Below are positions 1-64,000 of a stretch of DNA of 64,000 nt, piece by piece. The stretch is taken from contig NZ_JMPR01000020.1 in NCBI RefSeq assembly GCF_000735525.1, forward strand, positions 62,001-126,000. Direction: 5' to 3'. Within the stretch, counting starts at the first letter, position 1; the number at the start of each line of letters is the position of its first letter. A program made the translations under genes and the position numbers. Origin of the DNA: Tatumella ptyseos ATCC 33301. GTDB lineage: Bacteria; Pseudomonadota; Gammaproteobacteria; Enterobacterales; Enterobacteriaceae. The notes beneath the pieces are model-generated. The model did not search any database and was not told the origin of the DNA. It saw nothing but the letters and a program-made list of their open reading frames with translations.

Positions 1-483
1 CTGATGTGAACGCCCGGTGATGGGTTTTAGTTCGACCCGGCAACTGGCTTCATCACAATAGTCCGTCACCCGCCATTCGGTCTGCGCCGCTTTTCCTGTC
101 TCGAAGCACACTTTCTGCATCGGACGGTTTGGCCAGTCACAGATTAACGGCAGGTCGACCATTCCCTTTTCTGCCTCCGGATGGCCCCAGATGCGGGCAA
201 CATAGGTCTTCTGAGGTTCGCGCTCACGGAACTGACGCTTCAGTTCACGTTCAGCCGCTTTGGTCAGGGCGACCACAATTACACCGCTGGTGGCCATATC
301 CAGACGGTGAACCGACTGTGCCGTCGGATAATCACGCTGGACCCTGAGCATGATACTGTCATGGTGTTCCGGCAAACGTCCCGGAACGGACAGCAGCCCG
401 CTCGGTTTATTCACCACCATGATATGGCTATCCTGATAAAGGATATGCAGCCAGGGTTCGCTGGGAGGATTATAGGGTTCCAT
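1..483 (-). CDS. rluA: RluA, dual-specificity rRNA/tRNA pseudouridine synthase (partial; C-terminus beyond window)
   Basis: RluA converts uridine to pseudouridine at position 746 of 23S rRNA and 32 of several tRNAs. The window holds the first 161 codons, starting at the ATG at 483-481 (MEPYNPP...). The protein carries the family signature HRLDMATSG, whose aspartate is the catalytic nucleophile, and ends here at GRSHQ of the conserved RxHQ region. The gene follows rapA on the same strand after 37 bp, as in E. coli. The frame is open to the window edge with no sign of damage. Identification rests on the motif, the start sequence and the neighbour. Confidence 0.95.
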   Translation of the reverse strand, partial: MEPYNPPSEPWLHILYQDSHIMVVNKPSGLLSVPGRLPEHHDSIMLRVQRDYPTAQSVHRLDMATSGVIVVALTKAAERELKRQFREREPQKTYVARIWGHPEAEKGMVDLPLICDWPNRPMQKVCFETGKAAQTEWRVTDYCDEASCRVELKPITGRSHQ

Positions 484-520
484 TCACGTTTCCATCGGGG
501 ACCGAAGCCCCCGTAACCGG

Positions 521-3427
521 TTACTGGTGAGTGACAACGATCAGCCGTAAAGCATCCAGTCGCCAGTTTGCCTGAGCCAGACTTTCCATCACTTCCTGAC
601 GGTTGGTTTCCAGTGCTTCGACTTCATCGTCACGGATATTCGGGTTAACTGCCTGCAGGGCACGTAACCTGTCCAGCTCAGCCGTCAGCGTCTCGTCCGC
701 CTGACGGCGGGCTTCTTCAATGACGGCCTGAGCATCGGTCACCACGAGTTCTTCACCCCGGGTCAGGATTTGATAAACATCCTGCTGAACCGCATTCACC
801 AGTTTACTACCGGTATGGCGATTAACGGCACTCAGCTGACGGTTAAAGCTTTCAAACTCGACTTTCGCCGCCAGGTTATTACCGGCTTTATCCAGCATCA
901 GACGCAATGGCGTCGGTGGCAGGAATCGGGTCAGTTGCAGGTGCTTAGGTGCCTGAGCTTCAACCACATAGACCAGTTCAACCAGCAAGGTGCCGACCGG
1001 CAGTGCTTTATTTTTCAGTAAAGAAATGGCGCTGCTGCCGGTATCACCGGACAGGATCAGGTCCAGACCATTACGGATCAGCGGGTGTTCCCAGGTAATA
1101 AATTGGGTATCTTCCCGGGAGAGTGCCTGATCACGGTCAAAGGTGATGGTACAGCCTTCTTCCGGGAGCCCCGGAAAGTCCGGCACCAGCATGTGGTCAG
1201 ACGGCGTCAGCACAATCAGGTTATCACTGCGGTCATCCTGATTAATACCGACAATATCGAACAGGTTCAGTGCAAAGTTAACCAGTTCGGTATCGTTATC
1301 CTGCGCGGCGATAGCTTCAGCTAAACCGACGGCGGCCTCACCGCCGTTAGAGTTCAGCTCCAGCAGACGGTCACGGCCCTGTTCCAGCTGTGATTTCAGA
1401 GCATCGTGTTGCTGACGGCAGTCGGCAATAAACTCATCCAGCCCTTCGGTTTTTTCCGGGGCCGCCAGGTATGACAGTAACTGCGGATGCACCTTGTCAT
1501 AAACTGTTCGTCCGGTCGGGCAGGTATGCTCAAAGGCATCCAGCCCTTCGTGGAACCAGCGCAGTAATACGGCCTGAGCAGTATTCTCCAGCCAGGGAAC
1601 CAGGATCTGAATATCGTTCTGTTGTCCGATACGATCCAGACGCCCGATACGCTGTTCCAGCAGATCCGGGTTGAAAGGCAGATCAAACATGACCAGACGG
1701 CTGGCGAACTGGAAGTTACGTCCTTCTGAACCGATTTCGGAACACAGCAGGACCTGTGCGCCTTCTTCCTGTGAAGCAAAGAACGCCGAAGCCCTGTCAC
1801 GTTCAATAATAGACAACCCTTCGTGGAAAACGGCGGCACGGATACCTTCCCGCTCACGCAGGTATTGTTCCAGTTGCAGTGCCGTGGCTGCCTTGGCACA
1901 AATCACCAGCACTTTCTCTTTACGGTTTTCCAGCAAATAGTCGGTCAGCCATTCGACACGCGGGTCAAAGGCCCACCAGGTACCGGAGTCGCCTTCAAAC
2001 TCCTGGTAAATCTGCTCAGGGTAGAGCATATCGCGGGCGCGCTCTTCGGCACTTTTACGGCTCCCCATAATTCCGGAGACCTTGATGGCCGTCTGGTATT
2101 GCGAGGGCAGCGGCAGACGAAATTGCTGCAGTTGACGTGAAGGAAAGCCTTTCACACCCTGACGGGTATTACGGAACAGAACGCGGCTGGTGCCGTGGCG
2201 ATCCATCAGCAGAGAAACCAGTTTTTTACGGGCTTCGAGGCGTAGTTCATCGCCGCTGTTTGCCCGTGCGATCAGATCTGAAATGTCCTGGTCACTGATC
2301 AGGTCATTGATCATCGCTTCTTCACTGGTCGCGATCGGGGTATCCGCCAGCAGGGAAGTCACGGCATCCGCGACCGGCTGGTATTGCTCCTGCTCTTCAA
2401 CAAATAACTGATAATCGTGGAAACGGTCCGGATCCAGCAGGCGCAGACGGGCGAAATGGCTTTCCATACCCAGCTGCTCCGGGGTGGCGGTCAGCAGTAA
2501 CACACCGGGAATATTTTCAGCCAGCTTCTCGACGACCAGGTATTCACGCCCTGGTTTTCCTTCAGACCATGACAGGTGGTGGGCTTCATCGACCACCAGC
2601 AGATCCCATTCAGCCTCAGACATCGCTTCCAGGCGCTGCCGGTTCTTACAGGCAAAATCAAGCGAGCAGATGACCAGTTGTTCGGTAAAGAACGGGTTAC
2701 TGGTATCAAACTGCGCTTCGTTGTAACGGTCATCATCAAACAGCGCAAAGCGCAGATTGAAACGACGCAGCATTTCAACCAGCCACTGATGTTGTAATGT
2801 TTCAGGGACTACGATCAGCACACGCTCAGCACGGCCCGCCAGTAGCTGTTGCTGAATGATCATCCCGGCTTCAATGGTTTTTCCGAGGCCCACTTCATCG
2901 GCCAGTAACACGCGGGGTGCATGGCGACGACCCACATCGTGGGCGATATGCAGCTGGTGCGGGATCAGGTTAGTCCGCATGCCACGCATACCACTGACGG
3001 GCAGGCGATATTGTGCACTCTGATATTTACGGGCGCGGAAACGCAAGGCAAAACGATCCATCCGATCGAGCTGGCCGGCAAATAACCGATCCTGAGGCTT
3101 GCTGAATACCAGTTTACTGTCGAGCATGACTTCACGCAGGCTGACATCACTTTCCTGAGTATCCGTACGTGTGCCGGTGTAGGTCATGACGCCGTCATTA
3201 TCCCGGACACTTTCTACGGTTAACTGCCAGCCTTCATGGCTGGTGATGGTATCGCCCGGGTTAAAAATGACCCGGGTAATAGGAGAATCATTACGGGCAT
3301 ACAGTCTGTTTTCGCCAGTAGCCGGAAAAAGTAAAGTGACCATACGTGCATCGATAGCGACGACCGTCCCCAGTCCAAGTTCACTTTCTGTATCACTAAT
3401 CCAGCGCTGACCAAGTGTAAAAGGCAT
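521..3427 (-). CDS. rapA: RapA, RNA polymerase-associated SWI2/SNF2 ATPase
   Basis: RapA binds RNA polymerase and uses ATP to recycle it from stalled post-termination complexes. The product is 968 residues, the same length as in E. coli. Visible motifs are the Walker A stretch ADEVGLGKT with Lys183, the DEAH box (DEAHHLSW), the ATPEQLG motif, and in the second helicase lobe SEGRNFQFA followed by [11 protein letters not shown]. The N-terminal part matches the RapA Tudor-like domains. It lies between polB and rluA on the same strand, as in E. coli, and a gap of about 155 bp upstream leaves room for its own promoter. Confidence 0.97.
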
Positions 3428-3493
3428 AAATAATTAGCTCGATTCTCTTAACGTGTAAAAAGATATTCATGCGCTGCAGGCAATAGCATGGCG

Positions 3494-3512
3494 ACCAGAC
3501 AAAAGGTCTGGT
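3494..3512. repeat. Perfect 7-bp inverted repeat in the polB-rapA gap
   Basis: ACCAGAC and GTCTGGT are separated by five bases (AAAAG on the plus strand). The element lies between the polB stop and the rapA start. It has no T-run on the minus strand, so it is not a classical intrinsic terminator; a pause hairpin or an operator is possible. Confidence 0.4.
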
Positions 3513-3582
3513 AAATAAAATGCAGAGCAATGAGATTCAGGGAGGCCGCTATGGTACTGGAAGGCGAGCCATTCGTCACCTA

Positions 3583-5943
3583 TCAAAACAGTCCCAGCTG
3601 CCCGGTAATTAGTGTGGTGAAGTCACCGCCGACAAACCCGAGTATTCCGTCCGCCACCGGTTCAAGCTGACGTGTCAGATAATGATCGTAATCCAGCGGG
3701 GCGCTCCGTGCATTCAGGGGTTCCGGCCCGCGGGTGGTCATCACATAACGTATTGTCCCGCCTTTCTGATACCGTAAAGGATGTCCGGCCTTACGGGCAT
3801 AGTCATCTGACAGCCTGGCGGCCCGCGCATGGGGCGGGACATTTCTCTGGTATTCTTCCAGCGGACGTCGTAACCGCTTGCTGTAAATTAATTTATCATC
3901 CAGTTCACCCGCCATCAGTTTAGCCACCGTGTCCCGGACGTATTGCTGCCAGGACTGACGGCGGAAAATCAGAGAATAGAGTGTTTGCTGAAACTCTTTG
4001 GCCAGCGGGGTCCAGTCAGTTCGGACGGTTTCCAGTCCTTTAAAAATAATCTGGTCCCGGCCATGATGATTCACCCAGCCGGCGTAACGTTTTTTACTGC
4101 CCTGTTCGGCCCCCCGGATGGTGGGCATCAGAAAACGGCAATAGTGGGTTTCATATTCGAGCTCAAGGGCGCTGTCCAGCTGAAACTGTTGTGCGAGCTG
4201 CTGCTTCCACCAGTCATTAACGCTGGCTGCCAGCTGACGACCAATCTCCTCTGCCCGGGCTTCGCTGTGGGCGGTTTTCAGCCAGACGAAGGTCGAGTCG
4301 GTGTCCCCGTAAATCACGCGATACCCCTGTTGTTCAATAAAATCACGGGTCTTCTGCATAATTTCGTGACCGCGCAGGGTAATGGACGAGGCCAGCCGGG
4401 GGTCAAAAAACCGGCAGGATGGGGTTCCCAGTACGCCGTAAAACGCGTTCATAATGATTTTCAGCGCCTGAGACAGTGGCTGATTATTCTGCTGTTTTGC
4501 CTGCTCACGGTTTTGCCAGATTTGCCCGACAATCTCCGGCAGGCAGAATGTCTGCCGGGAAAAGCGGGCATCCAGAAAGCCGGCGACGGAAGTTTCATCC
4601 CCCGGGTGCGCCATCCCTTCCACCAGGCCGACCGGGTCGATCAGAAAGGTTTTGATGATGGAGGGGTACAGACTTTTATAATCCAGCACCAGCACGGAGT
4701 CATATAATCCGGGGCTGGAGTCCATCACATATCCCCCGGGGCTGGCGACCGGGGCCACTTCACCGGTATTCGGTGCCACATAACCCGCCCGATGCATCCG
4801 CGGAATATAAAGGTGGCTGAAAGAGGCAACGGAGCCGCCGTGACGATCGGCCTGCAGTCCGTTCACACTGCTGCGCTCCAGCAGGAAGGGCATCAGGCGG
4901 GTATGGCGGAAGATCCGCGTCACCAGCTCGCAGTCCCGCAGGTTATAACGTGCCAGGGCGGGTTTGTCTGTCGCAAAGCGTTGATTGATCTCCGCCATCC
5001 GGTTGCCCGGCTCATCGATAAACTTCCCTTCGCCGAACAGTGCTTGTGAGACATTTTCCAGACTGAAGGAATCAAAATTCATAAAGGCCGATTTAAGTGC
5101 TTCAATACCGTCAATGATCAGCCTGCCTGCCGCCTGAGCCATATAGGTCCCGGGCTTGAAGCCATGTTCCCGCCACTCGAGGGGAACACCGCCGCGTCCT
5201 GCCAGCAGAGGTATCTGATACCGGTCTGCCTGTTTTTGTAAAACGCGTAAATCGAACTGGATCACATTCCAGCCGATAATGACATCAGGATCGTGTTCGG
5301 TGAACCACTGGTTCAGCATTTCCAGCAGTTCCCTGCGGGTACGGGCATACTCCAGGGTGAAATCCACCGCCTTTCCGCCGGGCGTCGGTGGTCCGAGCAT
5401 CATTACCCGCCGCTCACCGCAGCCCTCAATACCAATGCAGTACAGTTCGCCATGCTCGTTTGTTTCAATATCGAGTGACATCCACGTCAGGGACGGACGA
5501 TAGTCCGGGTGAGGCTTGAGCCGTGCTTCGTCGATCATACCGTCACGGGCCACGCCGCTGAACCAGACCGGCGCCGTGATAAAGCGTTCCATCAGGTAGC
5601 GGTCCGGTGGGCGGATATCGGCTTCGGCTACCGGAATGGCATTTTCCCGTAACAATTTCTCAAGCCGTTGCAGTTGACGATATTGCGGACAATACAGGCC
5701 GGCCTGGGGCTGCCGATGAAAATCCAGCAATTGCAGCGGACTCAGCCGGACCTCTTTTTCCCGTGACAGTAACGCCCGGGCTTTTTCGGTGTCGGACTGC
5801 GGGATAAAAGCCACCGCCTGCTGCGCGGGCACGCGCACTTTCACCGGCCCGGAATCTGTGGCCAGCCAGAAAGAAAGTTCGATTCCCCGGGGGGTATCCC
5901 GCCAGTGACGGGTTAATAAAAAGCCAGCTTGAGGGTTGTTCAC
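3583..5943 (-). CDS. polB: DNA polymerase II (family B)
   Basis: PolB is a repair and translesion polymerase with 3'-5' proofreading. The product is 786 residues (E. coli 783). The exonuclease motif DIET has Asp158 and Glu160, the counterparts of E. coli Asp155/Glu157. The polymerase motifs DYKSLYPSI and YGDTDSTFVWL are intact. In E. coli the gene is under LexA control. Here I find no CTG-N10-CAG box in the 170 bp upstream, only a TATACT -10-like element about 30 bp before the start. The araCBAD genes that flank polB in E. coli are absent, so polB is followed upstream directly by the divergent yabI. Confidence 0.97.
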   Translation of the reverse strand: MNNPQAGFLLTRHWRDTPRGIELSFWLATDSGPVKVRVPAQQAVAFIPQSDTEKARALLSREKEVRLSPLQLLDFHRQPQAGLYCPQYRQLQRLEKLLRENAIPVAEADIRPPDRYLMERFITAPVWFSGVARDGMIDEARLKPHPDYRPSLTWMSLDIETNEHGELYCIGIEGCGERRVMMLGPPTPGGKAVDFTLEYARTRRELLEMLNQWFTEHDPDVIIGWNVIQFDLRVLQKQADRYQIPLLAGRGGVPLEWREHGFKPGTYMAQAAGRLIIDGIEALKSAFMNFDSFSLENVSQALFGEGKFIDEPGNRMAEINQRFATDKPALARYNLRDCELVTRIFRHTRLMPFLLERSSVNGLQADRHGGSVASFSHLYIPRMHRAGYVAPNTGEVAPVASPGGYVMDSSPGLYDSVLVLDYKSLYPSIIKTFLIDPVGLVEGMAHPGDETSVAGFLDARFSRQTFCLPEIVGQIWQNREQAKQQNNQPLSQALKIIMNAFYGVLGTPSCRFFDPRLASSITLRGHEIMQKTRDFIEQQGYRVIYGDTDSTFVWLKTAHSEARAEEIGRQLAASVNDWWKQQLAQQFQLDSALELEYETHYCRFLMPTIRGAEQGSKKRYAGWVNHHGRDQIIFKGLETVRTDWTPLAKEFQQTLYSLIFRRQSWQQYVRDTVAKLMAGELDDKLIYSKRLRRPLEEYQRNVPPHARAARLSDDYARKAGHPLRYQKGGTIRYVMTTRGPEPLNARSAPLDYDHYLTRQLEPVADGILGFVGGDFTTLITGQLGLF

Positions 5944-6111
5944 AAAGACTCCGGAGCCGCAGAGTCATCAGTATAGCACAGGGGGCAGAGAGCCCGGTGA
6001 GGGGAGAGGTGCCGGGATGTTTTGTATCTGTTTGTATTTAACCGAACACTTAGCTTGACGTTCCGGGGCTTGCTCAGGACAATCCAGGCTCAGTTTATTC
6101 GAGGAATCTTT

Positions 6112-6876
6112 ATGGAAGTCTGGATCCAACATCTGCTTACCCAATCGCTGGAGTGGGCTCTGTTTGCGGTCGCGGTGGTGACATTTTTTGAGTCACTCGC
6201 TCTGGTCGGGTTAGTTCTGCCCGGCACCGTAATGATGGCGAGCCTGGGAGCGTTGATCGGCAGTGGTAAGATCGGGCTGTATCCTGCCTGGGGAGCCGGA
6301 TTTATCGGGTGCCTGCTGGGAGACTGGATTTCTTTTTATATCGGCTGGCGTTTTAAAGGTCCGCTGCATCGCTGGAAGTATCTGCAAAAGTATCGGAAAC
6401 TGCTGGATAAAACCGAGCATGCCCTCAACGAACACAGTATTGCGACCATTCTGATCGGCCGTTTTGTCGGCCCGACCCGCCCGCTGATCCCGATGCTGGC
6501 GGGAATGCTGGAACTGCCGGTGAAGAAGTTCCTGCCACCGAATATTGCCGGCTGCCTGTTATGGCCTCCGGTGTACCTGTTACCGGGGATACTGGCCGGC
6601 GTCGCGATTGATGCACCGCATACCGCTCAGAGCAGCGATTTTAAATGGCTGTTGCTGGCGGAAGCCGTGGTGATTTGGCTGGCGGCATGGACGGGCTGGC
6701 GATGGGGCCGCGCTATCAAAAGTAAAAAACCGGCGACCGGATTTTTATCTACGGAACGTTTGCGCTGGCTGGCCCCGTTACTGATTATTCTGGCGATTGG
6801 CGGATTTGTCGCACTTCAGTTCCATCCGATGATGCCGGGCTTCCGTCATCTGTTATGGCGGGTCTTCATTGCCTGA
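6112..6876 (+). CDS. yabI: YabI, DedA-family inner-membrane protein
   Basis: This is a 254-residue DedA-family (SNARE-associated) membrane protein, the same length as E. coli YabI. Family members are linked to membrane lipid transport and envelope homeostasis. The start MEVWIQHLL at 6112 is chosen because a GAGGAA ribosome-binding site lies just upstream and it matches the family N-terminus; an in-frame ATG at 6022 would add 30 unlikely residues. The family motif region ([20 protein letters not shown], then [16 protein letters not shown]) is clear, with several hydrophobic membrane segments. The 3' end overlaps the convergent thiQ by 24 bp. Confidence 0.93.
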
Positions 6877-7557
6877 TCCCGGGACAGTAAAGCCCGGGAT
6901 CTCTGCGTCGCCAGGGGCATTGACCTCCCGGACGACATGTCCGTCACGGATAACAATGGCCCGGTCCGCGATCCGGCGGATGTCCTCCTGATGGTGGGAG
7001 ACCATTAACAGGGTGATGTGATGCTCACGGCAGAGCTGATCCGTCAGGGTGATCATTTCCTCTCGCAGGTGCGGGTCTAAGGCCGAAAAGGGTTCGTCCA
7101 GCAGCAATAGGGGGCGCTGGCGTAACAAACAACGGGCCAGAGCTACCCGCTGACGCTGTCCGCCGGATAACTGTCCGGGTAAGCGGTCAGCTAAGCCTTC
7201 CAGTCCCGTTTGCCGGAGAATATCACTGACCTGTTGTTTCTGACGTGAATTCAGCCGCAGACCCGGGTGCAGACCTAACCCCAGGTTCTGCTGCACGTTC
7301 AGATGCGCGAACAGATTATTTTCCTGAAAAAGCATCGAGACCGGACGTTCTGCCGGCGGCAGGCCGGTGCAGTCTTTCCCGTCAATCCATAACTCTCCCC
7401 CGGTGACCGGCAAAAAACCCGCGATCAGGCTGAGCAGCGTACTTTTACCGGCGCCGCTTGGGCCGAGGATGGCAAGCCGTTCCCCTTTCGCGGCCTGCAA
7501 AGTAAAGCTTAGTGTCCGGGACTGATAACGGTAGCTCAGGTCATTCAGTGTCAGCAT
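6853..7557 (-). CDS. thiQ: ThiQ, thiamine/TPP ABC transporter ATPase
   Basis: ThiQ powers uptake of thiamine and thiamine diphosphate with ThiP and ThiB. It is 234 residues (E. coli 232). It has Walker [10 protein letters not shown] at residues 32-40, the ABC signature [13 protein letters not shown], Walker [13 protein letters not shown] and a switch histidine (VSHHQED). The start overlaps the end of thiP by 17 bp, which indicates translational coupling. The 3' end overlaps the convergent yabI. Confidence 0.95.
6875..6901. terminator. GC-rich hairpin at the yabI/thiQ convergent junction
   Basis: GATCCCGGG and CCCGGGATC form a perfect 9-bp stem with a 9-base loop. The hairpin begins at the yabI stop codon and lies inside the last codons of thiQ. 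It has no T-run on either strand. It may end or stabilise both converging transcripts, but this is inferred from position and stem strength only. Confidence 0.5.
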
Positions 7558-9127
7558 GGGTTCCTGCTATTTTTTCGATCAGTGTGAAAAGGATAAAACA
7601 GACCAGTAACAGTAAAAAGGCGGTGATGGCACCCTGCTGCTGCCGGTAGGCGCCGATCTGCTGATACAGATAAAACGGCAGGGTCCGGAAATCATCATTG
7701 CCGAACAGAGAAATAACGCCGAAATCACCCACCGATAGGACACTGGCAAAGGCCAGTGCCTGGGCCAGGGGACGTTTTAACGCCGGATACTCGATTAACC
7801 GCAGTCGCCGCCAGCCGGTAACATCCAGAGACAGGCATAACCGGCTATAGTCGCGGGCGATATCCCGCATCGGGTTATCCAGGATCTTCATAGCGTAAGG
7901 CATCGCCATCAGGGCATTGGTGACAATAATGATCAGTGCGGGTGAGTCAGGGATCCCTGTCGTGGCATTAAAAAACATAAAGAAGCCGCTGGCCAGCACA
8001 ATGCCGGGCATAGCCAGGATCAGCATACCACTGGTTTCCAGCACTCTGGCGGGAAACAGGTGTTCGCGTAAACGCAGCTCACGGCTGCTCCATAGCAACA
8101 TAACGGTCAGGCCGGTGGCGAGTAAACCCGCCCGCAAGGCAATGCTGACGGAGGTCAGCGTAGCCTGCCAGAGGGCTGGCTGCTGCAGTGAGGGCAGAAT
8201 ATTGCCGTTAATTCCGTTAATGATCACCGCCAGCACCGGGGGGATCAGCAATAGGAGGGCCAGCAGGATCCACACACTGTCAGACAACCGTGCCAGCCAG
8301 CGTTGCTCCGGGGCGCGCCAGGGTGACATCAGTGAGGTGTTACCGGTCAGGACGGTATTCAGCCGCAGACTGAGGAGGACCAGTGTCAGACAAAAACCTA
8401 ACTGAACCAGTGCCAGCATGGCGGCTTTGGCCGGGTCAAAGTCATAGCTCAGGGCCTGATAGATCGCCAGTTCAAGCGTGGTGGCACGGGGGCCGCCCCC
8501 CAGCGCAAGGACGATGGCGAAGCTTGAAAAGCAGAGCATAAAAATCAGTGCAGCCACCGGCAGCAACTGGCGTTTAAGCCAGGGCCACTCCAGCCAGCGG
8601 AACAGATTCAGTCCCTGCATATTAAGCTGGGCGGCCAGCTGGCGCTGTTCGGCGGGTATTTGTTCAAAGGTCTGTAACAGAAGGCGAGCCGCCAGAGGAA
8701 GATTAAAAAAGACATGGGCCAGTAAGATGCCATGCAGCCCGTAGAGCGAGAAGGTATAGGGCAGGCCCAGCCAGGCGCAAGCCTGTGCCAGCCAGCCCTC
8801 ACGGCCATAGACACTGATAATGCCAAACACTGCCACCAGTACCGGCAATACCAGCGTCATGGCACACAGGCGAAGTAACCATCGTCGTCCCGGGAAGCGA
8901 CGACGATAGAGTGCTCTGGCCACGGGTATGGCCAGCAGTACAGAGAGGGCAGTGGACAGCGTCGCCTGTTCAAACGAGAAGCGGACGACGTGCCACAGGT
9001 AAGGGTCGGAAAGCAGACTCAGCCAGCGCACCTGCGGCGCGTTGCAGAACAGGCTGACCAGCGCCAGTAGTGCGACACTGCAACTTAACAGGGCTGCAAG
9101 CAGCCCGGGAATAAGCCAGCGAGGCAT
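7541..9127 (-). CDS. thiP: ThiP, thiamine/TPP ABC transporter permease
   Basis: ThiP is the membrane channel of the ThiBPQ importer. The 528-residue protein (E. coli 536) is an internal duplication of two binding-protein-dependent permease halves with about twelve hydrophobic segments in total. Each half holds an EAA-like loop that docks ThiQ. The ATG overlaps the thiB stop codon by one base (TAATG) and the end overlaps thiQ, so the three genes form one coupled operon. Confidence 0.94.
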
Positions 9128-10113
9128 TACTGACTCACTGCATTTTGCCAGGCATCCACCCAGGCTTCACGGTGTTCAGCGACCTGTTCAGGGGAATATT
9201 GCAGGGCTGTTTTCGGAGTGACCAGTTGCTGATAGCCGGCAGGCAGTGGCATTTTTATGACCGGGTACATCCAGTTGCCTTCCGGCAATGTTTTCTGGAA
9301 GTCCGGACTCGTGACAAATTGCATAAACGCTTTTGCCAGTGCGGGCTGCGGGCTGTTTTTCAGGCGCGCGGCAACTTCGACTTCCATATAATGGCCTTCA
9401 CTGAAATCCGCGGCGGCATAATTATTATTATGCTCTTCAATGATATGGTACGCCGGTGACGTGGTGTAGCTAAGTACCAGATCACTTTCACCTTTCAGGA
9501 ACAGGCTGTAGGCCTCACTCCAGCCACGGGTCACGGTCACTGTTTTCGCCGCCAGTTTCTTCCAGGCGGCCGGGGCGTTATCACCATAGACTTTCTGCAT
9601 CCATAACAGCAGGCCCAGTCCCGGTGTACTGGTACGGGGATCTTCATAAATGACGCGCCATTTTTCAGGGCTCTCAACCAGTTGTTTCAGGCTGGTGGGT
9701 GGGTTCTTCAGCGTTTTCTTATTGTAGACAAACGCGAAGTAGCCATAGTCATAAGGTACAAACGTTTTGCTGGTCCAGCCGCCCGGTACGGTAAGCTGGC
9801 CGGTGCTGACGTCTGACGGGGCGAACAGGCCGGTTTTTTCTGCAGAATCCAGCAGGTTATTATCCAGTCCGACGACCACATCGGCTTTGCTGTGGCGGCC
9901 TTCCATGCGCAGGCGGTTGAGCAGAGCCACACCATCGCCCAGAGCGACATACTTCAGCTCGCAGCCACAATGGGCTTCAAAGGCTTTTTTTACCGCCGGG
10001 CCGGGGCCCCAGTCTGACGAAAAAGAGTCATAGGTATAGACAGTTAACACAGGTTTGGCGGCCAGTGCCGGGGTGCAGACAACCAGTAAAACGGGCAGAA
10101 TTTTTTTTAACAC
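9127..10113 (-). CDS. thiB: ThiB, periplasmic thiamine/TPP-binding protein
   Basis: ThiB captures thiamine, its phosphate and diphosphate in the periplasm. The GTG at 10113-10111 is taken as the start because AGGAG lies seven bases upstream and the protein then begins (M)LKKILPVLLVVCTPALA, a signal peptide matching E. coli ThiB. An upstream in-frame ATG would add twelve charged residues. The mature part (KPVLTVYTYDSF...) follows the family closely and gives 328 residues in all (E. coli 327). The gene is the first of thiBPQ and lies about 50 bp downstream of a TPP riboswitch. Confidence 0.95.
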   Translation of the reverse strand: MLKKILPVLLVVCTPALAAKPVLTVYTYDSFSSDWGPGPAVKKAFEAHCGCELKYVALGDGVALLNRLRMEGRHSKADVVVGLDNNLLDSAEKTGLFAPSDVSTGQLTVPGGWTSKTFVPYDYGYFAFVYNKKTLKNPPTSLKQLVESPEKWRVIYEDPRTSTPGLGLLLWMQKVYGDNAPAAWKKLAAKTVTVTRGWSEAYSLFLKGESDLVLSYTTSPAYHIIEEHNNNYAAADFSEGHYMEVEVAARLKNSPQPALAKAFMQFVTSPDFQKTLPEGNWMYPVIKMPLPAGYQQLVTPKTALQYSPEQVAEHREAWVDAWQNAVSQ

Positions 10114-10161
10114 TTTGCGCTCCTTGAGGCGTGATTTAGCAAGGCGCAAAGGATCTGAGGG

Positions 10162-10248
10162 GGCTGACTCTCAAATCCCTACGCCGGTATTAACCGGATC
10201 AGGTTCGACGGGTATCTCTCAGCATTCACATGCACCCCGTTGAGAACG
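10162..10248 (-). promoter_or_regulatory. TPP riboswitch (THI element) of thiBPQ
   Basis: Read on the minus strand, the sequence contains the conserved THI-box blocks in order: GGGGTGC, GCTGAGAGATACCC, GAACCTGATC, GGTTAATACCGGCGTAGGGA and the closing GAGAGTC. CTGAGA and ACCTGATC bind the pyrimidine and the pyrophosphate of TPP. The aptamer lies directly upstream of thiB, so high TPP should reduce expression of the importer. The thiB ribosome-binding site is about 50 bases downstream, which fits translational control as in E. coli. Confidence 0.96.
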
Positions 10249-10519
10249 GCTTATTCTATGCAATTCTGCCCGGGCGGGGAAGCCCGGAGTGATGTGCGGG
10301 CGGCGCTGTTACGATGAAAATACGGGTTCCGGGAGGGCGGGCAGTCATATGTGCATTTACCGGCTGACCGCGGACTGCGGATTTTTGTTATGACCTCCGG
10401 TTCTCCGCAGATATTCTGCGGTAAATGTGGCCGTTCCGGTGTAGATTATCTACCGGGCCTGCATTCACGCGAGCAGGAGCCTTAACGCCACTGTTGTCTC
10501 ACCTCATACGGATGTTTTT
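10249..10519. other. thiB-setA intergenic region, no gene seen
   Basis: In E. coli the sugar-phosphate stress genes sgrR and sgrS/sgrT lie here. No SgrR-like coding sequence and no SgrS-like RNA with a seed region and poly-U end can be recognised in these 270 bases. The stretch must hold the promoters for the divergent thiB and setA-like genes, but I cannot place them with confidence. Confidence 0.6.
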
Positions 10520-11707
10520 ATGGAAACCCCTGAAAGGATGCCTGCGAAAGGCAATACCGTATTTATCTTTTTTATGCTGGTCACCTTTTTTGTCAGTATT
10601 GCCGGGGCATTGCAGGCTCCCACGCTGAGCTTGTTTCTTAGTCACGAACTGCACGCAAAACCGTTTATGGTCGGCGCATTTTTTACTGTTAATGCAGTGA
10701 CGGGAATTATTGTCAGCTTTCTGCTGGCCCGACGGTCAGATAAACAGGGAGACAGACGAAATTTACTGATGCTTTGCTGCCTGATGGCGCTCGGCAACGC
10801 GATTGTCTTCGCCTTTACCCGCAGTTACTGGGTGCTGATCACACTCGGACTGATACTGTCGGCCTTTTCCACTGTCGTGATGCCTCAGATTTTTGCCCTC
10901 GCCCGGGAATATGCGGATCACACTTCCCGTGAAGTGGTGATGTTCAGTTCGCTGATGCGTGCCCAGATGTCACTGGCGTGGGTCATTGGCCCGCCCATTT
11001 CTTTTGCGCTGGCCCTGAATTATGGCTTTATTGCGCTCTATCTGGTGGCGGCCTGTTTATTCTTACTGGCGCTCGGGTTTATACGTTTTACTCTGCCTTC
11101 CGTACCGAAAGTTTTCCCCCCGACGGATATTGCCCGTAGTGCGGTGACCGGCTGGAAAAACAGCCATGTCCGTCGCCTGTTTATCGCCTCTGTCCTGATG
11201 TGGACCTGCAATCTGATGTATATCATCGACATGCCGCTCTATATCAGTCAAACCCTCGGGATGCCGGAGAAAATGGCCGGTGTCTTTATGGGAACAGCCG
11301 CGGGGCTGGAAATACCGATCATGCTGCTGGCCGGATTACTGGCTAAACGGATCGGCAAACGTCCACTGGTACTGCTGGCGGTGATGGCCGGGGCACTGTT
11401 TTACCCGGGCATGCTGATTTTCCCTACCCGCGGAGCGATGCTGGCTTTACAGCTATTAAATGCTGTTTTTATCGGCATCGTTGCCGGTCTGGTCATGCTC
11501 TGGTTCCAGGATCTGATGCCGGGTAAAGCGGGCGCTGCGACGACGATGTTTACCAATTCCGTATCGACCGGGATGATTTTTGCCGGATTATTACAGGGGA
11601 GTCTCAGTGACTGGCTGGGACATCGGGCCATTTACTGGCTGGCCTCGGGGCTGATCCTGCTGGCATTGGTACTGATATGGCGGGTGAAAGAGCCTGTTGA
11701 GGGCTGA
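10520..11707 (+). CDS. setA: SetA/SetB-family sugar efflux transporter (MFS)
   Basis: This 395-residue major facilitator protein (E. coli SetA 392) has about twelve hydrophobic segments and the loop motif ARRSDKQGDRRNLL typical of the family. Set proteins export glucose, lactose and analogues, and E. coli SetA helps cells survive sugar-phosphate stress. Its place between thiB and leuD is that of setA in E. coli, which supports the symbol. The usual regulators sgrR/sgrS are missing, so its control here may differ. SetB is the main alternative name. Confidence 0.85.
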   Translation: METPERMPAKGNTVFIFFMLVTFFVSIAGALQAPTLSLFLSHELHAKPFMVGAFFTVNAVTGIIVSFLLARRSDKQGDRRNLLMLCCLMALGNAIVFAFTRSYWVLITLGLILSAFSTVVMPQIFALAREYADHTSREVVMFSSLMRAQMSLAWVIGPPISFALALNYGFIALYLVAACLFLLALGFIRFTLPSVPKVFPPTDIARSAVTGWKNSHVRRLFIASVLMWTCNLMYIIDMPLYISQTLGMPEKMAGVFMGTAAGLEIPIMLLAGLLAKRIGKRPLVLLAVMAGALFYPGMLIFPTRGAMLALQLLNAVFIGIVAGLVMLWFQDLMPGKAGAATTMFTNSVSTGMIFAGLLQGSLSDWLGHRAIYWLASGLILLALVLIWRVKEPVEG

Positions 11708-11710
11708 TTT

Positions 11711-11727
11711 ACCCCCTCCGGAGGGGA
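11711..11727. terminator. Possible hairpin between setA and leuD
   Basis: CCCCTCCGGAGGGG is a short perfect palindrome in the 53-bp gap between two convergent genes. There is no clear T-run, so the termination role is inferred from position only. Confidence 0.3.
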
Positions 11728-11760
11728 GGGGGAAGTGCTAAAACTGTGGCTCAGTGCGAC

Positions 11761-12366
11761 TTAACGCAGGAAAGCAGGCTGTGCAGACTCGTACGAGGAA
11801 ATAGCATCTTCATGCTGCAAGGTCAGACCGATGCTATCCAGTCCATTGATCATGCAATGGCGGCGGAAGCTGTCCAGAGTAAACGGATAGACTTTGTCAC
11901 CGGCAGTGATCACCAGTTTCTCCAGGTCTACGACAAATTCGATGCCCGGTTCGGCTTTCACCAGACGGAACAGCTCGTCCACTTCAGCGTCGGTCAGCGT
12001 GACCGGCAAAAGCTGGTTGTTGAAGCTGTTTCCGTAAAAAATATCGGCGAAAGAAGGCGCGATCACCACACGGAATCCAAAGTCAGTCAGCGCCCAGGGG
12101 GCATGTTCGCGTGATGATCCGCAGCCAAAGTTTTCACGAGCCAGCAGAATGCTGGCACCTTTAAACTCAGGCTTATTCAGCACAAATTCCGGGTTAGGCA
12201 CCTGACCGGCATCATCCAGAAAACGCCAGTCATTAAACAGATGTTGCCCGAAACCGGTACGGGTCACTTTCTGTAAAAATTGCTTAGGAATAATGGCATC
12301 GGTATCGACGTTAGCCGCATCCAGCGGGGCAACAATGCCGGTATGTTGTGTAAATTTACTGGCCAT
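11761..12366 (-). CDS. leuD: LeuD, isopropylmalate isomerase small subunit
   Basis: LeuD pairs with LeuC to isomerise 2-isopropylmalate to 3-isopropylmalate in leucine synthesis. It is 201 residues, as in E. coli. The conserved stretches [11 protein letters not shown] and [15 protein letters not shown] of the swivel domain are present. It is the last gene of leuABCD, starting 10 bp after leuC. Confidence 0.97.
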
Positions 12367-12376
12367 AAAATATTCC

Positions 12377-13777
12377 TTAATTCAGTTCACGAATGTCGGC
12401 GAAGCGACCGGTGACGGCGGCAGCGGCAGCCATTGCCGGGCTGACCAGGTGAGTACGTCCGCCACGACCCTGACGACCTTCGAAGTTACGGTTGCTGGTC
12501 GAGGCACAACGCTCACCGGCGTTCAGGCGGTCATTATTCATCGCCAGACACATGGAACATCCGGGCAAACGCCATTCAAACCCGGCATCGATAAATATTT
12601 TGTCCAGGCCTTCTTCTTCCGCCTGTGCTTTGACGGGACCGGAGCCCGGGACGACCATGGCAACGATCCCCGGAGCGACCTTACGTCCCTTCGCAATCGC
12701 GGCCGCTGCCCGTAAATCTTCGATACGTGAGTTAGTACAGGAACCGATAAAGACTTTATCGATGGCAACGTCGGTCAGTTTGACTCCCGCATCCAGCCCC
12801 ATATAAGCCAGTGCTTTCTCCGCTGAAGCGCGTTCGACCGGATCGCTGAAGGATTCCGGTGCCGGAATCGGCTGGTTAATTGCAATCACCTGGCCCGGGT
12901 TAGTCCCCCAGGTGACCTGTGGGGCAATGTCGGCGGCATCCAGGGTGACGACAGAGTCAAAAACGGCATCACTGTCTGATTTCAGGCCCTGCCAGTAGGC
13001 CACAGCCTGTTCCCATTTCTCTCCTGTCGGCGAGAACTGACGCCCTTTCAGGTAATTAAAGGTAGTTTCATCCGGCGCGACCAGGCCTGCTTTGGCTCCC
13101 ATTTCGATAGCCATGTTGCACAGGGTCATCCGGCCTTCCATGCTCAGTGCTTCGATTGCCGGACCACAGAACTCGACGACATGACCGGTACCGCCAGCGC
13201 TGCCGGTTTTACCGATCACGGCCAGCACGATATCTTTTGCAGTGATACCCGGAGCGGCATCTCCGGTGACTTCAATTTTCATGGTCTTAGCACGACCCTG
13301 TTTCAGGGTCTGGGTGGCCATGACATGTTCGACTTCTGAGGTACCGATACCAAAGGCCAGCGAACCGAACGCGCCGTGGGTCGCCGTATGGGAGTCACCA
13401 CAGACAATGGTCATTCCCGGCAGCGTCATACCCTGCTCAGGGCCAATGACATGCACAATGCCCTGGAAGGGATGATTCAGGTCATATAACTGTACGCCGA
13501 ACTCTTCGCAGTTTTTAATTAATTCCTGCATCTGAATACGTGCCATCTCACCGGAGGCATTAATGTCACGGGTCTCTGTAGAGACGTTGTGATCCATGGT
13601 GGCGAACGTTTTTGAAGGCTGACGTAACTGGCGTCCCTGTGCCCGCAGGCCATCAAATGCCTGCGGAGAGGTCACTTCATGGACCAGGTGACGGTCGATA
13701 TACAGTAACGGTGTTTCATTAGGGGCTTCATAAACGACATGTGCATCAAATAACTTCTGGTATAAGGTCTTGCTCAT
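12377..13777 (-). CDS. leuC: LeuC, isopropylmalate isomerase large subunit
   Basis: LeuC carries the [4Fe-4S] cluster of isopropylmalate isomerase. The 466 residues match the E. coli length. Cluster-binding cysteines are visible in GSCTNSR and PGCSMC, and the aconitase-family motif [12 protein letters not shown] is present. The gene starts 2 bp after leuB, within leuABCD. Confidence 0.97.
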
Positions 13778-13779
13778 TT

Positions 13780-16439
<2,660 letters not shown>

Positions 16440-16483
16440 ATTCGTAGATTCCTTAAGTGTTTTTGGCACCGGCCAGCGGGTAT

Positions 16484-16508
16484 AAAAAAACCCGCGCTGC
16501 GGCGCGGG
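16484..16508 (-). terminator. leu operon attenuator terminator
   Basis: On the minus strand CCCGCGC and GCGCGGG form a strong stem with a four-base loop, followed by seven T residues. It lies between the leuL stop and the leuA start, as expected for a transcription attenuator controlled by translation of the leucine-rich leader. Confidence 0.93.
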
Positions 16509-16530
16509 TTTTTCTGTTTTCAGGCCCGAA

Positions 16531-16614
16531 TCATTTATTAATTCCGCCCGCAACACTACCGCGCATATTTAATGCGAGAAGTAGTAGTCCTGCGAGGCGG
16601 ATAAAACGAATCAT
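16531..16614 (-). CDS. leuL: LeuL, leu operon leader peptide
   Basis: The 27-residue ORF starts [16 protein letters not shown] and holds four leucine codons in a row (CTA CTA CTT CTC) plus two more nearby. This matches E. coli LeuL, which has VRFIGLLLLNA at the same place. When charged leucyl-tRNA is scarce, a ribosome stalled at these codons would prevent formation of the downstream terminator at 16484-16508. Several control codons are CTA, a rare leucine codon in enterobacteria, which should heighten sensitivity. Confidence 0.95.
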
Positions 16615-16646
16615 TAGCTCAGACCCAATAAATAAAGTATGCCTAT

Positions 16647-16676
16647 ATTGGTACTGTAAACGCTGCCTGATGTCAA
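16647..16676 (-). promoter_or_regulatory. Candidate leu operon promoter
   Basis: A consensus -35 TTGACA lies at 16676-16671 on the minus strand. The -10 element is weak: TACCAA with 17-bp spacing, or TATAGG slightly further on. The element sits about 35-60 bp upstream of the leuL start, as in E. coli and Salmonella. Confidence 0.7.
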
Positions 16677-16679
16677 CCT

Positions 16680-17262
16680 TATTGGGGCAGGAATAAATTC
16701 CGGGAGAAAGACGAATATTCTGCATTTTTACCGGCAGAGAGAGCTCTGTCATGTACAGACGGGACTTTCCACAAGTCACCGGCTGGAAAGCGTGGCGCCC
16801 CTAACGATGATAACCGCATAATATATTGATATTTATTGTTTTTATTTTACCTTTGCCCTGGCATAAAAGGTGGGGTTTTTATGGGTAGCTAGTGAAATAT
16901 ATCGGAATATTAAGTTTTTTCAGTAAATGACTTCGCTTGTTGGCAATTATTCCGAACAGGGCGCTGACATTCACGAGAATATAAAAAAGCTAAATTTAAT
17001 AACTCTCTGCGATTAAATAAAAATACAGGATATTTAACTAATAACTTTGCCTCATCCGCTATTATTCTGAGCCCTGAGTTACAGATAGCAGGAGCTTTTA
17101 TTAACTCTTCCGCTGGCTTCTCCCGGCAGAGGTTTGCCTGAGGTCGTTTCTGCGGTTATGTTAACCACAACAAAAACCGATAATAAAATGCCCGCTATGC
17201 TGTTTAAACGTAATAAAGCAACCCTTTCCCTGTTCTGAGGGGCGGTTTTGCGCGTTACGTCG
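16680..17262. other. leuL-ilvI intergenic region, AT-rich, no gene seen
   Basis: E. coli has leuO (about 314 codons) in this interval. Here there are under 600 bases, and no LysR-type coding sequence or recognisable remnant in either direction. The middle part (about 16800-17200) is AT-rich with A/T tracts such as those bound by Lrp upstream of ilvIH in E. coli. Lrp sites are plausible but not identified. Confidence 0.6.
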
Positions 17263-17292
17263 TTGACGGAAGGTTGTGCTGGTGAATTATAG
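17263..17292 (+). promoter_or_regulatory. Candidate ilvIH promoter
   Basis: TTGACG at 17263-17268 and TTATAG at 17287-17292 are separated by 18 bp. This would give a leader of about 30 bases before the ilvI start, with a strong GGAGG site five bases before the ATG at 17328. Confidence 0.6.
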
Positions 17293-17327
17293 GTATCCGT
17301 GAGTTCAGTGTTTACCTGGAGGAAAGA

Positions 17328-19049
17328 ATGGAGATGTTGTCAGGGGCCGAGATGGTCATCCGATCGTTGATCGATCAGGGCGTAAAACAGGTATTTGGTT
17401 ATCCCGGAGGGGCAGTGCTGGATATTTATGATGCACTACAAACCGTTGGTGGTGTTGACCATATCCTTGTGCGTCATGAGCAGGCAGCGGTACATATGGC
17501 GGATGCACTGGCCCGTGCCACCGGTGAAACGGGGGTTGTACTGGTAACCTCCGGCCCTGGCGCGACCAATGCGATCACCGGTATTGCGACGGCGTATATG
17601 GATTCGATTCCGATGGTGGTGCTTTCCGGACAGGTTGCCTCTTCACTGATCGGCAGTGATGCCTTCCAGGAGTGCGATATGGTCGGAATTTCACGGCCTA
17701 TCGTCAAACACAGCTTTCTGGTCAATAAAGCCGAAGAGATTCCGGCCGTGATCAAAAAAGCCTTCTGGCTGGCATCGTCGGGCCGCCCGGGGCCGGTAGT
17801 GATTGATTTGCCGAAAGATATCCTGAACCCTGCGGCGAAATATTCGTATCAGTGGCCTGAACAGGTGTCTATGCGCTCTTACAATCCGACGACGCAGGGG
17901 CACCGCGGGCAGATTAAACGAGCTTTACAGCAGCTATTAGCTGCCAGAAAGCCGGTTATCTATGCCGGGGGCGGCGTCATCACCGCGGGCGCTGAAAAAG
18001 CGCTGATTCAGTTAGCCGAAGTGCTTAATATTCCGGTGACGACCACGCTGATGGGGTTGGGAGCCTTTCCCGGAACTCACCGCCAGAGTGTCGGTATGCT
18101 GGGCATGCACGGTACCTATGAAGCGAACATGACCATGCATAACGCAGATGTCATTTTTGCTATCGGTGTTCGTTTTGATGATCGTACGACAAATAATCTG
18201 GAAAAATATTGTCCGGATGCCACGGTGATCCATATCGATATTGACCCGACCTCTATTTCTAAAACTGTGATGGCGGATATTCCCGTCGTCGGTGATGCTG
18301 CCCTGGTGCTTCAGCAGATGTTGGAATTGCTGCCGGCGGAAGGGGCGGATAACGCAGAAAACGCTGACTGGTGGGCACAGATTGAAACGTGGCGCGCACG
18401 CCACTGCCTGGCGTTTGACAAACATTCCCCGACCATCAAACCGCAGGCTGCCATTGATGCGCTGTGGCGTCTGACCGGCGGCGAGGCTTATGTGGCGTCT
18501 GATGTCGGCCAGCATCAGATGTTTGCAGCGCTGCATTACCGCTTTAATAAACCACGACGCTGGATCAACTCCGGAGGTCTGGGCACTATGGGGTTCGGCC
18601 TGCCGGCGGCTTTGGGCGTGAAAATGGCACTGCCGGAAGCCACCGTCGTCTGTGTGACAGGCGATGGCAGTATTCAGATGAATATTCAGGAGTTGTCGAC
18701 GGCCTCACAATACAATCTGCCGGTGCTGATACTGAATCTGAACAATGGCTATCTGGGGATGGTCAAGCAGTGGCAGGATATGATCTATTCCGGTCGCCAC
18801 TCGCAATCCTATATGGAATCATTACCTGATTTTGTGCGTCTGGCAGAGGCCTATGGCCATGTGGGGATGGTCATTGATAAACCGGAAGAGCTGGATGAAA
18901 AAATGGCAGAGGCCCTGGCGATTGTGGCCAGTGGCCGGCTGGTGTTTCTGGATGTCCGTGTCGATGGCAGTGAGCATGTCTACCCGATGCTGGTACGCGG
19001 GGGAGCGATGAAGGATATGTGGTTAAGCAAAACGGAGAGGACAGAATAA
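17328..19049 (+). CDS. ilvI: IlvI, acetohydroxyacid synthase III catalytic subunit
   Basis: IlvI with IlvH forms the valine-sensitive acetohydroxyacid synthase III, which makes acetolactate and acetohydroxybutyrate for valine, leucine and isoleucine. It has 573 residues (E. coli 574). The conserved glutamate region [12 protein letters not shown] and the thiamine diphosphate/Mg motif starting GDGSIQMN and ending LNNGYLG are present. The stop overlaps the ilvH start by one base (TAATG). E. coli ilvIH is activated by Lrp and repressed by leucine. Confidence 0.97.
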
Positions 19050-19540
19050 TGCGCCGTATTTTATCGGTATTACTTGAGAACGAATCAGGGGCATTATCCC
19101 GCGTGGTTGGCCTGTTTTCCCAGCGGGGCTATAACATTGAGAGCCTGACCGTCGCTCCAACCGAAGACCCGACGCTGTCACGGATGACTATCCAGACGGT
19201 GGGTGATGAAAAGGTTCTGGAGCAGATCGAGAAACAACTGCATAAGCTGGTTGATGTTTTACGTGTCAGTGAACTCGGCCAGGGGCCGCATGTTGAGCGT
19301 GAAATTATGCTGGTGAAGGTGAAAGCTGAAGGTGCGCAGCGTGAAGAGGTCAAACGTTGTGCCGATATCTTCCGCGGCCAAATCATTGATGTGACAGCGA
19401 CTTTGTATACGTTACAGCTGACAGGGACCAGCGAAAAGCTGGATGCCTGTCTGAGCGCATTACGCGCGGTAACGGAAATTGCCGAAGTTGTGCGTTCCGG
19501 TGTTGTGGGCGTTTCCCGCGGCGAACGCACTATTGGCTAA
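19049..19540 (+). CDS. ilvH: IlvH, acetohydroxyacid synthase III regulatory subunit
   Basis: IlvH is the valine-binding regulatory subunit. The ATG at 19049 gives 163 residues, exactly the E. coli length, and begins [33 protein letters not shown], a typical ACT domain. An earlier in-frame start within ilvI is less likely. The ATG overlaps the ilvI stop, and a terminator follows 35 bp after the gene. Confidence 0.97.
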
Positions 19541-19574
19541 CGCCAGGCGTCACTCTCTGCCATGATGATCATCA

Positions 19575-19600
19575 GGCCCGGGCGACCCGGGCCTTTTTTA
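19575..19600 (+). terminator. ilvIH intrinsic terminator
   Basis: GGCCCGGG and CCCGGGCC form an 8-bp stem with a short loop, followed by six T residues. It separates ilvIH from cra. Confidence 0.9.
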
Positions 19601-19722
19601 TGGTCACGGTTTACAATAAAAAAGTTGCCGGTGGCGGTTATCTGCGCTTAGATACGGAAGATAAAGGAATATCCCGCTGAGAGTGCTTATCCTGACGGGA
19701 CAACGTGTGCAATGGGGTGAGA

Positions 19723-20733
19723 GTGAAACTGGATGAAATTGCTCGTCTTGCGGGAGTGTCGCGAACGACCGCGAGTTATGTCATCAATGGCAAAGCCAGA
19801 CAATACCGGGTCAGTGAAAAAACGGTAGAGAAGGTGATGGCTATTGTCCGGGAATATAACTATCAGCCGAATGCCGTTGCCGCAGGATTACGCGCAGGCC
19901 GGACCCGCTCTATCGGGCTGGTGATCCCTGATCTGGAAAATACCAGCTATACGCGTATTGCTAACTATCTGGAACGTCAGGCCAGACAACGCGGTTATCA
20001 GTTACTGATAGCCTGCTCAGAAGATCAGCCGGATAACGAAATTCGCTGCATCGAACATTTGCTGCAACGTCAGATAGATGCCCTGATAGTCTCAACGTCA
20101 CTGCCCCCGGAACATCCTTTTTATCAACACTGGGTGGGGAAATCATTGCCGATTATCGCCCTTGACCGCGCCCTCGACCGTGAGAATTTCACCAGCGTCG
20201 TCGGTGCTGACCAGGACGATGCCTTCTCCCTGGCCCGGGAATTACGTAAACAACCGATCAGTGATGTCCTTTTCCTGGGGGCATTACCTGAGCTATCTGT
20301 CAGCTACCTGCGTGAACAGGGGTTTCGTCAGGCCTGGGAAGGGGATGAACGGCGGGTTCAGTTTATCTACAGTAATAGTTTTGAACGGAGTATTGCCGCA
20401 GATACGTTTGTCCGCTTTTTAAGTGAAAATGACATGCCGGCGGCAGTATTTACGACCTCTTTCGGATTATTACAGGGGATGATGGACGCCTGCCTTCGCG
20501 TGCACGGCCATTTGCCCGCGCATGTCTCAATTGCGACATTCGGAGATAATGAATTACTGGATTTTCTGGAATGCCCGGTTTTGTCGGCAGGTCAGCGCCA
20601 TCGTGATGTAGCGGAACGGGTACTGGAATTAGTGCTGGCAAGTCTTGATGAGCCTTGTAAACCGAAGCCCGGGCTGACACGTATTCGTCGCAATCTTTAT
20701 CAGCGTGGCCGTCTCGGACGTCGTCCTCAGTAA
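19723..20733 (+). CDS. cra: Cra (FruR), catabolite repressor/activator
   Basis: Cra is a LacI-family regulator that senses fructose-1-phosphate and related sugar phosphates and balances glycolysis with gluconeogenesis. A GTG start at 19723 gives 336 residues (E. coli 334) and the N-terminus (M)[22 protein letters not shown], the helix-turn-helix. The upstream ATG would add six residues foreign to the family. The sugar-binding domain with [16 protein letters not shown] and GADQDDA is intact. It lies between ilvH and mraZ, as in E. coli. Confidence 0.96.
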
Positions 20734-21042
20734 TACGGCTGGCGGCGGAAGATCTTAGAATAATGCCAGGTTTTCTGCCGCATCCTTCATTTTACAAATA
20801 TCGTGCCGATCACGCTGTGCTTCCCCTAAGAAATTCCTTAAAATAACATTTATGAGGGTGCCGTACGAAGTTCACCCTTTTGTTGCTTTTTGCCGCTGTT
20901 TTTGAAGCCTTCCTCGCCATTTTCTCAAATTTCTTTAATTATTCATCAGGTTAATACTATCTGTACTGTTTTTTGTTCGTTTTACCTCTGGATTTCAGCG
21001 AATTCACGGCAGGAAATAATGTTATTAAGCGACCGTTGTCGC
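20734..21042. other. cra-mraZ intergenic region
   Basis: About 300 bases rich in T-tracts on the plus strand. I see no coding sequence with a ribosome-binding site or family resemblance. The right end carries the dcw promoter (next entry). Confidence 0.6.
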
Positions 21043-21072
21043 TTGACAAGGATTTCGTCCGCTCCGTACACT
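21043..21072 (+). promoter_or_regulatory. Pmra, main promoter of the dcw cluster
   Basis: TTGACA at 21043-21048 and TACACT at 21067-21072 are separated by 18 bp, about 60 bp upstream of mraZ. The position matches the Pmra promoter of E. coli, which drives much of the division and cell-wall cluster. Confidence 0.85.
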
Positions 21073-21079
21073 CAATCAG

Positions 21080-21104
21080 TGGTAAAATGTGGGATAAAGT
21101 GGTG
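21080..21104 (+). promoter_or_regulatory. MraZ-binding repeats
   Basis: Three five-base repeats TGGTA, TGGGA and TGGTG are each separated by exactly five bases, just downstream of Pmra. MraZ of E. coli represses its own operon through TGGGN repeats with this spacing. Two of the three deviate from TGGGN at the fourth base. Confidence 0.7.
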
Positions 21105-21133
21105 AAACAGGTTAACTGAGGGCAACGACAGTT

Positions 21134-21589
21134 ATGTTTCGTGGGGCAACGCAGGTTAATCTTGACGGTAAAGGCCGTATAGCTGTCCCTACACGCTATC
21201 GGGAAATACTGATTGGAGAATCTCAGGGACAAATGGTGTGCACCATTGACCTCCATCAGCCCTGCCTGCTGCTTTATACCTTGCCCGAATGGGAAGTCAT
21301 TGAACGAAAGCTCTCACGCCTTTCTACCATGAATCCGGCAGAACGTCGTGTTCAGCGGTTGTTATTGGGGCATGCCAGTGAATGTCAGATGGATAATGCC
21401 GGACGACTCTTACTCGCCAGTACTCTGAGACAACACGCCGGTTTACAGAAAGAAATTATGCTGGTCGGTCAGTTCAACAAGTTTGAGCTGTGGGATAAAC
21501 CGGCCTGGTATCAACAAATCAGGGAAGATATCGAATCAGAATCGGCTCAGGGGGAACTCTCTGAGCGATTGCAGGATTTATCGTTATAG
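21134..21589 (+). CDS. mraZ: MraZ, transcriptional regulator of the dcw cluster
   Basis: MraZ forms a ring of AbrB-like folds that binds the repeats upstream of its own gene. The 151-residue protein (E. coli 152) has the two conserved motifs, [14 protein letters not shown] near residue 11 and [13 protein letters not shown] near residue 88. First gene of the dcw cluster; rsmH follows after 3 bp. Confidence 0.96.
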
Positions 21590-21592
21590 CCT

Positions 21593-22534
21593 ATGTCGGA
21601 AAATTTTAAACATACGACCGTCCTCTTAGATGAAGCGGTTAACGGACTCAACCTTCAGCCGGAAGGCATCTATATTGATGGAACCTTTGGCCGGGGAGGT
21701 CACTCGCGCCTGATCCTTTCACAATTAGGTGAAAAGGGCCGGTTAATCGCCATCGACAGAGACCCGCAGGCTATTGCAGCAGCCGCCGAAATTACTGACC
21801 CCCGTTTTTCGATTATTCATGGGCCGTTTTCCGGGCTACAGGAATACGTTGAATCGCTCGGATTGAGCGGGAAAATCAACGGGATTTTGCTGGATTTAGG
21901 GGTCTCTTCACCTCAGCTCGATGATGCCGAACGCGGATTTTCCTTTATGCGGGACGGGCCACTGGATATGCGTATGGACCCGACCCGCGGACAGTCCGCC
22001 GCAGAATGGTTACTACAGGCCGAAGAGCAGGATATTGCTTTTGTTCTTAAAGCGTACGGTGAAGAGCGTTTTGCGAAACGAATTGCCAGAGCCATTGTCG
22101 AACGTAACCGCGAGCAGCCAATGACCCGCACAAAGGAACTGGCGGATGTGATTTATCATGCCACTCCGGTGAAGGACAAATTTAAACATCCGGCGACCCG
22201 CAGTTTCCAGGCTATCCGTATCTGGGTGAACAGTGAACTTGAGGAAATTACTCAGGCACTGAAAGGGTCACTGAGCGTACTGGCCCCGGAAGGACGGTTA
22301 TCAATTATCAGTTTCCACTCCCTTGAAGACAGACTGGTAAAGCGTTTTATGCGGGATCAGAGTCGGGGTGTTCAGGTGCCTTCCGGCCTGCCATTGACTG
22401 AAGCTCAGTTAAAATCGCTGGGGGGACGTGAACTGAAAACGCTCGGGAAACTGATCCCGGGAGAACGTGAAGTGAAAGAAAACCCGCGTGCGCGTAGCTC
22501 AGTGTTACGCATTGCGCAGAGGACGGCTGAATGA
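21593..22534 (+). CDS. rsmH: RsmH (MraW), 16S rRNA m4C1402 methyltransferase
   Basis: RsmH methylates N4 of C1402 of 16S rRNA with S-adenosylmethionine. The 313 residues match E. coli. The cofactor motif [12 protein letters not shown] is near residue 27 and ISFHSLEDR near residue 237. The end overlaps the ftsL start (ATGA). Confidence 0.97.
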
Positions 22535-22851
22535 CAGGGAACGAGCGCCATAGTCTGCCCGGTATTATCGGCGGAGATCTGCTGCGTCACGGAAAGCTGC
22601 CGTTATTACTGCTTATTGCGGTACTGGTCAGTGCGATAATGGTGGTTATCACTACGCATAAGACCCGGCTGCTGACGGCACAACGTGAGCAAATGGTGCT
22701 GGAGCAGGATTCGCTGGATATCGAATGGCGAAACCTGATCCTGGAGGAGAATGCATTAGGGGATCATAGCCGGGTTGAACGGTTGGCTATCGAAAAGCTT
22801 CATATGCAACATGTTGATCCTTCACAGGAAAATATAGTGGTTCAACCATAG
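22531..22851 (+). CDS. ftsL: FtsL, cell division protein
   Basis: FtsL is a bitopic membrane protein that joins FtsB and FtsQ in the divisome. At 106 residues it is shorter than the 121 of E. coli, with a shorter cytoplasmic N-terminus. The membrane segment [18 protein letters not shown] and the downstream periplasmic coiled-coil region are visible. The ATG overlaps the rsmH stop, and ftsI follows after 15 bp. Confidence 0.94.
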
Positions 22852-22866
22852 GGAATCCATGACTGA

Positions 22867-24633
22867 ATGAGCAGCGCGAAGAAAACGCTGAAATCCGAAA
22901 AACAGGAAAATAAGGCCAGCTTTATAAGCTGGCGTTTTGCGTTGCTCTGTGTGGGGATTCTGGCGGCTTTGGTCGGCCTGATATCCCGTATCGGATACCT
23001 GCAGGTTGTTAACCCCGGAAAACTGGTCAGGGAAGGGGATTTGCGCTCGTTACGTGTGCAGTCCATTCCGTCTTCCCGGGGAATGATAAGCGATCGCGCT
23101 GGCCGGCCTTTAGCCGTCAGTGTGCCGGTCAATGCCGTCTGGATAGACCCGAAAGTCGTGATTGAGAAAGGCGGGGTCACACCCGATAACCGCTGGAAAG
23201 CCCTTGCGGAAACCTTATCGATGACGACGGATCAGTTGTCTGCCCGTGTTACTGCTAATCCGAATAGCCGCTTTATCTATCTTGCCCGTCAGATAACCCC
23301 GTCCGTGGGTGAATACATTAAAAAGCTGAAACTGCCTGGTGTAAACCTGCGGGAAGAATCGCGCCGTTATTATCCGGCAGGGCAGGTAACGGCACACTTA
23401 ATCGGTTTTACAAATATTGATGGCGTCGGAATTGAGGGCATCGAAAAGAGTTTCAATCGGTGGTTAACCGGTCAGCCGGGGGCTCGTACGGTCCGTAAAG
23501 ATCGTCAGGGCCGTGTGATTGAGGGCATCTCTTCTACGGATAGCCAGGCCGCACATAACCTGACGCTGAGTATCGATGAGCGATTACAAGCCCAGGTCTA
23601 TCGTGAACTTAACAATGCCGTGGCTTTTAATAAAGCAGAATCCGGGTCTGCGGTGCTGGTGGATGTGAATACCGGCGAAGTGCTGGCGATGGCCAACAGC
23701 CCGGCGTATAACCCTAATAACCTGGGGAATACCTCCAAGGATGCGATGAGAAACCGGGCCATTACCGATATTTTTGAGCCCGGTTCTACGGTGAAGCCGA
23801 TGGCGGTGATGACGGCTTTACAACGTGGTGTTGTGCGGGAAGGTAGCGTGATTAATACCGTACCTTACCGGGTTAATGGCCATGAAATCAAAGATGTTTC
23901 TCGTTATAACGAACTGACACTGACCGGGGTATTGCAGAAATCGAGTAACGTCGGTGTGTCCCGACTGGCGTTAGCGATGCCATCTTCGGCGCTGGTCGAC
24001 ACCTATTCCCGGTTTGGCCTCGGAAAACCGACCAATCTCGGGTTAGTCGGTGAAAGCAGTGGCATATATCCCAAAAAACAACGGTGGTCTGACATTGAAC
24101 GGGCGACCTTCTCATTCGGTTACGGTTTGATGGTTACACCGCTACAGTTAGCCCGTGTTTACGCCACCATCGGCAGCTATGGCATCGCCAGGCCCCTTTC
24201 CATTACGAAAGTCGATCCTCCGGTCGCGGGTGAACGGGTCTTCCCGGAAGCCACTGTCAAAACGGTTCTCCATATGATGGAAAGTGTAGCTCTGCCTGGC
24301 GGCGGCGGGGTAAAAGCAGCCATTAAAGGCTACCGCATTGCCATTAAGACCGGCACCGCGAAGAAGGTCGGCCCTGACGGACGCTATATCAATAAATATA
24401 TCGCTTACACCGCAGGTGTCGCGCCGGCAAGCCACCCACGTTTTGCGTTGGTGGTTGTTATCAATGATCCGCAGGCCGGTAAATATTACGGAGGTGCGGT
24501 ATCTGCACCGGTATTCGGCGCCATTATGGGCGGCGTGCTACGCACGATGAATATCGAGCCGGATGCCTTACCTGCCAGTAACAAAAATGATTCAGTAACT
24601 AATAACAATGGGGATTCAAGTGACAGATCGTAA
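22867..24633 (+). CDS. ftsI: FtsI (PBP3), septal peptidoglycan transpeptidase
   Basis: FtsI cross-links septal peptidoglycan and works with FtsW. It has 588 residues as in E. coli. An N-terminal membrane anchor ([18 protein letters not shown]) precedes the non-catalytic domain. The penicillin-binding motifs are STVK (near residue 308), SSN and KTGT. The last 14 bases overlap the GTG start of murE, the same overlap as in E. coli. Confidence 0.97.
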
Positions 24634-26107
24634 CTTGCGTTACCTGCTGGCCCCCTGGGTGCCGGGTGCGCCGGAACGTCAGCTGAGGGAAATGACACTG
24701 GATAGCCGCGTTGCGGCATCCGGCGATCTGTTTGTGGCTGTCTCGGGGCATCAGGTTGATGGCCGCCAATATATTCCGCAGGCGATTGCCGGGGGCGTGG
24801 CGGCAGTGATTGCTGAGGCTGAAGGTGAAGCTGCCGATGGTGATATTAAAGAATTTCAGGGTGTGCCGGTTATCTATCTGAAGCAACTGTCGCAACGCCT
24901 TTCTGCGCTGGCCGGACGTTTCTATGGGCAGCCGGCAGAAAAGCAGAAGGTTATCGGTATTACCGGGACTAACGGTAAAACCACTACCAGTCAGTTGCTG
25001 GCGCAGTGGGCTAATCTGCTGGGAGAAACCGGCGCAGTCATGGGAACCGTCGGCAACGGTCTTTTCGGCCAACTGGTGCCCAGCGAAAATACCACCGGTT
25101 CAGCGGTAGATATTCAGCATGTACTGTCAGATCTGCAGGCCAAAGGGGCCACGCTGACGGCGATGGAAGTATCGTCTCATGGCCTGGTACAGCATCGTGT
25201 TGCCGCCATTCCCTTTGCCGCCGCAGTATTCACCAATCTGAGCCGTGACCATCTGGATTATCACGGCGATATGCAAAGCTATGAAGCTGCAAAATGGTCA
25301 TTATTCTCCGAGCATCAGGTCGGGCAAGCCATTATTAATGCGGATGATGCGACCGGGCGTCTGTGGCTGAAAAAACTGACAGACGGAGTGGCTGTCAGTA
25401 TGGAAGGCAATATTGCCGCTGAACATAGTGGCCGCGCTATCGAGGCCACCGGGATCGTCTATCTGGAAAAAGGCGCCAGGGTCACCTTCCGTTCTGACTG
25501 GGGGGAAGGGGAGTTCACCAGCCAGCTGATGGGCGCGTTCAATGTCAGCAACATGCTGATGGCAATGGCAACCTTGCTCTCACTGGGGTATCCGCTGGCG
25601 CGCCTGTGTGAAACGGCACAACAGCTGCAACCGGTCTGCGGACGTATGGAGGTTTTCCATACTGAAGGCCGCCCGGCAGTGGTGGTTGATTACGCACATA
25701 CCCCGGATGCACTGGAAAAAGCGTTAACCGCTGCCCGTTTACACTGCCGTGGGAAACTGTGGTGCCTGTTTGGCTGTGGCGGTGACCGGGATAAAGGTAA
25801 ACGTCCGCTGATGGGGGCAATCGCTGAAGAGCTGGCCGATCAGGTTGTGATCACTGACGATAATCCGCGTACCGAAGATCCCGCCGCCATCGTCAAAGAT
25901 ATTCTCAGTGGTCTGCTGGATCCGGGGAAAGCGATGGTGATCCCCGGCCGGGCCCGTGCCGTTGAACAGGCACTGTCACAGGCTGGCCCGGACGATATTG
26001 TATTAGTCGCCGGTAAAGGTCATGAAGATTATCAGATTATCGGGCAACGACGTTTTGATTACTCGGACAGAACGACTGTCGCGGGGCTGCTGGGGGTAAT
26101 GGCATGA
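24620..26107 (+). CDS. murE: MurE, UDP-MurNAc-tripeptide synthetase
   Basis: MurE adds meso-diaminopimelate to UDP-MurNAc-L-Ala-D-Glu. The GTG at 24620 is preferred to the ATG at 24608: it lies five to six bases after GGGGA, gives 495 residues as in E. coli, and reproduces the 14-bp ftsI overlap. The ATP motif GTNGKTT and the DNPR motif that reads meso-diaminopimelate (DDNPRTED) are present. The stop overlaps murF. Confidence 0.95.
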
Positions 26108-27468
26108 TTTCGGTAAGTTTACAGCAACTGGCAGAGGTTACCGGCGGGCAGCTTTCCGGGGAACCGGCATTTGAATTTACTGCCGTCACCACAGATACCC
26201 GTAAAGTAACCCCGGGCTGCCTGTTTGTTGCACTGATCGGCGAGCGCTTTGATGCTCATGATTTTATTGCTGATGCGATAAACGCCGGTGCCGGTGCTTT
26301 ACTGGTGAGTAAACCCCTGCCAACAAACATTCCGCAGGTCGTGGTTAAAGATACCCGCATTGCTTTCGGGGAACTGGCTGCCTGCGTTCGGCGACAGGTC
26401 CCTGCCCGGGTTGTGGCTCTGACCGGCTCTTCGGGTAAAACCTCTGTGAAAGAGATGACCGCCGCTATCCTGAAGCAATGCGGAAATACGCTCTATACCG
26501 CAGGTAACCTGAATAACGACATCGGTGTGCCGATGACGTTATTACGTCTGACCCGCGAGCATGAGTTTGCTGTCATTGAGCTGGGGGCAAACCACCAGGG
26601 TGAAATCGCGTATACCACGGCGATGGTCCGGCCTGAAGCGGCGCTGGTCAATAACCTGGCAGCGGCACACCTGGAAGGTTTTGGCTCCCTGGCCGGAGTG
26701 GCGAAAGCCAAAGGTGAAATTTTCGAAGGGCTCCCTGCGGGGGGCATCGCTATTCTGAACAATGACAGTAATGATCAGGCGAACTGGCAGCCTCGTCTGG
26801 TCGATAAAATCGTCTGGCGTTTCTCGCCGAATGCGGAAGCCGGTGTCGGCTTCTATGCCAGCCACGTTGTGATCCACGGCGGAGGGACCGCATTTACGTT
26901 GCATTCTCCGCAGGGAGAGGTGGACGTGACTCTGCCATTGCCTGGCCGCCACAATATTGCGAATGCCCTGGCGGCGGCGGCGCTGTCTCAGGCGGTCGGC
27001 GCACCACTCAGCGCTATCCGTCACGGACTCAGCACCCTGCAACCGGTCCCCGGGCGTCTCTATCCTGTCCGGCTGTCAGAGACACACCGCTTACTTGATG
27101 ACAGCTATAACGCGAATGTGGGATCCATGACCGCAGCGGCACAAGTGCTGGGTGAAATGCCGGGCTACCGGATCATGGTGGTCGGAGATATGGGCGAACT
27201 GGGCGATGAAGCGGAACAATGCCATCGTGCGGTGGGTCAGGCCACCCGGGAGGCAGGGATCGATAAAGTATTAAGTACCGGTCATCTGAGCCGGTTTATC
27301 TCAGAAGAAAGCCCTGACGGGGAACATTTCACCACTAAACCGGCGCTGGTTGACCGGTTAAAGACATTATTATCTGAACATCAGGAAGTCACTATTTTGA
27401 TTAAGGGTTCGCGAAGTGCAGCTATGGAAGAAGTGGTTCAGCAATTACAGGAGAAGGGCACATGTTAG
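26104..27468 (+). CDS. murF: MurF, D-Ala-D-Ala-adding ligase
   Basis: MurF joins D-Ala-D-Ala to the UDP-MurNAc tripeptide. It has 454 residues (E. coli 452), with the ATP loop [10 protein letters not shown] and the Mur-ligase motif [13 protein letters not shown]. Its D-Ala-D-Ala substrate must come from a Ddl ligase encoded elsewhere, because ddlB in this cluster is broken. Overlaps murE by 4 bp and mraY by 7 bp. Confidence 0.97.
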
Positions 27469-28544
27469 TCTGGCTGGCTGAACATCTGGTTTCATTTTAC
27501 TCCGGATTTAATATTTTTTCTTACCTGACATTTCGCGCGATTGTCAGTCTGCTGACATCGTTATTTATCAGCCTGTGGATGGGGCCTCGCCTGATCAGCT
27601 GGCTGCAAAAATTACAGATTGGCCAGGTTGTCCGTAACGACGGCCCTGAATCACACTTCAGTAAACGAGGAACCCCGACGATGGGGGGCCTGATGATCCT
27701 TGCCTCTATCACTATTTCGGTACTGATGTGGGCTTATCCGTCAAACCCGTATGTCTGGTGTGTGCTGTTCGTATTGATTGGCTACGGGATTGTCGGGTTT
27801 GTTGATGATTACCGCAAAGTTGTACGTAAAGATACCAAGGGCCTGATTGCCCGCTGGAAATACTTCTGGCAGTCCGTGATCGCACTGGCGGTTGCCTTTG
27901 CATTGTATGCGACAGGCAAAGGAACGCCGGCCACAGAACTGGTGGTGCCGTTCTTCAAAGATGTGATGCCTCAACTAGGCCTGAGCTACCTGTTACTGAC
28001 CTACTTTGTCATTGTGGGAACCAGTAATGCGGTGAATCTGACCGATGGCCTGGACGGCCTGGCGATTATGCCGACCGTGTTTGTGGCTGCCGGATTCGGG
28101 CTGGTGGCCTGGGCCACCGGTAACGTGAATTTTGCCGAATATCTGCATATCCCTTACCTGCGCTATGCCGGCGAACTGGTGATTGTCTGTACTGCTATTG
28201 TGGGTGCCGGACTGGGCTTTCTCTGGTTTAACACCTATCCGGCTCAGGTCTTTATGGGCGATGTCGGGTCGCTGGCCCTGGGCGGCGCGTTAGGAACCAT
28301 TGCCGTATTACTGCGTGAAGAGTTCCTGCTGGTGATCATGGGCGGTGTGTTTGTCGTAGAGACCTTGTCGGTCATTCTGCAGGTCGGGTCGTTCAAGTTA
28401 CGCGGGCAGCGTATTTTCCGCATGGCGCCGATCCACCACCATTATGAACTGAAAGGCTGGCCGGAACCGCGTGTCATCGTACGCTTCTGGATTATCTCAT
28501 TAATGCTGGTTCTGATCGGGCTGGCAACCCTTAAGGTACGTTAA
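27462..28544 (+). CDS. mraY: MraY, phospho-MurNAc-pentapeptide translocase
   Basis: MraY transfers phospho-MurNAc-pentapeptide to undecaprenyl phosphate, forming lipid I at the inner membrane. The 360 residues match E. coli, with about ten membrane segments. The catalytic motifs [25 protein letters not shown] and [12 protein letters not shown] are intact. Confidence 0.97.
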
Positions 28545-28546
28545 TT

Positions 28547-29863
28547 ATGTCTGACTATCGGGGTAAAAAAGTCGTCATTATCGGGCTGGGGCTGACCGGC
28601 CTCTCCTGTGTTGATTTCTTTCTGGCGCGGGGGGTAACCCCGCGTGTCACAGATACCCGGATATCGCCGGCGGGACTCGAAAAACTCCCTGAAACGGTAG
28701 AACGTTTTCTGGGGGGGATTAATGAAGACTGGCTGCTGGACGCGGATTTAATCGTCGCAAGCCCGGGCATCGCACTTTCTCACCCGGCACTTTCCCGTGC
28801 TGAAGAGGCGGGTGTCGAGATTGTCGGGGACGTTGAACTGTTTTGTCGCGAGGCCCGGGCACCGATAGTGGCTATCACCGGGTCGAACGGTAAAAGCACC
28901 GTGACGATGATGGTCGGCGAAATGGCGAAAGCTGCAGGTTGTCATGTGGCCGTCGGCGGAAATATCGGCCTGCCGGTACTCTCACTGCTCAGTGAGACCA
29001 TTGAGCTCTATGTGCTGGAATTATCAAGCTTTCAGTTGGAAACCACCCATAGCCTGAAAGCGGCAGCCGCGACGATCCTGAATGTCAGCGAAGACCATAT
29101 GGATCGGTATCCGCTGGGAATGCAGCAATACCGTGCCGCCAAATTACGTATTTACGAACATGCAACGACCTGTGTCGTCAACGCTGATGACGGATTAACG
29201 ATGCCGGTGCGCGGCGTCGATAGCCGGTGTATCAGTTTCGGTGTGAATGTCGGTGATTATCACCTGAATACTCAGCAGGGGAGTACCTGGTTACGGGTGA
29301 AAGGGGAGAAAGTGCTGGATACCGGGGAAATGAAACTGACCGGGCAGCATAACTACACCAATGCCCTGGCCGCCCTGGCACTGGCCGATGCCGCCGGATT
29401 ACCACGAGCGACCAGCCTGAAAGCGCTGACCACCTTCACAGGGCTTAGCCACCGGTATTGTCTTGCTCACCGGAGTCATGGCGTCGACTGGATTAATGAT
29501 TCGAAAGCGACCAATGTGGGGAGCACGGAGGCAGCGCTGAAAGGGCTGATCGTGAAAGGTCAGTTGTGGTTGCTGCTGGGCGGTGACGGTAAATCGGCAG
29601 ACTTTACACCGTTGTTACCGTACCTGCAGAGAGATAACCTGAAAATTTACTGCTTTGGTCGTGATGGCGATGAGCTGGCGGCGCTGCGTCCGGAGGTTTC
29701 CGTGCGTACCGATACCCTGCAGCAGGCAATGGCAGCGATTGCTCCACAGACTGCGCCCGGTGATCTGGTCTTATTATCCCCGGCTTGTGCCAGCCTCGAT
29801 CAGTTTAAAAATTTTGAGCAACGGGGCGATGAATTTACCCGTCTTGCTAAGGAGTTAGGTTAA
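28547..29863 (+). CDS. murD: MurD, UDP-MurNAc-L-Ala:D-Glu ligase
   Basis: MurD adds D-glutamate to UDP-MurNAc-L-Ala. It has 438 residues as in E. coli. The N-terminal nucleotide-binding motif IGLGLTGLS, the ATP loop GSNGKSTVT and the motif [13 protein letters not shown] are present. Its stop and the ftsW start share one base. Confidence 0.97.
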
Positions 29864-31089
29864 TGCGTATCCCGGGCCTGAGATACCCTGTCGCACTGAT
29901 ACTTGCCATCTCCGGTCGCCTGAGAGACTGGGTGATGGGGGCGAAAGAAAGCGATGATACAGCCATTATTCTGTATGACCGTACGTTGTTATGGCTAACG
30001 TTTGGCTTAGCCATCGTCGGCTTTGTGATGGTGACCTCTGCGTCGGTACCGGTCGGGCAGAGAATGGATGATGATCCGTTCTATTTTGCGAAACGTGATG
30101 CGTTCTACCTGGGGCTGGGGTTTGCCATATCCCTGGTCACGCTGCGCTTACCGATGTCGTTCTGGCAGAAGTACAGTAACGTAATGCTGCTGATTTCTAT
30201 CGTCATGCTGCTGGTCGTGCTGGTGGTTGGGAGCTCGGTCAACGGTGCTTCCCGCTGGATAGCCCTGGGCCCGTTGCGTATTCAGCCGGCAGAATTTTCT
30301 AAATTATCCCTGTTTTGTTATCTCGCCAGTTATCTGGTGCGAAAGGTAGACGAGGTCCGGAGTAACTTCTGGGGATTCTGTAAACCGATGGGGGTCATGG
30401 TGGTGCTCGCGGTCCTGCTGCTGGCGCAGCCTGACCTGGGGACGGTGATCGTATTGTTTGTAACAACGCTGGCGATGTTGTTTCTGGCGGGGGCTAAACT
30501 CTGGCAGTTCCTCGCGATCATCGGGTCGGGACTTTTTGCTGTGGTACTGCTGATCCTTGCAGAACCCTATCGTATGCGCCGCGTGACTTCTTTCTGGAAT
30601 CCCTGGGCGGATCCTTTCGGCAGTGGCTACCAGCTGACGCAGTCTCTGATGGCCTTTGGGCGTGGTGAGTTCTGGGGACAGGGGTTGGGAAACTCGGTTC
30701 AGAAGCTGGAATATCTGCCTGAAGCCCATACCGACTTTATTTTCTCTATTATCGGCGAAGAACTCGGCTTTTTCGGTGTGTCACTCGCACTTTTGATGGT
30801 ATTCTTCGTCGCTTTTCGGGCGATGTCGATTGGCCGCAGAGCATTGGAACTGGATCAGCGTTTTTCCGGTTTTCTGGCCTGTGCTATCGGGGTCTGGTTC
30901 AGTTTCCAGGCGTTGGTTAACGTAGGTGCCGCCGCGGGGATGCTCCCGACCAAAGGTCTGACCCTGCCGTTAATCAGTTACGGTGGTTCCAGCCTGATTA
31001 TTATGTCGACAGCTATCGTGCTGTTATTACGAATAGATTATGAAACACGCCTGACAAAAGCGCAGGCGTTTACCCGGGGTAGCCGATGA
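29863..31089 (+). CDS. ftsW: FtsW, septal peptidoglycan polymerase (SEDS family)
   Basis: FtsW polymerises septal glycan with FtsI. It has 408 residues (E. coli 414) and ten predicted membrane segments. Family stretches include [31 protein letters not shown] and the C-terminal [12 protein letters not shown]. Overlaps murG by 4 bp. Confidence 0.97.
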
Positions 31090-32144
31090 GCGGCAAGCGA
31101 TTAATGGTCATGGCCGGGGGCACCGGCGGACATGTTTTTCCGGGCCTGGCAGTGGCCCATCACCTGATGGCTCAGGGCTGGCAGGTTCGCTGGCTGGGGA
31201 CCGCTGACCGTATGGAAGCGGACCTGGTCCCGAAGCATGGTATCGATATTGATTTTATCCGCATCAGCGGATTACGGGGTAAAGGCATAAAAGCTCAGTT
31301 GCTGGCTCCCTGGCGTATCTTTACGGCATGGCGTCAGGCCAGAGCGATTATGAAGCGCTGGAAACCGGATGTGGTGCTGGGTATGGGCGGCTATGTTTCC
31401 GGCCCCGGCGGACTGGCGGCGTGGAGTTGCGGTATTCCTGTGGTACTGCATGAGCAGAACGGGATCGCCGGTCTGACAAATAAAGGGTTGTCCCGGATTG
31501 CGCGTAAAGTGTTACAGGCTTTCCCGGGCGCTTTTGCGAACGCCGATGTTGTCGGAAATCCGGTTCGTACGGATGTACTGGCATTACCGGCTCCTGAACA
31601 ACGTTTTGCCGGGCGTGAAGGGCCGATTCGGGTGCTGGTCGTCGGGGGCAGTCAGGGGGCCAGAGTGTTAAACCAGACGATGCCTTACGTGGCTGAAAAA
31701 TGTGGTGACCGTATCACCCTCTGGCACCAGACCGGAAAAGGTGCGCTGGAGGCTGTTGAAGCGGAGTATGCCAGTGTCGGGCAGACCGGCCACCGCATCA
31801 ATGAGTTTATTGATGATATGGCGCAAGCGTATGCCTGGGCTGATGTGGTGGTTTGTCGTTCCGGTGCATTAACGGTCAGTGAAGTCGCTGCCGCCGGACT
31901 GGCGGCGATTTTTGTGCCTTTTCAGCACAAAGATCGGCAGCAGTACTGGAATGCACTGCCGCTGGAAAATGCCGGGGCGGCCAGAATTTTTGAACAACCC
32001 GCCTTTACGGCTTCTGTCATCGCAGAAACCTTAAATGGCTGGGACCGTCAGCAATTGCTGACGATGGCATTAAAAGCCCGCGCAGTCGCCGTTCCGGACG
32101 CGACTGAACGCGTAGCAAATGAAGTGGCGAAAGTCGTTAAATGA
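31086..32144 (+). CDS. murG: MurG, lipid II-forming GlcNAc transferase
   Basis: MurG adds GlcNAc to lipid I on the inner face of the membrane. It has 352 residues (E. coli 355). The [10 protein letters not shown] glycine-rich loop, [11 protein letters not shown] and the UDP-GlcNAc-binding [15 protein letters not shown] stretch are visible. A 72-bp gap follows before murC. Confidence 0.97.
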
Positions 32145-32216
32145 ATATAGCTCCGGGTGAGCGGCTTTTTCCGGGCAGAATGTCCCGGGGAAAGTATGAA
32201 CAGGTAGTGTAACGAG

Positions 32217-33692
32217 ATGAATACTCAACAATTAGCAAAACTGCGCTCTGTTGTGCCTGAAATGCGTCGGGTCAGGCATATCCATTTTGTCGGCATTGGT
32301 GGTGCAGGGATGGGCGGTATTGCTGAAGTGTTGGCGAATGAAGGGTATCAGATCAGTGGTTCTGATCTGGCACCGAACCCGGTCACTCAGCATCTGAGTG
32401 CTCTGGGGGCTATCATTTATTTTAACCACCGGCCAGAGAACGTGACCGATGCCAGTGTGGTTGTGGTTTCCAGTGCCATCTCTGCGGATAACCCGGAATT
32501 GATCGCCGCCCGTGAGGCCAGGATCCCGGTGATCCGTCGGGCAGAAATGCTGGCGGAACTGATGCGTTTCCGCCACGGGATTGCGATTGCAGGCACGCAC
32601 GGTAAAACGACGACCACCGCGATGGTGTCCAGCATTTATGCAGAAGGCGGGTTAGACCCGACTTTCGTTAATGGCGGACTGGTTAAAGCCGCCGGAACGC
32701 ACGCCCGTCTGGGAAGCAGTCGTTACCTGATTGCCGAAGCAGATGAGAGTGATGCATCGTTTTTGCATCTGCAGCCGATGGTTGCAGTGGTGACAAATAT
32801 TGAAGCTGATCACATGGATACGTATCAGGGAAATTTTGACAACCTGAAACAGACCTTTGTGAATTTTTTACATAATCTTCCGTTTTATGGCCGCGCCGTA
32901 TTATGTGTCGACGACCCTGTTATCCGGGAGCTTATTCCGCAGGTTGGTCGTCAGATAACGACTTATGGTTTCAGTGACGATGCAGATATCAGAATTGAAG
33001 ATTACCGGCAGAAAGGTGCTCAGGGGCATTTTACCCTGGTCCGTCATGATAAGCCGGTCATGGAAGTCACTCTGAATGCACCGGGGCGCCATAATGCGCT
33101 GAATGCCGCCGCGGCGGTGGCTGTGGCGACAGAAGAAGGGATCGAAGATAGCGATATCCTTACCGCGCTGGAAAATTTCCAGGGGACAGGACGCCGCTTT
33201 GATCTGCTGGGTGAATACCCCACCGAACCTGTGAATGGTCAGCCAGGAACGGCGATGCTGGTGGATGATTATGGTCACCATCCGACAGAAGTGGATGCCA
33301 CTATAAAAGCAGCCCGTGCCGGCTGGCCGGATAAAAAGCTGGTGATGATTTTTCAGCCTCACCGCTATACGCGCACCCGTGATTTGTTCGATGATTTTGC
33401 GAACGTGCTTTCTCAGGTGGATGTCCTGCTGATGCTGGAAGTCTATTCTGCGGGAGAAGCTCCGATAGCCGGGGCAGATAGCCGGGCGCTTTGCCGCTCA
33501 GTCAGAAGCCGCGGGAAAGTTGAACCGATATTGGTCTCCGATAATGAGATGCTGGCCGATGCGCTGGCACCGGCACTGAGCGGAAACGATCTTGTCCTGG
33601 CGCAGGGCGCCGGCACGGTGGGGCGAATTGCGCGGACTCTGGCTGACCGGAAACTGCAGCCGGTGACCCGGACAGAAGAACTGCCTGGCTGA
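32217..33692 (+). CDS. murC: MurC, UDP-MurNAc:L-alanine ligase
   Basis: MurC starts the stem peptide by adding L-alanine to UDP-MurNAc. The 491 residues match E. coli. The N-terminal [17 protein letters not shown], the ATP loop GTHGKTTT and the [10 protein letters not shown] motif are intact. In E. coli ddlB follows at once; here only a remnant of ddlB lies between murC and ftsQ. Confidence 0.97.
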
Positions 33693-33765
33693 TAAAAGAC
33701 GACCGGGAAAGCCCAGGTTTACAGCACCGGGGAGAGGACGTTACATTCTGCGGACTTATGGCGAA

Positions 33766-34202
33766 ATGGTCATCGCCCGGAAAGCGTTTTCAGCGCCGTG
33801 TTTTCAAGGGGATAGTGATATCTTCGTAATGAACGGACAGAATGACACGGAATATGTTGCCGATGCAGAAGATGAAAAATCACTGTGTTCGGCGCGTATT
33901 AAGGTTAAAAATGAATTTTGCGACTACAATGCTAAGTATCTTGCTGATGAGACACAGTATTTCTGCCTCTCAGACGTTAAAAAATGAGCACAGTGCGCGC
34001 AGAATCAAACTGTCCTGCAGAGGTTAAAGGATCACAGAAGGGAGGTATCGATGTGCAATGGGTTGATAAGCATTATTTTCAGCCATTCTTCGTCGGTTTC
34101 TCGTCAGAGACGGTTCGCCGGAATCCGGGTACTTTAACAGTAAGGCAGGCGGCTATGAATTTTTCGGAATTATTGAGCAATAGGCTGGAGTTAACAAACT
34201 GA
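33766..34202 (+). pseudogene. ddlB: ddlB remnant (D-Ala-D-Ala ligase B), deleted and frameshifted
   Basis: This interval replaces the 306-codon ddlB of E. coli. From about 33802 one frame aligns without gaps to E. coli DdlB residues 171-225, ending in CDYNAKYLADETQYFC (E. coli YDYEAKYLSDETQYFC). It then stops at a TGA at 33985-33987. A second frame, shifted by a net loss of about 10 bases, aligns without gaps to residues 256-306: it holds the conserved IDV, then VRQAAMNFSEL (E. coli ARQAGMSFSQL), and ends RLELTN before the TGA at 34200-34202. Codons for the first 170 residues are gone (about 400 bp lost). The Mg ligands Glu270 and Asn272 are replaced by Phe and Gly. It cannot encode a working ligase; a second ligase (DdlA type) must exist elsewhere. 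The retained tail carries the GGAG before ftsQ, and the ftsQ promoters of E. coli lie inside ddlB. Confidence 0.88.
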
Positions 34203-34203
34203 T

Positions 34204-35052
34204 ATGTCTCAGGCGGCTTTAAATACGCGGAACCGGGAGTCCCAGGGGCACCAGGGATCCGGACGGAGTCCCGGACGGAGTAATGGTACGCGCCTGTTCG
34301 GATTGATCTTTTTGTTACTGGTCATTGGTACTATGGTGTTGGGGAGTGTCATGGTCCTGAAATGGATGGATGATGCCTCCCGCTTACCGTTATCGAAACT
34401 GGTGGTCACAGGACAAACGCGCTATACCACCCACGATGACATCCGGCAGGCGATTTTATCACTCGGGCCTCCCGGAACGTTTATGTCACAGAATGTGGAT
34501 GTGATACAGCAGCAGATTGAACGACTTCCCTGGATTAAGCAGGTAAGTGTCCGGAAACAATGGCCGGATGAATTAAAGATTCATCTGGTTGAATATGTGC
34601 CGGTTGCACGGTGGAATGATCAGAATGTCGTTGATGCTGACGGTGTCTCTTTCCGGTTGCCTTTAAGTCTCCCGGTTCAGCAGACTATGCCAATGCTTTA
34701 CGGACCGGAAGGCAGCGAAAAAGAGGTGATGGCCGGTTTTTATCAGATGAGTGATGCCTTAAAGCCTTCGAAAATTACGCTAAAGGCGGCTTCGATGACA
34801 GCAAGGCGGTCATGGCAGCTGGTCACCAGCGATGACATGAAAATTGAGTTGGGGCGTGATGACACAATGAAACGTCTGCAGCGTTTTATTGACCTCTATC
34901 CGGTTCTGCTTCGTCAGGCGCAGACAGATAATAAACGGATAGGTTATGTAGATTTACGTTATGACTCCGGTGCGGCTGTGGGATGGCTTGCCGCCCCCGT
35001 CGACCCTAAGAACAGTAACCAGCAACAAAAGCAGGCACAGGCTAAACAATGA
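34204..35052 (+). CDS. ftsQ: FtsQ, cell division protein
   Basis: FtsQ links the FtsBL pair to the divisome. It has 282 residues (E. coli 276). A basic cytoplasmic tail with NGTRLFG precedes one membrane segment ([19 protein letters not shown]), then the POTRA domain ([21 protein letters not shown]) and the beta domain ending in [15 protein letters not shown]-like sequence. The start lies one base after the stop of the ddlB remnant, and its likely ribosome-binding GGAG lies within that remnant. Overlaps ftsA by 4 bp. Confidence 0.96.
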
Positions 35053-36305
35053 TCAAGTCAACGGACAGAAAACTTGTAGTAGGACTAGAAATCGGCACCG
35101 CTAAGGTTGCTGCCCTTGTAGGGGAGATTCTGCCCGATGGTATGGTCAACATTATCGGCGTCGGTAGTTGTCCTTCCCGCGGTATGGATAAAGGCGGCGT
35201 TAATGACCTGGAATCGGTGGTCAAATGTGTACAGCGCGCGATTGATCAGGCTGAATTAATGGCCGATTGTCAGATTTCTTCTGTATATCTGGCGCTTTCT
35301 GGTAAACATATAAGTTGTCAGAACGAAATCGGGATGGTTCCGATTTCCGAAGAAGAAGTAACCCAGGATGATGTAGAAAATGTCGTGCATACAGCGAAAT
35401 CTGTGCGTGTTCGTGATGAGCACCGTATTCTGCATGTGATCCCTCAGGAATATGCCATTGATTATCAGGAAGGTATCAAGAACCCTGTCGGTTTATCCGG
35501 GGTCAGGATGCATGCCAAGGTTCACCTGATCACCTGCCATAATGATATGGCAAAGAATATCGTGAAGGCCGTTGAGCGATGTGGCCTGAAAGTGGATCAG
35601 CTGATTTTTGCCGGGCTGGCATCCAGTTATGCCGTGTTAACTGAAGACGAACGCGAATTAGGCGTCTGTGTGGTTGATATCGGTGGTGGTACAATGGATA
35701 TGGCAGTGTATACCGGGGGCGCATTACGGCACACGAAAGTGATCCCTTACGCGGGTAATGTGGTGACCAGTGATATCGCTTATGCCTTCGGAACACCACC
35801 GACCGATGCGGAAGCCATTAAAGTCCGTCACGGGTGTGCATTAGGCTCGATTGTCGGTAAAGACGAAAATGTCGAAGTGCCAAGTGTGGGCGGACGACCG
35901 CCACGCAGTCTGCAACGTCAGACCCTGGCTGAAGTCATCGAACCGCGTTATACCGAATTACTGAACCTGGTGAATGATGAAATTCTGGAATTACAGGAAC
36001 AACTCCGTCAGCAGGGTGTAAAACATCATCTGGCCGCGGGTATCGTGTTAACCGGTGGGGCAGGGCAGATTGAAGGGTTAGCCGCGTGCGCTCAGAAAGT
36101 GTTCCATACCCAGGTCCGAATCGGACAGCCGTTAAATATTACCGGCCTGACCGATTATGCTCAGGAACCTTATTATTCGACGGCTGTAGGGTTGTTGCAC
36201 TATGGTAAAGAATCACACCTGGGTGGCGAAGGCGATAGCGAAACAAGAGCATCAGTAGGCGGTTGGTTTAAACGAATTAACAGCTGGCTGAAAAAAGAGT
36301 TTTAA
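35049..36305 (+). CDS. ftsA: FtsA, actin-like divisome membrane anchor
   Basis: FtsA tethers FtsZ to the membrane. The 418 residues (E. coli 420) show the actin-family phosphate loops [15 protein letters not shown] and [14 protein letters not shown] and the adenosine motif [14 protein letters not shown]. It ends in the amphipathic helix [14 protein letters not shown] that inserts in the membrane. Confidence 0.97.
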
Positions 36306-36378
36306 TTTTTTACTAAAAGGAGGCCATGCTGTTAGCATTTATGGTCTCCAGGCGACAGGCACATAACGGAGAGAAATC

Positions 36379-37533
36379 ATGTTTGAACCTATGGAATTAA
36401 CCAATGATGCGGTGATAAAAGTCATCGGCGTTGGTGGCGGCGGCGGTAACGCCGTAGAACACATGGTACGCGAACGTATCGAAGGTGTTGAATTCTTTGC
36501 AGTGAATACCGATGCTCAGGCACTGCGTAAAACCGCAGTGGGTCAGACAATTCAGATTGGTAATGACATTACTAAAGGTCTGGGAGCCGGTGCGAACCCG
36601 GAAGTCGGACGTAACTCAGCAGAAGAAGACCGTGAAGCTCTGCGCGCAGCGCTGGATGGTGCGGATATGGTCTTTATTGCCGCAGGTATGGGTGGCGGTA
36701 CCGGTACCGGTGCTGCGCCGGTTGTGGCTGAAGTCGCGAAGGACCTGGGGATCCTGACCGTTGCTGTGGTAACTAAACCCTTTAACTTTGAAGGCAAAAA
36801 GCGTATGGCTTTTGCCGAGCAAGGTATTGCTGAGCTTTCCAAGCATGTCGATTCACTGATCACTATCCCGAATGACAAGCTGCTGAAAGTTCTGGGCCGT
36901 GGTATTTCATTATTGGATGCTTTCGGTGCAGCCAATGATGTACTGAAAGGTGCGGTACAAGGTATCGCTGAGCTGATCACCCGTCCGGGCCTGATGAACG
37001 TCGACTTCGCGGATGTGCGCACAGTGATGTCTGAAATGGGCTATGCGATGATGGGCTCCGGTGTTGCCTGTGGTGAAGACCGTGCTGAAGAAGCGGCTGA
37101 AATGGCTATTTCCAGCCCGTTACTGGAAGATATCGATCTCTCCGGTGCCCGTGGTGTGCTGGTCAACATTACTGCTGGCTTCGATCTGCGTCTGGACGAG
37201 TTTGAAACCGTGGGTAATACCATCCGTGCATTTGCCTCCGACAATGCAACCGTCGTTATCGGTACCTCTCTGGATCCGGAAATGAACGACGAACTGCGCG
37301 TGACTGTCGTTGCTACCGGTATTGGTATGGATAAGCGTCCTGAAATCACCCTGGTCACGAATAAAACAACCAGCCAGCCAGTGATGGATCACCGTTATCA
37401 GCAGCATGGTCTGACTCCGTTACCTCAGGAACAGAAACCTGCCGCGAAAGTTGTGAATGATCCTGCCGGTCAGGCGAATAAAGAACCTGATTATCTGGAT
37501 ATTCCTGCGTTCCTGCGTAAGCAAGCGGACTAA
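36379..37533 (+). CDS. ftsZ: FtsZ, tubulin-like division GTPase
   Basis: FtsZ forms the division ring. It has 384 residues (E. coli 383). The GTP-binding signature GGGTGTG is at residues 105-111, and the T7 synergy loop NVDFADV is present. The C-terminal tail [14 protein letters not shown] is the conserved peptide bound by FtsA and ZipA. A GGAGAGAAATC region gives a good ribosome-binding site. Confidence 0.98.
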
Positions 37534-37547
37534 GAATATACCGATAT

Positions 37548-37576
37548 TTGGTCTGGTTCGCTCTTTGTGCTAAACT
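37548..37576 (+). promoter_or_regulatory. Candidate lpxC promoter
   Basis: TTGGTC at 37548-37553 and TAAACT at 37571-37576 are separated by 17 bp in the ftsZ-lpxC gap. E. coli lpxC has a promoter of similar form at this place. Confidence 0.7.
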
Positions 37577-37634
37577 GGCGGTCAGTCAGTCATGTATAGT
37601 GACGAACGAAGAGTAATATTGCGAGATTAATACG

Positions 37635-38552
37635 ATGATCAAACAAAGGACACTAAAACGTATTGTTCAGGCGACAGGTATCGGTTTACATACCGGTAAA
37701 AAAGTCAGCCTGACACTGCGCCCTGCGCCAGCCAATACTGGGGTCATCTATCGTCGCACTGACTTGAATCCACCGGTAGATTTCCCGGCTGATGCAAAAT
37801 ACGTGCGCGATACCATGCTCAGTACTTGCCTGGTAAACGACGAAGGCGTGCGTATTTCAACGGTTGAGCACCTTAACTCAGCCCTGGCCGGTTTAGGTAT
37901 CGACAACATTATTGTTGAAGTCGATGCGCCTGAAATCCCGATTATGGATGGTAGTGCTGCGCCTTTCGTTTATCTGCTGCTGGATGCAGGGATCGACGAG
38001 CTGAACAGCGCTAAGAAATTCGTTCGTATTAAAGAAGCCGTACGTGTTGAAGAGGGTGATAAGTGGGCAGAGTTAACGCCTTATAATGGTTTTTCTCTCG
38101 ACTTTACCATCGACTTCAAGCATCCGGCGATCGATTCAAGCTCACAGCGTTATCAGCTGAACTTCTCAGCAGATGCGTTTGTTCGCCAGATCAGTCGTGC
38201 GCGTACCTTCGGTTTTATGCGTGAAATTGAGTATTTACAGTCTCGTGGCCTGTGCCTGGGCGGTAGTCTTGACTGTGCCATCGGCTTAGATGATTTCCGT
38301 GTATTAAACGAGGAAGGCCTGCGTTTTGACGATGAGTTTGTTCGTCACAAAATGCTGGATGCTATCGGTGATTTGTTTATGTGTGGTCACAATGTTATCG
38401 GTGCGTTCAGTGCCTTTAAATCAGGGCATGCATTGAATAACAAATTGCTGCAAGCCGTACTGGCTAAACAGGAAGCCTGGGAATGGGCAACCTTTGAAGA
38501 TGATGCTGAACTGCCACAGGCATTCAAAGCACCGAATCTGGTACTGGCATAA
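37635..38552 (+). CDS. lpxC: LpxC, UDP-3-O-acyl-GlcNAc deacetylase
   Basis: LpxC carries out the committed, zinc-dependent step of lipid A synthesis. The 305 residues match E. coli. The zinc ligands are His79 in [12 protein letters not shown] and the HKMLDAIGD pair (His238 and Asp242 in E. coli numbering), with the catalytic GHNVIGAF following. The C-terminus [10 protein letters not shown] resembles the degradation tail read by FtsH in E. coli. A strong terminator follows. Confidence 0.97.
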
Positions 38553-38564
38553 AATTGCTTAATG

Positions 38565-38614
38565 CAGCAGGTGTTACTGATAATCTCTCCGGTCAGTAAC
38601 CCTGCTGTTTTTTT
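38565..38614 (+). terminator. lpxC intrinsic terminator
   Basis: CAGCAGG pairs with CCTGCTG and, nested inside, GTTACTGA with TCAGTAAC. The long stem is followed by seven T residues. It ends the dcw-lpxC transcription unit. Confidence 0.93.
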
Positions 38615-38805
38615 ATGCTCCTCGTGCTCTGTCTAAAAATCCCCCAAAAACACCGAATTTATTCACTGCTTCCTTATTCTCTGATGTTGAAATCCGGCAT
38701 TAGTGATACTATCTCACTCATACTATATTGGCGTATCCGGCCAGCGGACGCAGGGATTGCTGAGAGTCTCCCGGAACGCATACATCAGTTTTCAATGGAT
38801 AGAAT

Positions 38806-39318
38806 GTGATCGGAATTTTTTCGCGTTGGCGACAACTTGGCAGACGGTACTTCTGGCCGCATCTCCTTTTGGGGATGGTCGCGGCCAGTCTGGGCTTGCC
38901 TGTCGCTAATGCGCAACCCCCGGAGTCTGGTTCTGTCTCCGGTAAATCGGCCAATACCCTCTTTGTCGGTAATGCGGTTCGCTTTGAAAATCTTATCCGC
39001 TTGCGTGATACGGCCCGCAGGCCGGGGCTGAGTGCTGATTACTGGCATCAGCATGCTATCAGGGTGGTGATCCGCCATCTCTCATTCTCCTTACCGCAAC
39101 TGCAAGCGCAGGTTCAGCATCCGCTTCTTCCTCTGACGGCACAGAAAATTGCTGTTTTACAGTCACTGCATGCCTTGCTGACGACACATAACCCTGTCTG
39201 CCCGCATCCCCCGGTCGGGAGTGCATTATCTTCCGTTCAGCAACCCGGCTTTAACAGTGGCTTGTGGCTTTCCGGGGTTCAGGGTATCCGGGCCGGGCCC
39301 GTGCTCTCTGAGATCTGA
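38806..39318 (+). CDS. secM: SecM, secretion monitor with ribosome arrest peptide
   Basis: SecM is a secreted regulator that stalls its own ribosome to raise secA translation when export is slow. The GTG start at 38806 gives 170 residues, as in E. coli, and the N-terminus (M)IGIFSRWRQLGRRYFWPHLLLGMVAASLGLP-, a long signal peptide. The arrest region reads FNSGLWLSGVQGIRAGP, with Phe149, Trp154 and Gly160-Pro165; E. coli has FSTPVWISQAQGIRAGP. Spacing is exact and one core residue differs (Ile156 to Leu). The stretch between signal and arrest sequence is diverged except for DYWHQHAIRxVIRHLSF. secA follows after 65 bp. Confidence 0.95.
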   Translation: MIGIFSRWRQLGRRYFWPHLLLGMVAASLGLPVANAQPPESGSVSGKSANTLFVGNAVRFENLIRLRDTARRPGLSADYWHQHAIRVVIRHLSFSLPQLQAQVQHPLLPLTAQKIAVLQSLHALLTTHNPVCPHPPVGSALSSVQQPGFNSGLWLSGVQGIRAGPVLSEI

Positions 39319-39383
39319 TAGTCCAGGACGTAAACCCACCCCGAATTTTGCAGCCAGTGAGCTGAACTGAGATTATAAAAACT

Positions 39384-42089
39384 ATGGTCATGAAATTATT
39401 AACTAAAATTTTTGGCAGCAGCAATGATCGTACCTTACGTCGTATGCGTAAGACGGTTGATATTATTAATAAAATGGAACCGGAATTTACGGCGCTGACC
39501 GATGAACAACTGAAAGCGAAAACCGTCGAATTCCGTGCCCGTCTGGAAAAAGGTGAAGCATTAGAAAGCCTAATCCCGGAAGCCTTCGCCACGGTACGTG
39601 AAGCCAGTCGTCGTATCTTCAATATGCGCCACTTTGACGTTCAGTTGATGGGCGGTATGGTGCTGAATGAGCGCTGCATCGCAGAGATGCGTACCGGTGA
39701 AGGTAAAACGCTGACCGCAACATTACCGGCCTATCTGAACGCACTGAGTGGCAAAGGTGTACACGTCGTTACCGTCAACGATTACCTGGCGCAGCGTGAT
39801 GCCGAAAATAACCGCCCGTTGTTTGAGTTCCTGGGCCTGACTGTCGGTATCAACCTGCCAGGGATGCCGGCACCGGCTAAGCGTGAAGCTTACAATGCTG
39901 ATATCACCTACGGTACTAATAACGAATACGGCTTTGACTATCTGCGCGATAACATGGCTTTCAGCCCGGAAGAGCGTGTGCAGCGCAAACTGAACTATGC
40001 GCTGGTAGATGAAGTCGACTCCATCCTGATCGATGAAGCCCGTACTCCTCTGATAATCTCAGGTCCGGCGGAAGATAGCTCTGAGCTTTATATTAAAGTT
40101 AATAAGGTTATTCCTCATCTGGTTCGTCAGGACAAAGAAGATTCTGATACGTTCCAGGGGGAAGGTGATTTCTCGGTGGACGAAAAGTCTCGCCAGGTTC
40201 ACCTCACCGAACGCGGTCTGGTAAAAATTGAACAACTGCTGGTCAGCCAGGGCATTATGGAAGAAGGCGAGTCCCTCTATTCTCCGGCTAATATCATGCT
40301 GATGCACCACGTCACAGCAGCTTTGCGTGCTCATGCCCTGTTCACCCGTGATGTTGATTACATCGTCAAAGATGGCGAAGTTGTTATTGTCGATGAGCAT
40401 ACCGGTCGTACCATGCAGGGACGTCGCTGGTCAGATGGCCTCCATCAGGCAGTAGAAGCGAAAGAAGGTGTTGAAATCCAGAATGAGAACCAGACGCTGG
40501 CATCGATCACCTTCCAGAACTATTTCCGCTTATATGACAAACTGGCGGGGATGACCGGTACTGCGGATACTGAAGCCTTTGAGTTCAGCTCTATTTACAA
40601 GCTGGATACCATTGTGCTGCCGACTAACCGTCCGATGGTCCGTAAGGATATGCCGGATCTGGTGTATATGACCGAGCAGGAAAAAATTGCGGCTATTATC
40701 GAAGACATCCGTGAACGTACTGCCAATGGTCAGCCTATTCTGGTCGGGACCATTTCTATCGAAAAATCTGAAGTTGTCTCTCATGAGCTGACAAAAGCCG
40801 GTATCAAACACAATGTTCTGAATGCTAAATTCCATGCCAGCGAAGCAGATATTATCGCACAGGCAGGGCAGCCGGGTGCGGTCACCATAGCGACCAACAT
40901 GGCGGGGCGCGGTACCGATATCATGCTGGGCGGTAGCTGGCATGCGGAAGTTGAAGCGAGAGAAAATCCGACGCAGGAAGAGATCGAGGCTATCAAAGCC
41001 GAATGGCAGAAACGTCATGATGCGGTTCTGGAATCCGGCGGTCTGCACATTATCGGTACTGAACGACATGAATCCCGTCGTATCGATAACCAGTTACGTG
41101 GTCGTGCCGGTCGTCAGGGGGATAAAGGGTCTTCACGCTTCTACCTGTCAATGGAAGATGCCCTGATGCGTATTTTCGCTTCTGACCGTGTCTCTGGCAT
41201 GATGCGGAAACTGGGTATGAAGCCAGGTGAAGCCATCGAGCACCCGTGGGTGACTAAAGCGATTGCGAATGCACAGCGTAAAGTGGAAAGCCGTAACTTC
41301 GATATCCGTAAGCAGTTGCTGGAATATGATGATGTTGCCAGTGATCAGCGTCGGGCGATCTACACTCAGCGTAACGAGTTGCTGGATGTTTCCGATGTGA
41401 GCGAGACCATCAATGGTATTCGCGGTGATGTGCTGACCGCCATTATCGATAACTATATTCCGCGGCAATCTCTGGAAGAAATGTGGGATGTTCCGGGGCT
41501 GGAAGAGCGTTTACGTACTGACTTCGACCTTAGCCTGCCGATTGCTGAATGGCTGGATAAAGAACCTGAACTTCATGAAGAAACACTGCGCGAACGTATT
41601 ATGGAACGTGCCGATGAAAGCTATAAAGAGAAAGAGGCTGTCGTCGGTGCTGAAATGATGCGTAACTTCGAAAAAGGTGTGATGTTACAGACTCTGGATA
41701 CCTTGTGGAAAGAGCACCTGGCGTCGATGGATTACCTTCGTCAGGGCATCCACTTACGCGGTTATGCACAGAAAGATCCTAAGCAGGAATACAAACGTGA
41801 GTCTTTCGCCATGTTCTCTGCGATGCTGGAGTCACTGAAATATGAAGTGGTCAGCACCTTGAGCAAAGTTCAGGTAAGTATGCCTGAGGAAGTTGAAGCC
41901 ATGGAGCAGCAGCGCCGTGAAGAAGCCGAGCGTCTGGCGGCTCAGCAACAACTTAGCCACGTCGATTCAGAAACTGAAGCCGCTGCCGAGCTGGCCGCGC
42001 AGGGAGGGGAACGTAAAGTCGGACGTAATGACCCTTGCCCGTGTGGTTCCGGTAAAAAATACAAACAGTGTCACGGGCGTATTGCATAA
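39384..42089 (+). CDS. secA: SecA, preprotein translocase ATPase
   Basis: SecA drives proteins through SecYEG. It has 901 residues, as in E. coli. Walker [11 protein letters not shown] is near residue 101, the DEAD-like [15 protein letters not shown] near 209, and the second nucleotide fold has NMAGRGTDI and GRAGRQGD. The C-terminal zinc motif [13 protein letters not shown], which binds SecB, is intact. The gene is expected to be under SecM arrest control. Confidence 0.98.
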
Positions 42090-42134
42090 TCTCCCGTCCC
42101 TGGCCTCTGGCCAGGGTTCTGTATGATTGTCTCA

Positions 42135-42159
42135 GGTCCATGGTGACATGGACCTTTTT
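42135..42159 (+). terminator. secA intrinsic terminator
   Basis: GGTCCATG and CATGGACC form an 8-bp stem with a GTGA loop, followed by five T residues, between secA and mutT. Confidence 0.88.
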
Positions 42160-42222
42160 ATCGTCTGTCATAAAGTAAACCGCTGACAGATCGGCTGTGT
42201 GCTTTATATATAAGGGTAACTC

Positions 42223-42618
42223 ATGAAACATCTGCAAGTCGCGGTCGGGATTATCCGGGACCCGCAACGGGGTATTTTTCTGGCCCGTCGTTCATCCTCT
42301 TCCCATATGGCAAATAAATGGGAGTTCCCTGGCGGTAAAATTGAAAAAGATGAAACCGCTGAACAGGCACTGAAACGTGAACTGATGGAAGAGACGGGTA
42401 TTGAGGTGATGAGTGCACAGGCTATCGGACAGGCTGATCATACTTACGAGGATGTTCACGTCACACTGCACTTTTTCCTGGTTGAGCAGTGGAAAGGGGA
42501 ACCCTGGGGGAAAGAGGGGCAGCCACAACGCTGGGTCAGGCAGGAGGCATTAATTGCGGAAGAATTTCCGCCGGCAAATCATCAACTGGTGGGCAGACTG
42601 GTGGCCGGTGAGCTGTAA
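42223..42618 (+). CDS. mutT: MutT, 8-oxo-dGTP diphosphatase
   Basis: MutT hydrolyses 8-oxo-dGTP and prevents A:T to C:G mutations. It has 131 residues (E. coli 129). The complete Nudix box runs from residue 37 to 60, with metal-binding Glu53, Glu56 and Glu57 in RELMEETG. An AAGGG site precedes the ATG by six bases. Confidence 0.96.
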   Translation: MKHLQVAVGIIRDPQRGIFLARRSSSSHMANKWEFPGGKIEKDETAEQALKRELMEETGIEVMSAQAIGQADHTYEDVHVTLHFFLVEQWKGEPWGKEGQPQRWVRQEALIAEEFPPANHQLVGRLVAGEL

Positions 42619-42671
42619 GGATAACAAAGGGCACAACCTGGTGGTCTGTGCCCTCTGCTTTGCGGAAAACG

Positions 42672-42863
42672 CTATTCTCCGCTCCATTCATCTTCATCAG
42701 AAAGTTTGTCATCCACCGGGATACGCTTTTCTTCAGCCGCCCATTCGCCTAAATCAATCAGCTGGCAGCGTTTAGAACAAAACGGGCGCCAGGGACTGAG
42801 ACTATCCCAGATCACATCAGCCTGGCATTGAGGGCATTTCACTGTGACAACTTCTTCCTGCAT
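42672..42863 (-). CDS. yacG: YacG, zinc-binding DNA gyrase inhibitor
   Basis: YacG binds GyrB and inhibits gyrase. The 63-residue protein has four zinc-binding cysteines, Cys10 and Cys13 (CPQC) and Cys29 and Cys33 (CSKRC), followed by [12 protein letters not shown], the family signature. It ends the coaE-zapD-yacG unit, 9 bp after zapD. Confidence 0.95.
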
Positions 42864-42872
42864 AGTACCTTC

Positions 42873-43616
42873 TTAACAACATGCGATTTCAAACTGCAGA
42901 CGAGCGGGTATTTCACCGTATTCACTGTCCATTGGCATAAAGCGGATAGCATAGCGATTTTTATGTCCGGAGATCTGCGGGTAGAGCTGGTCTTCTGCTG
43001 TGAGTTGCAGACGGATCAGATCGGCGTCTTCCGCGTTATCCTGAAAAAAGCCATTGAGACTGGTTTCTGCATGGAAATTACCAGACTGACGGATGAGATC
43101 CAACACCAGACGTAAACTTTCTCTGAGGGGTTGCAGAGTAGAGCACCATTCGTCGACCCGGGTCTGACGTTCAGCCGCAGCACTATTGAGCCATATATGA
43201 AGGGCAGGCAGGTCAAAGCTGCAACATCCACCGGGTATTCCCAGTCGCTGACGAACCTGACTAATAAATCTGTCTTCTCTGAGTTGTTGACCCATACGCG
43301 GAACCGTCATCATCAGGGTACCCTGCTTTTTGAGTTCCTGCTGCAGCTCACTGACTCTGGTAGCATCTACGCCACTGACGGATAACCAGCTGTAAAGTTT
43401 TTGTTGCTGGCGATCCAGTTCCTTAACCAGGTCAGCACGGATATCTCCGCGGTCAAAAATATCTAATAAGTCACCGATCCCGCGGAAGAAACTCAATGCA
43501 CTGGCAGGATCATCCACAGGCTGACTGCTACTGAGGTTGTTCAGAATATATTCAACCCGGAGCCAGGTACGCATTTTTTCGTTGAGCGGGTACTCAAACA
43601 GGATAACGGTGCTCAT
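42873..43616 (-). CDS. zapD: ZapD, FtsZ-ring-associated protein
   Basis: ZapD cross-links FtsZ filaments. The 247 residues match the E. coli length, and the start ([16 protein letters not shown]) is typical of the family. The ATG overlaps the coaE stop by 4 bp. Confidence 0.95.
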
Positions 43617-44230
43617 GATACAGATCCTTTTTTCACTGACGCCAGCCTCTGATAGAGGCGAAACAACGTATTGATATCCTGCTCTTGTTCGGCAGGTGTC
43701 CCGGTGTTGTCGATAATATCATCGGCAACCGCTAAACGTGATTGCCTGCTCGCTTGTGCAATCAGTATAGCTTCAGCCTGCTGGCGGCTGATCTGATCTC
43801 TTGCCATGGTACGATTGATTTGGGTTTCTTCATCCACATCGATCACCAGCACACGATCCGCTTTCAGGTGCAAATTATTTTCCACCAGCAAGGGAACCAC
43901 CCACAGACACCAGTCAGCCGTGACAGCTTTTATCATGTCCTGAGTCCGTTGCTGGATCAACGGGTGAAGGAGGTTATTCAACCAGACCTTCTGTGGTGGT
44001 TCGGCAAAAATCTGCTGGCGTAACCAGCTGCGATCCAGTGAACCATCAGGCAGTAATGCCTGTGCGCCGAAATGTGTCTCAATCTGCTGAAGAGCTGTTG
44101 AACCTGGCGCAACGACTTCACGGGCAATCACATCGGCATCAATGACCGGAACCCCCCGTTCAGAAAACCGGTTAGCCACAGTGGTTTTACCGCTCCCGAT
44201 CCCGCCGGTAAGTGCAACAACATAGGTCAT
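43613..44230 (-). CDS. coaE: CoaE, dephospho-CoA kinase
   Basis: CoaE carries out the last step of coenzyme A synthesis. It has 205 residues (E. coli 206). The P-loop GGIGSGKTT is at residues 9-17, and the [10 protein letters not shown] substrate region follows. It heads the coaE-zapD-yacG unit; its promoter must lie in the long gap upstream. Confidence 0.95.
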
Positions 44231-44875
44231 AACATAGGTATCCTGGCTATTAAGAAACTCCCCGGGTCAAAATAGCGGGGAGCGTAAATTATTTTAGTCA
44301 GATTAGACGAATTATCGGCTAATAAAAAATAAAAACTCCGTTCTGTTATGACGTTATTACTTATCCGTTCCGGCTGCAGGTAGTCAGAAAATGAGCGGGC
44401 AGTCATCTTTCACTGACACAGTAACAGCTTACCGCGAGCTGAAAAGTAATACTCTAAGCGCTGTTTATTTAATGCCATAACCCGTATGGCAGCATTATAT
44501 TCACCGCAGGGGGATGTTTTTTATGACTGATTTCAGGGCAACTTACTGTTTTGCAGTATGAATTTTGCTCAGTCTATTCTCTCAAAGAATAATGTCTTTT
44601 TCTGTCAGAGTTGATCACTCACGTATGAGCTAATCACCGGGAAAATTCATTTTCTATATCGCATTAATTAAATGTATAGAGCTTGTATCTGGTCGTTTTT
44701 TACGCTTGTCCGGGGGGCGTATTCTCTCTTTTCCGGAAATATTCACCCGGAAAGAGTAAATCTGAACGCCTTATATTTCCGTTTGGAAATAATATCTGCA
44801 GGTGATTTTATGGATAACCGTCGCGGGGGACTAAGCGGCGTGCGGTCAGCGTGGAAAACAGGCGGAGCGGACAGA
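44231..44875. other. coaE-hofC intergenic region; guaC of E. coli absent
   Basis: The 645 bases are clearly more AT-rich than the flanks. E. coli has guaC (GMP reductase) here, and no piece of it is recognisable. Two structures stand out. CTCCCCG and CGGGGAG (44258-44282) form a hairpin just upstream of coaE. TGCCATA and TATGGCA with a five-base spacer (44473-44491) make a perfect palindrome of operator form. Short open frames exist but have no ribosome-binding site or family resemblance. Confidence 0.6.
44473..44491. repeat. Perfect 7-5-7 inverted repeat in the coaE-hofC gap
   Basis: TGCCATA-N5-TATGGCA is a perfect palindrome of 19 bp with a half-site spacing of about one helical turn. Its form fits a dimeric regulator site. 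No regulator can be named. Confidence 0.45.
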
Positions 44876-46072
44876 TTAAAATATCGCCTCACCCAGATTA
44901 AACATCGGCAGATACATACCGATGACAATACTTCCCGTGATAAGCCCGGTGATCAGCAACATAGCTGGCTCAATACTGTTACTCAGAAGATCGGTTTGTT
45001 GCCTGGCCTCAGTTTCAAACCACTGCGCCAGCCGCATAAAAACCACATCCAGGGTGCCGGTTTGTTCTCCTGAGCGGGTCAGCAGGTAACATATTGGCGG
45101 AAAACCGGGTTGATCATTCAGGCCAGCGGAGAGAGGAAGGCCCTGTTCAATATGGTGACGCAGCGTGTTTAGTGCTTGTTGCCAGAAAGGTGTAGCAAAC
45201 ACGTTCTCTGCTATCTGTAATCCTTCGCTCAGTGGTAATCCTGAACGCTGGGTCAGTGCCAGAATATCAAAAAGTTGTGCCAGCAGCGTGAACTGCCATA
45301 GCCGGCCAGCCAAAGGCAGACGTAACAATAAGCGCTGGGTTGTCAGCACCCGCGCGGCATTTTTTCTGCATCTCAGGTATCCGACACTGCCAGCCACAGC
45401 CATTAGCAGCACCGCTGGTATGGCGTGTACTAAAGACTGTGAAAAACCGATCAGATACCGCGTGAAAGCAGGCAGAGGTGTGTTAGCAGAGCGGTAAATG
45501 GCGGCAAACTCCGGTAATATCCACAGCAACATTCCCAGACTTATCACTGCGGCCAGCAGGAGGACAAACAGCGGGTATCTCAGGGCCTTGATAAGTTGCT
45601 GCTTCAGTTGGCGCTGTTTTTGCTGCTGCTCCGCCAGATTTTTACAGCAATATTCCAGTTGGCCTGTTTGTTCTCCGGTTCGTATCATTGAGATGCAGAG
45701 GGGCGGAAAAATACCGGGCCAGTGGCTGAGTGCGGACGAAAAGCTGGTACCGGACAGGATTTGTTGCTGCAATTGTTCCAGTAACGAGCGCCATGCCTTC
45801 GCCGGATGGCCACCTGCCAGCAGAAGTAAGCCCTCGGACAGTGTCAGGCCCGCCTGAAGCAACATACCGGTCTGGCTGAAGAAGACAACCCTTTCCTGAC
45901 GCAGCCAGTAGCGTGCTGAATAACACTTTTTTCGTGTGATTTTCAGCGGAATTAAGTCCTGTTGAGACATCATATCCTGCAACCGGCGGGGGTTATCCGC
46001 CAGCATTTCTCCCTGACAATAACCCCCTTCAGCATCGATAGCCCGCCAGTGAAATAAACAGTAATTACTCAT
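44876..46072 (-). CDS. hofC: HofC, type IV pilus assembly platform protein (PilC/GspF family)
   Basis: HofC is the inner-membrane platform protein of a type IV pilus or DNA-uptake machine. It has 398 residues (E. coli 400) and two repeated GspF domains, seen in the matching stretches SGTSFSSALSHWPGIFPPLCISMIRTGEQTG and LPLSAGLNDQPGFPPICYLLTRSGEQTG-. Three hydrophobic membrane regions follow the usual pattern. It overlaps the end of hofB by 8 bp. Confidence 0.93.
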   Translation of the reverse strand: MSNYCLFHWRAIDAEGGYCQGEMLADNPRRLQDMMSQQDLIPLKITRKKCYSARYWLRQERVVFFSQTGMLLQAGLTLSEGLLLLAGGHPAKAWRSLLEQLQQQILSGTSFSSALSHWPGIFPPLCISMIRTGEQTGQLEYCCKNLAEQQQKQRQLKQQLIKALRYPLFVLLLAAVISLGMLLWILPEFAAIYRSANTPLPAFTRYLIGFSQSLVHAIPAVLLMAVAGSVGYLRCRKNAARVLTTQRLLLRLPLAGRLWQFTLLAQLFDILALTQRSGLPLSEGLQIAENVFATPFWQQALNTLRHHIEQGLPLSAGLNDQPGFPPICYLLTRSGEQTGTLDVVFMRLAQWFETEARQQTDLLSNSIEPAMLLITGLITGSIVIGMYLPMFNLGEAIF

Positions 46073-47453
46073 CCAGCCCCCCCGTCACACGAAGTACTTC
46101 AGCCCAGGAGGTGTCAGCACGGCTGACGGCATTCAAACCAGACATAAACAGAGGCTGCATGCCCTGGCGGGAAGCAATCATTTTTAACTCCTGAGAGGAG
46201 ACATCGTCAGCGATAGCCTGGTGTAAATCACCGGTAATGGCCAATACTTCAAAAATGGCGAACCGGCCATAATAGCCGCCAAAACAGTGGTCACAACCTT
46301 CAGCCAGCCAGTGTGTTATGGCGGACGGTTGCCGGCCGGGCGGGCCGGGTAGTGTGGTATCTGCCTGGCGACGACAATGCCGGCACAACCTGCGGACCAG
46401 CCGTTGGGCGATGACTAACCGCAGCGAAGCGGCCAGCAGATACCCGGCAATGCCCATCTGGCGTAAGCGCGTTATCGCTTCAGGTGTCGAATTGGTGTGT
46501 AGCGTTGATAGAACCAGATGGCCGGTCTGAGCTGCTTTGACGGCAATGTCTGCCGTTTCGTTATCCCTGATTTCGCCAATCATAATGACATCCGGATCCT
46601 GGCGAAGCAGCGCCCGCAGGATACGGGCGAAGTCCAGCCCGGCACGGGTATTGATTTGCGTCTGATTAATGCCGGGCAGAGTCATCTCTATCGGGTCTTC
46701 CACCGTGGAGAGGTTTCTATCCGGGGTATTTAAGGCATTTAACAGACTGTAAAGCGTCAGGGTTTTACCGCTGCCTGTCGGCCCGGTGACCAGAATCATC
46801 CCCTGAGGTTGCTGTAATACGGCCAGTAACTGAGTCAGCGTGTCTGGCTCCAGCCCTAACTGTGCAGGAGTCAGGGCTGCGGACAGGGTCTGCAGACGTC
46901 TGAGCACGACTTTCTCTCCGAAGTGTGTCGGCAGAGTCGACAGACGAAAGCTCTGTCTGTCATCGCCGGTTTCATAGCTCAGTTGACCATCCTGCGGCAG
47001 TCGGTTTTCAGCGATATCCACGCCGGCCAGAATTTTAAATCGGGCAATCAGTGAATTCCCCGGACAGGGCAACCTGAGCGGGCAGGGGGAGAGAATACCG
47101 TCGATTCTCAGACGGGCCCGTATTCCTTCCGGGGTCGGTTCAATATGAATATCAGAGGCCCGTAAGCGAATGGCCAGTGCCAGTAGCTGCCCGGCAAGCT
47201 CCGGGATATTGGTGCTTTCAGGGTTTCCGCTTACCGGAGATGATGACGGAGAAGCCGTCTGCTGGCGGCAGTTTTCAATCCGGGCTAGTGGCCAGACTTC
47301 AAAACTGACTTGTCGCTGGCTGGCGAAACGCAGAGATTCGATAATTTCCTCAGCGGGCAACGCTGTCACTGCCAGCCTGAGTAACGTGGCGTCCAGTGAG
47401 AGGATGCAGGCAGGGATCTGGCGGCATAAATTATCCAGCGATTGCGGGATCAT
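46065..47453 (-). CDS. hofB: HofB, type IV pilus assembly ATPase (PilB/GspE family)
   Basis: HofB is a hexameric secretion ATPase expected to power pilus extension. The ATG at 47453 is chosen because AGGAG lies five bases upstream and it overlaps the ppdD stop (ATGA); this gives 462 residues (E. coli 461). Walker A GPTGSGKT, the Asp box, Walker B DPDVIMIGEIRD, the His box TGHLVLSTLHTN and a tetracysteine zinc site (CRHC and CDHC) are all present, so the enzyme looks active. Confidence 0.94.
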   Translation of the reverse strand: MIPQSLDNLCRQIPACILSLDATLLRLAVTALPAEEIIESLRFASQRQVSFEVWPLARIENCRQQTASPSSSPVSGNPESTNIPELAGQLLALAIRLRASDIHIEPTPEGIRARLRIDGILSPCPLRLPCPGNSLIARFKILAGVDIAENRLPQDGQLSYETGDDRQSFRLSTLPTHFGEKVVLRRLQTLSAALTPAQLGLEPDTLTQLLAVLQQPQGMILVTGPTGSGKTLTLYSLLNALNTPDRNLSTVEDPIEMTLPGINQTQINTRAGLDFARILRALLRQDPDVIMIGEIRDNETADIAVKAAQTGHLVLSTLHTNSTPEAITRLRQMGIAGYLLAASLRLVIAQRLVRRLCRHCRRQADTTLPGPPGRQPSAITHWLAEGCDHCFGGYYGRFAIFEVLAITGDLHQAIADDVSSQELKMIASRQGMQPLFMSGLNAVSRADTSWAEVLRVTGGLDE

Positions 47454-47896
47454 AGCTCCTCCTGCTGATCGTCGAACCGGAATTGTGATCGACAATTGTT
47501 GAGAAGCAGTCGGTTTTCACTCAGGCATCGCTTGGTCCATGAAAACTCACCGTCCTGTGCATTCCAGTGGGGGAGCAGCTCGACCGTTAACCCTTTCAAT
47601 GTCTCGCTGCCAGTGAGAGTCATTTTACCGTCACTGACCTGCAGGCTTCCGGTGTAACGAGACCCTTTCACGGCGGGGATACCGTATGTCTCTGCATTAC
47701 ATCCCTGGCTGGTTCCTTTTTCCATACTGCAAAGTTCAATCGCGGTTTTATACGGTAACATTAGTTGCAACATATCGGTGATGGCCGCTTTCTGCAGATA
47801 GTTCTGATACGCCGGTAAACCGATAGCACTGAGGATGGCGATAATCGCGATCACGATCATTAGTTCAATCAGGGTAAAACCTTGTTGTTTTTCCAT
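47450..47896 (-). CDS. ppdD: PpdD, major type IV pilin
   Basis: PpdD is a prepilin of 148 residues (E. coli 146). It has a short basic leader MEKQQG cut before FTLIELMIVIAIIAILSAIGLPAYQNY, the hydrophobic helix with Glu5 that forms the pilus core. Two C-terminal cysteines (KRC and NNC) likely form the disulfide loop. First gene of ppdD-hofB-hofC. An AGGAGGGTATC ribosome-binding site precedes the ATG. Confidence 0.95.
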   Translation of the reverse strand: MEKQQGFTLIELMIVIAIIAILSAIGLPAYQNYLQKAAITDMLQLMLPYKTAIELCSMEKGTSQGCNAETYGIPAVKGSRYTGSLQVSDGKMTLTGSETLKGLTVELLPHWNAQDGEFSWTKRCLSENRLLLNNCRSQFRFDDQQEEL

Positions 47897-48065
47897 AGAT
47901 ACCCTCCTTGTAATAAGCCGGGAAGAGTAAAGCGTTATGCCGGCAGGAGGGATGGATGATCTCCGGCGGCAGGAGATCGCATCCGGAGTTTTATCGGTTG
48001 TTTCATCGCAAAGCAGTCAGGATGTGTGCCGGCATCCGTAACAGATAAACCGGCCCGGGAAAGGT

Positions 48066-48977
48066 TTAGGCGCTGGCGGGCAAAAACTGCAGTGAAATAT
48101 TCAGAGGCTGTGGCTGGTTCAGTAGTGCATTGGCGGAAAGGTAATCCACACCGGTATGTGAAAGGGCCGGCAGATGCTGACAGGTATTTTGTCCGCTGAT
48201 AATCAGCATCGGTGACACCTGTTGTTTGTGGCGTTCAGTGACCGCAGCATTGACTTCCGGCAAGGTGAAGTTTTGCAACTGTATAAGATCTGCCCCGGCG
48301 ACCAGTGCCTGTGAGAACTGTGTGAACGATGTCACTGTGACTTCAATCGGGCGGTCCGGGTCGATCCAGCGGGCATTTTCTATTGCCGAAACGACCGAGC
48401 CACAGGCGATAATATGGTTTTCGTTAATGGGGATCAGATCGCTCAGGTCCAGCCGCTGTGCCGTATGATCGCCGCAGAGAAGCGCATATTTTATCGCGTT
48501 ACTGAATCCCGGCTGAGTATTCAGGGAATCCATCACCCGGAGCTGAGTGTCAGCTAACTGGCTAAGGGTATGGCTGAAGCGGGTTGAAATTCCGGATAAT
48601 GTCTGTAAAAAATGCAACACCGAAGTTTCGGCACTGAGTAATGCGGTAGCGGGCCCGGTCAGGGTGGCCAGTATTTGCCCCTGATGAATCGCGGCGGCAT
48701 CGCTGGTATGCCACTGCCACGTTATGTCGGGGCTAATCTGCTGAAGCACCGCCTCAGCCCAGGCTTTACCGCAGAATATACCGTCTTCATGGCTGATAAG
48801 CTGCGCCTGGCTGCGCTGCGTTTCGCTGACCAGACGAGTCACCAGAGGATGGTCAGGGTGTCGCTTGCCTGCGGGGGCATTCTGTAATGCCTGCGTAACG
48901 ACTTCCGGAATGTCATACCTGACGCGTTCGAGTAGCTGTCGTTTGCAGTGTTCTGAGGCAGTATGGCTTACGGGCAT
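48066..48977 (-). CDS. nadC: NadC-like protein, quinolinate phosphoribosyltransferase with degenerate active site
   Basis: The 303-residue product aligns along its whole length with E. coli NadC (297), which turns quinolinate into nicotinate mononucleotide, and it sits where nadC lies in E. coli. Conserved framework stretches include NGxFCGK-like DGIFCGK, LQTLSG, KYALLCG and NENHIIACGSV. However, the residues for substrate binding and catalysis are mostly gone: Arg of GERTAL is Thr118, the TRKT motif reads SLNT (residues 151-154), the His of NHR is Gln174, the Lys of LIKENH is Asn185, the catalytic Glu is Thr214 and the Asp of LDNF is Gln235. The frame has no stop or shift. It is probably an inactive enzyme early in decay, or a protein with a new role. 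The start at 48977 has AGGAG 11 bases upstream; an in-frame ATG at 49067 is less likely. Confidence 0.88.
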   Translation of the reverse strand: MPVSHTASEHCKRQLLERVRYDIPEVVTQALQNAPAGKRHPDHPLVTRLVSETQRSQAQLISHEDGIFCGKAWAEAVLQQISPDITWQWHTSDAAAIHQGQILATLTGPATALLSAETSVLHFLQTLSGISTRFSHTLSQLADTQLRVMDSLNTQPGFSNAIKYALLCGDHTAQRLDLSDLIPINENHIIACGSVVSAIENARWIDPDRPIEVTVTSFTQFSQALVAGADLIQLQNFTLPEVNAAVTERHKQQVSPMLIISGQNTCQHLPALSHTGVDYLSANALLNQPQPLNISLQFLPASA

Positions 48978-49171
48978 GGGGCTGTTTGCTCCTTTAGTCA
49001 CAGGAATAAATACTGTAGCCTGAAGTGTCATGACTCTCCAGCCGAATAGCGTAACCAGTTGAGTCATCGGGTCTGACGGCAGAGGTAGTCAGTCTGAGAG
49101 TCGCTGGCACCCGGAACGGATAAGCAATATCATGATAACTCTTATGTTATTCTCGACCTTATGCAGGGAAC

Positions 49172-49750
49172 ATGACCCATATGAAACTTGAATCTGGCTG
49201 GCTGACAACGGCAAGAAAAGTCCCTTCAGCGCATTTTAACGAGCGTCCGGAAGAGGTGTCCCCCTGGCTATTGGTGATCCATAATATCAGCCTGCCTCCG
49301 GGGAAATTTGGCGGTCCCTGGATAGACCAGCTCTTTACCGGCACCCTGAATCCCGACGATGACCCGTATTTTGAGGGGATCGCGGCGCTAAAGGTGGCTG
49401 CACATTGCCTGATCCGACGTGATGGTGAAATAGTGCAATATGTGGCTTTTGATAAGCGCGCCTGGCATGCCGGGCAGTCTTCCTATCACGGGCAGGATAA
49501 TTGTAATGATTTTTCCATCGGTATTGAACTGGAAGGCACGGATACCGTGGCGTATACCGCGCAGCAATACGAGTCATTGTGTCAGATAACACGCCTTCTG
49601 ATGCACTGTTATCCGATAAAAACTGACGATATTACCGGGCACAGTGATATTGCCCCCGGACGTAAGACGGATCCCGGGGAGGCATTTGACTGGCAATACT
49701 ACCGGCAACAACTGCAGGCGATAACCGGCGAGCAGGCCGGACAGAAATGA
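49172..49750 (+). CDS. ampD: AmpD, N-acetylmuramyl-L-alanine amidase (1,6-anhydro type)
   Basis: AmpD cleaves anhydro-muropeptides in the cytoplasm during cell-wall recycling and so keeps AmpR-controlled beta-lactamase low. It has 192 residues (E. coli 183). The zinc ligands are His37 in LLVIHNISLP and the His and Asp in GHSDIAPGRKTDPG. The substrate motif FDKRAWHAG and CNDFSIGIELEGTD are intact. The ATG at 49172 or, three codons on, at 49181 may start translation; the AGGGA spacing does not decide. ampE follows 17 bp downstream. Confidence 0.95.
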   Translation: MTHMKLESGWLTTARKVPSAHFNERPEEVSPWLLVIHNISLPPGKFGGPWIDQLFTGTLNPDDDPYFEGIAALKVAAHCLIRRDGEIVQYVAFDKRAWHAGQSSYHGQDNCNDFSIGIELEGTDTVAYTAQQYESLCQITRLLMHCYPIKTDDITGHSDIAPGRKTDPGEAFDWQYYRQQLQAITGEQAGQK

Positions 49751-49767
49751 AATAAGGGCTGGAAAGA

Positions 49768-50622
49768 ATGACGTTATTTACCTTGTTACTGGTACTGGGC
49801 TGGGAACGGTTATTTAAATTGGGTGAACACTGGCAGCTGGAGCATCGGTTACGGCCGATTTTCCGCGGGCAGACCCATTTCTCGATGATACGCACGACCG
49901 GTATGGCGGTTCTGGCAATGCTGATAACGCTGGTGCTGGTGCTGAGCCTGCGAGGGTTATTCTTCGGAGTACCGTCGTTGCTGCTATGGGTCGTGGTCGG
50001 GGTATTATGCATCGGCGCCGGGGTCACGCGTCTGCATTATCATGCTTATCTGAAGTCGGCCAGCGTCGATGATCAGGCCGCCCATCAGGCAATGGCTGAT
50101 GAGCTGAGTTTAATTCACGGATTGCCGGATACCGCGAATGAGCGTGTGTATCTGCGTGAGTTACAGAATGCACTGCTGTGGATTAACTACCGCTTCTACC
50201 TCGCACCGCTGTTCTGGTTTGTGGTGGGGGGGCCGTGGGGGCCGGTAACGCTGGTCGGATACGCGTTTCTGCGCGCCTGGCAAGGCTGGCTGGCGGCTCA
50301 TCAGACAGCAGCCGAACGTGAGCAGTCCGGCGTGGAGAAATTACTGTTTGTGCTGGACTGGATCCCTGTACGCCTTGCCGGTGTGGCTTATGCGCTGTTA
50401 GGGCATGGCGAAAAAGCCTTACCTGCCTGGTTCAAATTTATCAGGGATGTGCGACACACGCCGTATCAGGTTCTGACCCGTCTGGCCCAGTTCTCGCTGG
50501 AACGCGACCCCTGTACGGATAAAGTGGAAAAACCCCGTATGGCGGTGGCGCTGGCGAAACGTATCACGCTGGTGCTGGTGGTGGTGGTGGCGCTACTGAC
50601 AATCACAGGGACACTGCTCTAG
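49768..50622 (+). CDS. ampE: AmpE, inner-membrane protein of the ampDE operon
   Basis: AmpE is an integral membrane protein of 284 residues, the same length as in E. coli. It has been proposed to act as a sensor in beta-lactamase induction, but its biochemical role is unknown. Hydrophobic segments lie near residues 1-12, 45-65 and 68-85, in the middle ([13 protein letters not shown]) and at the C-terminus ([19 protein letters not shown]). The motif [11 protein letters not shown] is typical of the family. Confidence 0.93.
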
Positions 50623-50646
50623 CCGGTCATCCTCTGAGAGACAAAA

Positions 50647-50683
50647 AGGGCGCAGTCAGATCTTTCTGAACTGCGCCCTTTTT
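50647..50683. terminator. Bidirectional terminator between ampE and aroP
   Basis: GGGCGCAGT and ACTGCGCCC form a long stem flanked by AAAAA on the left and TTTTT on the right. It can therefore end ampDE on the plus strand and aroP on the minus strand. Confidence 0.92.
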
Positions 50684-50700
50684 ACGTCAACCGTGGATTA

Positions 50701-52056
50701 TCAGGCCGGATGCTTCTTCGTCCGGAATAAATACCCGATGGCCAGAATAACCAGCCAGACGGGGATCAGCCACACAGAAATCGCCATTCCCGGGGTCATG
50801 ACCATGATGACCAGGATAGCTGCCATAAACAGCAGACAAATCCAGTTACCCAGCGGATAAAGAAGTGCTTTAAAGCGTGGGGTAACGCCCTGCCTCTCTT
50901 TCGCTTTACGGAATTTCAGATGCGCCAGGCTTATCATGGCCCAGTTAATGACCAGAGCAGAGACCACCAATGACATCAGTAAACCAAAGGCTTTCGCCGG
51001 CATCAGATAGTTGATCAGTACCCCGAGAGCAGTGGCTACGGCAGACAGTCCCAGAGCAACATAAGGCACCCCACGGCGGTCGACCTTCAGCAGAGCGCGG
51101 GGACCATTACCCTGTTTCGCCAGCCCGTACAGCATACGGCTGTTACTGTAGACGCAACTGTTATAGACCGAGAGAGCGGCGGTCAGGATCACAATATTCA
51201 GCGCATTCGCGACCAGGCTGTCACCCAGTTCATGGAAGATAAGCACAAACGGGCTGCCACCTTCGACCACTTTCGTCCACGGGTAGAGTGATAACAGGAT
51301 GGTCAGTGAGCCGATGTAAAAAATCAGAATACGGTACAACACCTGGTTGGTGGCTTTAGGGATGCTGCGCTCCGGATTATCGGCTTCTGCCGCGGTGATC
51401 CCCACCAGTTCAAGCCCGCCGAAAGAGAACATGATGACTGCCATCGACATCACAAGCCCGGAAATACCGTGAGGGAAGAAGCCCCCGATGGCCCAGATAT
51501 TGGAGAAAGAGGCTTCAGGCGCACCGTGTCCGCTGAACAACATCCAGCCACCAAACAGGATCATACCGATGACAGCTACGACTTTAATGATAGAGAACCA
51601 GAACTCCATCTCACCGTAGACTTTCACATTGCTCAGGTTAATGGCATTGATCAGTACAAAGAAGACCGCTGCAGACACCCATGTGGGAATTTCCGGCCAC
51701 CAGTACTGAATATAGACGCCGACAGCAGTGAGTTCAGCCATGGCTACCAGCACATAGAGCACCCAGTAGTTCCAGCCGGAAGCAAATCCTGCAAAGCTCC
51801 CCCAGTATTTATAGGCAAAATGACTAAATGACCCGGCGACCGGCTCCTCTACCACCATTTCACCCAGCTGACGCATGATCAGAAAGGCGATAAACCCGCC
51901 GATGGCATACCCCAGCAGGACGGAAGGACCGGCCATTTTTATCGTTTGCGCTATTCCGAGAAACAGGCCTGTACCAATGGCTCCCCCCAGAGCGATTAAC
52001 TGAATATGGCGGTTCTTCAATCCCCGCTTCAGCGTGTCCTCTTGCTGTTTTTCCAT
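50701..52056 (-). CDS. aroP: AroP, aromatic amino acid permease
   Basis: AroP imports phenylalanine, tyrosine and tryptophan by proton symport. The ATG at 52056, with AAGAGG six bases upstream, gives 451 residues (E. coli about 457). An ATG six codons earlier is possible. The APC-family N-terminus GLKNRHIQLIALGGAIGTGLF and the stretch EEPVAGSFSHFAYKYWG are very close to E. coli AroP, and there are twelve hydrophobic segments. E. coli aroP is repressed by TyrR; I could not identify clear TyrR boxes here. Confidence 0.93.
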   Translation of the reverse strand: MEKQQEDTLKRGLKNRHIQLIALGGAIGTGLFLGIAQTIKMAGPSVLLGYAIGGFIAFLIMRQLGEMVVEEPVAGSFSHFAYKYWGSFAGFASGWNYWVLYVLVAMAELTAVGVYIQYWWPEIPTWVSAAVFFVLINAINLSNVKVYGEMEFWFSIIKVVAVIGMILFGGWMLFSGHGAPEASFSNIWAIGGFFPHGISGLVMSMAVIMFSFGGLELVGITAAEADNPERSIPKATNQVLYRILIFYIGSLTILLSLYPWTKVVEGGSPFVLIFHELGDSLVANALNIVILTAALSVYNSCVYSNSRMLYGLAKQGNGPRALLKVDRRGVPYVALGLSAVATALGVLINYLMPAKAFGLLMSLVVSALVINWAMISLAHLKFRKAKERQGVTPRFKALLYPLGNWICLLFMAAILVIMVMTPGMAISVWLIPVWLVILAIGYLFRTKKHPA

Positions 52057-52469
52057 AAAAAACCTCTTAATCATCTACAGTTCTGCTTTCCCAGGGTGAG
52101 GGAAGGCAGTGATTTATAGTGCTTTCGTTATTATTTTACCTGTCCGTAACAGCACGATACTGCCGTCTGCCTGCGGATCAGAATAGTGATAAGTCATACG
52201 CTTTGCACCTTGCTTTTGTTGTTTCGTGCTCAAAAAAGCCTATCTTTGACGATGGGTTCGGTTCCATCCTGTCGGGACAGGAAAAACAGGGGATGAATTA
52301 CCCGCCACAGAGGGCGAGATAACAGCAGGAAATCCGGAGTAAACAGGCTGACGACGTTGATGGTAAAGAAAAAATCGCGCATTTCCGGGATTTGATCCTG
52401 ACGCAAAGCTGGCACCGGTATATGGACAGCAGGTAAATAATTTGTTACTTTTAGCGCCCGTATTTTGCT
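52057..52469. other. aroP-pdhR intergenic region
   Basis: About 410 bases between divergent genes. On the minus strand a TATAAA -10-like element lies at 52118-52113, suitably placed for aroP. Short open frames in this stretch lack a credible ribosome-binding site and family similarity. The right end leads into the PdhR operator. Confidence 0.5.
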
Positions 52470-52486
52470 AATTGGTAATACCAATT
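52470..52486 (+). promoter_or_regulatory. PdhR operator
   Basis: AATTGGTAATACCAATT is a perfect palindrome that matches the E. coli PdhR site AATTGGTNNNACCAATT at every fixed position. It lies 37 bp before pdhR, so PdhR should repress its own operon when pyruvate is low. Confidence 0.95.
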
Positions 52487-52522
52487 ATCCGGCACAATGA
52501 CAGGAATAAATTAACGACTGTG

Positions 52523-53287
52523 ATGGCGTACAGCAAAATCCGACAACCTAAGCTGTCAGATGTGATTGAGCAGCAACTGGAGTCGCTGATTATGGAAGGC
52601 TCATTGTGTCCGGGAGAACAACTCCCCCCGGAGCGCGAGCTTGCCCGTCAATTTGATGTATCGCGCCCCTCCGTGCGTGAGGCGATACAGCGCCTGGAAG
52701 CCCGGGGACTGTTATCTCGTCGTCAGGGAGGCGGGACCTTTGTGCAGACGACTCTCTGGCAAAGCCTGAGCGACCCGCTGGTCGGTATACTGGCGAATTC
52801 TCCTGAATCCCGTTTTGATTTACTGGAAACCCGGCATGCGCTGGAGGGGATAGCGGCGTACTATGCGGCGTTGCGGGGGACGGAAGAGGATTTAGCGCGT
52901 ATCCGCGCACATCACATCCGTATTCAGCAGGCACAGGACAGCGGTAACCTGGATGCCGAAGCTGACGCCGTCATTAAATATCAAATAACCGTCACTGAAG
53001 CCGCCCATAATATGGTGCTGTTGCATCTTGTGCGCGCTATGGGGCCGCTGCTGGAACAAAATGTCCGGCAGAATTTTGAAACACTTTACTTACGACGCGA
53101 TATGCTAGCGAAAGTAAGTGGACACCGCGCCAGAATTTTTGAGGCGATTATTGCACGTGAGCCGGAAAAAGCCCGTGAAGAATCACACTCGCACCTGGCG
53201 TTTCTTGAAGAAATATTGCTGGAAAGAAGCCGGGAAGAAAGCCGGCGGGAACGTTCATTAAGACGTCTTCAGCAACGCAAGGGTTAG
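52523..53287 (+). CDS. pdhR: PdhR, pyruvate-responsive GntR-family repressor
   Basis: PdhR represses pdhR-aceEF-lpd and is released by pyruvate. The ATG at 52523 gives 254 residues, the E. coli length, starting [20 protein letters not shown]. An in-frame start upstream would overlap the operator. The winged helix ([31 protein letters not shown]) occupies residues 30-75, and the FCD effector domain contains [11 protein letters not shown]. The C-terminus is rich in Arg and Glu, as in E. coli. Confidence 0.97.
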
Positions 53288-53400
53288 GCACATCAAGGTA
53301 TGTGCAATTATGAAGTGCTTGTCTGCTCTGTACCCCAACTTTGTTTTACAGATAAGCTACTCAAAATTCAACGTATTAGACACAGATAAGGAATAGCCCC

Positions 53401-56064
53401 ATGTCAGAACGTTTACCTAATGACGTGGATCCGATTGAAACCCGCGACTGGTTACAGGCGCTCGAATCGGTCATCCGTGAAGAAGGTGTTGAACGCGCTC
53501 AGTACTTAATTGATCAGGTACTTGATGCGGCTCGCAAAGGTGGTGTCAGTGTGGCAGCCGGCGCTTCTGCGCAGGACTACATCAATACTATTTCCGTTGA
53601 CGATGAACCGGAATATCCGGGGAACCAGGCACTGGAGCGACGTATTCGTTCAGCAATTCGCTGGAATGCGATTATGACGGTACTGAGAGCATCTAAAAAA
53701 GATCTGGAACTGGGTGGCCATATGGCGTCTTTCCAGTCTTCTGCGACCATTTACGAAGTTTGCTTTAACCACTTCTTCCGCGCCCGTACTGCGCAGGATG
53801 GCGGCGACCTGGTTTATTTCCAGGGGCACATTTCGCCTGGCATCTATGCCCGCGCCTTCCTGGAAGGTCGTTTAACGGAAGAACAGTTGAACAACTTCCG
53901 TCAGGAGGTTCATGGTAAGGGGCTTTCTTCTTATCCACACCCTAAACTGATGCCTGATTTCTGGCAGTTCCCGACGGTTTCTATGGGGCTGGGACCGTTG
54001 TCGGCAATCTACCAGGCAAAATTCCTGAAATATCTGGAACACCGTGGCCTGAAAAAGACCTCGGCGCAGACCGTTTATGCCTTCCTGGGCGACGGTGAAA
54101 TGGATGAGCCGGAATCCAAAGGGGCGATCACTATCGCAACCCGTGAGAAACTGGATAACCTGGTGTTCATCATTAACTGTAACCTGCAACGTCTGGATGG
54201 ACCGGTGACAGGTAACGGTAAAATTATTAATGAACTGGACGGTATCTTTACCGGTGCCGGCTGGGAAGTGATTAAAGTCATCTGGGGCGATCGCTGGGAC
54301 GAACTGCTGCGTAAAGACACCAGTGGTAAGCTTATTCAGCTGATGAATGAAACCGTTGACGGTGATTATCAGACCTTTAAGTCAAAAGACGGGGCCTATG
54401 TGCGTGAGCACTTCTTCGGAAAATATCCGGAGACGGCGGCACTGGTCAAAGATATGTCAGACGATGAGATCTGGTCACTGAACCGTGGTGGTCATGATCC
54501 GAAGAAAGTCTATGCGGCCCTGAAAAAAGCGCAGGACACCAAAGGAAAACCGGTGCTGATCCTGGCGCATACCGTTAAAGGGTATGGCATGGGTGAAACG
54601 GCGGAAGGTAAAAACATCGCGCACCAGGTGAAGAAAATGAACATGGATGGCGTGCGCTATATCCGTGATCGTTTCAATGTGCCGGTCAGTGATGAGCAGC
54701 TGGAAACACTGCCGTACGTTACCTTTGACAAAGCGTCGGAAGAGTATCAGTACCTGCACGGTCAGCGTGAGAAACTGGGAGGGTATCTGCCAAGCCGTCA
54801 GGAGAAGTTCACTGACAAACTGGATATCCCTGCACTTGACGAATTTAAGTCTTTGCTCGATGAGCAAAGCAAAGAAATTTCTACCACCATTGCCTTCGTA
54901 CGTGCGCTGAATGTCATGCTGAAAAATGCATCGATTAAAGATCGTCTGGTGCCGATCCTTGCCGATGAAGCGCGTACCTTTGGTATGGAAGGTCTGTTCC
55001 GTCAGATTGGTATCTACAGCCCGAACGGTCAGCAGTACACACCGCAGGACCGCGAGCAGGTGGCTTACTACAAAGAAGACGAGAAAGGTCAGATCCTGCA
55101 GGAAGGGATCAACGAACTGGGGGCCGGGGCGTCCTGGTTAGCCGCCGCGACATCGTACAGTACCAATAACCTGCCGATGATCCCGTTCTACATCTATTAC
55201 TCCATGTTTGGGTTCCAGCGTATCGGTGATCTGTGCTGGGCCGCCGGGGATCAGCAAGCCCGTGGCTTCCTGGTGGGCGGAACGTCCGGACGTACTACAC
55301 TGAACGGTGAAGGCCTGCAGCATGAAGACGGACATAGCCATATTCAGTCACTGACTATTCCTAACTGTATCTCTTATGACCCGGCCTACGCGTATGAAGT
55401 GGCGGTGATTATGCATGACGGTCTGGAGCGGATGTACGGTGAAGCTCAGGAAAATGTGTATTACTACATTACCACCCTGAACGAAAACTATCATATGCCA
55501 GCGATGCCGGAAGGTGCGGAAGAAGGTATCCGTAAGGGGATCTACAAACTGGATACCCTGCAAGGCAGCAAAGGCAAAGTACAGTTACTGGGCTCCGGCG
55601 CTATGCTGCGTCATGTCCGTGAAGCCGCAGAAATCCTGGCCAAAGAGTACGGTGTCGGCTCCGACGTTTACAGTGTGACATCCTTTACCGAACTGGCTCG
55701 TGATGGTCAGGACTGTGAGCGCTGGAACATGCTGCATCCTGCCGAAGAGCCTCGCGTGCCTTATATTGCTCAGGTGATGAGTGATGCTCCGGCCGTCGCA
55801 TCGACCGATTACATGAAACTGTTTGCTGAGCAGGTACGCAACTATATTCCTGCCAGTGATTATCGTGTGCTGGGTACGGATGGCTTTGGTCGCTCTGACA
55901 GCCGTGAAAATCTGCGTCATCATTTTGAAGTCGATGCTTCGTATGTGGTGGTTGCTGCTCTGGGTGAACTGGCTAAACGCGGTGAGATTGATAAAAATGT
56001 GGTCGCTGAGGCGATCCGTAAATTTGATATCGATGCTGATAAAGTCAATCCGCGTCTGGCGTAA
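53401..56064 (+). CDS. aceE: AceE, pyruvate dehydrogenase E1
   Basis: AceE decarboxylates pyruvate with thiamine diphosphate and passes the acetyl group to the AceF lipoyl domains. It has 887 residues, as in E. coli. The cofactor motif GDGEMDEPE...NCNLQRLDGPV is near residues 230-266, and the active-site stretches GHISPGIYARAFLEGR and EDGHSHIQSLT are intact. aceF starts 13 bp downstream. Confidence 0.98.
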   Translation: MSERLPNDVDPIETRDWLQALESVIREEGVERAQYLIDQVLDAARKGGVSVAAGASAQDYINTISVDDEPEYPGNQALERRIRSAIRWNAIMTVLRASKKDLELGGHMASFQSSATIYEVCFNHFFRARTAQDGGDLVYFQGHISPGIYARAFLEGRLTEEQLNNFRQEVHGKGLSSYPHPKLMPDFWQFPTVSMGLGPLSAIYQAKFLKYLEHRGLKKTSAQTVYAFLGDGEMDEPESKGAITIATREKLDNLVFIINCNLQRLDGPVTGNGKIINELDGIFTGAGWEVIKVIWGDRWDELLRKDTSGKLIQLMNETVDGDYQTFKSKDGAYVREHFFGKYPETAALVKDMSDDEIWSLNRGGHDPKKVYAALKKAQDTKGKPVLILAHTVKGYGMGETAEGKNIAHQVKKMNMDGVRYIRDRFNVPVSDEQLETLPYVTFDKASEEYQYLHGQREKLGGYLPSRQEKFTDKLDIPALDEFKSLLDEQSKEISTTIAFVRALNVMLKNASIKDRLVPILADEARTFGMEGLFRQIGIYSPNGQQYTPQDREQVAYYKEDEKGQILQEGINELGAGASWLAAATSYSTNNLPMIPFYIYYSMFGFQRIGDLCWAAGDQQARGFLVGGTSGRTTLNGEGLQHEDGHSHIQSLTIPNCISYDPAYAYEVAVIMHDGLERMYGEAQENVYYYITTLNENYHMPAMPEGAEEGIRKGIYKLDTLQGSKGKVQLLGSGAMLRHVREAAEILAKEYGVGSDVYSVTSFTELARDGQDCERWNMLHPAEEPRVPYIAQVMSDAPAVASTDYMKLFAEQVRNYIPASDYRVLGTDGFGRSDSRENLRHHFEVDASYVVVAALGELAKRGEIDKNVVAEAIRKFDIDADKVNPRLA

Positions 56065-56077
56065 GAGGTAATTATTG

Positions 56078-57955
56078 ATGGCAATTGAAATCAACGTTCC
56101 GGATATCGGCACTGATGAAGTTGAAGTGACGGAAATCCTGGTCAAAGTGGGTGATAAGGTTGACGCCGAGCAATCACTGATCACGGTTGAAGGGGACAAG
56201 GCATCGATGGAGGTGCCTTCACCTCAGTCCGGTGTTATTAAAGAAATTAAAGTCGCTACCGGCGATAAAGTGGCGACCGGATCACTGATTATGATCTTCG
56301 AGGCGGCTGAAGCCGAAGCGCCGGCCGCGAAAGCAGCAGAGACAGCGCAGCCACAAGCCGCGGCTGCTTCAGCCACCGGAACCCGTGAGGTCAATGTCCC
56401 GGATATCGGGGGTGATGAAGTGGAAGTCACCGAAATTCTGGTGAAAGCCGGCGATACGGTTGAGGCTGAACAGTCTCTGCTGACTGTCGAAGGCGATAAG
56501 GCCTCCATGGAAGTGCCTGCACCTTTTGCCGGTAAAGTGAAAGAGATTAAAGTGACCCTCGGCGATAAAGTCAGTACCGGATCGCTTATCATGGTCTTTG
56601 AAACGTCGGACGCCGACGCCGCACCGGTCGCAGAAAATACTGCACCAGCGGCCGCACCTGCAGCCACGGCCAGCGAAGAGAAAATCATTCAGGTGCCTGA
56701 CATCGGTGGTGATGAAGTTGAAGTGACCGAAATCATGGTGAAGGTCGGTGATAAGGTTGAAAACGAACAATCACTGATCACCGTTGAAGGTGATAAAGCC
56801 TCAATGGAAGTTCCGGCACCGTATGCCGGTACGGTTAAATCCATCAGTATTTCCGTCGGCGATAAAGTCAGCACCGGCTCACCGATGATGGTGTTTGAAA
56901 TTGCCGACAGTGCGCCGGTAGCTGCCCCGGCATCAGCGCCTCAGGCCGCCCCGGTCCCTGCAGCAGAAAAAGCGCCTGCTCCGGCGCAGAATACGGCTAA
57001 GCCTGCAGCCGCCCAAAGTGACTTTGCAGAAAATGATGCTTACGTCCACGCCACCCCGGTGATCCGTCGTCTGGCACGTGAATTCGGGGTTAACCTGGCG
57101 AAAGTGAAAGGGACCGGCCGTAAAAACCGTATCCTGCGTGAAGATGTGCAGGCGTACGTGAAAGATGCCGTGAAACGTGCAGAGAACCCTGCCTCCGGTG
57201 CGACAGCACTGCCGGGGATGCTGCCATGGCCGAAGGTAGACTTCAGCAAGTTTGGTGAGATTGAAGAAGTCGAGCTGGGACGTATTCAGAAACTGTCCGG
57301 GGCTAACCTGAGCCGTAACTGGATGATGATCCCGCATGTCACGCATTTCGATGAAGCGGATATTACTGAACTGGAAGCGTTCCGTAAGCAGCAGAATGTT
57401 GACGCTGAGAAACAGAAACTGGACGTAAAAATTACGCCGGTGGTGTTTATTATGAAAGCGGTGGCAAAAGCACTGGAAGCCTTCCCGCGTTTCAATAGTT
57501 CGATTTCTGAAGATGCACAACGTTTAACCCTGAAAAAATATATTAATATCGGGGTAGCGGTCGACACTCCTAACGGGTTGGTGGTTCCGGTATTCCGTGA
57601 CGTGAACAAAAAAGGCATTATTGAGTTATCCCGTGAGCTGATGGATATCTCGAAAAAAGCCCGTAACGGAAAACTTACCTCCGGCGATATGCAGGGCGGA
57701 TGCTTTACCATTTCCAGCCTTGGCGGACTGGGAACTACATCGTTTACACCGATTGTGAATGCACCGGAAGTGGCTATCCTCGGGGTTTCAAAATCGGCGA
57801 TGAAACCGGTCTGGAACGGTAAGGACTTTACACCGCGCCTGATGTTGCCGTTGTCGTTATCGTTTGACCATCGGGTGATCGATGGTGCCGATGGTGCGCG
57901 GTTTATCACGTATATCAATCAGGTACTGTCAGACATTCGTCGTCTGATTATGTAA
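56078..57955 (+). CDS. aceF: AceF, dihydrolipoamide acetyltransferase (E2) with three lipoyl domains
   Basis: AceF forms the core of the pyruvate dehydrogenase complex. The ATG at 56078 gives 625 residues (E. coli 630). Three lipoyl domains in tandem each carry [10 protein letters not shown], with lipoyl lysines at residues 41, 141 and 240, joined by Ala/Pro-rich linkers. A peripheral-subunit-binding domain ([16 protein letters not shown]) follows, then the catalytic domain with His598 and Asp602 in SFDHRVIDG. The lipoyl units are near-repeats at DNA level, which explains the direct repeats here. Confidence 0.97.
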
Positions 57956-57964
57956 CACGGATGA

Positions 57965-57990
57965 GGCCGGTGATAATCGCCGGCCTTATT
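57965..57990 (+). terminator. Weak terminator-like hairpin after aceF
   Basis: GGCCGG and CCGGCC with a nine-base loop are followed by TTATTA. The T-run is interrupted, so partial read-through into lpd is likely, as in E. coli, where lpd is transcribed both with aceEF and alone. Confidence 0.6.
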
Positions 57991-58101
57991 ACTGTGCCGA
58001 ACGTATCAAGGTGTTTGCATCCGGTATATGCATCCTGCCGGAAGAGAGTTTACGGCGTTAATGACCGTCACCACAGGTGACTTTCGCTAACATAACGCTG
58101 T

Positions 58102-58129
58102 TTGCAGTTTATTAACAATTCTGTAAACT
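58102..58129 (+). promoter_or_regulatory. Candidate lpd promoter
   Basis: TTGCAG at 58102-58107 and TAAACT at 58124-58129 are separated by 16 bp. The TTAACAATTCTGTAAA stretch across it resembles the E. coli lpd promoter region, where ArcA acts. It lies about 85 bp before lpd. Confidence 0.55.
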
Positions 58130-58218
58130 CTTGCGCTAAATACGTCCGGGTGGTTTGCGGACGTTATCAATGATAACAACTGACGTCGGACTGCCGGACA
58201 GTCAAATAAGAGGTCATG

Positions 58219-59643
58219 ATGAGTACAGAGATTAAAACCCAGGTCGTGGTACTTGGTGCAGGTCCTGCAGGCTACTCCGCCGCTTTTCGTTGTGCTGACT
58301 TAGGACTGGAAACGGTTCTGGTTGAACGCTACAGCACCCTTGGCGGTGTTTGTCTGAACGTAGGTTGTATCCCTTCCAAGGCGTTACTGCACGTCGCAAA
58401 AGTTATCGAAGAAGCCAAAGCGCTTGAAGCTCACGGTATCGTATTTGGTCAGCCAAAAACGGATATCGATAAAGTCCGTACCTGGAAAGAGAAAGTCATC
58501 ACCCAGCTGACCGGTGGACTTGCGGGAATGGCAAAAGGCCGCAAAGTTAACGTCGTGAACGGTTTCGGTAAATTTACCGGCGCGAATACGCTGCAGGTTG
58601 AAGGCGAAAACGGCACGACTACCATCAGTTTCGATAATGCGATTATTGCTGCCGGTTCCCGTCCGGTACAGCTACCGTTTATCCCGCATGAAGATCCCCG
58701 TGTTTGGGACTCTACCGATGCACTGGCATTGAAAGAAGTGCCTGAGCGCCTGCTGATTATGGGCGGTGGTATTATCGGCCTGGAAATGGGGACCGTGTAT
58801 CATGCCCTGGGTTCACAGATTGATGTGGTGGAGATGTTTGACCAGGTGATCCCGGCCGCTGACAAAGATGTGGTTAAAGCCTTTACCCGTCGTATCAGCA
58901 AGCAGTTTACGCTGATGCTGGAAACCAAAGTGACCGCGGTTGAAGCCAAAGAAGACGGTATTTATGTCTCGATGGAAGGCAAAAATGCCCCTGCGGAACC
59001 ACAGCGTTATGATGCGGTACTGGTCGCTATCGGTCGTCTGCCTAACGGTAAGAGCCTGGATGCCGGTAAGGCCGGGGTTGACGTTGATGACCGTGGTTTC
59101 ATTCAGGTTGATAAACAGATGCGTACCAACGTACCGCATATCTTTGCTATCGGGGACATCGTGGGTCAGCCAATGCTGGCACACAAAGGGGTACATGAAG
59201 GGCACGTGGCTGCCGAAGTTATCTCCGGTAAGAAACACTATTTCGATCCTAAGGTGATCCCGTCTATCGCGTATACCGAGCCGGAAGTTGCCTGGGTTGG
59301 TCTGACCGAAAAAGAAGCCAAAGAGAAAGGCATCAGTTACGAAGTCTCCACCTTCCCGTGGGCGGCTTCAGGCAGGGCAATTGCTTCTGATTGCGCAGAC
59401 GGTATGACCAAGCTGATTTTCGATAAAGAATCACACCGTATTATCGGTGGGGCGATTGTCGGTACGAATGGCGGTGAATTACTGGGCGAAATCGGGCTGG
59501 CGATTGAAATGGGATGTGATGCGGAAGATATTGCGCTGACCATTCATGCCCACCCGACCTTACATGAGTCCGTCGGCCTGGCCGCTGAGATTTATGAAGG
59601 CAGTATTACCGACTTACCTAACCCTAAAGCGAAGAAAAAGTAA
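58219..59643 (+). CDS. lpd: Lpd, dihydrolipoamide dehydrogenase (E3)
   Basis: Lpd is the FAD enzyme that reoxidises lipoyl groups in the pyruvate and 2-oxoglutarate dehydrogenase complexes and the glycine cleavage system. The ATG at 58219 gives 474 residues and lies five bases after AGAGG; the ATG at 58216 is too close to it. FAD motif GAGPAGYSAA, redox cysteines 45 and 50 (CLNVGC), the NAD motif GGGIIGLEMG and the C-terminal HAHPTLHES active site are present. Confidence 0.97.
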   Translation: MSTEIKTQVVVLGAGPAGYSAAFRCADLGLETVLVERYSTLGGVCLNVGCIPSKALLHVAKVIEEAKALEAHGIVFGQPKTDIDKVRTWKEKVITQLTGGLAGMAKGRKVNVVNGFGKFTGANTLQVEGENGTTTISFDNAIIAAGSRPVQLPFIPHEDPRVWDSTDALALKEVPERLLIMGGGIIGLEMGTVYHALGSQIDVVEMFDQVIPAADKDVVKAFTRRISKQFTLMLETKVTAVEAKEDGIYVSMEGKNAPAEPQRYDAVLVAIGRLPNGKSLDAGKAGVDVDDRGFIQVDKQMRTNVPHIFAIGDIVGQPMLAHKGVHEGHVAAEVISGKKHYFDPKVIPSIAYTEPEVAWVGLTEKEAKEKGISYEVSTFPWAASGRAIASDCADGMTKLIFDKESHRIIGGAIVGTNGGELLGEIGLAIEMGCDAEDIALTIHAHPTLHESVGLAAEIYEGSITDLPNPKAKKK

Positions 59644-59659
59644 CAGGGAAAGGCAGTAA

Positions 59660-59688
59660 AACAACGGCTCCTCAGGGAGCCGTTGTTT
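59660..59688 (+). terminator. lpd intrinsic terminator
   Basis: AACAACGGCTCC and GGAGCCGTTGTT form a perfect 12-bp stem with a TCAG loop. The A/T-rich stem base gives a short T-run on both strands, so it may also act on mgtB, which ends 22 bp further on. Confidence 0.88.
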
Positions 59689-59710
59689 ATGGGGGCATTC
59701 CGTTCCGTGC

Positions 59711-62407
59711 TTAAAACCACTGACCAAAACGCCGGCAGTAAAACTGTTTTACGGACTGACTCAGCAGGCAGTACCCGGTCAGGATCAGTAATAACCAGGG
59801 GAAATAGCTCAGTGGTAAAGGCTGTAACCTGAAGGTGGTTGCCAGCGGTGAGTACGGCAGGGCGATCCCGATAACGACTACAGCTAATGTGCTTAACAGT
59901 ACCGGCCAGCGGGCACAGCTCTGCAGGAACGGGATTTTGCGGGTCCGCAGCATATGAACCACCAGCGTCTGTGACAGCAGACCTTCCACAAACCAGCCGG
60001 ACTGGAACAACGATTGTGTGGCCTCACTGTGAGCAGAAAAGACGTGCCACATGATGGCAAAGGTAGCCACATCGAATACCGATGAAATCGGGCCCATCAC
60101 CAGCATAAAGCGCCCGATATTTCCGGCATCCCATTTCCGGGGCTGTGCCACAAACTCTTCATCCATGCTATCCCAGGGTAACAGCATCTGAGACACATCA
60201 TAGATCAGGTTTTGCAGCAGCAACTGAATGGCCAGCATTGGCATAAACGGAATAAAGGCGCTGGCAATTAAGACCGAGAAGACATTGCCGAAGTTAGAAC
60301 TGGCGGTGATATTCAGATACTTGATGATATTCCCGAAGGTCTGACGGCCGATACGGACGCCGTGTTCCAGAACCTGCAGGTCTTTTTCCAGCAAAATAAT
60401 ATCCGCTGCATTCTGTGCAATCTGAGTCGCATTATCCACTGAGATCCCGACATCGGCAGCATGCAGTGCCGCGGCATCGTTAATACCATCACCGAGAAAG
60501 CCGACGGTATGACCGGACTGTTGCAGCAGTGTCACTATCCGCGTTTTATCCGACGGGGTCAGCCGTGCAAAAATAGTATGGCTGGCCAGTTGCTGTTTCA
60601 GGGTCTCATCGTCCATGGCGGCGATATCCGGTCCCTGTAACGGGATACCGGCAGACAGACGCAGGTCACGGCAAATTTTAGCGGTCACCTCGGCATTATC
60701 GCCGGTCAGAACTTTGACCTGAACCCCGCGGGCTTTCAGTGAAGCCAGGGCGCTTTCCGCCCCCTGTTTTACCGGGTCAAGGAAACACAGGATCCCGCAC
60801 AGTGTCAGATCACATTCATCGTCATGGCGCAAACGGCGCAGGGCATTCTCCGGGGACAAGGTTTTGCTGCCCATCAGAAGCACGCGATAACCCTGGCGGT
60901 TTTTCTCTGCCACATAATCCCGGTAATGTTGCAGATGTTCCGGGGTGAGAAGGACCTCTTCTTTACCGGATAGGACGCGTGTGCAGCGGGCTAGCATCTC
61001 TTCACTGGCCCCTTTGCAGATGAGCTGTTGTCTGCCATGGTCGTCGTAAACCGACACAGAAAGACAACGCCGGGTAAAGTCGAACGGTAATTCATCGGCT
61101 TTACGAATATGCAGCAACCGGCGTGCTATCCCCTGCTGAGTGGCATAGTCATTGATGGCACGATCCATCGGATTATTGATGCCCTGCTGCAGATAACTGT
61201 TCAGCCATGCCATTTCAGCAACGTGGATATCGTCGAAGCCATCCGCAGTGAGTGCACCGGCAAGGATAATATTGTCATCGGTCAGGGTGCCGGTTTTATC
61301 GGTGCAAAGAATATCCATGGCCCCCAGGTTCTGAATGGCATTGATACGTTTCACCACGACTTTTCTGGACGCCAGCGCCATGGCACCCTTGGCCAGATTC
61401 GTACTGACGATCATCGGCAGCATTTCGGGGGTCAGGCCAACGGCCACCGCCAGGGAAAAGAACAACGCCTCAGTCCATTCACCTTTGGTCAGCCCGTTAA
61501 TCAGAAAGACAACCGGCACCATCAATAGCATAAAGCGGATCAGCAACCAACTGACACTGTTGACCCCTTTATCAAAGGCAGTTTTAGGAGCCGCACCGGA
61601 AATCTTCCCGGCCAGTGATCCGTACCAGGTGTCTTCACCTGTGGCGACGACGACGGCGGTGGCAGAACCACTGAGGACGCTGGTGCTCATCAGAGCTATG
61701 GCTGGCTGGTGGAGCAGTGCCTGTTCGCTGATCTCAGCCTGTGACTCTTCCGCATGAACCCGGGCGTGTTTTTCAACCGGGAGCGTTTCACCGGTCAGGA
61801 CGGACTGATTCAGTTGCAGTGAACTGCTTTCCAGCAAACGCAGATCGGCCGGAACAATGTCTCCGGCGCTGAGCATGATGATGTCGCCGGGCACGATTTC
61901 GTGGCGGGGCACAGACAGGACGACAGACTGATGCTGTTCATCCTGCCGACGGACATTCACCGTCACTTCCACCAGAGAGTTCAGTGCATCTGCGGCTTTG
62001 TTGGTACGGAATTCCTGCACAAAACGGAGCAGGGTGCTGAACAGGATCATACAGCTCATAATAATCACGCTGGTCAGATCCGGTTTATCACCGGCACGAA
62101 GAGGGATCCAGTAATCGGTCACAAAGCTGACAATCGCCAGTGCCAGCAGCACATAAATAAAAGGATTATTGAAAGCCTGCAGCCACTGGATAAGGGCCGG
62201 AGGGGCTTTTTTTACGGCAATTTCGTTCGGACCAAAACGGTGCTGACGGTCAGCAACCTGTTCAGCGGTTAATCCCTGGCTGCCGGCATCGAGTGACGCC
62301 AGTGTTGCTTCTGTGCTGGTAGTAATATGATGGCTGATCAGCCATTCCGGTGTCTGCGGCTGCTGTTTTTCCTGCAGCAGCGGGCGGGTATTTATAATCT
62401 GTGTCAT
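59711..62407 (-). CDS. mgtB: MgtB-type Mg2+ P-type ATPase
   Basis: This 898-residue P-type ATPase imports magnesium. It is closer to Salmonella MgtB than to MgtA: PPALIQWLQAFNNPFIYVL near the N-terminus, PRKWDAGNIGRFML and the ending FGQWF follow the MgtB pattern. The phosphorylation motif DKTGTLT, the TGET actuator motif and TGDNAEVTAKIC are intact. The hinge motif reads GDGINDAAAL, where P-type ATPases usually have NDAPAL. The C-terminal half has about six membrane segments. It lies between lpd and acnB, where E. coli has yacH, and mgtC/mgtR are not adjacent. A long leader upstream with a small ORF suggests control by magnesium or proline through translation. Confidence 0.92.
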   Translation of the reverse strand: MTQIINTRPLLQEKQQPQTPEWLISHHITTSTEATLASLDAGSQGLTAEQVADRQHRFGPNEIAVKKAPPALIQWLQAFNNPFIYVLLALAIVSFVTDYWIPLRAGDKPDLTSVIIMSCMILFSTLLRFVQEFRTNKAADALNSLVEVTVNVRRQDEQHQSVVLSVPRHEIVPGDIIMLSAGDIVPADLRLLESSSLQLNQSVLTGETLPVEKHARVHAEESQAEISEQALLHQPAIALMSTSVLSGSATAVVVATGEDTWYGSLAGKISGAAPKTAFDKGVNSVSWLLIRFMLLMVPVVFLINGLTKGEWTEALFFSLAVAVGLTPEMLPMIVSTNLAKGAMALASRKVVVKRINAIQNLGAMDILCTDKTGTLTDDNIILAGALTADGFDDIHVAEMAWLNSYLQQGINNPMDRAINDYATQQGIARRLLHIRKADELPFDFTRRCLSVSVYDDHGRQQLICKGASEEMLARCTRVLSGKEEVLLTPEHLQHYRDYVAEKNRQGYRVLLMGSKTLSPENALRRLRHDDECDLTLCGILCFLDPVKQGAESALASLKARGVQVKVLTGDNAEVTAKICRDLRLSAGIPLQGPDIAAMDDETLKQQLASHTIFARLTPSDKTRIVTLLQQSGHTVGFLGDGINDAAALHAADVGISVDNATQIAQNAADIILLEKDLQVLEHGVRIGRQTFGNIIKYLNITASSNFGNVFSVLIASAFIPFMPMLAIQLLLQNLIYDVSQMLLPWDSMDEEFVAQPRKWDAGNIGRFMLVMGPISSVFDVATFAIMWHVFSAHSEATQSLFQSGWFVEGLLSQTLVVHMLRTRKIPFLQSCARWPVLLSTLAVVVIGIALPYSPLATTFRLQPLPLSYFPWLLLILTGYCLLSQSVKQFYCRRFGQWF

Positions 62408-62494
62408 CTCAATAGTATCCGCTTTGTGACTGCCGGCGCGGGGATCCCGGGCGCAGGACAGTAAAAAAAGTAAGATACGCTGCAGAGTTGAGGG

Positions 62495-62551
62495 TCAGGC
62501 AGGCGTCCCCCTGCAACGCATATAACGTTGCCTGGTCGGGTCATCGTCCAT
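62495..62551 (-). CDS. Putative mgtB leader peptide (MgtL-like), 18 aa
   Basis: The ORF reads MDDDPTRQRYMRCRGTPA and has a strong AAGGAG site six bases before its ATG. It ends 87 bp before mgtB. The start MDDDPT resembles MEPDPT of E. coli MgtL, the leader peptide of mgtA. In MgtL the acidic-proline start is known to destabilise the translating ribosome when Mg2+ is low, which opens expression of the transporter. The rest of the peptide is unlike MgtL and has fewer prolines. Function is inferred from the start sequence, the ribosome-binding site and the position; the similarity spans only six residues. Confidence 0.6.
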   Translation of the reverse strand: MDDDPTRQRYMRCRGTPA

Positions 62552-62718
62552 CTGTGGCTCCTTCATTAAGGATTCGTGGAAAGTTTTCTGTGCAAACCGG
62601 CACAGTGACGGCAGGTACGATTAAAGGGATAAACCCGGAGGAAAGAGTGCGTGGGTGAACATTTTTGATACCTCGTCTGCGATAAAATAAAGACAGGCGT
62701 GGCTATTCGCTCGCTGCT

Positions 62719-62736
62719 GTCTGCCAGGGGGCAGAC
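62719..62736 (-). other. Hairpin in the mgtB leader
   Basis: GTCTGCC and GGCAGAC form a 7-bp stem with a four-base loop on the minus strand, about 170 bases upstream of the leader peptide. It lies inside the expected mgtB leader RNA. Confidence 0.5.
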
Positions 62737-62742
62737 AAGCAA

Positions 62743-62807
62743 TTTATCTGCCCTTGTACGTTCGGTAACTGTTCAAGGGATAATCCTGTATAAAAAAGGC
62801 AGATAAA
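62743..62807. repeat. Nested inverted repeats upstream of mgtB
   Basis: TTTATCTGCC (62743-62752) and GGCAGATAAA (62798-62807) are a perfect 10-bp inverted repeat. Inside, CCCTTG and CAAGGG form a second pair. One arm reaches the -10 element of the candidate mgtB promoter, so the repeat may act as DNA (operator) rather than RNA. Confidence 0.5.
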
Positions 62808-62850
62808 ATATAAGGTTTTTAGCAGGTAAGGTAAACCCGCAACTTAAACC
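62807..62850 (-). promoter_or_regulatory. Candidate mgtB promoter with imperfect PhoP-like half-sites
   Basis: On the minus strand TTTACC (62835-62830) and TATATT (62812-62807) have 17-bp spacing. Two GGTTTA half-sites lie at 62850-62845 and 62837-62832, the second on the -35 element, as in PhoP-activated promoters. Their start-to-start distance is 13 bp instead of the usual 11, so PhoP binding is doubtful. The resulting leader would be close to 400 bases. Confidence 0.4.
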
Positions 62851-63174
62851 ACAGTTCAACCAGCGTTTTTTATATTGCCTGAAAAGTCCCCGCAGGCCGG
62901 TGGCTGTCGCCGGAAATGGAGTGATATTTTTTCTTTATGTTTCAGCATGAAGAGTGCTAGTTTAATTAATGTATTATATTTCAGCTGATTAGCGTTATGT
63001 ACCGGCATGTTCCCTGAACGGCAAGGATGTTGATTTTTTGTAAACAGATTAACAACAGATCAGGATGCTGATAAGCTGCCAAAGCGGACCCGCGCTTTTA
63101 ATCTCTGCGATAATACCTTTTACATGCAGAGCCATAGCGCAGGAAGCCAATACAATGTGAGTGAGGAGAACGTC
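62851..63174. other. mgtB-acnB intergenic region, acnB side
   Basis: About 320 bases without a recognisable gene. A TAATAC -10-like element at 63111-63116 may serve acnB. TAAACAGATTAACAAC near 63040 is an AT-rich stretch of a kind bound by ArcA or Fis in E. coli acnB, but the match is loose. Confidence 0.45.
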
Positions 63175-64000
63175 GTGCTAGATGAATACCGTAAGCACGT
63201 TGCCGAACGTGCTGCTATGGGCATTGTCCCCAAGCCTTTAGATGCGTCCCAGACCGCAGCACTGGTTGAACTGCTGAAAACTCCACCGAAAGGTGAAGAA
63301 GAATTTCTGTTAGATCTGCTGATAAATCGTGTCCCCCCTGGTGTTGATGAAGCTGCCTATGTAAAAGCCGGGTTCCTTGCGGCTATCGTTAAAGGTGAAG
63401 CCACTTCCCCGCTAATCACGCCTGAAAAAGCGGTAGATCTGCTGGGTACTATGCAGGGAGGATATAACATCCATCCGTTAATCGATGCGCTGGATGATGA
63501 AAAGCTGGCGGCCGGTGCGGCAAAAGCCCTGTCCCATACCCTGCTGATGTTTGATAATTTTTATGATGTTGAAGAAAAAGCCAAAGCAGGTAATCCCTTT
63601 GCACAGCAGGTACTGAAGTCCTGGGCGGATGCCGAATGGTTCCTGTCCCGTCCTGAGCTGGCGGAGAAGATCACGCTGACCGTCTTTAAAGTGACCGGTG
63701 AAACCAATACCGATGATCTTTCTCCGGCTCCGGATGCCTGGTCTCGTCCTGATATTCCGTTGCATGCGCTGGCGATGCTGAAAATTGCCCGTGACGGCAT
63801 TACCCCGGACGATGCCGGAAATATTGGCCCGATTAAACAAATCGAAGCCTTACAGAGTAAAGGCTTTCCGCTGGTCTATACCGGGGATGTGGTCGGTACC
63901 GGTTCTTCCCGTAAATCAGCCACCAACTCTGTCCTGTGGTTTATGGGGGATGATATCCCTTATGTACCGAATAAGAAGGGCGGCGGTGTGGTTCTGGGCG
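63175..64000 (+). CDS. acnB: AcnB, aconitate hydratase B (partial; C-terminus beyond window)
   Basis: AcnB interconverts citrate and isocitrate in the TCA cycle and, as apo-protein, binds mRNA. The start is the GTG at 63175, six bases after GAGGAG, giving (M)LDEYRKHVAERAAMGI (E. coli MLEEYRKHVAERAAEGI). The window holds about 275 codons covering the N-terminal HEAT-like domain (LLTPEKAVDLLGTMQGGYNIHPLID-like sequence) and part of the swivel domain with TGETNTDDLSPAPDAWSRPDIP and GTGSSRKSATNSVLWFMGDDIP. The frame is open to the edge. Confidence 0.97.
   Translation, partial: MLDEYRKHVAERAAMGIVPKPLDASQTAALVELLKTPPKGEEEFLLDLLINRVPPGVDEAAYVKAGFLAAIVKGEATSPLITPEKAVDLLGTMQGGYNIHPLIDALDDEKLAAGAAKALSHTLLMFDNFYDVEEKAKAGNPFAQQVLKSWADAEWFLSRPELAEKITLTVFKVTGETNTDDLSPAPDAWSRPDIPLHALAMLKIARDGITPDDAGNIGPIKQIEALQSKGFPLVYTGDVVGTGSSRKSATNSVLWFMGDDIPYVPNKKGGGVVLG

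Follow-up and report, generated by a model that had tools for sequence, protein, structure and literature searches.

Quinolinate phosphoribosyltransferase, NadC (EC 2.4.2.19), is known from Salmonella (1qap), and ModD (TIGR01334) is a related protein of the same superfamily. A phosphoribosyltransferase relative without activity has been described in Trypanosoma brucei, where a kinetically inactive APRT isoform is reported (PMC8836349). A comparison published in 2018 lists 'nadABCX' in 21 of 21 Pantoea and in none of three Tatumella (PMC5808187); its passages on the subject are silent about any nadC frame having been kept, and no word of its main text begins with 'nadC'. In literature titles and the opening lines of abstracts, we found no description of an inactive NadC that has been kept. 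The gene analysed here lies in a 64,000-nucleotide stretch of Tatumella ptyseos ATCC 33301 (hereafter the window) and resembles nadC in ancestry, in its position beside ampD and ppdD, in its two-domain fold and in its full length.

An open nadC frame with a replaced active site

The frame spans the whole enzyme and is NadC-complete by length and domains (Table 1). The Salmonella enzyme 1qap aligned end to end (E 8.5e-64, positions 43-328 of the long frame), and both quinolinate phosphoribosyltransferase (QRPTase) domains were full-length and above their cut-offs (N-terminal PF02749, 55.2 bits; C-terminal PF01729, 110.8 bits). The TIGR00078 equivalog score of 188.1 bits fell just short of the cut-off of 198.4, which is no clean divide between erased and intact proteins: two further enteric proteins with lost catalytic residues, from genomes G047 (201.7 bits) and G117 (220.5 bits), lie above it. 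The predicted structure of the window protein retains the NadC fold. At E 0.001 the window genome holds a single QRPTase match and no second C domain, on which ground another NadC elsewhere in it was rejected. A mobile copy was likewise rejected: 301 records of a plasmid collection matched, and the best 10 of the 301 were all below 60% identity.

Table 1. Features of the nadC region in the window (residues numbered from M1 at position 48977)
Feature	Position	Strand	Remarks
nadC-derived gene, probable pseudoenzyme	48066..48977	-	303 codons and stop; matches PF01729, PF02749 and 1qap, and TIGR00078 below its cut-off
ampD, divergent neighbour (synteny)	49172..49750	+	name from E. coli order
ppdD, pilin-like downstream neighbour (synteny)	47450..47896	-	presumed name
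Shine-Dalgarno-like TAAAGGAG	48989..48996	-	AAAGGAG identical in 6/6 Tatumella
GGCTACAGTATTTA, likely -10 region	49007..49020	-	identical in 6/6 Tatumella; not called by consensus scan
Erased TRKT motif, residues 151-154 SLNT	48516..48527	-	alignment and motif columns
GERT Arg replaced, T118	48624..48626	-	S or T in 6/6 Tatumella
His before Arg replaced, Q174	48456..48458	-	lost in 6/6 Tatumella
IKENH Lys replaced, N185	48423..48425	-	lost in 5/6 Tatumella
Catalytic Glu replaced, T214	48336..48338	-	lost in 3/6; next Glu (E217, reference) lost in 6/6
LDNF Asp replaced, Q235	48273..48275	-	lost in 6/6 Tatumella
Most constrained block, residues 177-220 (DLSDLIPINENHIIACGSVVSAIENARWIDPDRPIEVTVTSFTQ)	48318..48449	-	omega 0.072
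New invariant N-A-R-W-[IL]-D-P-D-R-P segment, residues 201-210	48348..48377	-	last part of helix 195-205, then the loop leading to strand 211-215

The preliminary description had presented this gene as a full-length NadC whose residues for quinolinate, PRPP and metal have been replaced, and alignment to 1qap and canonical NadCs bore it out at every position it named. In the window, DTRKT reads D150-S-L-N-T, the arginine of GERT is T118, NHR has become A-Q174-R175 and IKENH I-N185-ENH, the glutamate of VEVE is T214, and LDNF reads L-Q235-NF. In the numbering of the canonical reference (L013), R119, R153, K154, H175, K186, E215, E217 and D236 are thus all replaced. An alignment slip was rejected: E118, F124, K164, N188, H189, E213 and G260 (reference numbering) do not vary across canonical and Tatumella proteins and hold the register.

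All six Tatumella genomes (the window genome and G001-G005) carry a full-length open nadC frame from which R119, R153, K154, H175, E217 and D236 are gone, and the replacements vary by species (K154 to N, N, N, S, S and G; H175 to Q, Q, Q, K, A and G). K186 is lost in five of the six, being retained in G003, and E215 in three, so that the earlier list of losses, exact for the window, is wider than what the genus shares. Given that 30 of 30 canonical enteric NadCs are identical across all 22 active-site motif columns, the erasure is not a drift of a few sites; these 30, L013 among them, were the best-scoring matches from 79 genomes with a match, not a random sample, and are therefore biased towards canonical forms. 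Loss in Tatumella affected 7 of 14 catalytic columns vs 31 of 131 other canonical-invariant columns, a borderline difference (p 0.051).

As in enterics, nadC is placed between ppdD and ampD in all six Tatumella; we take the flanking genes of the window to be these two on the basis of E. coli gene order, not of a family scan. In G004 alone, about 1.6 kb with three extra frames (161, 115 and 167 aa; L062:6341-7701) separates nadC from ppdD; the first of these frames presumably resembles a type VI secretion protein of the Hcp type. The hofC homologue of G003 (L058, about 10254) is open from residue 155 only (246 aa frame); the five remaining genomes have it at full length. All six share the letters GTTAC.CTATTC..CTGG upstream of the likely -10 region of nadC (window 49038-49055; same place in L058-L062), and these could be an operator or a promoter part.

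NAD supply in Tatumella and the fate of NadC in other enterics

The preliminary description had further held that no de novo NAD synthesis runs through this protein, and had named the genes of synthesis and salvage by which this could be judged; their distribution supports it. No NadA match was obtained in any of the six Tatumella genomes, even at E 10, and no NadB over the cut-off, the best frames (588 aa, 334-337 bits vs 452.75) being presumably succinate dehydrogenase flavoprotein. The PncB-type NAPRTase family was present in all six and the PnuC family in three. With nadA and nadB absent, PncB present and only one QRPTase match in the window genome, NAD must therefore come from salvage, and a nicotinate requirement of Tatumella is a sound prediction from gene content, although the literature yielded no statement of such a requirement in the genus. 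The PnuC-family NMN transporter (L055-L057) occurs in the window genome, G004 and G005 and is missing from G001-G003, a pattern that follows the two subclades of the genus.

Among 295 family genomes, 185 reached the NadC cut-off. Outside Tatumella the best score was weak (E above 1e-70) in 16 genomes, namely G047, G117, G055 and 13 with ModD-like proteins, and NadA was over the cut-off in none of 10 genomes outside Tatumella in which it was sought. G047 (4.8 Mb; L066, 311 aa frame) and G117 (3.6 Mb; L074, 309 aa frame) each encode a full-length syntenic NadC that has lost catalytic residues; neither has NadA over the cut-off, although a 64 aa frame of G047 contains a single stretch that matches below threshold (E 0.19). 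In G047 the losses cluster in catalytic columns (9/14 vs 29/131, p 0.0018), which is not so in G117 (5/14 vs 39/131, p 0.76); G117 is the milder case because it retains R119, R153, H175, K186, E215 and E217. Both sets of losses look separate from those of Tatumella, given that the AmpD of a canonical genome (L031, 69.7% identity) is nearer to that of the window than the AmpD of G117 (64.0%) or G047 (63.2%). The NadC tree groups G117 with Tatumella at a support of only 0.446, and both have long branches.

Two further genomes without a NadA match deserve mention. In G055 (L094, L095), nadC pieces stop at two contig ends with their letters diverging, as if the gene were interrupted. The NadC of G039 (L063), a 3.2 Mb enteric, retains 20 of the 22 motif columns (N188S, G281S); this organism may use imported quinolinate or may represent an early stage of loss. 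After loss of nadA, NadC has thus been lost, broken, left intact or erased but kept open, depending on the lineage, and these varied fates argue against a second function that every enteric would need. It is unlikely that a hidden second function of enteric NadC outlived the chemistry, with Tatumella, G047 and G117, once nadA and nadB had gone, independently keeping an erased protein, each differently.

Purifying selection and a constrained block in Tatumella

Synonymous change in Tatumella nadC is near saturation except in two close pairs. The window and G005 (85% amino acid identity; differences at 83.0 of 220.3 synonymous and 48.0 of 688.7 nonsynonymous sites) gave a dN/dS of 0.140 by NG86 and 0.216 by YN00, and G001 and G002 (83%; 103.0 of 208.8 and 61.0 of 667.2) gave 0.121 and 0.161. 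A custom simple codon branch model (17 of 39 aligned nadC sequences, F3x4, a separate omega for each branch class, topology from the nadC tree of the 39) returned an omega of 0.078 for the background, 0.458 for the Tatumella stem, 0.193 for the Tatumella clade, 0.225 for G047, 0.200 for G117 and 0.149 for G039. For the clade, an omega of 1 was rejected (2dlnL 368), as was equality with the background (2dlnL 41); the four youngest branches, when split off, gave 0.161. For the stem, neither an omega of 1 (p 0.20) nor equality with the clade (p 0.10) was rejected, and because of the latter an order in which selection was relaxed and then constrained is suggestive only. An omega of 1 was also rejected for G047 and G117, with one genome each; since these branches include time before the loss, selection after erasure is demonstrated for Tatumella only.

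Within Tatumella, nadC (0.185) was the loosest of nine genes, yet far from neutral: coaE had 0.158, hofB 0.119, hofC 0.113, ampD 0.080, pdhR 0.076, ppdD 0.071, ampE 0.049 and aroP 0.045. In neutral simulation without indels, the stop-free share of copies was 4.7% at a divergence of 0.1 substitutions per site, fell to 1% at 0.2 and reached 0 of 300 at 0.25. Taken with dN/dS, this indicates that catalysis was lost and that selection at the protein level followed, and not decay. The preliminary description had left the choice between decay without stops and retention for another role, and had linked decay to a ratio near 1 among relatives. The ratio was 0.19 with 1 rejected; decay was thereby rejected for Tatumella, in which six of six frames are open, and retention gains support.

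Constraint is unevenly spread along the protein. Omega was 0.072 at residues 177-220, 0.294 at residues 221-303, which we take to hold the PRPP-side loops, and 0.12-0.18 in the remaining three parts. The third codon positions of the 177-220 block are variable, and the constraint therefore acts on the protein. At 16 of 297 reference positions, the six Tatumella share an invariant residue that is absent from the 30 canonical NadCs, and nine of these (D178, I183, P184, C193, N202, R204, D207, R210 and Q221) fall within reference 178-221, where 2.4 were expected (hypergeometric 8e-5, to be read in the light of this 44-position stretch having been picked after inspection of the data). A structure model from a seven-sequence alignment (a four-sequence version had a pLDDT of 55.6) predicts helix 195-205, a DPDRP loop and strand 211-215, with low confidence at 189-192, and the patch was located in it by the order of structural elements. 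In an alpha/beta barrel, helix-to-strand loops lie on the face opposite the active site, which favours a binding surface over pocket chemistry. The block also contains the old invariants N187 and H188 together with presumed pocket-side residues, in view of which the protein may instead bind a ligand or perform new chemistry.

Competing explanations and known relatives

There is good support for a Tatumella pseudoenzyme maintained by purifying selection, which we consider very probable. Its retention for a non-catalytic role, as a binding or scaffold protein acting through the new patch, is somewhat better than an even chance; given a pseudoenzyme under selection, such a role would be the likeliest of several mechanisms and take somewhat over half of the probability. 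After losing nadA and nadB, the Tatumella ancestor would have relied on PncB salvage, whereupon selection on the NadC active site would have ended (the dN/dS of the stem being indistinguishable from 1), and new purifying selection on the protein would have set in before the six lineages split. The fold would no longer make nicotinate mononucleotide, and the oligomer would act through residues 177-220, above all NARW[IL]DPDRP, and not through the chemistry of the old pocket. We infer that the protein is expressed, that it forms an oligomer and that it has a binding role and a partner; its conserved neighbours suggest no function by gene context.

A pseudogene in the making, which has not yet met a stop after the loss of nadA and nadB, would agree with the disappearance of the de novo pathway, with a nadC that diverges faster than its neighbours (46-48% identity between the window and G001-G004 vs 51-92% for the other eight genes), and with the broken nadC of G055 and the remnant with two stops in G056. 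However, the open frames of all six genomes, the omega values of the clade and of its youngest branches, and the rarity of stop-free copies in neutral simulation make plain decay very improbable. Still less credit is due to a constraint on DNA or RNA, such as an overlapping gene, an antisense RNA or a promoter. Within the 180-210 block pS is somewhat reduced (0.28 and 0.29 vs 0.38 and 0.49 overall), but third positions vary there and it is the nonsynonymous sites that bear the constraint; an overlapping or antisense gene was rejected because the length of the antisense frame differs among the six Tatumella.

Explanations that keep the pocket in use fare a little better. An altered enzyme, whose remodelled pocket would carry out another reaction or accept another substrate, could account for the invariance of K164, N188, H189, E213 and G260 in canonical and Tatumella forms and for the new D178, P184 and C193, which are invariant in all six and taken as pocket-side. 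Against this, the arginines of GERT and TRK, the TRK lysine, the histidine and the LDNF aspartate are gone in all six genomes with replacements that differ by species, and constraint is weakest (omega 0.29) at residues 221-303, where the PRPP-side loops presumably lie; this leaves an altered enzyme conceivable and unlikely. A ligand sensor without catalysis, whose pocket binds a metabolite (e.g. nicotinate or a pyridine compound) to regulate another protein, would fit a conserved block that begins at the presumed pocket rim (D177..H188); we judge it quite improbable, given that the dianion-binding residues are lost and that no conserved linked regulator gene adjoins nadC in Tatumella.

Compared with known systems, the window protein has the domains of NadC and differs from an active NadC in its replaced quinolinate, PRPP and metal residues, its TIGR00078 score below the cut-off and the missing quinolinate supply by NadA and NadB. 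It has neither the dN/dS near 1 nor the stops or frameshifts of a pseudogene; it has lost its catalytic residues and since then shows a dN/dS far from 1 on the low side, as expected of a pseudoenzyme under selection. In position and Pfam domains the gene passes for nadC, so that automatic metabolic reconstructions may credit Tatumella with an impossible NadC step, which is a warning for annotation pipelines. An identity as ModD was rejected: the protein scores 37.2 bits vs a TIGR01334 cut-off of 178.85, and 13 enteric ModD-like proteins (L076-L088), so labelled from their residues and low NadC scores and not from a TIGR01334 scan, in genomes with no better NadC match, keep the T-R-K, HR, E and D that Tatumella has lost. 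The APRT of T. brucei we take to belong to another phosphoribosyltransferase family than NadC, with an active paralogue beside the inactive isoform, whereas only one QRPTase match occurs in the window genome. If our reading is true, Tatumella would have derived a pseudoenzyme from a single-copy gene of central metabolism without duplication and kept it across a genus lacking the de novo NAD pathway, which would provide a clean test of what keeps an enzyme fold once its chemistry is useless.
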